Virus record (IMG/VR): IMGVR_UViG_3300009488_000049
Coordinates: 1 to 31,805 of that record
From: a virus
Length of the DNA: 31,805 bases
Direction: 5' to 3' (one strand)
The translations under genes were made by a program, and so were the position numbers. Shown piece by piece: positions 1-31,805 of the stretch; position 1 is the first letter of the stretch, and each line of letters opens with the position of its first letter. The notes below the pieces were generated by a model that ran no database searches, was not told the DNA's origin, and saw only the letters and a list, made by a program, of their open reading frames with translations.

Positions 1-458
1 AAGACCTTGACAGGCTGGTGCGCCAGTTCAACGTGGAATCATGCGTCATAGATGCCCAGCCAGAGACCAGAAAGGCCATCGAGTTCGCACAGAGACACAA
101 GCGCAAGGTGAGGGTCTGTTACTACGATACGAACCCGAAAGAGAAAGACCTTTGGAAATCCGGCAAGGATGGCCTTACAATAAACGCCCAGAGGACACTG
201 GCGATGAGCCACGTCTTCGCCCAGTTCAGTCGTTCCCGGGTGGCTCTACCGAGGGATGCAGAGCGCATCCCCGGGTTCTATGAGCAGATGATGTCCCCAC
301 AGTTGGTCTATCGTGAAGACAAGACCACCGGGGAGAAGAGGGCGGCATATCCAAAGACCATGAAACCGGACCACTTTTACCATGCCTGCGTCTATGAGAT
401 GCTTGCCCGTCGTCAGATTCCGGCATCGGTACGGGTACACCGGAGGGGATGGACCTAA
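1..458 (+). CDS. terL: Terminase large subunit, C-terminal nuclease part (5' truncated)
   Basis: The reading frame is open to the left edge, so this is the C-terminal end of a longer protein; the GTG at 18 is internal. The visible part fits the RNase H-like nuclease domain of large terminases. An acidic VIDAQPET segment after a short strand is followed by a basic helix (AQRHKRKVR), and the C-terminal KPDHFYHACVYEMLA segment matches the acidic/aromatic motif seen at the end of many TerL proteins. TerL pumps DNA into the procapsid and cuts the concatemer. The ATPase half lies outside the window. The stop overlaps the portal start as TAATG, and terminase followed by portal is the usual order. 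Family is assigned from motifs and position only. Confidence 0.85.
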   Translation, partial: DLDRLVRQFNVESCVIDAQPETRKAIEFAQRHKRKVRVCYYDTNPKEKDLWKSGKDGLTINAQRTLAMSHVFAQFSRSRVALPRDAERIPGFYEQMMSPQLVYREDKTTGEKRAAYPKTMKPDHFYHACVYEMLARRQIPASVRVHRRGWT

Positions 459-2098
459 TGCCGCACCCCAGTCCTGAGATGCAGAGAGCCTATTTCAGGG
501 GCTCCGAAACTGCCGGTGCCAGCCTTCGCCGGGTCATCAGCGCACCTCAATTCGATGGCAAGTCGCTGAAAACAATCCACGACACCATCATGAAGATGAT
601 TGACCAGTACAAGTCGCAGAGAGACACCCATCTCCAGCGGAACTGGTCGTTCTTCCACGGCAATAGCGCCCCCTATGTCCAACCGTTTGAAGGTGAGACA
701 CAGCAGGAGTTCCAGCGCCGTCTCGCGAAACTCTACGAAGCAAACCGTGTGGGGCCAATCTGCGAGAAGATGGCCGGGTATCTCTATGGCCGGGCAGATG
801 AAATCATCAGGCGATGTGAAGACCCCGAGGCCCAGAAGTACATGCTTCGCGTGTGGGAATATAACGACATGCGCGAGGGCTCTCTCATGCTCGATACGGC
901 GACAATGGCTATCGTATCAGGCTTTGCACCTCTCCTGCCGAAGTTCGTGGATGAGCGTACCGACGAGCCATTCGAAGGAGCGTCTTTCGAAAGCCGCAGA
1001 AAATACGGCATCATCAAATACGTCCTGATGGATGCCACCCATGCGATGCTTCTCCCCAGCGTCAGAGATGCCCGGAAACTGGGTGCGATCATCCTGACAT
1101 ACTACGATGACAATATCTCCGGCGTATCAACCCTTGAGCGATTCGCCATGGGAGAAAGTTCGTACAGACGCGATATGGTAATCGAGTATATCGACGACAC
1201 TTACTGGCTCCGGTGGACAGACGGTGGGAAGAAACTGGAGAATGTGAACGACGGTAATCGTGCCCTCACGAACAAGAACTTCTACACCGATGTCAAAGTA
1301 CCATTCGTGATCTTCCGTGAAGGTGGAGACCCGATGCTACTTGAGGGGTCGGGGCTTCCTGAAAGCATCTGGGGATTGAACCTGAAACTGAACGAACGCC
1401 TCACTGACGATGGTCTCACCATCACGAACAATGCTCTGCCGATTCTCAAAATCCTCGGGGCACAACTCCCATCTAACTTCAGACGCACTCCGAACACGAT
1501 TCTGGAACTGGTTGGTGATGGAGGAGGCGAACGGCCTGATGCCGAATATCTGACGTGGGATGGTGAACTCACTGCATCGCATAAGCACGAAGACAAGATC
1601 ATGAAACTCATCGACGACATGGCAAGTATGAGTGCCGTGGACTGGGGAGACACACAGGCTCTCGGGCAGGTGAGGTCGGCAGATGGCATCCGTGCGGCTA
1701 CACGGGCGTCTCAGGAAGGCACGAACCGCAGAAAGCGGCGGTTCATAGAGGCCGAGAAGTGGCTCATTCGTTCGTCACTCATCATGCGTGAAGTTCACAC
1801 GATGGAGGCGTTTGAATCATACAGGGCCGAGATAAAATTCCCCGACTTCATCACCCCGACTGATCTGTCTCAGGCACAGACCGAACAGATTGAACTGGTC
1901 AGCGGGCAGGAATCACTGGAAGATTACGTCAAAGAGAACTACCCCGATCTCGCGACGGAAGAGGAAATCAACGCGAAGGTCGAGGAACTGAAAAAGACCA
2001 TCGAGTTCCTCCGCGGCTCTCAGCCGGGACTCAAGGACAACCCGCTTTCACCGGAGGAACGTGGGTCACAGCAGACGAAACCGGGAGTGAGTAAGTAG
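458..2098 (+). CDS. Portal protein
   Basis: A large protein directly after terminase and before scaffold and capsid, the standard portal position. The portal forms the dodecameric ring through which DNA enters and to which the tail joins. Its length (546-549 residues) is normal for portals. Visible features are an N-terminal alpha-helical part, a segment KMAGYLYGRADEI resembling the portal core, and an acidic C-terminus. Two starts are possible: ATG at 449, only two bases after GGAGG, and ATG at 458, which forms TAATG with the terminase stop and has better spacing. I chose 458 because the same coupling recurs in this genome. The exact portal family is not clear by eye. Confidence 0.82.
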   Translation: MPHPSPEMQRAYFRGSETAGASLRRVISAPQFDGKSLKTIHDTIMKMIDQYKSQRDTHLQRNWSFFHGNSAPYVQPFEGETQQEFQRRLAKLYEANRVGPICEKMAGYLYGRADEIIRRCEDPEAQKYMLRVWEYNDMREGSLMLDTATMAIVSGFAPLLPKFVDERTDEPFEGASFESRRKYGIIKYVLMDATHAMLLPSVRDARKLGAIILTYYDDNISGVSTLERFAMGESSYRRDMVIEYIDDTYWLRWTDGGKKLENVNDGNRALTNKNFYTDVKVPFVIFREGGDPMLLEGSGLPESIWGLNLKLNERLTDDGLTITNNALPILKILGAQLPSNFRRTPNTILELVGDGGGERPDAEYLTWDGELTASHKHEDKIMKLIDDMASMSAVDWGDTQALGQVRSADGIRAATRASQEGTNRRKRRFIEAEKWLIRSSLIMREVHTMEAFESYRAEIKFPDFITPTDLSQAQTEQIELVSGQESLEDYVKENYPDLATEEEINAKVEELKKTIEFLRGSQPGLKDNPLSPEERGSQQTKPGVSK

Positions 2099-2100
2099 AC

Positions 2101-2340
2101 GTGACAGGACTGGTCGTTTCGTTTTTCGAAGAGAAGGGCTTCGGGTTTATCCGCGAAGAGAACGCCCCCGATGGGCATATCGGAACCATCTTCTTTCACC
2201 ATTCCGATGTACTCAGGACCGAGGGACGTTACATTGGTTCTGAGCAGGTGTTCGAGAAAGACGTGGAATTTGACCTCGAAGAAACCCCGGAAGGGCGTCA
2301 TAGGGCTCGTAACATAAGGGTGGTAAACAATGGCAGGTGA
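2101..2340 (+). CDS. Cold-shock-domain protein
   Basis: A 79-residue GTG-start protein beginning two bases after the portal stop. It has the features of a cold-shock OB-fold: a G-x-V-x-x-F start, RNP1 KGFGFI at about residues 12-17, RNP2 IFFHHSDV at 30-37, and a C-terminal VEFDLEETPEGRHRARNI strand. Such domains bind single-stranded RNA or DNA and act as RNA chaperones or antiterminators. The position between portal and scaffold is odd for a regulatory protein. Its stop overlaps the scaffold start by 11 bases, so it is co-translated with virion proteins. Domain assignment is confident; the role in the virus is unknown. It could be a late-gene regulator or assist packaging. Confidence 0.85.
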   Translation: MTGLVVSFFEEKGFGFIREENAPDGHIGTIFFHHSDVLRTEGRYIGSEQVFEKDVEFDLEETPEGRHRARNIRVVNNGR

Positions 2341-3145
2341 ACGCTGGCGGGAAAAACTGGCTGAAGGTAAAAGCCTCACCATCGAAGACGCGAAGGCGAT
2401 AGTCACAGAGATGCTCGGTGGATTCGCTCTCATGGACAAAGAGGGCGAGGATTACATCAAACTCAAGGAGGCTGGCCGAGACCTCGTGAAACTCCGCGGT
2501 GAACTGGACAAGGCCGGTGGGTCTGACGTGCTGAAGTGGCTCTCGGAGAACAAGGACAACATGGAGTTGTTCGAGGAGGCGCTGAAGAAGAAAAAGGATG
2601 GCGCACCAGAGCCGTCCGCTGATGTCGTGGGCCTCAAGGCTTCCATCGAGGAACTCCAGACCACTATCAAGAACATGGACGAGGAGTCGAAAAAGAAGTC
2701 AGATCAGTTCGCGACTGACACTCTTCACCAGAAAACCAGAACTCGCATCGCAGAGATGTTGACAGATGCCGCGGCTGAAGGTATTGTCATCGAAGATGCC
2801 TTCCTGAAGCCCTGCCTGACAGACGAGGTTGTGGCTGAAATGGCGAAGGCAATCGAGCAATCCGATACGGAGTTCGGCACGTTGCTCGGTGAAAAGGTCG
2901 TCAAACCCGCGTTTACGAATCAGCAGGAGGCGCTGACGAGACTCGGGGTAGCAAGTACGGGCGTTGAGGGCGGTGAGTCAACGGTGGTCATCCCCGGCTC
3001 CACCCCCGGACCTGAAGGTACTCCCTTCAACCGGGGAATCGGAAGACTGGGGGTGCAAACGCAACCCACCGAGGCGGTCAGTTGGGCCGGTATGATGGGT
3101 CCAGACCTCATCAATCCTCAGTTGCAGAAGAAGGCTGAGGAGTAG
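2330..3145 (+). CDS. Scaffold-like protein
   Basis: A 271-residue, highly charged, helix-rich protein immediately upstream of the capsid gene. Residues about 25-130 are rich in Lys, Glu and Leu with heptad-like spacing, including a KKKKD stretch, as expected for a coiled-coil scaffold that templates procapsid assembly and is then lost. The C-terminal third becomes Gly/Pro/Thr-rich. No protease motif is evident, so whether it is cleaved cannot be judged. The ATG overlaps the end of the cold-shock gene in another frame. The call rests on position and composition rather than a specific motif. Confidence 0.7.
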   Translation: MAGERWREKLAEGKSLTIEDAKAIVTEMLGGFALMDKEGEDYIKLKEAGRDLVKLRGELDKAGGSDVLKWLSENKDNMELFEEALKKKKDGAPEPSADVVGLKASIEELQTTIKNMDEESKKKSDQFATDTLHQKTRTRIAEMLTDAAAEGIVIEDAFLKPCLTDEVVAEMAKAIEQSDTEFGTLLGEKVVKPAFTNQQEALTRLGVASTGVEGGESTVVIPGSTPGPEGTPFNRGIGRLGVQTQPTEAVSWAGMMGPDLINPQLQKKAEE

Positions 3146-3170
3146 CCTCGGCAAACGATAGGGAGCGACA

Positions 3171-4130
3171 ATGCCCGTAACAGGATATGGCGACCTTTTC
3201 GGCCTCAGTGCCGCGATGGTCAAGGGTTCCTCTCTTTCCCTGACGCAGTGGGCTCCAGCGGTAATGCGGTATGCAAAGGACCGCTACGTCTGGGCTCAGT
3301 ATCTTCCCTTCCGCGAGGAACTCGGGAAGAAAAAGGGAGACACCATCCGTGTACCCATCTACGAGTGGCTCAGTACCTACGGATCGGCCATTCCGGCAGG
3401 AACTACGGTTCCGATGGGTTCTCAGGACATCACCTCGTTCACCGTCACTCTCGATGAAATCGGTCGAGGGCTGGCGCTCGAACACACCGTCGATTACTAC
3501 AGCAACATCGCGAACCAACAGCAGTTGCTCATGACGCTCGCGGACAACTGGGCGAATACATGGGACTACTTCTGCTCTCTGGTCTTCACCAGCGGCCAGT
3601 GGTACATGTCGCAGGTGGCGGCTGGATCGTTCACGCAGGGTTCCGGTCAAGGTGGTGGAGTAGGTGCCGGGACGTTGCTGGGAACGAAGTTGCTCGACGG
3701 TGCCACGATTGACCGCGTGTACGATGTCCTCCGTGCCGCGAAGACACCGAAGTTCCCCGATGGCTATTACCGTTGGCTCTCCAACGCGAAGACCATGCGT
3801 GGCCTGAAGGAGGACGTGGGCCGGAAGAACTTCGAGTATTACAACAACGACGGCATGGGCATCAAGCAACAGATCATCGGGGTCTACGGCGGGTTCGTGT
3901 TCGTCGAGACCGAAGAGAACATGACCAACGGCCTCAGCGAGGCATTCGGGCAGAACTGCGGGGTACAGGCCGCAGGAATGCCGATGGAGATTCGATACGA
4001 GCCGAACTACCAGACCGACTTCGGTCGGGTGCAGGCGTGGGCGTACCTCGCCATCATGGGCACGGCAGAGGCTCTCATCGACACCGGAACGTATGGCATC
4101 CGGGTTTACAGCCATTACGTCTCGGTTTAA
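3171..4130 (+). CDS. Major capsid protein, resembling the N4-gp56 family
   Basis: A 319-residue protein that probably forms the HK97-fold shell. The N-terminus has the GYGDLF motif (residues 5-10), like the YGD-S start common in N4-gp56-type capsid proteins. This is followed by a long helix (APAVMRYAKDRYVW), then GKKKGDTIRVPIYEWL and a GTTVPMGSQDI segment that fits the usual E-loop/spine region. It follows the scaffold and has a GGGAG ribosome site. A strong hairpin follows the stop. The same N-terminal motif recurs in a 42-residue minus-strand peptide at 27610-27738. Assignment is from pattern and position. Confidence 0.82.
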   Translation: MPVTGYGDLFGLSAAMVKGSSLSLTQWAPAVMRYAKDRYVWAQYLPFREELGKKKGDTIRVPIYEWLSTYGSAIPAGTTVPMGSQDITSFTVTLDEIGRGLALEHTVDYYSNIANQQQLLMTLADNWANTWDYFCSLVFTSGQWYMSQVAAGSFTQGSGQGGGVGAGTLLGTKLLDGATIDRVYDVLRAAKTPKFPDGYYRWLSNAKTMRGLKEDVGRKNFEYYNNDGMGIKQQIIGVYGGFVFVETEENMTNGLSEAFGQNCGVQAAGMPMEIRYEPNYQTDFGRVQAWAYLAIMGTAEALIDTGTYGIRVYSHYVSV

Positions 4131-4139
4131 CCTGATTCT

Positions 4140-4171
4140 GGTTGAGGGGGCATCGAGTGCCCCTCTCAACC
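4140..4171 (+). other. Strong hairpin after the capsid gene
   Basis: GGTTGAGGGGGCA (40-52 of the 4100s) pairs with TGCCCC-T-CTCAACC, giving a 13-bp stem with one bulged T and a TCGAG loop. No T-run follows; the next gene's GGAGG site begins a few bases later. This suits a 3' stabiliser or processing hairpin for abundant capsid mRNA rather than a full terminator. The structure is seen; the function is inferred. Confidence 0.6.
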
Positions 4172-4191
4172 GCCCGTAAGGAGGTGTCCTG

Positions 4192-4470
4192 ATGGGACGC
4201 GACTGGGCCGATTTGCAGGATGAAATTGAGGGTCAGGCAATACCGGGTACACTCGCCGGAACCTACAACCTGACCGGCATCTGGGACTTCACAGGTGTCC
4301 TCAAGGACGGCGGGAACGCTCTGACCTTCGGGGGTGCCGTAACAACCGTTGGTGCCCTGACGACAGGTGCCGCTTTCACCGTAGGTGCGAAGGCGGTCAC
4401 TATCACCGAAGCAGGAGGAACCGGAACCCTGTTGATTGGGACCGAAGCCTTCCTGATGACAACAGCATAA
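4192..4470 (+). CDS. Small Gly/Thr-rich protein, possible head decoration or fibre-like protein
   Basis: A 92-residue protein preceded by a strong AAGGAGGTG ribosome site. It starts with a short charged helix (DWADLQDEIEGQA) and then consists of beta-prone Gly/Thr/Ala/Val repeats (FGGAVTTVGALTTGAAFTVGA). That composition is common in capsid decoration proteins and fibre shafts. It lies directly after the capsid gene and before an intrinsic terminator, so it closes the head transcription unit. I do not recognise a specific family. The high expression signals and location favour a virion component. Confidence 0.6.
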   Translation: MGRDWADLQDEIEGQAIPGTLAGTYNLTGIWDFTGVLKDGGNALTFGGAVTTVGALTTGAAFTVGAKAVTITEAGGTGTLLIGTEAFLMTTA

Positions 4471-4473
4471 CCG

Positions 4474-4507
4474 AGAACCCCTCTGCTCCGGTGGGGGGGT
4501 TTTCTTA
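4474..4507 (+). terminator. Intrinsic terminator ending the head gene block
   Basis: AACCCC at 4476-4481 pairs with GGGGTT at 4496-4501, with the G-rich stretch giving alternative registers, and TTTTCTT follows. It lies four bases after the previous stop and before the glycosyltransferase island, which implies the island may need read-through or its own promoter. I found no convincing promoter in the 20 bases before 4526. Confidence 0.72.
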
Positions 4508-4525
4508 ACACAAGGGCTGGGCTGG

Positions 4526-5242
4526 ATGGATAATCAGGGTATCACCCTCTGCATGGTGGTCAGGAACGCTGAAGACCGGCTGACCGACCTCCTACCTCGC
4601 GTTGCACCCCTCGTGGATGAAATCGTCGTAGTAGATCAGCAATCGACGGACAGGACCGTCAAAGTGCTGGAGAAACACGGCGCACGAGTGGTCTCTTCAA
4701 CTCCGAAGGGATATGCAGACCCCGACAGGGACTACTGCTATTCCCTTGCAACGCAGGACTGGATACTCGCGATGGACCCGGATGAGACCCTCGATGCAGA
4801 CCTGAATGCCAACATCCGCGAGATGGTGAAAGACCCGAACATCGACCTGTACTGGTTCCTGTTCGAGAACACCATCGACGATGTAGACATCAGTCACATC
4901 CTCGGCCCAGACCCACATCCGCGTCTCTGGCGGCGTCTTCTGCCAGACGGCACACCGAATGTCAGATGGCCCGCACAGGCCCACACGCTACCGGCCATCG
5001 CATCCTCTCGCGTCTGTTATGTCGAGAAGGGTCGCTTCATCCACGCAAGAACGATGGAAGAGGTACGCAAATCTCACGAGGATCGGGCGACAGTTGTAGA
5101 CCCGAAGGCTCTCGCTGAAGAAAAGAAGTTCCTCGAAGAGGTGGAGAAAGCACTGCAACAGGCTTCCCTTGCTGGCAAAGTATCAGGCGCGAAACCGCAT
5201 GAAGTGGACCTGAAACCACGGCCAGTAGGGAAGCGCCCATGA
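4526..5242 (+). CDS. Glycosyltransferase, GT-A (family 2-like)
   Basis: A 238-residue protein with a GT-A fold signature. A beta-strand with a nucleotide-binding start (ITLCMVVRNAEDRL, residues 6-19) is followed by DEIVVVDQQSTDRT at 31-44, the UDP-sugar binding strand, and by a metal-binding DxD-like LAMDPDE at 81-87. The pattern resembles WaaE/KdtX-type transferases that add sugars to surface glycans. The C-terminus is a Lys/Glu-rich helix. It is the first gene of the sugar island and overlaps the next gene by ATGA. Donor and acceptor cannot be read from sequence. There is no signal peptide or membrane helix, so it should act in the cytoplasm. Confidence 0.88.
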   Translation: MDNQGITLCMVVRNAEDRLTDLLPRVAPLVDEIVVVDQQSTDRTVKVLEKHGARVVSSTPKGYADPDRDYCYSLATQDWILAMDPDETLDADLNANIREMVKDPNIDLYWFLFENTIDDVDISHILGPDPHPRLWRRLLPDGTPNVRWPAQAHTLPAIASSRVCYVEKGRFIHARTMEEVRKSHEDRATVVDPKALAEEKKFLEEVEKALQQASLAGKVSGAKPHEVDLKPRPVGKRP

Positions 5243-6435
5243 AGATATTACTCTCTCGTTTCGGTGGCATCGGTGATGGGTCAATCCTCACCCCCGTAGC
5301 CCGGGAACTCACCCGCAGAGGACATGAAGTACATATCACCGTGCCCCTCAATCAGGTGAAACTGTTCGATAATCTACCTGAATGTTTCGCAGAGGTACAC
5401 GGAGCCACACGGTTCAGAGGCTTTCAGGACTGCATCAAATGGAAGTGGGGCTATACATCCATCGAGGCGGTAAAGGATGAATTCAATATCACGATGGGTG
5501 AGAAAGCACCGGAGTTCGTTCCACTCGACTACAAATACTCCATTGAACTCAACGCCCATCCTGATTATCACGGCAGAGCCGACTTCATGGGTCACTGGTT
5601 ACGTTCACAGAACTCAAATTTCCAGAACTGGGTAGACCTTTCATTCGGCTGGGCAGGTATCGACCCGACAACTATTCCAGACGAGGACAAGATTCCCGTC
5701 TACCGCGAAGAAACTCCCGAGAAGAACTGGGTCAGCCGTCTCCTGCGGAAAGCATCGAAGCCAATCATCGGCATCCACGGGTTCGCTTCCAGCCAGAGCA
5801 GAACATATATGAGGCATGAGGATGTGGCCCGCCTCATGATTGAGGAATACCCGACAGCAACCATCCTGCACTGGGTAGGGAATGAGTGGGTAATGGGAAA
5901 CAAGGCAGGATTTGAGGTGCTGACACTTCCTGAACCGGGCCCCGACCCGAAGAAACAGGATCAGCACCCCAATGCGATGCGCCACACCGTCTCGATGATG
6001 AAATGGATGGACCTGCTCATCTGCGCCGACAGTGCTTTGAGTCATTACGCACCCGCTGTGGGAACGAAGTGCATCACGCTCTACACAACCGTCCCTCCGT
6101 GGACACGGATGAAATATTATCCCCTTACTACATCTCTGGTGGGCGATGTTCAATGTCATCCCTGTTTCAATCTCGGGAAATTCTGCCCTCTGAACCAGAT
6201 TCGTGCCGAAGACACTCTTTCCGACCGCGAGAAGAAGATGTTCGCTCTCGAACAGCAAGGTCTTAAACCCCCACAGGCGGCTCACGAGATGGAAACCCAT
6301 GTAGAGGGTCTCAATCACGAATATAACGCCGCTAGACAGCGTATGGAGGGCATAGCGGGCATGAACCCCGACTGTGTGAAGGCAATCAAACCGGAAACGA
6401 TTGTCGAGGCCGCAAAGGAGATTCTCAATGGATAG
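5239..6435 (+). CDS. Glycosyltransferase family 9-like (heptosyltransferase-like) protein
   Basis: A 398-residue two-domain GT-B protein. The N-terminal Rossmann domain starts MKILLSRFGGIGDGSILTPV, the glycine-rich signature of the ADP-heptose:LPS heptosyltransferase family. The C-terminal domain has DLLICADSALSHYAPAVGTKCITLY, matching the family's donor-site region, and a CHPCFNLGKFC cluster often seen in family-9 relatives. Known members transfer heptose or similar sugars to lipid A core or related acceptors. Here the gene lies in a phage virion module, so the acceptor may be a capsid or tail protein. It overlaps the upstream gene by ATGA and the downstream gene by eight bases. Confidence 0.85.
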   Translation: MKILLSRFGGIGDGSILTPVARELTRRGHEVHITVPLNQVKLFDNLPECFAEVHGATRFRGFQDCIKWKWGYTSIEAVKDEFNITMGEKAPEFVPLDYKYSIELNAHPDYHGRADFMGHWLRSQNSNFQNWVDLSFGWAGIDPTTIPDEDKIPVYREETPEKNWVSRLLRKASKPIIGIHGFASSQSRTYMRHEDVARLMIEEYPTATILHWVGNEWVMGNKAGFEVLTLPEPGPDPKKQDQHPNAMRHTVSMMKWMDLLICADSALSHYAPAVGTKCITLYTTVPPWTRMKYYPLTTSLVGDVQCHPCFNLGKFCPLNQIRAEDTLSDREKKMFALEQQGLKPPQAAHEMETHVEGLNHEYNAARQRMEGIAGMNPDCVKAIKPETIVEAAKEILNG

Positions 6436-7264
6436 GCCACAGGTAATCTATCGCGACTTTCAGCGGTTCATCAACATCAGGGAAACGGAGAAATGCCATC
6501 CCCAGACCCTCCATGTCCACCTTCTGGGGTATGATGAAGCCCGCAGTCGAGAACTTATTCTGCCGTGGACCGGAGAAGATGGCTTGCGGGCGCTCATGTC
6601 TGACTTCAAAATAAGAAATGGTGAACAGGTCATCTTCGATGGGCCGGGAGATTATGAACATGACCCGCAAAACTACAAGCACCTCGAAGTGGCTGTTGAG
6701 TATGCGCGGAATACGAGCCTCCGCGTTGGAGTGGTTTCGTTCGCTACGGAACTGGATTTCTCACATGGCGTGTGGGATTACGCGGAGGTTCTCATCCCTG
6801 CGGATACTATTGAAGGTTGGCATGAGGTCGTGGGTGGTGAACCTGTCACTGACCGAAGACGGCGCTGGAATTATCCGTGGGAACATACGGGTGCTACATG
6901 CCGACTGGTGGGGCGGTTTACTGCGGAAAAAGCGGATGGGAAGACCATTGTGGCGTTCTCTGCTCGACACGGCAACTTCGACTCCTATCGAATTGGAGCG
7001 CCGGATTACCCTGTTTCGGACCCGGACTTCACAACTTGCCGATATCAGTGGTTCCATCCCTGCATTGACCCACGCGGAGATATTTGGCCTTGTCCCGCAA
7101 CGATGGACACTCGGGCTCTGGGAAATCTGGGATACATGCGATTCAAAGAAAGGTGGCCGACCCACAATACGATTCCCCTTCAGGATTGTCCTCGGTGGGT
7201 CGAGGGTGCCTGTCCCTACGCCCAGCAAAACCAAATCCTCCACCACGTCGTTACCGAGGTATAG
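6428..7264 (+). CDS. SPASM-like protein lacking the radical-SAM cysteine triad
   Basis: A 278-residue protein. The C-terminal part has five cysteines at 204, 212, 222, 254 and 262 in the order C-x7-C-x9-C, then LGN, then C-x7-C, as in SPASM auxiliary cluster domains (DPRGDIWPCP, ALGNL). The N-terminal half resembles a radical-SAM barrel in strand order but has only one cysteine (23) where CX3CX2C would be expected. It is therefore probably not a functional radical-SAM enzyme, or it uses only the SPASM cluster. ATG at 6428 is chosen because AGGAG lies eight bases upstream and it overlaps the previous stop. Function is unknown; the setting suggests a sugar or protein modification role. Confidence 0.7.
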   Translation: MDRPQVIYRDFQRFINIRETEKCHPQTLHVHLLGYDEARSRELILPWTGEDGLRALMSDFKIRNGEQVIFDGPGDYEHDPQNYKHLEVAVEYARNTSLRVGVVSFATELDFSHGVWDYAEVLIPADTIEGWHEVVGGEPVTDRRRRWNYPWEHTGATCRLVGRFTAEKADGKTIVAFSARHGNFDSYRIGAPDYPVSDPDFTTCRYQWFHPCIDPRGDIWPCPATMDTRALGNLGYMRFKERWPTHNTIPLQDCPRWVEGACPYAQQNQILHHVVTEV

Positions 7265-7309
7265 AGACGGCTTCTATGACTTCCTCAGCGGCGACTACGG
7301 TCCACCGGA

Positions 7310-7981
7310 ATGAGTAAAGTCCTCACGGTCCTCGTCCCATTCTTCAACCAGCATGAGTATCTCGACTTCTGTCTGGAAAGAACAGGAGATTGGATGGAGG
7401 TGCTGGTAACAGACTTTGGGAGCGACAAACCACCCGATATCTCTGCATATCCGTGGGTTGATCTCCATGTCGGGCCAGCGATCCACGGCCCCGGGGCAAT
7501 ACCGGCACAGTTGAACTACGGTGTTGAGAACACTGAAGGTGAAGTCATCGTCTGGGTGCCTGCCGACAATGCTTTGAATGCCATGCAATACTTCCCGGCC
7601 ATCCTGAACATGCTCGACACCTATGATATCATCTACTCGGACATGCTCTACATCGACGACGACGGGAAGTTTCTGGGACAGAGAGTAGTCCCTGATTACA
7701 AATTCCATTTCTGCTTCGATTCCTACGAACTGGGCGTGAGCATCTGGTACAGGAGAGACCTTCATGAGCGATTCGGTATGTTCGACCCAGATTTTCAGGT
7801 GCATGACTACGAATGGCTCTTACGTTGCGCTATGGGAGGAGCCACTTTCTATCATCTCCCCCTTCCGTACTACGTCTATCGGGAACACACCAAAAGACCC
7901 ACGGGAAGTTGGGAACCGGAGAGAGAGAAAGTCATGCTGGAACAGTCAGCCCTACTGAGCAAGCGGGCAAAGGAGTTCTGA
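7310..7981 (+). CDS. Glycosyltransferase, GT-A (family 2-like)
   Basis: A 223-residue GT-A protein. It has a hydrophobic start strand VLTVLVPFFNQHEYL (residues 4-18), VLVTDFGSDK (31-40) as the donor-binding strand, a VWVPADN segment (81-87) in place of the metal-binding DxD, and a late acidic HDYEWLLRCA segment where the catalytic base of family-2 enzymes usually lies. It is shorter than typical family-2 proteins but complete. The ribosome site is weak. Its stop overlaps the next start as TGATG. Donor and acceptor cannot be predicted. Confidence 0.83.
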   Translation: MSKVLTVLVPFFNQHEYLDFCLERTGDWMEVLVTDFGSDKPPDISAYPWVDLHVGPAIHGPGAIPAQLNYGVENTEGEVIVWVPADNALNAMQYFPAILNMLDTYDIIYSDMLYIDDDGKFLGQRVVPDYKFHFCFDSYELGVSIWYRRDLHERFGMFDPDFQVHDYEWLLRCAMGGATFYHLPLPYYVYREHTKRPTGSWEPEREKVMLEQSALLSKRAKEF

Positions 7982-8418
7982 TGCCATCCCTGAGAATAGT
8001 CGGCATGGCCCTCCACGGAAGCATCTATGATGCTGAATACTTCAACAGCCCCACGATTCAGATGATAGAGGGAACATGCGAAACTTCTGACTTTGAAGCG
8101 GAGAATATCGAGCAGGAGGTTCGTATAACAGTTGACACTCTTCCCACACTCACAATTTTCATCGAAGACTCGGTGCTTCATCCTCAGACGTATGCAGTCG
8201 GAGTCGAACCGGGCATGAAGATAGTGATAATCAACCGAATCGTCATGACACCGTGGCTGGAAGATGAAGTTGCTGAAACAATTCGCAGATATATCAGGAA
8301 CAGGTATAACAATGCCCAACGCTACATAGAAGACGGGTGCCTTCTGATAGACCTGCTTCCATTCATCGAGAACGCCGAAAAGGTCGTATTTCCAAAGCGA
8401 GAGGAACCGAAGGCATGA
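7981..8418 (+). CDS. Protein of unknown function in the sugar island
   Basis: A 145-residue protein that starts with TGATG coupling to the preceding transferase and ends with ATGA coupling to the next, so it belongs to the same translated unit. I do not recognise a family. The N-terminal third has beta-like strands (LRIVGMALHG) and the middle holds alternating hydrophobic strands (EVRITVDTLPTLTIFIED and MKIVIINRIVM). The C-terminal third is helical, with NRYNNAQRYIEDGCLLIDLL. There is no signal peptide or membrane helix. It may be an accessory subunit or acceptor protein of the glycosylation unit, but nothing in the sequence proves that. Confidence 0.72.
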   Translation: MPSLRIVGMALHGSIYDAEYFNSPTIQMIEGTCETSDFEAENIEQEVRITVDTLPTLTIFIEDSVLHPQTYAVGVEPGMKIVIINRIVMTPWLEDEVAETIRRYIRNRYNNAQRYIEDGCLLIDLLPFIENAEKVVFPKREEPKA

Positions 8419-9140
8419 AGGACATCGTACTGATTATCCCCCATTATGGCGACGATTCCGACCTGCGGCAGTGCAAGGCCAGCCTCAAAGGTGTCGATGG
8501 GATGGACCGGGTAAAGGTGGTGGTCATCGACAACAATAAGAACAATGTGGGATATACGAAGGCGGTGAACAGAGGAATCAGAGAAAATCCCGGTATGGCC
8601 TTTTATTGGTTGCTGAATAATGATACGATTGTGCAGAAGAAAACACTGGCCGAACTCCTCCGGGCGATGAAGAAATACCCGAAGGTGGGAGTTGTGGCGA
8701 GTCAACTCCTCGACATGAAGAATCAGGACATCATCGTCTGGGGGGGCTCGAAGCAGGTCATACCCGGCATCCACAAGTCGGGAAGCGTGAATCTCGGCCA
8801 GTTACAGGAACCGACATACGAGAGGTGGGCGACCTTTGGGAGCGTCCTGCTCAGGGCAGAGATGGTACATGAAGTGGGCCTGCTCGATGAGCGGTACTTT
8901 CTCATCTGCTCCGATTCCGATTACTGTTTCACCATGCGGAGCCGGGGCTGGAAGGTTCTTCACTGGCCTGCCAGTAAGGTCTTCCACGACGAACAAGAGG
9001 GCGTATCCAGAGCGGCAAACACAAAGCGGTCGGACAAGGTTACGAAGATTCTTATGGACGACCAGCGAAAGTTTGCTGACAAATGGATGAACGGGCGGCT
9101 ATTTATGGAGTTGGAATCAGAAGTAGACACTCCAGCGTGA
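8415..9140 (+). CDS. Glycosyltransferase family 2 (rhamnosyltransferase-like)
   Basis: A 241-residue GT-A protein starting at ATG 8415, which overlaps the previous stop (ATGA). Motifs follow family-2 order: DIVLIIPHYGDD (residues 3-14), VKVVVIDNNKNNVGYTKAVNRG (33-54), in which VGY-x-x-AVNRG is typical of rhamnosyltransferase-like members, and WLLNNDTIV (65-73) with the NND metal site. LLDERYFLICSDSDYCFTMR follows, the acidic region near the active site. Such enzymes add deoxyhexoses or similar sugars to growing glycans. It closes the sugar island before the connector genes. Confidence 0.88.
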   Translation: MKDIVLIIPHYGDDSDLRQCKASLKGVDGMDRVKVVVIDNNKNNVGYTKAVNRGIRENPGMAFYWLLNNDTIVQKKTLAELLRAMKKYPKVGVVASQLLDMKNQDIIVWGGSKQVIPGIHKSGSVNLGQLQEPTYERWATFGSVLLRAEMVHEVGLLDERYFLICSDSDYCFTMRSRGWKVLHWPASKVFHDEQEGVSRAANTKRSDKVTKILMDDQRKFADKWMNGRLFMELESEVDTPA

Positions 9141-9151
9141 GGTGAGCCAAA

Positions 9152-9925
9152 ATGCCCGGAACGCCCGGCACCTACGGATACTGCGTCCCCTCGGATTGCG
9201 ATACCCTCCTTACCGGCTTCATTGAGAACTACTACGGCACTGGAACACAGGGCACATCCGACGCTGAAGCCGATATCAATGCCGAGTTCAGGCGCATGAA
9301 TGATCGCTTCGAGGGATTCTCGATGGTTAAAAGCGTCCCTCTACCCCTTGAAGGTTCTACCTATCCCCAGACAATCGTAGATGCCAATGCTTCGTGGACC
9401 GTCTTCAGGCGTCTCAGGGCTGTCCATGCCGCGGAGTTCAACGAAGGTGTTCCCGAGTGGATTTCACGATTCGAGGATATGGGGAATGAATATCTCGATG
9501 AAATCCGTACCGGAAAGGTGGTCTTTGAGTCATTCACAGCCCTCGGTGAGGTAGGTATAGGGATGCCTGCCGCTGGTACGGGCACAGATTCAACCGGCAC
9601 ATTCTTCAACAACTGGGAAGGCTTTGCCGGGCCGTTCTGGGGCGACAGGCGTATGAACTGGCGAGTTGAGATAGAATCCGATGGAAGCACAGGTATCTCA
9701 ACATTCAAATATTCCATCGACAAGGGTGCTTCGTGGATGGAGACAGGTGTGAAGACGGGCACCGGCTGGATAGGCATAGGCTACGGGGTCAATGTCCGGT
9801 TCGAGGGGTGGGACGGAACCGCCTTCGCGGATGGTGATTACTGGGACTTCGAGACCGTCCCTGCATGGGTAACTGCCTATGGAGACCCGGGCATCGTGAA
9901 GGTGAGAGAGGGAGTACGAGGGTGA
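9152..9925 (+). CDS. Probable head-tail joining or neck-region structural protein
   Basis: A 257-residue protein with a GAGGTGA ribosome site, placed just before the tail-completion gene. The N-terminal half is helical, with a YYGTGTQGTSDAEADINAEFRR segment, and the C-terminal half is Gly/Thr-rich and beta-like (GSTGISTFKYSIDKGASWMETG), resembling a small carbohydrate-binding or fibre domain. I do not recognise a family. The position suggests an adaptor that may also carry a surface domain. The stop overlaps the next GTG start. Confidence 0.6.
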   Translation: MPGTPGTYGYCVPSDCDTLLTGFIENYYGTGTQGTSDAEADINAEFRRMNDRFEGFSMVKSVPLPLEGSTYPQTIVDANASWTVFRRLRAVHAAEFNEGVPEWISRFEDMGNEYLDEIRTGKVVFESFTALGEVGIGMPAAGTGTDSTGTFFNNWEGFAGPFWGDRRMNWRVEIESDGSTGISTFKYSIDKGASWMETGVKTGTGWIGIGYGVNVRFEGWDGTAFADGDYWDFETVPAWVTAYGDPGIVKVREGVRG

Positions 9926-10398
9926 GAGTCAGAGTCGTGCGAACTCCCCACCAACTTCCACTCTCGCGGAAGATCAAGGGGAAGATCAAGAGACTCGACA
10001 ATATGGCCCCTGTCTTCACGGCTATCGGTGAAGATCACGTTGAGACAATCCAGCATCGTATAGCATCCGGCGTCGATTTCGAAGGAAGGGAACTGGCACC
10101 ACTGTCTGAAATGACCATCGCTTTGCGTGAATGGCGAGGCATCTCCCGGTCGTCTCCTCTCTGGGAAACGGGGCGGATGAAGTCTTCGTGGCGATATTAT
10201 CTCAGGGGCAGGAGAGGAGTCACAGTCAAACCGAACACCTATCTCGACCGCAAGAAAGTGGCTCGGGATATGTATGGGGGGGCCAGCACGAAACTCAGGC
10301 GTCCCGTACCAGTTCGCAACCCATTCTCATTGAGTCGTGAGCAGATTCTCCGCTATACACAGTGGGTAAAATGGCATGTACTAGGCGCACGGCGATGA
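9922..10398 (+). CDS. Tail completion / phage virion morphogenesis-like protein
   Basis: A 158-residue basic protein with a GTGA-coupled start. The middle has the pattern DFEGRELAPLSEMT followed by PLWETGRMKSSW. It resembles the phage virion morphogenesis (gpG/tail completion) family, whose core is G-x-x-W/L-x-P-L-S-x-x-T and then L-x-x-T-G-x-L/M-x-x-S. Proteins of this group cap or complete the tail at the neck. The location between a connector candidate and a tail-terminator candidate agrees. The C-terminus is rich in Arg and Lys. Confidence 0.68.
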   Translation: MRVRVVRTPHQLPLSRKIKGKIKRLDNMAPVFTAIGEDHVETIQHRIASGVDFEGRELAPLSEMTIALREWRGISRSSPLWETGRMKSSWRYYLRGRRGVTVKPNTYLDRKKVARDMYGGASTKLRRPVPVRNPFSLSREQILRYTQWVKWHVLGARR

Positions 10399-10408
10399 GG
10401 GCAGTATA

Positions 10409-10867
10409 ATGGCAATCAATCTTGAGCAGGTTACAGACGCTCTGGGGAGTCATCTTCTGGGAAGCATTTCACACCTCGGTTCACAGGGTACGGTATGGCT
10501 CTCGGATGATGAAACAACGCTGAATGCCGGGTTCAGCAAGCAAACTTCGGGGTATGGCATCATGATGCTGAATCCGGGCGTTGAACCAGAGCCGATAATG
10601 GGTAGACTCAGGAGACAGTTGTTCGAAGTGGAACTTCGGCTACTGCGGAAGAAGGGCGGCTCCCTGATGACTAGACTCAGGGGGAGCGGAACAGACAAGG
10701 GGATTTACGAGTTCGCGGCGGATGTAGAGACAGTATTGCTTCACAACCGTCTCGGAACTCTTCTCGATCCCTTCCCGGGCGTGTCGGTTGACGGTTTCGA
10801 GTTCGATGATTCACAAGCAGATGTGGTTGTCGCCCGGACGATATTCCGGGGACGGCTGACAGGATAA
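10409..10867 (+). CDS. Probable tail terminator or minor tail protein
   Basis: A 152-residue protein between the tail completion candidate and the tail tube. It starts with a helix (LEQVTDALGSHLLGSI) and continues with mixed strands, including VELRLLRKKGGSL and a VVVARTIFRGRL C-terminal strand. Size and position match the tail-terminator proteins that stop tube growth and bind the neck. No diagnostic motif is visible, so the role is inferred from synteny. Confidence 0.55.
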   Translation: MAINLEQVTDALGSHLLGSISHLGSQGTVWLSDDETTLNAGFSKQTSGYGIMMLNPGVEPEPIMGRLRRQLFEVELRLLRKKGGSLMTRLRGSGTDKGIYEFAADVETVLLHNRLGTLLDPFPGVSVDGFEFDDSQADVVVARTIFRGRLTG

Positions 10868-10876
10868 GGAGAAACC

Positions 10877-12010
10877 ATGAACGGCTGGGAACTTCTATTT
10901 CGCGTATCCGAGAACCCGAACGGGTTCGGTTCTGCGCTGGGGCAGGGTAGAGGAATGCTCCTCGAAGTCACCAGCGACGAACTCGCATACAACCAGCAGA
11001 CCCGGGAACGTGAAGACAGGATGCGCCGGGGACGCTTCATAGACTCCGATGCATTCACCGTGGATGAAGCAGAGCCCGGAGGCGGTCTGGGCTTCGTACC
11101 GAGGTCGAACGACATCCTCGGTTTCCTGATGGCACATTTTCAGTGCGTGAGATACGAAGCAGTGGGAACGGTCCATCTGGGTTTCGGAACAGGTACATTC
11201 ACGTTCATCCCCATCGCGGAAGCCCCCGACTGGGCAGGAACCGTCTGGGGGTCATCCGGTGACGGAGTGGTCGCAACCACGGCTGATATCTTCTCAATCA
11301 ATGTGGAGAGAATATACGGTCAGGATCTCGAAACAGGTCAGTTTGTCCAGAATGGCCTGAAAATCGAGAATGCCGTGGTGACGGAACTTGAGTTCTCTCA
11401 ACGGCTCGGTGAAGACCTGATGGTCACTCCCCGCATGGAGGGCAAGAGCGGCGATCCCAGTGCGGCTTTCGGTGCGGCATACTTCCCCGAGGAGAACGCT
11501 ATCGGTGGCTCTCTGGGGTCATTCAGCGCCCTCTCGATGTTCACCGACTGGCAGGGGACCGTCCAATACAGCAGAGGTGGTACAGGAACTACACTCGAAG
11601 TACAGGAAATCACCTACACCTTCGAGAACGGTCAGGAAGGCCGCAGACGGCTCGGGACGAAGAACCGGGTGAGATTCCCGTTCAGCGGGCGTCCCAGCCA
11701 CACAGGGGAACTCCAGTGGGAGTTCGACCGTACCGACGTGCTGGATGACATGGTGAACAAGGGTTCGGTCGCCATCAAGACACGCTGGTACGAAGGTGCC
11801 CTGAACTGGCTGGAAATCGACCAGCCTCACTGTCACCTTCTCCCGGCAGACGCACAGGGAGCCGGTGGAGACAGCGCGGTAATGTTCACCCAGCCGTTCC
11901 GGGCATTCCCGAATAGCGGAACGCCTGCCTCATTCGTCCGGGTATGCACAGTCTTCGCAACGAAGGTCTGGACATTCCCGTTCGGTGAGGGCACCTACGA
12001 CCCTGATTGA
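10877..12010 (+). CDS. Probable major tail (tube) protein
   Basis: A 377-residue protein with an AAGGAG ribosome site. It lies where the tube protein is expected, upstream of the tail chaperone and tape measure. The composition is beta-rich and Gly/Thr/Phe-rich: VHLGFGTGTFTFIPIAEAPDW and ENAVVTELEFSQRL are typical tube-like strands. At 377 residues it is larger than a minimal tube subunit (about 150-200), so it may carry an added C-terminal decoration domain. The family cannot be confirmed by eye. Confidence 0.65.
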   Translation: MNGWELLFRVSENPNGFGSALGQGRGMLLEVTSDELAYNQQTREREDRMRRGRFIDSDAFTVDEAEPGGGLGFVPRSNDILGFLMAHFQCVRYEAVGTVHLGFGTGTFTFIPIAEAPDWAGTVWGSSGDGVVATTADIFSINVERIYGQDLETGQFVQNGLKIENAVVTELEFSQRLGEDLMVTPRMEGKSGDPSAAFGAAYFPEENAIGGSLGSFSALSMFTDWQGTVQYSRGGTGTTLEVQEITYTFENGQEGRRRLGTKNRVRFPFSGRPSHTGELQWEFDRTDVLDDMVNKGSVAIKTRWYEGALNWLEIDQPHCHLLPADAQGAGGDSAVMFTQPFRAFPNSGTPASFVRVCTVFATKVWTFPFGEGTYDPD

Positions 12011-12021
12011 GGGGGGTAGCG

Positions 12022-12132
12022 ATGCCTAAGATGGATATGGAGGCCCGCGAAGAGGCGAAGAAGAAAGCCGCACGGGCGAAAAAGAAATCCGCCGAGAAAG
12101 CGGATAAGGGTGGGACTGACAAGAAGGAGTAG
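12022..12132 (+). CDS. Small lysine-rich protein
   Basis: A 36-residue reading frame (ATG 12022, stop TAG 12130-12132) filling the gap between tail tube and chaperone. It has a GGGGGG ribosome-like stretch a few bases upstream. The product is almost entirely Lys, Ala, Glu and Asp (EEAKKKAARAKKKSAEKADKG), so it would form a charged helix or stay disordered. The function is unknown. It may be a small DNA- or RNA-binding peptide, or a translated spacer. Confidence 0.5.
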   Translation: MPKMDMEAREEAKKKAARAKKKSAEKADKGGTDKKE

Positions 12133-12135
12133 CGC

Positions 12136-12591
12136 ATGAAGCCTCTCGTACTGGACCCGGAAGGGACTTTTCCAGTCACCCCGGAGTCAATGGGAGACGA
12201 TCCGCCGACCTTCCATCTGCACGTCCTGACGAAATCCGAGCGCGATGGTGTATTCATCGGCCCCGCTATGGATTCCATGCTGGAACAGGTCAAATCAGGT
12301 GGTAAGATAGACGATGACGCGGCGGCAGGGTTGATGACATCAGGGCTGATGAAGGAACTTCAGAAAGCAATCCCCAATCTCGGCCCCAAAATCCTCAAAA
12401 TCGAGAACATCACGGTCAGCGAGAAGGGTGAGGAGAAGCACTATCCCCTGATGGATGAACGTGACAGGATCGAACAGGTCTACAATGTTCTGGATATCAT
12501 GGCAGAGATGGAACTGCGGATGGCTCTGATGGTCCGCTCGTTCATGTCCAGAGAGGAGGAGACGGCTTTAGAATCGCCTCCGTCTTCATAG
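12136..12591 (+). CDS. Tail assembly chaperone (G-like) candidate
   Basis: A 151-residue protein between the tube and the tape measure, the site of the tail assembly chaperone in siphoviruses. The sequence is mainly helical after residue 30 and rich in Met, Glu and Lys, ending in RSFMSREEETALESPPSS. An open -1 frame overlaps its last 125 bases. In many siphoviruses a -1 slip makes a longer G-T fusion needed to coat the tape measure. The call rests on position, composition and this overlap; no specific motif was found. Confidence 0.65.
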   Translation: MKPLVLDPEGTFPVTPESMGDDPPTFHLHVLTKSERDGVFIGPAMDSMLEQVKSGGKIDDDAAAGLMTSGLMKELQKAIPNLGPKILKIENITVSEKGEEKHYPLMDERDRIEQVYNVLDIMAEMELRMALMVRSFMSREEETALESPPSS

Positions 12592-13052
12592 CAGACCCGG
12601 AGAGGGCAGAGGCATACGATTGCGGAGCCTGCATCCGCTTGAACAAGAGAGACCGGGTGAGAGGCCGAACATGCCTGCTGAAAAGAGACTGGTCGGCAGG
12701 TATCCCGGTAACTCGCCTCGCAGGAAAGGGTGGCAAGGTTGAGGAGACAGTAACCTCCTCTGACCGATTCATTGAAATCCTGTCGGAAGTACAGGAGAAG
12801 AAGGCGGCAAGAAAAAGTGCGTGGATGGAAGCGGCTCATTTTACCGGCATCTGTCCGAAAAGCATTTACTGCCGCCGCGTTGACATCCTCATGGCGATAC
12901 AGATGTACTCATACTGCGCCGGAGGGATGTCGATGATGTTCCCGTACCCCGACAGAGGATATGGAGGTCAGACTGCGTTGTGGTACGATGTAGTCGCCAC
13001 CCTCAGCGAGGCACAGGCGCATGGCTCAGGAAATCGAGAGAGTAATATATAA
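12465..13052 (+). CDS. Tail chaperone extension (T-like), -1 frame, start unclear
   Basis: This frame is open from just after a TGA at 12462-12464 to 13052, so it overlaps the G-like gene and then the tape measure by 32 bases. There is no ATG near its start. The first usable initiation codon is TTG at 12639, which would cut off the leading part of a Cys pattern, D-C-G-A-C followed later by GRTC. The best explanation is a frameshift product fused to the upstream gene, as in the G/GT system. No standard X-XXY-YYZ slippery site is obvious, so a separate weak TTG start also remains possible. The coordinates give the open frame, not a proven start. Confidence 0.55.
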   Translation, partial: QDRTGLQCSGYHGRDGTADGSDGPLVHVQRGGDGFRIASVFIADPERAEAYDCGACIRLNKRDRVRGRTCLLKRDWSAGIPVTRLAGKGGKVEETVTSSDRFIEILSEVQEKKAARKSAWMEAAHFTGICPKSIYCRRVDILMAIQMYSYCAGGMSMMFPYPDRGYGGQTALWYDVVATLSEAQAHGSGNRESNI

Positions 13053-14811
13053 GTTCGATGCTCAGGGCGAAGAGAAGGTCATCGGCGCGTGGCGTGGCAT
13101 CAACCGTGAGCAGACTTCGTCCTACAAATCTCTGAACTCATTCACCAGACAGGCCCGTAGAGTTATCGGTGCGACTGTCGCGTTCGCGGCTTTCTACAAG
13201 ACCATACAACTCCTGCGTCATGCCATCGGAGGGCTCGTAGAAGTACCCATGCAGTTCGAACTCATCGAAGCACAGTTGAGACGGCTCTCTTCCAGTGCCG
13301 AACAGGCCGCTTCCGACATGCGATTCCTGATGGTCGAGTCTCTCGCCACACCGTTTGAACTCGAAGACATCATGCAGGCCACCATCACCCTGAAAGCGTT
13401 CAATCTCGAAGTGCAGGAATACCTGCCCACCATCCTCGACTGGGCGGCGGGTATGAACATGGAACTCAACGATATGGCGAAGGCGTTCGGTAAGGTCCAT
13501 GCAGGGTCGAAACAGATCGCCCGATTGCTTGCGTCCCGTGGTTTCTCAATGCGTCAGTTCAACATCGCGATGGGGGAGGCGGGGAACCGCGCCGATGCTC
13601 TGGCAAGCATCATCATCAACAGATTCGGCAATATGCGTATCATAATGGCCGATACCCTTCAGGGTATCATGTCAAACGTCCGTGAGGCAGTTACCTTCAT
13701 CCAGCGGTCTCTGGGTGAAGATGTCTTCAACTATGTCAAATGGCGCGTATCCCAGTTGTTTGCGTGGTTGCAGACCATTTTCAATGACCACCAGAAGGAA
13801 CTCAAGAACTGGGCCGCGGGAATTGTTGATTTCGCCCTCTCGATGGATACCATGTTCCGCATCATGTGGGAAGGCGTGAAAAATGTCATCAGAGCCTTCC
13901 GAGAATGGGCCGATGATGTATCAATTCTGGTAGGACAGAATGGCGCATTCATAGTCTTTGCGGGTGTTCTGTTGATACTCAATAAGCGTCTCCTCGCGAT
14001 GGCGTTCGCCGCGGCGGCAGTAATGGACATCTTCTCAGGAGCAGGACTCGCGGCTATGGATAGCCTTCTGGCCCGGGTAGGGCAACTCATAGCCCTGAAC
14101 TGGGGCACAAAGGCTCAAGCAGATGCTTTCGGGCGCGTGGCCGATGAATATGCTCGACAGGTAGAAGAGGGTTCAATGGTTGTGAGGCTTCTGGATATGT
14201 TGCAGGAGTTCGCGAACGCGGCGGCAGATGGATTTGAAGGCTTCCGGGTAGAATTAGCGAAAACAAAGAGTGAGTTCCTCACATGGTTGAGGATGAAACA
14301 ACCCACTCCGCTCGGGGTTGAAGCAGAAAGCGAGATGATGACGCTCAGAAGCGCCCTTGAGGGGTGGTACACATCCATGCGGGAATATCTCGACTACGAT
14401 TTCTGGAAATCTTCAGTGAACCGGATGGCAAGTGCATTCACCACCGGCTTCCAGCGCATGACTATTGCTATCCTCAAGAGTTCGAAGAATCTCGGGGATG
14501 CCATCAAGAACTTCTTTGTAGGCATTGTAGATGCCATCATAAGCGAACTCGCGAGGCTGGCGGCATCGAAGATTCTCATGATGCTGTTGCAGATAGCCGG
14601 GTTCGCTCCCACAGGAGGGGCATCTATAGCAATCTCTGGGCTCAAGACCGCCGCGGCGTTGGGAGGAGGTGTTGCTCCCAGTGGAGTATCTCCGTCAATC
14701 GCCGGAGGAGGGGCGACATACAACTTCTACGGCCCTGTCTATGACTGGAACTCGTTCAAGAAACAGGTGGATTCAGCGAATAGAGAGAACTCGCGGGGGA
14801 GAGTGGGATGA
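13021..14811 (+). CDS. Tape measure protein
   Basis: A 596-residue protein with long amphipathic helices and a hydrophobic region at about residues 305-340 (FIVFAGVLLILN, MAFAAAAVMDIF), as in tape measures that later insert into the host membrane. The C-terminus becomes Gly/Ser-rich, then ends KKQVDSANRENSRG. At roughly 0.15 nm per residue the tail would be about 90 nm. It follows the chaperone and precedes distal tail genes, the usual order. A GAGG ribosome site lies upstream. Confidence 0.88.
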   Translation: MAQEIERVIYKFDAQGEEKVIGAWRGINREQTSSYKSLNSFTRQARRVIGATVAFAAFYKTIQLLRHAIGGLVEVPMQFELIEAQLRRLSSSAEQAASDMRFLMVESLATPFELEDIMQATITLKAFNLEVQEYLPTILDWAAGMNMELNDMAKAFGKVHAGSKQIARLLASRGFSMRQFNIAMGEAGNRADALASIIINRFGNMRIIMADTLQGIMSNVREAVTFIQRSLGEDVFNYVKWRVSQLFAWLQTIFNDHQKELKNWAAGIVDFALSMDTMFRIMWEGVKNVIRAFREWADDVSILVGQNGAFIVFAGVLLILNKRLLAMAFAAAAVMDIFSGAGLAAMDSLLARVGQLIALNWGTKAQADAFGRVADEYARQVEEGSMVVRLLDMLQEFANAAADGFEGFRVELAKTKSEFLTWLRMKQPTPLGVEAESEMMTLRSALEGWYTSMREYLDYDFWKSSVNRMASAFTTGFQRMTIAILKSSKNLGDAIKNFFVGIVDAIISELARLAASKILMMLLQIAGFAPTGGASIAISGLKTAAALGGGVAPSGVSPSIAGGGATYNFYGPVYDWNSFKKQVDSANRENSRGRVG

Positions 14812-15188
14812 GCGACCTCCAGTTCAAGTTCGACAATGCGGCAGATTATGGCGGTACAACGACGTGGACGGTCCCTCTGGCCGATATGCCCGACTATCCC
14901 TATGAATATGGCCGGATGATAGAAGAACGCTTTTACAGGGCCGATGAGGGCGCTCTGTGGACATACAGGAAGTACACGAAGCAATTCTGGATTCTCCATC
15001 TCGTCGAAATCTCTGACGCCTCGAAAGGGACATGGGACGCGCTCCTGAATTTCGATAATAACTTTCTGTTCATCGACGATGTAAACGACAGCGGAGCCAC
15101 ACACATAGTCAGACACGTCGGTAATTTCGAGCCGCGAGGGGTCGCATACGGATACTGGACATTTGATGTGCGTCTGGAAGAGGTCTGA
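14808..15188 (+). CDS. Distal tail or tail-tip associated protein
   Basis: A 126-residue protein that starts four bases before the tape measure stop (ATGA). It is rich in Trp, Tyr and Phe with alternating strands (FDNAADYGGTTTWTVPLADMP and VAYGYWTFDVRLEEV), typical of small beta-sandwich tail proteins. The position directly after the tape measure fits a distal tail or adaptor protein. No family is recognised. Confidence 0.6.
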   Translation: MSDLQFKFDNAADYGGTTTWTVPLADMPDYPYEYGRMIEERFYRADEGALWTYRKYTKQFWILHLVEISDASKGTWDALLNFDNNFLFIDDVNDSGATHIVRHVGNFEPRGVAYGYWTFDVRLEEV

Positions 15189-15424
15189 TGGGCACTACAT
15201 GGGAAGAAACCATCGGTTCGAGGGCCGGTGTTGAACTCCACATCGTCATCGAGACTTCTACCGATGGAACAACGTGGGAAGAAACGAACTGGGGAACCAG
15301 AGTTTCAGACTGGGGTGTCATCGAGAAACAGATGGAGGACTGGACGGGCCTCTTCAGCGTGAGTGAAATCAGCTTTGATATCTTTGATGGTGACATGGAA
15401 ATCTACGGGAGTTTCACACATTGA
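15188..15424 (+). CDS. Small tail-associated protein
   Basis: A 78-residue protein beginning with the last base of the previous gene. It has a duplicated TTWEET motif at its N-terminus and middle (residues 3-8 and again near 29-34), and alternating aromatic and acidic strands (ISFDIFDGDMEIYG). This may be a small tip component. The family is not recognised. Its TGA overlaps the next TTG start (TTGA). Confidence 0.6.
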   Translation: MGTTWEETIGSRAGVELHIVIETSTDGTTWEETNWGTRVSDWGVIEKQMEDWTGLFSVSEISFDIFDGDMEIYGSFTH

Positions 15425-17133
15425 GCGGCACAATGAATCTCTACGGCGTCCTCTCGGATGTCGGGACAATAGGCTCAACGCTCGTAGATATCCCTCTGGG
15501 CTCTACTGAGTATGAGCTCTGGAAAGCCGGGGGACAGGTAGACCTCTACGGCTCAGGTATCACGAACGAAGAAGGTGTCATCAACCACGACCTCGGGGCC
15601 GGATACAAGGAAATCGACATCTGGGCCGGAAACCCCGCCGTCAAACTCATCGACGATTACCAGCACCTCCCGGGCTATGGCGCTGGCTCACTCGTAGACG
15701 CCGACCTCCTCGATGGGCTCACCTCAACAGACTTCATAAAGGCTGATGGCTCAGTAGCCATGTCGGGGAATCTGGACCTTGATTCCAATAGCCTCACTAA
15801 TGTTGGTGGTCTCGTAGCAACTGCACATCTGGATATCGGAGCCTACCAGATACGGGCGTTGCAGTTTTATGCTGGTGGAGCCGCTGATGCAGGTGGAGTA
15901 TTCTTTGGGGATACTACGCAGATATGGCAGAGTTCGGCGAATGTTCTCTACACACCCGATTCATTCACAGTTATTGGTTTCCTTGGTGTCGGTGCTTCAC
16001 CTGACGCAGACAGACAAATTCACATATCCTATGGTATAGGACAGATACTTGCCCGTTTTGAAGCAACGGGGCATTTTAATACTATTCTTGAGTTGGTTAC
16101 TGATGGTGATGGTACTCCGCGCGAGGGCCGTGTCGGGATAGACTATTCTGATAGCCTTCTCCGAATAAACTATGGTTCTGGTTTTGATGGAACCCACAAC
16201 GGACTAACAATTGATTCCTCTGGTAATGTGGGAGCAAGTGCGGCTGTAACGATAGCAATAAAGGCAACCTTTCAAGCTACAGACTCTTTTGTGGGAACCG
16301 ACTCTGTAAATGCTTCAGACACAAAATCGCTGACTCTGGCCTCTACGGATACTGCCGCTCGGACTCGTGGAGCCTATATAAGTCTTTATGGTAACGAATA
16401 TGCAGGGGCCGAGGGAGCTGTCATAATTGCGGCGGGGGATGATGTAGCAGACGGTGCTATACACTTCAGGGCTGTTGCGACGGAGATTGGCTCTTTGAGC
16501 AGAGCGGGACAGTTACTTCTCCCCACCACCGGCAGTGGAGCCGGACTGTTAATAGGGGGAACCGTCCACGTTTATGCGTTAGCCGCCAACGTTGGGTACA
16601 CTCCTGATGCTTGGCAAGTAGGTGGGCTGTCGGATTACACTCAGATCGAGGCAGACGGTGACGTAAACTTCGTAGGTGGAGGGGGTCTGCAATTCGGGGA
16701 GATTTACTACCACGGAGCAGGGTTCGGCACAGCACTTGCCGCACAGGACACCGACTACCAGATATTGGGATTCGACACGGATGGAGAAACCAACGGCAAC
16801 GTCACACCCGCTCACGCAAGTGACCATATCACTGTAGGCGTCGAGGGAAGGTACAGAGTAACTTTGAGCGTATCGTCACGTTCAGCGGCGTCAAATAACT
16901 ATGAATTCCATGTAGCAAAAAACAATAATGACACAACCCTTGTTAATGCCTCGATTCATAGGACAACATCAGTAGCGAACAGATTGGGACACGGCGCTAC
17001 ATCAGCAATAATTGACTGTGCCGCCGCCGATACGATTGAGGTATGGGTCAGGAGAACAGATGGAGGAGCAGTCGAGAAGACCATTACGATAGAATCTATT
17101 ACACTTAATGTGGAGCAAATCGGAGGGACGTAG
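15421..17133 (+). CDS. Tail fibre / receptor-binding protein with C1q-like C-terminus
   Basis: A 570-residue protein with a TTG start overlapping the upstream stop; ATG at 15433 is an alternative. The N-terminal region has fibre-type repeats (DADLLDGLTSTDFI, KADGSVAMSGNLDL) common in phage adhesins. The middle is Gly/Ala/Thr-rich. The last part (about residues 440-570) has GFDTDGETNGNVTP, EGRYRVTLSVSSRSAASNN and DTIEVWVRRT, which resemble a C1q/TNF-like jelly roll that often forms a trimeric receptor-binding head. The region from about 15,780 to 16,560 is visibly more AT-rich than its neighbours. The exact receptor is unknown. Confidence 0.78.
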   Translation: MSGTMNLYGVLSDVGTIGSTLVDIPLGSTEYELWKAGGQVDLYGSGITNEEGVINHDLGAGYKEIDIWAGNPAVKLIDDYQHLPGYGAGSLVDADLLDGLTSTDFIKADGSVAMSGNLDLDSNSLTNVGGLVATAHLDIGAYQIRALQFYAGGAADAGGVFFGDTTQIWQSSANVLYTPDSFTVIGFLGVGASPDADRQIHISYGIGQILARFEATGHFNTILELVTDGDGTPREGRVGIDYSDSLLRINYGSGFDGTHNGLTIDSSGNVGASAAVTIAIKATFQATDSFVGTDSVNASDTKSLTLASTDTAARTRGAYISLYGNEYAGAEGAVIIAAGDDVADGAIHFRAVATEIGSLSRAGQLLLPTTGSGAGLLIGGTVHVYALAANVGYTPDAWQVGGLSDYTQIEADGDVNFVGGGGLQFGEIYYHGAGFGTALAAQDTDYQILGFDTDGETNGNVTPAHASDHITVGVEGRYRVTLSVSSRSAASNNYEFHVAKNNNDTTLVNASIHRTTSVANRLGHGATSAIIDCAAADTIEVWVRRTDGGAVEKTITIESITLNVEQIGGT

Positions 17134-17134
17134 G

Positions 17135-17407
17135 ATGAGTGCAGAAGCGGATTACAGGACAGTCGTAGAAGGAATGGTGATACTGGAAACCAGTTGGTCT
17201 GGTGCCTGCACCAATTTTGGTGAGAGATTCGCAAGTTTCATGGAGATATGGAATGATGCCGATAGAAAGGCTATCATTGTTGCCATGCTCAATGAAACAG
17301 AAACGAGTTTCACGGAACGCAAGGCACGGCTATTGAAGTTCAAAGCGGCACACGAAGCCGTAATAGCCATGTTCCCTGAGTTTGAACACACTACACCGGA
17401 GGCATAA
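17135..17407 (+). CDS. Small protein after the fibre gene, possible fibre-associated
   Basis: A 90-residue protein. ATG 17135 is chosen because CGGAGGG lies about eight bases upstream. It is helical with alternating Ala, Phe and Glu (YRTVVEGMVILETSW, RKAIIVAMLNETETSF). No signal peptide or motif is seen. Position suggests a fibre chaperone or a small structural protein, but neither is supported by sequence. Confidence 0.65.
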   Translation: MSAEADYRTVVEGMVILETSWSGACTNFGERFASFMEIWNDADRKAIIVAMLNETETSFTERKARLLKFKAAHEAVIAMFPEFEHTTPEA

Positions 17408-17409
17408 AG

Positions 17410-17784
17410 ATGGGACGGGCCGTAGATTTAGGAGATATCAGGAAGCGTCGGGATAAATGGTTCGAGCAGGCGAGACAGTTCGACGCGGCAAGGAACCAGA
17501 AGAAAGCCCAACTCGAAGCCGTCGAGGAAGAAGTAAAGAGCCTCGGAGAGGATAAACTCGGGGCAATCAGTAGATGGTTGGAACTCAACGATCTTCTCGC
17601 AGATATGGACCCCGATGGCGAAGAGGCGAAGATGAGAGCCCAGAACGGCCCTCAGACGCCCAATCTCCCCGGAGACGAGGAAACACCCCCGGAAGACGAG
17701 AAAGTGCCGGATACCCCCGCTGGCGGCTCTCCACCGGCCCAAAAGAAGGTAGCCTCGAAGAAGACTGCGAGTAAGAAGGGGTGA
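17410..17784 (+). CDS. Coiled-coil protein with basic C-terminal tail
   Basis: A 124-residue protein. Residues about 5-70 are charged and helical (RKRRDKWFEQARQF, LEAVEEEVKSLGED), resembling a coiled coil. A Pro/Glu/Asp-rich linker follows (about 75-105), then a basic end (KKVASKKTASKKG). That layout, helix then acidic linker then Lys tail, is common in small virion-associated or assembly proteins. No specific family is recognised. The stop overlaps a GTG start for a short reading frame. Confidence 0.65.
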   Translation: MGRAVDLGDIRKRRDKWFEQARQFDAARNQKKAQLEAVEEEVKSLGEDKLGAISRWLELNDLLADMDPDGEEAKMRAQNGPQTPNLPGDEETPPEDEKVPDTPAGGSPPAQKKVASKKTASKKG

Positions 17785-17882
17785 AACTCAAGTTCTTCGG
17801 CAGAACGTGGGTGATGCAGAAGAGGTTGAGAGCCTTCCCCATCTTCATTCGTATTCGGGCATACTTCACTACCCCGGATTGA
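17781..17882 (+). CDS. Possible 33-residue basic peptide
   Basis: GTG at 17781 overlaps the upstream TGA, and the frame ends with TGA at 17880-17882, one base before the next ATG. The product is basic and hydrophobic (KLKFFGRTWVMQKRLRAF, then RIRAYFT), possibly a short amphipathic helix. The next gene has no clear ribosome site of its own, so translation through this peptide could couple it. The evidence is context only. Confidence 0.45.
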   Translation: MKLKFFGRTWVMQKRLRAFPIFIRIRAYFTTPD

Positions 17883-17883
17883 T

Positions 17884-18954
17884 ATGGGGAAGATTCTCAA
17901 TCATCCCATCCGAGGTCGGCAGTATTTCGAAGAGACCCATTTCGGCACAACCTACCAGCAAGATTTGGGGACAAAACTCTATGCCGGGATGCCAAAAGGG
18001 TTGGGGAGCGTTCCTGTCGGTGGGAGACCAGACCCCACTGTATGGGTGACATTTGAAGGCACGACAGATGCCTTCACCGAACCGGAGGGTGAGGGAACTT
18101 ATTATCCAACTGGTAGTTTTGAGCCTTCTTATGGAACCAGTGATGATATTGCTGATTCTATAGGTGGAACATTTATCTATCAGGCATATTATAAGGGAAC
18201 TGATGACCCCGGGTGGACTCTCCTCGGTGAAGGAACGAAGGTGTTTCCATGTGCCGTGGCTACAACCGCTGGCACTATTGAATGGTTGACTGGGAGTGTT
18301 TTTGCAGGAGGAAAATCTGGCACCTGTATAGGAAATGGCACAAACTTTACTCTAATCGCATTGGATATAGATACAGGATGGATTACTGGGGATTGGTTAA
18401 GTAGTCCGTGGAGCGTGACATGGAACGCGCTGATCTCATTCTCAATGGACCCCTACAAGAGAGACGACCTTCCATTTCCTCAAATAAATTGGCAACATGC
18501 GGGATTAGATGGATATGGAAACATAGACATTAAAGACCCTCCTAGTAGTTACAGTGGGTTTTGGAGAGACACTACCAGCGGCGTAAGCCCGGGTTTTGCG
18601 ACCGTATTTGTTGTGGGATCGGTCCTCTCGTTTCACACCGGACGACATCTTGATAATGCAGGGTCGTTCAAGATGAATAACGTGAGCGTGAATGTGAATT
18701 TACCGGGTTTGGGAACTTACGGAGATTTCTCTGCAAATACATCATGGAATATTAGTAGTATCTCATATAATGGCATTTCTTTGCCTCCACCCGGAACAAA
18801 TGCAAATATATCATGGCAAGATTTGTTCGATGGAGATAGTGGGCCATATATTTATCGACTTGTTGGCTCGTTTTTGGCTCCATCAATTCCAAATCAGGCA
18901 ACATGGGCGGCAACGACATTTGGGTCTGGAACTGGCTACATAACGATGTACTGA
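17884..18954 (+). CDS. Large tail-tip or fibre structural protein
   Basis: A 356-residue beta-rich protein dominated by Gly, Thr, Ser, Trp and Tyr, such as YGTSDDIADSIGGTFIYQAY and GGKSGTCIGNGTNFTLIALD. There are no transmembrane segments. The nucleotide composition becomes markedly more AT-rich from about 18,090 onward, which suggests this adhesin-type module was acquired or is under different selection. The position, after fibre genes and before another large tip protein, supports a tail-tip or receptor-binding role. The family is unknown. Confidence 0.65.
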   Translation: MGKILNHPIRGRQYFEETHFGTTYQQDLGTKLYAGMPKGLGSVPVGGRPDPTVWVTFEGTTDAFTEPEGEGTYYPTGSFEPSYGTSDDIADSIGGTFIYQAYYKGTDDPGWTLLGEGTKVFPCAVATTAGTIEWLTGSVFAGGKSGTCIGNGTNFTLIALDIDTGWITGDWLSSPWSVTWNALISFSMDPYKRDDLPFPQINWQHAGLDGYGNIDIKDPPSSYSGFWRDTTSGVSPGFATVFVVGSVLSFHTGRHLDNAGSFKMNNVSVNVNLPGLGTYGDFSANTSWNISSISYNGISLPPPGTNANISWQDLFDGDSGPYIYRLVGSFLAPSIPNQATWAATTFGSGTGYITMY

Positions 18955-18967
18955 GGTACAATGAAGC

Positions 18968-20596
18968 ATGGCTCCTGTATACTATCCGCTGAACGCTGGA
19001 ACCCACCTCGTCGAGGCTACTGTCGTGACCTCTGATACCGTTACACAATTTCAGGGCCGTATCCAGAAAGCCGCGTGGCTCAACGGCAATCTGAACATCC
19101 TGATTCAGGACGCCTTGAAGAACCTGTCGTGGGCGAAGTTCGTCTGGGACTATAATAATATGGGCTCGGCCCTCGGAGGAACTGAGTGGTATGGAACTGT
19201 AAATGGTCTCAAGGGCACCAATATCTATTACGATGATGCTTATGCTAAACCATATATCGGACGAACCATCAAAGCCAGTGGAGATTGGACTGAGTTTGAT
19301 GGAAACGCTTATGGTATTTGGGGGACCAGTGAAGCCGCGGCAGTAAGATCAAGTTTAGCGGCCCGCTGGAAAGGTTGGCGAAGACTTGTTGACCTCGATG
19401 TTGTCCCAGATGACTTTTTCATGCCCGGTGATATTCTTAAATTCAGCCCGAGTAATTTTTCTGATGCTGAAGCCGGAGCAACGCTGGCTGATTATCCCTC
19501 ATATCAGGTACGCGGAGGCACCGTAATTGCCAATAATGGAACGATTGAAGTATCTCCGGCTCTTTTGCTCAACGATGTTGGAGATGGTTATTTTATTTAT
19601 GTGAGGCGTCCTCTCTTCTTTTCTGGAAATCCAGCCGATATCATTTGGAATATGCTTACTGGTTCTAATACCGATGTCGACTGGGATAACGCAAAGAATG
19701 GCTCCAACATTGACATTGATTATGGTAAGTGGATTGATTCTCGAAAATCACTTGTCCCTCTCGGCCACGCTGAATTTTATCGTGAGATTATTGAAGAAGA
19801 CAGGGGTGCTGTCATTGGAGCCATTCAAGAAGTATCTCAGGATTGCCTTGCGAATGCCTTCATCGACAATGAAAATAGATTTGTCTGGAAATCATATCAT
19901 CCACGATCAGTACCAGTAGGAACTGATGTAGACCATTTCCACCAAGCAACCGCGGTGGCAGATTTAATTTACAGCGAAGACATTGACGACATTTGGACGA
20001 AAGTGTCTCTTAGTTATGGCTACCAGCCAGATGAGCCGGACCCCCGCTTTACTTATAGTGGTAAATATGATCGAGTTGATGCGGCGGCGGCGGCTCAATT
20101 CTATGATCTGAATAAAGTCAAAGATTGGAAAAGTTATTGGATACATGATCGGAACTTTGCTCGACAGCAGGTAATCAGATTTATGCGTAGGTATGCTGAG
20201 GGTCCATCTAGGGTGGTATTTGATTCATCTCTCTATGGCCTCACGGGCACCGTTTCAGGCTTCATGGGGGTAACTCACAGAACCGGAAGCCTCGCTACAA
20301 CCGTATATGAGATATCGAGAACCGTGCGACGGTTTGGAGAAAGAAGCGTAGTGCTGGAAGGACTCAATGCTTCTGATCTATACTATGGTCAAGGATTTGG
20401 GTTTTGGGAGGAGAACTGGGATGGGGGGACGGGGCCGGGAACATCAACCGCGACTCTCTGGCCTCAAGCAGTCAGCGGCACCAGCACGTTCGGATGGGGA
20501 ACAAATCTTACCGATGGAACAACGCCGATAGGGACCGAGGGAACGTGCTTCAACATCGATACTACCGTCTATGGAACTATTTACAAATGGTGGTAA
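18968..20596 (+). CDS. Tail tip / baseplate-like protein
   Basis: A 542-residue protein. The N-terminus has strand-rich MAPVYYPLNAGTHLVEATVV. The middle has FFSGNPADIIWNMLTG (near residues 215-232), a pattern I associate with phage tail-tip or central hub proteins. The C-terminal half has mixed helices and strands (RQQVIRFMRRYAEGPSRVVF). The gene is AT-richer than the head genes. By size and place it is a tip component that may also carry receptor specificity. Inference from composition and position. Confidence 0.65.
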   Translation: MAPVYYPLNAGTHLVEATVVTSDTVTQFQGRIQKAAWLNGNLNILIQDALKNLSWAKFVWDYNNMGSALGGTEWYGTVNGLKGTNIYYDDAYAKPYIGRTIKASGDWTEFDGNAYGIWGTSEAAAVRSSLAARWKGWRRLVDLDVVPDDFFMPGDILKFSPSNFSDAEAGATLADYPSYQVRGGTVIANNGTIEVSPALLLNDVGDGYFIYVRRPLFFSGNPADIIWNMLTGSNTDVDWDNAKNGSNIDIDYGKWIDSRKSLVPLGHAEFYREIIEEDRGAVIGAIQEVSQDCLANAFIDNENRFVWKSYHPRSVPVGTDVDHFHQATAVADLIYSEDIDDIWTKVSLSYGYQPDEPDPRFTYSGKYDRVDAAAAAQFYDLNKVKDWKSYWIHDRNFARQQVIRFMRRYAEGPSRVVFDSSLYGLTGTVSGFMGVTHRTGSLATTVYEISRTVRRFGERSVVLEGLNASDLYYGQGFGFWEENWDGGTGPGTSTATLWPQAVSGTSTFGWGTNLTDGTTPIGTEGTCFNIDTTVYGTIYKWW

Positions 20597-20599
20597 TCC

Positions 20600-21073
20600 A
20601 TGAGTGAGAATCTGGTGGGTGGACAGGGAACATATCATTACACAGATATGCTCCCCGATTCTGGCGACGAAGCAAACAGCCTTTGGGCGCGGTATCTCGC
20701 TGAGAATGCAGAGTGGGCAAAACATCGTTCTATGTATATGATTATGGACCATCAGGGTGGAACTATTTATTACGAGAGTTATGGTGGGAAAAACTACAAT
20801 CACCATAACGTATATCTCTTGCCAGATGTGGGGACTTATTACATTTCTGCAAAGATTTTGAGAACGGCAGGTGGAACAAGTCAATGGACTCTCGCTATTG
20901 AACCTTTTGGAACATTTGGAACATTTCAGGAGGTGACTGCGGGGCTCGGAGGTCCACAGGGCACAATCTTCGAATTTACATTGACAAGCAGTTTGGGTTC
21001 TGGGTGGGGAACGCTCTGGACGGAATGTCCTGAAGGAACTCTTTATTGGGCAAGAATCTGGGGGCGTATGTAA
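20600..21073 (+). CDS. Probable tail-associated beta-rich protein
   Basis: A 157-residue protein with GGTGG-like ribosome context. It is rich in Tyr, Gly and Thr with aromatic-rich strands (YHYTDMLPDSGDEAN, VYLLPDVGTYYISAKILR), like a small lectin-like or jelly-roll domain. TAATG couples it to the next gene. It may form the last virion gene before lysis. The family is unknown. Confidence 0.6.
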   Translation: MSENLVGGQGTYHYTDMLPDSGDEANSLWARYLAENAEWAKHRSMYMIMDHQGGTIYYESYGGKNYNHHNVYLLPDVGTYYISAKILRTAGGTSQWTLAIEPFGTFGTFQEVTAGLGGPQGTIFEFTLTSSLGSGWGTLWTECPEGTLYWARIWGRM

Positions 21074-21501
21074 TGGAATGGGGAGTAGGAGAATACGGAA
21101 TAGCCGGGGTCGCCCTCATGTATTTTATAAAGGAAACCTTCGGTGTCGTTCGCTCTCTTCTGAAGGTTGTTGAGAATAAGAAGAATGGCAACGGATTTAG
21201 GGTGCCAACCGGGAATCCGGGTAATGGTAACTCGATGCTTCTATTAAAGACCGAAGTTCATGATATCCATGAGTGGCTTGATAGCGATGATCCAGATACC
21301 GGCCTGAAGCGCATAAATATGTCGCCGTTGATATTGGCCGAATTGAAGAAAATCAATAAATCCGTGGGTGCACTCACCACAGAAATCGGTGACGGGCATG
21401 TTCGATTGCGCGAGGGAATAGATGCACAGACGAAGGTTGTCGCGGCGAACACTCTGGAGACAAAGACCATGAGCGCGAAGATCAGCAAGTTCATCCGATG
21501 A
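21073..21501 (+). CDS. Holin-like or membrane-anchored protein upstream of the endolysin
   Basis: A 142-residue protein with ATG at 21073 in TAATG overlap with the previous stop. Residues about 6-28 (YGIAGVALMYFIKETFGVV) form one plausible membrane helix near the N-terminus, followed by a Gly/Asn linker and helical repeats (LKKINKSVGALTTEI, DAQTKVVAANTLETKT) that look coiled-coil. It overlaps the endolysin start by ATGA. One membrane helix directly before the endolysin suggests a holin or related lysis-timing protein, but single-pass membrane proteins have other uses. Confidence 0.55.
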   Translation: MEWGVGEYGIAGVALMYFIKETFGVVRSLLKVVENKKNGNGFRVPTGNPGNGNSMLLLKTEVHDIHEWLDSDDPDTGLKRINMSPLILAELKKINKSVGALTTEIGDGHVRLREGIDAQTKVVAANTLETKTMSAKISKFIR

Positions 21502-22064
21502 GAATCGCCCTCAGCGTCGGACATGGGCAGGCATGGGAAGATGGAGTGATTGTCGATGATCCCGGGGCAGAACACGCGGCCATCGGGGTGAGTGAGTTTA
21601 AGACCTGCAAGCGCATCTATCGCATCCTCTTCGCGCTCCTCTATGAATATCACGACATCAGCATCCTCGAAGTGCCCATCAATATTCCACTCGCCCAGCG
21701 GGTTCAGACAATCAATGATTCCCACGTCGGACATGAAATCGACCTCGCAATCGAACTTCATAACAACGGCTTCGAGGATCGCTCTGTAGATGGCACAGAG
21801 ACGTTCTACTGGCCTTCCAGTATCTCCGGCAAAGCATGGGCACAGAAGATACAGGAGTTCATGGTTGCCGAGATCGGGCTCAACGACCGCGGAGCGAAGC
21901 CACATACCGACCCGAAGCGGAATGGATTCGTGAGGAAAACCGATATGCCAGCGGTGCTTGTAGAACCATTCTTCATCACAAACGACGCGACAGCAAAAGA
22001 GATTCTCACCGGAGATATCGTACACAGGACAGCGTGGGGGGTCTTCCGCGCTCTCATCACATAA
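21498..22064 (+). CDS. N-acetylmuramoyl-L-alanine amidase (Amidase_3), endolysin
   Basis: A 188-residue protein, the size of a single catalytic domain. It shows the Amidase_3 zinc and catalytic residues in order: His 9 in VGHG, Glu 33 in GVSEF (Glu 25 nearby is an alternative), His 88 in AIELHNNG, and catalytic Glu 156 in AVLVEPFF. The enzyme cuts the amide bond between N-acetylmuramate and L-alanine, releasing progeny by breaking peptidoglycan. No signal peptide or separate wall-binding domain is seen, so it needs a holin for access to the wall. This gene is the strongest pointer to a bacterial host. Confidence 0.9.
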   Translation: MRIALSVGHGQAWEDGVIVDDPGAEHAAIGVSEFKTCKRIYRILFALLYEYHDISILEVPINIPLAQRVQTINDSHVGHEIDLAIELHNNGFEDRSVDGTETFYWPSSISGKAWAQKIQEFMVAEIGLNDRGAKPHTDPKRNGFVRKTDMPAVLVEPFFITNDATAKEILTGDIVHRTAWGVFRALIT

Positions 22065-22074
22065 GGGGCTGGAC

Positions 22075-22377
22075 ATGCCTGTTTGGTTGATAACACTTCT
22101 GAAGAAACTGGGGGCCAGTAAGGTTCTCAAGTGGGTCGCAAAGCGCGTCCTGAAGTTCCTCGTCAACCGCGGTATCAACATCATGTGGAAATTCGTCGAT
22201 GATGACGTGCTTCCAGATATCAAGGAGACGATGAGGCAGGCCGGGAGAGACTTCAGCAAGAAAGGTCGCGCTCTGGTCGCGAAGGGGAAACTGGATGCCG
22301 ATGAATGGGAGAGGGGGGAGAAGCGGCTGGAGGTCATCAATAACGATTTCTGGGCAGGAGCGAACGAGGACGACTGA
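22075..22377 (+). CDS. Small amphipathic/basic protein after the endolysin
   Basis: A 100-residue protein. Residues 1-45 are hydrophobic and basic (WLITLLKKLGASKVLKWV, KRVLKFLVNRGINIMW), forming possible amphipathic helices that may associate with membrane. The C-terminal half is charged (KGRALVAKGKLDADEW). Position next to the endolysin suggests a second lysis or antiholin-like component, but this is inferred. The gene ends in TGATG, coupling to the next. Confidence 0.55.
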   Translation: MPVWLITLLKKLGASKVLKWVAKRVLKFLVNRGINIMWKFVDDDVLPDIKETMRQAGRDFSKKGRALVAKGKLDADEWERGEKRLEVINNDFWAGANEDD

Positions 22378-22547
22378 TGCCGTGGTCTCTGTCTGACGTA
22401 TCACGATTCAAGAAGGGTCTCTCGCAGGAGGAAGCGAAGGGATGGGTTCGACGTGCGAATGCCATCTATCGCAGGTGTATGGCCGCGGGAGGCTCTGATG
22501 AGGAGTGCGCGAAAAGAGCAGTCATCATCGCAAACAGCAAGTCCTAG
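22377..22547 (+). CDS. Small 56-residue phage protein, PWS motif
   Basis: ATG at 22377 overlaps the upstream TGA, and the stop TAG is 22545-22547. The product begins MPWSLSDVSRFKKGLSQEE and continues with WVRRANAIYRRCM and RAVIIANSKS, a short motif common in phage proteins that resembles the N-terminal PWSxSDxxRHxKxL domain found alone or fused to other phage proteins. Its function is not known. The next bases form one arm of the large intergenic hairpin. Confidence 0.65.
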   Translation: MPWSLSDVSRFKKGLSQEEAKGWVRRANAIYRRCMAAGGSDEECAKRAVIIANSKS

Positions 22548-22623
22548 CGGCGGGTAGCGAGATAATCAAAGTTTGGGGCGCTTTTTACAGCCTCTTCAAA
22601 ATAGTCTCAGCATACCCGCCGCT
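22546..22623 (+). other. Long intergenic inverted repeat, structured RNA or terminator
   Basis: AGCGGCGGGTA at 22546-22556 is the exact reverse complement of TACCCGCCGCT at 22613-22623, separated by 56 bases. TCTTTCTT follows, so it may act as a terminator for the late operon. The loop is large and holds GGGGCGC, TTTTTAC and TTCAAAATAG. The first arm overlaps the TAG stop. The structure is seen; the function is inferred. Confidence 0.55.
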
Positions 22624-22629
22624 TCTTTC

Positions 22630-22658
22630 TTGACACACTTTCTCCCACGATATAAATT
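22630..22658 (+). promoter_or_regulatory. TTGACA promoter, nearly leaderless
   Basis: TTGACA at 22630-22635 is a perfect sigma-70 -35 box. TAAATT at 22653-22658 gives 17-bp spacing; TATAAA at 22651-22656 gives 15. The ATG of the zinc-ribbon gene starts at 22665, so transcription would begin at or within a few bases of the start codon. An 11-bp direct repeat, AATTATCAGCA, lies at 22655-22665 and 22668-22678 across the start, a possible operator. Confidence 0.6.
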
Positions 22659-22664
22659 ATCAGC

Positions 22665-22859
22665 ATGAATTATCAGCACAGCACTTCGAATGGGGATTGT
22701 ATCTGTTTGAAGTGCAATTTCTCATGGCCTGCAAGAGTACCTCATAGGCCGATAAGATGCCCCAACTGCAAAAGTCCCAACTGGTACATAGGCCCGGCGC
22801 TCTGGCGCTGGCCCGGAAGGAGAAAACGCGGTGGATATCAGCGTAATCGGTCTCGGTAA
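22665..22859 (+). CDS. Zinc-ribbon protein
   Basis: A 64-residue protein with two CX2C pairs: CLKC at residues 15-18 and CPNC near 32-35, a typical zinc ribbon of about 20 residues. The C-terminal part is basic and Trp-rich (WYIGPALWRWPGRR). Zinc ribbons of this kind are often nucleic-acid or protein-interaction domains. Its promoter is directly upstream, so it is the first gene of the sugar-nucleotide unit. The next gene's GTG start overlaps its last codons. Function unknown. Confidence 0.7.
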   Translation: MNYQHSTSNGDCICLKCNFSWPARVPHRPIRCPNCKSPNWYIGPALWRWPGRRKRGGYQRNRSR

Positions 22860-24192
22860 ACTAGGTGCCTGCTTCGCCGCGGCGGCGGGAAAGAAGGGTT
22901 ACAAGGTCATCGGCATGGATGTAAATGACCATGCCGTTGAACTCATCAACAAAGGGATTCCCCACATTCAGGAGCCCGGGTACGATATGGAACTGGAGTT
23001 CGCCCGGAATCAAGGCTATACTGCAACCACCTCTATGGAGGAGGCGGTTCTGGGTTCGGACATCACGTTCATAGTGGTCCCGACCCCCAGTGACGCAGAT
23101 GGCGCGTTCTCACTCTCATATCTGAGGCAAGCCCTCGGAGAGATTGGTCGGGCAATCAATCTCAAGAGTACCTACCATCTCGTCGTGGTGGTCTCCACGG
23201 TCCTCCCGGGCTCCTGCCGCTATGCCCTCATACCAACTCTCGCCGCTGAGTGCCCGGACAAGAATCTGGGGGTGCATTACGGGTTCTGCTATTCCCCCGA
23301 GTTCGTCGCTCTGGGAACGGTCATCAGAGACCTTGTAAGGGCTGATATGCTTCTCATCGGCTCATACGACGAGAAATCAGCCGGGACTCTCCTATCGTTC
23401 TATGCGGAGTTCATGGAGTGCATTCCACGCATCCACACGATGTCTCTGGAGAATGCTGAACTGGTCAAGATCGCTGTCAATTCATTCATCACGGCGAAGA
23501 TATCATTCGCCAACGCCCTCTCGCTGGCCTGTTCACGTATCCCCGGGGGGAACGTGGATATCGTCACGAATGCCATCGGAGATGATTCACGCATCGGCAG
23601 GAAGTTCCTCAAAGGAGGTCTGGGATTTGGTGGGCCATGCCTGCCGCGGGACAACAAGGCTCTCGCCTTCCTGTTTGATGAACTGGGCGTCCCCGGCGAT
23701 ATCGCCACAGCCACCGATGCGGTGAATATGAATATCCCTGAAGAAGTTCTCCGTATAGCCCAGAAGCGTATTCCCATCATCGAAGAAACACTTGTCGCAC
23801 TGGTCTGCGGCATCTCCTACAAGCCGGGAACAACCGTCTGCGAGGAATCACAGGGCGTCGAAATAGCGAACCGATTCAGTAAGGCTGGGGTACAGGTGAG
23901 CATCCTTGATATTGATGCTGATGCACTCCAGATGAATGAACTCGATAGCGATATCGGGATTCAGGTGTTCACCGGCTTCGGGCTCAAGGAATATAAACTC
24001 GTAGTCATCGCAACCCCGGATGAGGTCTGGAAGAAGATGAAGCGCGAGTGGTTCGACCCCGATGCGGTCATCATCGACTGCTGGCGCATCCTGCCCGAAG
24101 AGTTCCATGATATGCCGGGATATGTGGCTCTGGGAGTCAGCGACATACCGTTCGGTGACTCACATCTTGAGGAGGTCTGGAGAAACCGATGA
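22831..24192 (+). CDS. UDP-glucose/GDP-mannose dehydrogenase family protein
   Basis: A 453-residue protein with the complete family layout. It has an N-terminal Rossmann dinucleotide-binding motif GLGKLG (7-12), a central helical dimerisation part and catalytic Cys 270 in FGGPCLPRDN. A C-terminal Rossmann-like UDP-binding domain has CGISYKPGTTVCEES. Family enzymes oxidise UDP-glucose, UDP-N-acetylmannosamine or GDP-mannose to the uronate in two NAD-dependent steps. The specific donor cannot be read from the sequence. The start is GTG with GGAG eight bases upstream. It supplies an activated uronic acid, possibly to the glycosyltransferases at 4526-9140. Confidence 0.9.
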   Translation: MDISVIGLGKLGACFAAAAGKKGYKVIGMDVNDHAVELINKGIPHIQEPGYDMELEFARNQGYTATTSMEEAVLGSDITFIVVPTPSDADGAFSLSYLRQALGEIGRAINLKSTYHLVVVVSTVLPGSCRYALIPTLAAECPDKNLGVHYGFCYSPEFVALGTVIRDLVRADMLLIGSYDEKSAGTLLSFYAEFMECIPRIHTMSLENAELVKIAVNSFITAKISFANALSLACSRIPGGNVDIVTNAIGDDSRIGRKFLKGGLGFGGPCLPRDNKALAFLFDELGVPGDIATATDAVNMNIPEEVLRIAQKRIPIIEETLVALVCGISYKPGTTVCEESQGVEIANRFSKAGVQVSILDIDADALQMNELDSDIGIQVFTGFGLKEYKLVVIATPDEVWKKMKREWFDPDAVIIDCWRILPEEFHDMPGYVALGVSDIPFGDSHLEEVWRNR

Positions 24193-24995
24193 ATGTAGAC
24201 CTCAGCCACTTCAGGAACTTCGATCACACGATAGACAATATAGATGCTTTCATCTCCGAGATATCCGTCTACATCGTCAGGGTGATAAATGGATACATCC
24301 CTCCTCCCGAGAAAGAAATGCGGCTCATCAATGCGTTCGTACAGGAGGGAAATAGGTGCATCGACGTGGGAGCGCACTACGGCTACTACACCGTCCCGTT
24401 CTCAAGCAAGGTCGGCCCGACAGGCTCGGTTATATCATTCGAGCCATATCCCACCAACTATGAAGTTCTCACAAGAATCATCGAGAATCTCAAATTGACG
24501 AACGTCACCACTATCAACGCGGCTCTTTCCGATTATGAAAGCACTGCCGAGATGGAGATTCCTCCCATCGGACACAGGTGGAGAGACGAGCATGGTCTTC
24601 CCTATGGCCTAGCCCGATTCTCCAGCGATGAAACGTGGGTAGGTAGAGAGACAGTCGAGGTCGAGAAGTATGACGATCTGGAGATTGCTGAAATACCCAT
24701 CCATTTCGTCAAAATCGACGTTGAGGGGGTCGAGTATGATGTGGTGAAGGGGATGTACGAGTCCCTGAGACGCTTCCAGCCAATCGTACAGGTCGAAATC
24801 GAGGAAAGGCACCTCACAGACAGCGAGAGGCCCGCAAACGCCATTCTGGGGCTTCTGGGAGAAATCGGGTATGGTGCCTACACATATTTCGACGGATTAC
24901 TGGAACGTGGGGTCGAGCGGGTGGAAGAAATCAGCAAGGATGAGAACAATTACATCTTCATCACACCGAAAAGGGCAGAGGAACTCGGACTATGA
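24189..24995 (+). CDS. FkbM-family methyltransferase
   Basis: A 268-residue SAM-dependent methyltransferase of the FkbM group. Motif I is CIDVGAHYGYYTVPF (about 57-71), followed by GSVISFEPYPTNYEVL and NVTTINAALSDYES, and HFVKIDVEGVEYDVVKGM (about 176-193), the conserved acidic motif of the family. Known members methylate sugar hydroxyls in glycan and antibiotic pathways. It overlaps the upstream gene by ATGA and the downstream gene by ATGA. Here it probably O-methylates a sugar in the phage glycan. Confidence 0.88.
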   Translation: MNVDLSHFRNFDHTIDNIDAFISEISVYIVRVINGYIPPPEKEMRLINAFVQEGNRCIDVGAHYGYYTVPFSSKVGPTGSVISFEPYPTNYEVLTRIIENLKLTNVTTINAALSDYESTAEMEIPPIGHRWRDEHGLPYGLARFSSDETWVGRETVEVEKYDDLEIAEIPIHFVKIDVEGVEYDVVKGMYESLRRFQPIVQVEIEERHLTDSERPANAILGLLGEIGYGAYTYFDGLLERGVERVEEISKDENNYIFITPKRAEELGL

Positions 24996-25957
24996 AGCGG
25001 ATACTGGTAACAGGCGCAGGCGGGTTCATAGGTCATCATCTCTGCAAATATCTCAAAGAGATCGAGGAGTGCTACGTCATCGGGGTGGACATCAAGGAAC
25101 CTCTCTTCGAGGATACCGCCGCCGATTTCTTCATCCTGCATGACCTGAGACAGCCATACCTCTACGGAGCCGAGTTATACGATAAACTGGGCAAGGTAGA
25201 TGAAATATACCATCTGGCCGCTGATATGGGGGGGATCGGCTACATCACCTCGAAATTGGCTGATATCGCCATCAACAACTCCCTCATCAACATCAACATC
25301 TTCAAATATGCGAAAGAGGTGGGAGCAAGGATTCTCTTCTCATCCTCGGCCTGCGTCTACTGCCAGTCAGCACAGGACAGACCGAATATCAGGCCATTGA
25401 TGGAATGCGATGCATGGCCTGCGATGCCAGAACCCGGATATGGTCTTGAGAAACTCTATGCAGAGGAACTCCTGAGTTATCTGTTCAACGATCACCATCT
25501 CAGTGTCCGTATCGCTCGATTTCACAATGTCTACGGACCTCTCGGAGAATACGATGGAGGCAGGGAAAAGGCACCAGCGGCCCTCTGCCGCAAGATTGCC
25601 CGGGCCAAACCCGGAGGGACTATTGAGGTCTGGGGAGACGGAAAGCAGACGCGCTCGTTCATGTATATCGACGACTGCGTTGAAGGGATTCACCGGCTGA
25701 TGGCATCTGATTTCGTTCTCCCGATGAATCTCGGGCGCGATGAGATGATATCCATTAACGAACTCGTTCATATGATATCCCTCATCGCAGACAAGCCGGT
25801 AGGCATCATCAACGATCTCACGAAACCGGAGGGCGTCAGGGGACGTAACAGCGACAATAGCCTCTGTCGAGGCGTTCTGGACTGGGAGCCTCCGACGACT
25901 CTCATGACCGGCCTCAAGCCCACCTACGAATGGATTATGAGGCAGGTATCAGGGTGA
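24992..25957 (+). CDS. GDP-mannose 3,5-epimerase-like NAD-dependent epimerase
   Basis: A 321-residue extended SDR epimerase. It has the NAD-binding GAGGFIG motif (8-14) and Cys 121 in SSSACVYCQ, which matches the catalytic cysteine of GDP-mannose 3,5-epimerase. The Tyr 150/Lys 154 pair lies in GYGLEK, with RFHNVYGPLGEYDGGREKAPAAL after it. The last pattern closely resembles GDP-mannose 3,5-epimerase, which converts GDP-mannose to GDP-L-galactose and related sugars. This makes GDP-sugars likely substrates for this block. Other SDR epimerases remain possible. Confidence 0.85.
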   Translation: MKRILVTGAGGFIGHHLCKYLKEIEECYVIGVDIKEPLFEDTAADFFILHDLRQPYLYGAELYDKLGKVDEIYHLAADMGGIGYITSKLADIAINNSLININIFKYAKEVGARILFSSSACVYCQSAQDRPNIRPLMECDAWPAMPEPGYGLEKLYAEELLSYLFNDHHLSVRIARFHNVYGPLGEYDGGREKAPAALCRKIARAKPGGTIEVWGDGKQTRSFMYIDDCVEGIHRLMASDFVLPMNLGRDEMISINELVHMISLIADKPVGIINDLTKPEGVRGRNSDNSLCRGVLDWEPPTTLMTGLKPTYEWIMRQVSG

Positions 25958-26280
25958 GATGTCAGACCCGCGGGTGTCCATATCCCACGGCACATAACCT
26001 GCCATTCTGTCAGCGGTGCTATCAGGTCGGTAATCACCTCAGCGGCACCTCTGCCGAAATAGTAGAAGACCGCTCTGACCGTGAACTCGCTGAAACAATG
26101 AGGGCTACTAATCCGAGCCTGAAAAAGACACAGGTGAGTATTGCAGAATGCGAGGAATGGCGCATTATGCATCACGAAGGAACCTCTTTACGACAGATTG
26201 GCCTCCAGAGAGAGCGGAGTCAGAAAACCATCGTATTTCACGTCAGAGGATACTGCACACACCCCCATGAAACCGCATGA
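25954..26280 (+). CDS. Zinc-binding N-terminus with HTH-like C-terminus
   Basis: A 108-residue protein starting at GTG 25954, which overlaps the upstream TGA. The N-terminus has C-x4-C and C-x2-C pairs (CQTRGC and FCQRC) forming a zinc-binding site. The C-terminal part has EGTSLRQIGLQRERSQKTIVFHV, which looks like a helix-turn-helix of the type found in short regulators. It closes the sugar block. It may be a transcription regulator, but the specificity is not known. Confidence 0.6.
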   Translation: MRCQTRGCPYPTAHNLPFCQRCYQVGNHLSGTSAEIVEDRSDRELAETMRATNPSLKKTQVSIAECEEWRIMHHEGTSLRQIGLQRERSQKTIVFHVRGYCTHPHETA

Positions 26281-26333
26281 ATGCTATGTCAAGGTTAAAG
26301 TGAATCCCGCGTGGTTGTTGCGTCTGTGTCGTA

Positions 26334-26362
26334 TTTTTATGATAAAAACCTCATGGTGAGGT
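26334..26362. terminator. AT-rich palindrome next to GC hairpin, terminator or operator
   Basis: TTTTTAT-G-ATAAAAA (26334-26348) is a perfect palindrome, and ACCTCA-TGG-TGAGGT (about 26348-26362) is a second hairpin right beside it. Read on the minus strand, the GC hairpin is followed by TTTTTATC, an intrinsic-terminator pattern. On the plus strand the T tail is weak. It could end leftward transcription of the early operon or act as an operator near 26424. Confidence 0.5.
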
Positions 26363-26383
26363 CTTTCCGTAGAACCCGATTCT

Positions 26384-26389
26384 TATATT
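26384..26389 (+). promoter_or_regulatory. Weak -10-like TATATT upstream of 26424
   Basis: TATATT lies 40 bases before the next ATG in an AT-rich stretch. No good -35 is at the right distance. A GGGAGA ribosome site precedes the ATG at 26424. It may be a weak or activator-dependent promoter; confidence is low. Confidence 0.3.
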
Positions 26390-26423
26390 ACAGGTATCAT
26401 CAACACATAAACGGGAGAAAGTC

Positions 26424-26702
26424 ATGACACCAGCGAAGGGCTCAAATCAGGAAGGTCTCGAAATCCTGCTGGCCGCGGAAGACCGGATGCGGCGGTTCAA
26501 GTGCAGTAGCAGGAGATTCGGGACTGCCGGGACAGTGAAGTGGCTCGATACACAGAGCCGTAAGCGGGGACTCCACCACTTCGTCCGGTGGACCCTCTGT
26601 ACCGGGTGCTTCCACCTGTCGGTGAGCAAGAACGGCGATATCCGCGCCGCTCAGGATTATCGACTGTTACTTCAGAACGCGATAGCGCGATTCAGGAAGT
26701 AA
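26424..26702 (+). CDS. Small Cys-containing protein of unknown function
   Basis: A 92-residue protein with a GGGAGA ribosome site six bases upstream. It is basic and has a central TLCTGCFHLSVSKNG segment with a CX2C pair; another cysteine lies near residue 27. This may be half of a zinc site. It is separated from the sugar block by 143 bases and ends in a strong plus-strand hairpin terminator. No family is recognised. Confidence 0.6.
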   Translation: MTPAKGSNQEGLEILLAAEDRMRRFKCSSRRFGTAGTVKWLDTQSRKRGLHHFVRWTLCTGCFHLSVSKNGDIRAAQDYRLLLQNAIARFRK

Positions 26703-26823
26703 CCAGTCTCAGTTCCGCGATGGCCTCGGAGGCGTCTTCCTTTGCCGCCTCCGAGGCTTTCGCCTTGAGGGCCGCGTCGATTACATCACAGAGTTCGTTG
26801 ATGCGTCCGTTATCGGCTTTCAC
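26692..26823 (-). CDS. Possible small Ala/Glu-rich protein, uncertain
   Basis: A 43-residue minus-strand frame from GTG 26823 to TGA at 26694-26692. AGGAG is about nine bases upstream of the GTG, and the frame overlaps the end of the 26810-26977 gene by 14 bases. The middle (KASEAAKEDASEAIAEL) reads through the hairpin at 26724-26758, so its composition may simply reflect the palindrome. It may be an accident of the terminator. Confidence 0.35.
   Translation of the reverse strand: MKADNGRINELCDVIDAALKAKASEAAKEDASEAIAELRLVTS
26724..26758 (+). terminator. Hairpin terminator ending 26424-26702
   Basis: GCCTCGGAGGCG at 26724-26735 is the exact reverse complement of CGCCTCCGAGGC at 26747-26758, with an 11-base loop, followed by TTTCGCCTT. 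It lies 21 bases after the stop of the plus-strand gene and fits an intrinsic terminator for rightward transcription where the two operons converge. No T-run lies on the other side. Confidence 0.7.
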
Positions 26824-26977
26824 TGACTGCTTCTCCTGTCAGGCGTTTGACGGCATCCTCCACGATGGCCTCGAATGTCTCTTCCTTGCAGACACACGCG
26901 GCCTGAAACGGCGTGGGAAGCCGGTGATTCAGGTTCAATCCACCAGAGTAGCCATCATACCAGAAGTCTTCTCTCAT
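26810..26977 (-). CDS. Small hypothetical protein
   Basis: A 55-residue protein. ATG at 26977 overlaps the previous TGA (ATGA), which decides it over a longer frame starting at 27007 that would overlap by 34 bases. The N-terminus is aromatic (DFWYDGYSGGLN) and the C-terminus is helical (ETFEAIVEDAVKRLTGEA). No family is recognised. Confidence 0.6.
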   Translation of the reverse strand: MREDFWYDGYSGGLNLNHRLPTPFQAACVCKEETFEAIVEDAVKRLTGEAVSESR

Positions 26978-27603
26978 GTCATCATTCCAGTGCTTTTGAA
27001 GCCCCATCCGCGTTCGATGACGCGCTTCTCAGTTGGCACCCAATACGGTGTATCCTTCAACCACCGATACCAGAACTCGAAGGCCATCCCTTCCAACTGG
27101 TACTGCTGGTAATCGAACCATGCCATGTAGGCCATCTTCGCCGGGTTCGCATCTCCATCTATCTTGTCGGCCAGTTCGGGCATCTGGCGGTACTTGATGA
27201 CGGTTGTGCGATAATCACTACATCCTAACCATCCCCAGTTCAACTGGGAAGTGTAAATCTCATCGAGGTCACGCACACAGAACACAACCGCGAGGTTCTT
27301 CTCCTCTGCCAGCCGGTGAGCCCAGTACGAGATACCAGCCGATTGCACCACGATCCCCTTCAATTCCTTTCCGGCTGGGCCGATGAGTTTCAGGAAAGGA
27401 TCGGGGTTCGCGAGAGCCTTCTGCACGTCTTCAGGCCACAGGTTTCCATCTGATTTGATGTCGAGTTCATCAAGAAAGCGGTATTTGAGTTCCTTCGCGA
27501 TTATCTTCGCCGCGATAGTGGTTCCTGACCTCTGGGGGCCGGTCACGAGGATGCGTGAGAAGGCGCGTAGTGCTTCCAGCAGGTCTTTGAGGTTCTCGAG
27601 CAT
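26974..27603 (-). CDS. P-loop protein, sulfotransferase- or kinase-like
   Basis: A 209-residue protein. A phosphate-binding loop TGPQRSGTT is at residues 21-29, preceded by a hydrophobic strand (FSRILV). The PQRSGTT form is typical of sulfotransferases and some nucleotide kinases. Downstream, VVFCVRDLDEIYTSQL has the strand plus Arg-Asp pattern found in sulfotransferase-like folds. Such enzymes transfer sulfate from PAPS or phosphate between nucleotides. No second diagnostic motif for either is clear. In this context sugar sulfation would be possible, but the gene sits in the early operon. It is followed by an ATGA-coupled gene. Confidence 0.7.
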   Translation of the reverse strand: MLENLKDLLEALRAFSRILVTGPQRSGTTIAAKIIAKELKYRFLDELDIKSDGNLWPEDVQKALANPDPFLKLIGPAGKELKGIVVQSAGISYWAHRLAEEKNLAVVFCVRDLDEIYTSQLNWGWLGCSDYRTTVIKYRQMPELADKIDGDANPAKMAYMAWFDYQQYQLEGMAFEFWYRWLKDTPYWVPTEKRVIERGWGFKSTGMMT

Positions 27604-27609
27604 GTCCTG

Positions 27610-27738
27610 TTACCTTTTCTTCGATTTCTTCTTCCTAGACGCCTTCTTCTTCGCCATTTGCTCGGGAATCATCGTCCCAGCCTTGATTGTCTCGGCAGAG
27701 ATGGCGAACAGGTCTCCGTATCCGCGCTGAGGAGTCAT
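27610..27738 (-). CDS. Capsid N-arm-like 42-residue peptide with basic tail
   Basis: A 42-residue minus-strand frame from ATG 27738, which overlaps the previous stop (ATGA), to TAA at 27612-27610. Residues 6-20 read GYGDLFAISAETIKA and align with residues 5-19 of the capsid protein at 3171 (GYGDLFGLSAAMVKG): nine identical positions of 15, and four more conservative. The end is strongly basic (KKKASRKKKSKKR). The capsid motif is probably the N-terminal arm. The peptide may be a decoy, assembly modulator or DNA-binding helper. It is in the early operon, not beside the capsid gene. Confidence 0.7.
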   Translation of the reverse strand: MTPQRGYGDLFAISAETIKAGTMIPEQMAKKKASRKKKSKKR

Positions 27739-27935
27739 TCTTTCCGCGGTTCTCCGAGTAAAACTAAAATCTCCCTCTCCCTTTTTTCTCTTATAGCCAT
27801 ACCCAACTTAAAGCCAGTTTCGACAATCCTGTCTGGATTTACCCCGTGAACCATGCACCACTCTCTCCACGCTTTTTTACACGCTTCGGAACCGCCGAGA
27901 GCCTTCACGAGGTCGTCCAATAAGATGTGGGTCAT
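27735..27935 (-). CDS. Small hypothetical protein
   Basis: A 66-residue protein, ATG 27935 chosen because it overlaps the preceding TGA (ATGA); the frame extends upstream but without such coupling. Helical and rich in charged residues (DDLVKALGGSEACKKAW, REKREREILVLLGEP). The middle segment (VNPDRIVETGFKLGMAIREK) resembles a small DNA-binding helix pair only loosely. The stop overlaps the capsid-arm peptide start by ATGA. Confidence 0.65.
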   Translation of the reverse strand: MTHILLDDLVKALGGSEACKKAWREWCMVHGVNPDRIVETGFKLGMAIREKREREILVLLGEPRKE

Positions 27936-28093
27936 GTCAGCACCACTCTCGTTATCCAGAGAATGAAGAGAACAAGGCCAACCGCGAAAGACCACCAGAA
28001 GAACAGTTTCGCGCTGTCGGGCAGGTAATCATCATCGTCTTCGCGCCGATAATCAGGTCGGTGGTCAACCAATGGGTCTCCAGTGCTTCCCAT
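27932..28093 (-). CDS. Small single-pass membrane protein
   Basis: A 53-residue protein with ATG 28093 in TAATG overlap with the zinc-ribbon gene, which decides the start over an upstream extension. The N-terminal half is acidic (REDDDDYLPDSAK) and the C-terminal half is one hydrophobic helix (LFFWWSFAVGLVLFILWIT), so it should sit in the inner membrane with the acidic end on one side. It may be a superinfection-exclusion or lysis-related protein, but no family is known. Confidence 0.65.
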   Translation of the reverse strand: MGSTGDPLVDHRPDYRREDDDDYLPDSAKLFFWWSFAVGLVLFILWITRVVLT

Positions 28094-28260
28094 TATCCGC
28101 CTTCTCCACATTTTGGACATATTCGGGGTAAAGGCTTGTTCCATAGCCATTTCATCTTGTGGCCGCAATCGGAGCATACAACCATGTCTGGTTTCTCCCT
28201 GTATAGAAACTCAAACTCGTTCACCCCTTCTGGAACCTGAATCAGAATACCCCTGCTCAT
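28093..28260 (-). CDS. Small zinc-ribbon protein
   Basis: A 55-residue frame with ATG at 28260 and TAA at 28095-28093. It has two CX2C pairs: CSDC near residue 29 and CPKC near 48, a small zinc ribbon. The N-terminal half has strands (ILIQVPEGVNEFEFLY). This frame, rather than the longer overlapping one from 28177, is supported by TAATG coupling to the membrane protein. The role may be nucleic-acid or protein binding. Confidence 0.68.
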   Translation of the reverse strand: MSRGILIQVPEGVNEFEFLYREKPDMVVCSDCGHKMKWLWNKPLPRICPKCGEGG

Positions 28261-28262
28261 GA

Positions 28263-28715
28263 CTACTCCTCGATTCTGGTCAGTGCTGATGAGGGTATCA
28301 ACAGCACCTCTTCTGTTTCGTTGGTAGAGCCTTCCCGCTGGATATTGCGTTTGATTACGCGCCCCTTCGATGGCTCCATATTACTCAGCGTGATGGAAAA
28401 GATGCCATCGGTGAACTCGAAGAACACAAGCACAGGGCAGTTATGCGCGATTCCGCTGTTTTTGAGGCGATAATAGCGTTTAAGAGAGAAAATGATGCCT
28501 CCCGGGGCGTCAAATTCGGTCGAAATGCAGTTGCGGTATTTGTATTCACCCAGATAGTCGATTTGACCTTCTCGCCAGATTTCCCAATCGTGGTGGGAGA
28601 ACTGACCGCACTCCATCACCTCAAACTCTTCCCCGAGGTAGGCACCGACCTTCTGGCGGGCCAGTTCCTCCCGTTTCCGGTCTTCCTCGGTCTCCAGATG
28701 CCTCGGTATGGGCAT
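28263..28715 (-). CDS. PD-(D/E)XK-like nuclease candidate
   Basis: A 150-residue protein. The middle has D43 in HHDWE and then E57-x-K59 in YLGEYKYR, which fits the D-x(n)-E-x-K core of the PD-(D/E)XK nuclease fold; the following strand is VLVFFEFTDGIFSITL. The N-terminus is a charged helix (EEDRKREELARQKVG). The fold includes restriction and repair nucleases. TGATG couples it to the upstream gene. The motif is short and common, so confidence is moderate. It may cut host DNA or process phage DNA. Confidence 0.55.
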   Translation of the reverse strand: MPIPRHLETEEDRKREELARQKVGAYLGEEFEVMECGQFSHHDWEIWREGQIDYLGEYKYRNCISTEFDAPGGIIFSLKRYYRLKNSGIAHNCPVLVFFEFTDGIFSITLSNMEPSKGRVIKRNIQREGSTNETEEVLLIPSSALTRIEE

Positions 28716-29008
28716 CAGCGCCGCCGTTTTCCTCTGTCGTGCGGGCCACTCCGGTCCCTGAACGGGTTTGGGGCTTCGGGAATGGGCAACTTCTCCATCT
28801 CGTCGGAGAATTTCTCCTGTTCAGTTCTCTCGCGGAACTTGCCATCCTCGGTGACGATGTAGATTTTACCCCTCTTCGTCGTCACACGGCTTCCCGGCTT
28901 GTGAATCGCGATGGTGAGGATGTCCGGGTCATCGAACGCGGCCTGTATCTCCTCGGCGGTCACTTTGGGGATGAGTTTCTCTTCACCGAATCTATCTGTC
29001 GTCTGCAT
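28715..29008 (-). CDS. Small charged protein of unknown function
   Basis: A 97-residue protein with ATG 29008, chosen over GTG 29011 because GGAG lies at good spacing. It has a helical N-terminal part (IPKVTAEEIQAAFDDPD), a strand-rich middle (GSRVTTKRGKIYIVTEDGK) and a basic C-terminus (DRSGPHDRGKRRR). It overlaps the metalloprotease gene's end by 17 bases. No family is recognised. Confidence 0.6.
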   Translation of the reverse strand: MQTTDRFGEEKLIPKVTAEEIQAAFDDPDILTIAIHKPGSRVTTKRGKIYIVTEDGKFRERTEQEKFSDEMEKLPIPEAPNPFRDRSGPHDRGKRRR

Positions 29009-29459
29009 CACTTCTCCCTATCCGCATAAATGCGTATTTCAAGTCTTCGGTCATCGCCTCAACCTTCTCGGCGTGGACTTCCATTAACGCCTTGTGGGCT
29101 GGGTCGTCATCGCTGAGTAACTTACCGAGGGTATTCTCAGAGAACGATACAAGTTCATCTGTGGCTATGTGGACGAGTTCATGAATGATGTACCGTTCGC
29201 GGTCACACGCCCCCCACTGGTGCCATTCTGGACGCACATAGATTACCGCTCGACGATACCTGTAGCGCACCACCACGGTCAGGACTGTATCTCCTTCAGA
29301 TGACCCGGCCTGAGTAATCCGTAATTCCTTCAACCACGAGGGGAGTATCCCGAGCCACTTGCTGATGATGCTGTCTATCTCAACGGCTTGCTCGGAGGGA
29401 AATTCAGTGTCTATATCCACTCTGAGGGCCGAGACATTGAATTGTCTGATATTATCCAT
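28992..29459 (-). CDS. HEXXH zinc metalloprotease-like protein
   Basis: A 155-residue protein. ATG 29459 forms TGATG with the previous gene. The active-site helix has HELVH at residues 93-97, preceded by DRERYI, and a C-terminal helix with HAEKVEAMTEDL may supply a further ligand. HEXXH is the zinc motif of many metallopeptidases, including small phage- and defence-associated ones such as ImmA/IrrE or SprT-type proteins. The substrate is unknown. In an early operon it could cut a host regulator or repressor, which is inference. Confidence 0.7.
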   Translation of the reverse strand: MDNIRQFNVSALRVDIDTEFPSEQAVEIDSIISKWLGILPSWLKELRITQAGSSEGDTVLTVVVRYRYRRAVIYVRPEWHQWGACDRERYIIHELVHIATDELVSFSENTLGKLLSDDDPAHKALMEVHAEKVEAMTEDLKYAFMRIGRSDADDR

Positions 29460-29689
29460 CAGAACCACCCTTCAAACGGCATCTGGATGACACCGTGGAT
29501 TTTACATTCACCCTCCGCATGGGCTGTCATAGACGGGATGTATGCCTCCAGACAACCCATCTTCAGGTGGGCCGCTCCTGCCTTCACGAAACGGCCACAG
29601 TGGCAGATACGGAGGAACTGGGCACAGCCATGTTCCTCGAAATCGTATTGCACACGCGGGGTGCCGATGTACTCCGGGTCGCCGTACAT
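29459..29689 (-). CDS. Small Cys/His-rich protein
   Basis: A 76-residue protein with ATG 29689 in TGATG overlap with the previous gene, chosen over ATG 29743 which would overlap by 55 bases. It has cysteines and histidines in HGCAQFLRICHCGRFV and a later GECKIHG, suggesting a bound zinc. The function is unknown. It is translationally coupled to the metalloprotease. Confidence 0.6.
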   Translation of the reverse strand: MYGDPEYIGTPRVQYDFEEHGCAQFLRICHCGRFVKAGAAHLKMGCLEAYIPSMTAHAEGECKIHGVIQMPFEGWF

Positions 29690-29889
29690 CACTCCTGCAC
29701 CCAGACGGCGGGGCCGATTATCACAAATGCCTCGCTCGGACATCTGTAATAGGCGAGTCCCTTCGAACCCGGAATCTGCACATACCCTTGAGCCCCCCAC
29801 GGCTTCGGTTCGGTGACGACCATGAAACAGCCTCCGAACCGCTCATCATGGTCAGGGTTTATCTGCACCACCATGTCTTTCTCTACCAT
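29689..29889 (-). CDS. Small hypothetical protein
   Basis: A 66-residue protein with ATG 29889 in TGATG overlap with the upstream stop (a GTG at 29892 also exists). It is beta-like and Gly/Tyr-rich in the middle (FGGCFMVVTEPKPWG, YVQIPGSKGLAYYRC). No family is recognised. Confidence 0.6.
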   Translation of the reverse strand: MVEKDMVVQINPDHDERFGGCFMVVTEPKPWGAQGYVQIPGSKGLAYYRCPSEAFVIIGPAVWVQE

Positions 29890-30146
29890 CACGTTACCTC
29901 GATGGGCCAGATGGACATGACGCAGAAGCCCTCCGGTATCTCGAATGCTGGGCCGTGATTGATGTGAGTCACCACCACCGTCTGCACCCGGCCTGTGAAC
30001 GTCTCCTTCACGTTATCCCACTCACACAGCACGAGAGTATCTCCGCAGGCGAAATCCCGGTCGTTCTTGCGCCACTCGTGACTCTTCTCACCCTGTATGA
30101 GTGCCTCGAACTCGCCGGGCCACGATTTGAGTCTATGCTCTTTCAT
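29889..30146 (-). CDS. DUF3850/ASCH-like protein
   Basis: An 85-residue protein. The start at ATG 30146 has GAGGAG upstream. The sequence MKEHRLKSWPGEFEALIQG followed by KSHEWRKNDRDFACGDTLVL and CEWD is the DUF3850 pattern, a small ASCH/PUA-like fold. Members are common in phages and may bind RNA or modified nucleic acids. The precise role is not known. It overlaps the upstream gene by 14 bases and couples to the next by TGATG. Confidence 0.8.
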   Translation of the reverse strand: MKEHRLKSWPGEFEALIQGEKSHEWRKNDRDFACGDTLVLCEWDNVKETFTGRVQTVVVTHINHGPAFEIPEGFCVMSIWPIEVT

Positions 30147-30327
30147 GACTTCTCCTCTCGCGGCACTTCTCCAGATGCCGCTGGTGGCGTGCTTTCTTAC
30201 GTGCCTTGTTCGCGATCCACCTCTGCTCGGCGGTATACCGTTTCTGGGCAGGTTTACGCTTGTTCCGCCCATGCTTCCGGCTACCCTTCTTGCCGGTGCT
30301 GGAACGTCCCTGATCTGTCTGTGCCAT
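30133..30327 (-). CDS. Small very basic protein
   Basis: A 64-residue protein with AGGAGGT directly upstream, the strongest ribosome site in the operon. It is extremely Lys/Arg-rich (GSRKHGRNKRKPAQKRY, NKARKKARHQRHLEKCRER), so it probably binds nucleic acid. No specific fold is seen. It may serve as a DNA- or RNA-binding protein of the early phase. Confidence 0.65.
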   Translation of the reverse strand: MAQTDQGRSSTGKKGSRKHGRNKRKPAQKRYTAEQRWIANKARKKARHQRHLEKCRERRSHERA

Positions 30328-30346
30328 GCCTTACCTCCTGTGGTGA

Positions 30347-30613
30347 CTAGGTATTTGGCATGGTGTCCTCCTCTCGCTTCAGCGGTTTCGGATATCGGTC
30401 GGGAACCCAGCGGAACGGCCATCTCCGACGCTTGTAATACATGAAAAGCCGCAGGTCGGACGTACACACAGAACTCCCCGGGTACACGAGCCCACAATAC
30501 TCACACACATTCTCACCATCCCAGCGCCTCGCGTTCTCCCCGCAGGGCCGCGTCAGGATCACAAGCCGGTGAAACTCCCACCTGCACAGTAATGCCCAGA
30601 CTCTCTTTCTCAT
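30347..30613 (-). CDS. First early-operon gene, Cys-containing basic protein
   Basis: An 88-residue protein. ATG 30613 is about eight bases from the putative -10 box, so the mRNA would be nearly leaderless. It has CEYCGLVYPGSSVC (a CX2C pair plus another Cys), an Arg/Trp-rich C-terminal half (YYKRRRWPFRWVPDRYP), and an Arg-rich start. It may be a zinc-binding regulatory or nucleic-acid-binding protein. The family is unknown. Confidence 0.65.
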   Translation of the reverse strand: MRKRVWALLCRWEFHRLVILTRPCGENARRWDGENVCEYCGLVYPGSSVCTSDLRLFMYYKRRRWPFRWVPDRYPKPLKREEDTMPNT

Positions 30614-30620
30614 AATTCAG

Positions 30621-30649
30621 AAGGTATGGTCTACTCTGACACCCGTCAA
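30621..30649 (-). promoter_or_regulatory. Putative promoter of the leftward early operon
   Basis: On the minus strand TTGACG (30649-30644) is followed after 17 bases by TACCTT (30626-30621), and the ATG of the first gene is at 30613. The -35 is near-perfect, while the -10 is weak (three of six). The start would again be leaderless or nearly so. A weak -10 suits a regulated promoter. Confidence 0.45.
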
Positions 30650-30884
30650 GAGGTTTCTTCCCCCCCGCTGGGATAACCTCCATGAAGTACACTATCGTAA
30701 CACTGTTCCCTTATAGAACCTCATCTCGATGCATTTCCGTAACTCATGTACTATATCGTTACATCGTTACATTTCCGATACCCTGATTTTAATCTGAAGA
30801 TAGAACGTATTAAGAAGAGGGGTACCCCATGTAAGTCGTTGTCCCTGAACCCCTTGACCCCCCTCCCCTCTTCAACCCCCCTGC

Positions 30885-30935
30885 CGTACCATACGGTACA
30901 GGTGAGAGAGAAGTGGCGTACCATACGGTACAGGT
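30885..30935. repeat. Pair of operator-like direct repeats with inner palindrome
   Basis: CGTACCATACGGTACAGGT occurs twice, at 30885-30903 and 30917-30935, exactly 32 bases apart, about three helical turns. Each contains GTACC-ATAC-GGTAC, a 5-bp inverted repeat. This is a classic pattern for a dimeric repressor or initiator bound on one face of DNA. It sits about 270 bases upstream of the early operon. Confidence 0.75.
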
Positions 30936-31251
30936 TTACATAATATATCTTATGCGAACCTTGCACTCTACCTCCCCCCTCTTCAACACGGTGTTTCTAT
31001 TGCTGGCTATGTAAGGGTGATTATGCAGGTATCGCGGCGCTATGAGCGTCCCTGTACGGCTCTATCACTGGATTACCCTATCCTACGGCCCCGGAATCAT
31101 GATATCAGCGGGGAGGGTACGATACGGCTCACCTGAAGAGAGTTATATATATATGTACTCCCTTGTGTAGGGCGCTTGCGACGGTCCTATATCCAATACT
31201 ACATGTCGGGTATATATTGCATGGTATGTAGTGGGGTTGTTACATAAGAAA

Positions 31252-31281
31252 GCCCTGAGTCCAATGTAGTGGGCTCAGGGC
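31252..31281 (-). terminator. Hairpin terminator for the rightmost gene
   Basis: GCCCTGAGTCCA pairs with TGGGCTCAGGGC across an ATGTAG loop, a 12-bp stem with one T-G pair. On the minus strand TTTCTTATG follows, so it fits an intrinsic terminator about 25 bases past the stop of the gene at 31308. The plus-strand side also has a short T-rich stretch. Confidence 0.7.
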
Positions 31282-31307
31282 ATGGTTTGTTTGCTGTATG
31301 TCTGGTA

Positions 31308-31805
31308 CTACGCTGGCGCGTTGTCTCTCTCTCTGGATTCTAGGTAGTCACTCATACTACGTAGTTCGGAGAGTTCTGGTACTGACTCCCCTGATGTATC
31401 GCGGCCCGGCTCCGGTAGGTGGTTGGTTGCGTATGTGAGGATATCAGCCGTTATGAGGCCCAGTTTTGACCATTCTGAGCAACGGTCGGTCCAGTGTTCG
31501 ACGAATCCTTCCCACGGTTGAAAGGCTACTGTTTCACGGAGGTTAGTACACTCTGACTGCATCGCCTCCATTTTCTCCGCGCCGGTCATCTGTTGCCAGT
31601 CAGAACGCAAGGTTGCGTATTCCCCGCATGGAGTTCTCCCTATGACCAGTGGGACCACTCCGAACGCTTTACGGGCTCCTCCGAGGGCGGCGAAGATTCC
31701 CCGCGCCAGAATATCTCCGAGAGTCGCATAGTAGAACGGTGTACCCTCCTCAAGAATCAGGTCAAGTACCGTCTGTATGTCCTGCCTTATGATCGCTTCT
31801 AAACT
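31308..31805 (-). CDS. Protein of unknown function, 5' end beyond the window
   Basis: The minus-strand frame is open to the window's right edge, so at least 165 residues are visible and the start lies outside; a GTG at 31658 is internal. The visible N-terminal part includes RQDIQTVLDLILEEGTPFYY and GGARKAFGVVPLVIGRTPCG; the latter, GGARxAxG-x-x-x-x, resembles the start of small methyltransferase or repair domains only weakly. The C-terminal part is helical and acidic, ending LESRERDNAPA. A terminator follows. No family is recognised. Confidence 0.6.
   Translation of the reverse strand, partial: SLEAIIRQDIQTVLDLILEEGTPFYYATLGDILARGIFAALGGARKAFGVVPLVIGRTPCGEYATLRSDWQQMTGAEKMEAMQSECTNLRETVAFQPWEGFVEHWTDRCSEWSKLGLITADILTYATNHLPEPGRDTSGESVPELSELRSMSDYLESRERDNAPA

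Follow-up and report, generated by a model that had tools for sequence, protein, structure and literature searches.

A 42-residue phage protein as a tentative capsid-arm mimic: an N-arm-like segment joined to a polycationic helix

Results

Gene content of the phage window

The DNA analysed here, referred to as the window, is a 31,805-base IMG/VR virus record from an uncultured phage. On the plus strand, the structural genes are arranged in the order terminase end, portal, probable scaffold, capsid, sugar-modifying enzymes, and tail genes that include the tape measure (Table 1). A cluster of small genes runs along the minus strand from ~31.6 kb to 27.0 kb. Near the end of this cluster, outside the structural module and on the strand opposite the structural genes, sits P0001, the gene of interest. 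The early expression assumed for P0001 in the preliminary description is suggested by the orientation of the gene. Within the cluster, promoter-like sites are no more frequent than expected by chance, and queries with the neighbouring P-loop-like and PDDEXK genes returned no phage with the same operon. The cluster also encodes a putative phage endonuclease (PDDEXK_14, 28263-28715, minus strand) and a small protein (28992-29468, minus strand) that has no family match and carries HELVH, a metallopeptidase motif of the HExxH type.

Two further groups of genes were named by eye on the plus strand. A glycosyltransferase-like cassette (4526-9140) lies directly 3′ of the capsid gene, and a similar cassette is found in the same place (6778-9381) in the record of the capsid relative L003. 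After the probable lysis genes, the stretch 22831-25957 holds sugar-nucleotide dehydrogenase, FkbM-like methyltransferase, and epimerase-like genes, an unusual cargo for a phage.

Table 1 Features of the window discussed in the text.
Feature	Position	Strand	Basis or remark
P0001, 42-residue gene: capsid-arm-like N-terminal segment and basic tail	27610..27738	-	Translation, coding score, ATGA overlap
P0001 arm-like segment, residues 6-20, GYGDLFAISAETIKA	27679..27723	-	33/45 bases shared with the capsid gene
P0001 basic tail, residues 29-42, AKKKASRKKKSKKR	27613..27654	-	Lys/Arg 10/14, predicted helix
Major capsid protein, N4-gp56 type	3171..4130	+	TIGR04387, phrog_1357, position after portal
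Capsid N-arm segment, residues 5-19, GYGDLFGLSAAMVKG, putatively copied motif	3183..3227	+	Precedes family core
Portal	449-2098	+	Upstream of capsid gene
Probable scaffolding protein, possible arm partner	2330..3145	+	Position between portal and capsid, charged composition by eye
Gene upstream of P0001, 66 residues	27735..27935	-	Stop overlaps P0001 start as ATGA
P-loop-like protein (GPQRSGTT)	26974..27603	-	6 bases downstream of P0001; weak match, hypothetical-protein model only

P0001 as a probable gene

The predicted product of P0001 is MTPQRGYGDLFAISAETIKAGTMIPEQMAKKKASRKKKSKKR. Its codon score of 0.19 compares well with that of 42-codon pieces of known genes (0.20 ± 0.10). No off-frame stretch scores as high, and the antisense frame at 27383-27730 has a score of −0.01. 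Based on this gene-like score and on the ATGA overlap with the preceding gene, P0001 is likely to be a real gene. A longer frame, beginning 5′ of the ATG, was set aside as it overlaps the upstream gene.

P0001 has no match in Pfam, PHROG, NCBIfam, or the PDB, in agreement with the earlier statement that no named family is known to have this design. No homologue was found among phages or plasmids, among viral contigs compared by pattern and by alignment, or in genome contigs or the records of three relatives, and the searches likewise gave no close relative of the phage. The single match among viral contigs, L026, was rejected because its DNA reveals a terminator-like hairpin that had been read as protein. 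To our knowledge, no named family combines a capsid-arm copy with a basic tail, and a narrow literature search retrieved no description of such a design.

The first half of P0001 resembles the capsid N-arm

The protein encoded at 3171-4130 matches the N4-gp56 capsid model TIGR04387 over residues 18-249 (E 4e-8) with 32.8 bits, below the curated cut-off of 60; its relative L003 reaches 57.1 bits. A match to the major head protein family phrog_1357 (E 0.0012) and the location of the gene after the portal agree with its identity as the major capsid protein. The protein encoded between these two genes has no convincing match in NCBIfam, Pfam, or PHROG. The capsid protein begins with MPVTGYGDLFGLSAAMVKG. 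Since the family-profile match starts at residue 18, the segment shared with P0001 belongs to the N-terminal arm; this arm segment is all that the two proteins have in common, and the N4-gp56 core domain is absent from P0001.

In the alignment of P0001 residues 6-20 with capsid residues 5-19, 9 of 15 residues and 33 of 45 bases are identical, exactly as counted by eye in the preliminary description. This match, with a Smith-Waterman score of 60, is the best among the 1225 protein pairs in the window, and the best partner of P0001 is the capsid protein rather than the probable scaffold. None of 20,000 shuffled P0001 peptides reached the same score, so that the comparison with shuffled peptides proposed earlier comes out in favor of the similarity. 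The pairwise E value of 6e-5 becomes ~0.07 when corrected for 1225 gene pairs, and by this measure alone the match is borderline. Evidence was therefore sought in a second genome. A sliding-clamp-type reading of the DLF motif was discarded: Gln is missing from the position where it would be expected, Asn replaces Asp in the arm of the relative G003, and the similarity extends as far as residue 20.

Capsid arms of related phages

Capsid relatives were taken from three records: L003 (38% identical), L004 (44%), and G003 (27%). In the arms of these capsids, the motif is clear in G003, whose capsid begins with MSDMLTPAGGYGNLFGYNVTNIRA and retains the motif as GYGNLFG, it is weak in L004, and it is missing from L003. 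The G003 arm scores 52-54 against P0001, whereas unrelated frames score at most 41. As a single query, this arm finds P0001 with an E value of 0.014, ahead of the window's own capsid (E 0.052), and all unrelated frames have E values of at least 2. In the reverse direction, the first 28 residues of P0001 match only two other places below E 2 among 4,629 open frames, and these are the two capsid arms (E 0.0044 and 0.063).

A profile built from the three capsid arms, with P0001 left out, detects P0001 at 21.3 bits (E 4.5e-5 over the 4,629 open frames), above the true capsid L003 (17.0 bits). The best shuffled frame in 40 shuffled databases (185,160 frames) reaches 11.7 bits. Within the window, only the capsid and P0001 score below E 0.2 with this profile, and profiles from other stretches of the capsid give E values below 0.01 for true capsids only. 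When the positions at which P0001 matches its own capsid were held fixed, it fitted the G003 arm better than 99.45% of shuffles; P0001 and this arm also have TP and I.A in common, which are missing from the window's capsid.

Coincidence, in a phage peptide that is small and basic, would be compatible with the corrected pairwise value, with the selection of the pair by eye, and with the lack of a P0001 homologue in the collections searched. This explanation is improbable, as a query with the G003 arm places P0001 directly after the capsid of G003 itself, and the arm profile separates it from the shuffled controls. On these comparisons, P0001 and the capsid arm are very probably related, with some doubt left because the pair was chosen by eye and because the capsid arms are related to one another, which makes the tests not fully independent.

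Origin of the shared segment

At the DNA level, the 33/45 match is an outlier: the next-best 45-base match to the capsid-arm DNA in the window is 26/45. When synonymous codons were redrawn, 28.0 ± 2.1 identical bases were expected relative to the 33 observed (p 0.016). The outlying match and the excess of synonymous agreement weakly favor a short duplication over convergence, in which P0001 and the capsid arm would each have evolved the same short helix for a common partner. Independent origin would account for a DNA similarity that is confined to 15 codons, ending abruptly on both sides with flanks at chance, and for a Ser codon that differs by two bases (TCT and AGT). It is nevertheless quite unlikely given the synonymous agreement and the additional positions that P0001 shares with G003 and not with its own capsid. 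The abrupt boundaries, together with the single known copy, are also what would be expected of a functionless recombination remnant, a capsid fragment dropped before a Lys-rich reading frame. The coding score, the ATGA overlap, and the compact operon spacing are typical of genes that are kept, and a remnant is very improbable.

Basic tail and predicted fold

As first described, P0001 ends in a Lys/Arg tail. Lys or Arg occupies 10 of the last 14 residues, making this the most basic C-terminus among window frames of at least 30 residues. A protein from the tail-gene region (17410-17784, plus strand) also has a Lys-rich end, AQKKVASKKTASKKG, similar in style. Structure prediction places the P0001 motif in one helix (residues 7-20) and the tail in a second (residues 25-41). 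The reliability of this two-helix prediction is moderate: the models were made from a single sequence, the mean pLDDT is 83 for the best of five (range 59-83), and the pTM is 0.39. A prediction of the capsid structure (pLDDT 37) was set aside. Taken with the statistics above, which exclude simple composition effects, these features support the original reading of P0001, likely a real gene, as a copy of the capsid arm with a nucleic-acid-like tail attached.

Discussion

From the sequence of P0001, we infer a function that we hold at a probability of about 0.35: the first half of this small gene would derive from a short duplication of the capsid N-terminal arm, joined to a Lys/Arg-rich helix, and the product would be a minor internal component of the head that tethers DNA. 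During prohead assembly, the arm-like helix may dock by mimicry, occupying an arm-binding site that either the scaffold or an adjacent capsid subunit provides. The basic helix would then point into the lumen and bind the scaffold or the entering DNA, and P0001 may in addition slow assembly.

In support of an internal head component are the arm-profile match with its shuffled controls, the ranking obtained with the G003 arm, and the fixed-residue result, as well as the restriction of other capsid profiles to capsids, the synonymous agreement, the coding score, and the two-helix prediction. The same proposal is weakened by the lack of a P0001 homologue in the collections searched, the modest DNA-level support for duplication, the differing Ser codon, and the confidence values of the single-sequence prediction. 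It is weakened further by the location of the gene outside the structural module and by the close capsid relative, L003, that lacks the motif.

Several phage and satellite proteins offer parallels to the action proposed here for P0001. In SaPI1, the protein CpmB carries the RIIK motif of the scaffold, with which it competes (PMC5644958). Like P0001, it is a small protein with a short motif of a head-assembly protein, and it competes for a site. CpmB differs in that it copies the scaffold rather than the capsid, is encoded by a satellite, and has a dimerisation domain in place of a basic tail; P0001 has no such copy of a scaffold C-terminal motif, as its similarity is to the capsid N-terminus. 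Ccm of SaPIbov5 is a capsid homologue that redirects assembly (PMC8569155), a second, diverged capsid sequence acting on capsid assembly. Unlike P0001, it has the complete HK97 fold and is incorporated into pentamers; at 42 residues, P0001 is not a full-length homologue and has only ~15 arm residues. In T4, a short capsid targeting sequence sends internal proteins into the head (PMC3012670). There, a head-targeting segment is attached to cargo that accompanies packaged DNA, as may be the case for P0001. The T4 sequence is common to internal proteins, whereas the P0001 segment is shared with the major capsid protein, and the arm profile found no sharing among several non-capsid proteins in the window. 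On the features compared, P0001 does not fit the definition of CpmB, of Ccm, or of the T4 internal proteins.

Contacts of capsid N-arms have been described in other systems. In SaPIbov5 procapsids, the arms of the capsid protein touch neighbouring subunits inside the shell (PMC8569155). In P22, the coat N-arm is a helix in the procapsid, where the scaffold docks to it, and changes into an extended loop as the particle matures; a helix-loop-helix of the scaffold binds this arm (PMC9965877). That scaffold element is small, with two helices and basic residues, and acts at the N-arm, and P0001 is likewise predicted to have two helices, one of them basic; in contrast, P0001 resembles the arm by sequence, not the scaffold. 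The predicted succession of an arm-like helix and a basic helix would fit a small accessory protein at the arm site whose tail reaches into the lumen.

A free competitor would fit the two-helix layout almost as well. P0001 could act outside the head as a timing factor, made before the capsid protein and binding free capsid or scaffold to delay nucleation, with a tail that does no more than add affinity or bind nucleic acid. This proposal draws on the same sequence evidence (the arm profile, the shuffles, and the G003 arm), on the location of P0001 on the strand opposite the structural genes, and on the precedent of CpmB, which competes with the scaffold through a common short motif (PMC5644958). 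We consider it rather unlikely, as promoter-like sites near P0001 are at chance level and it leaves the very strong basic tail without any particular role.

More generally, and tentatively, P0001 may be the phage's mimic of its own capsid arm, in which a duplicated N-arm motif serves as a docking tag for a polycationic helix and either tunes assembly or tethers DNA in the head. If this is true, the phage would use a piece of its own capsid to control the assembly of its head. Such a dominant-negative-like strategy would have its closest known counterparts in satellites that redirect their helper phages. P0001 would also represent a very small natural tag for attaching cargo to capsid arms, and GYG[DN]LF would have a functional role in some arms of the N4-gp56 type.
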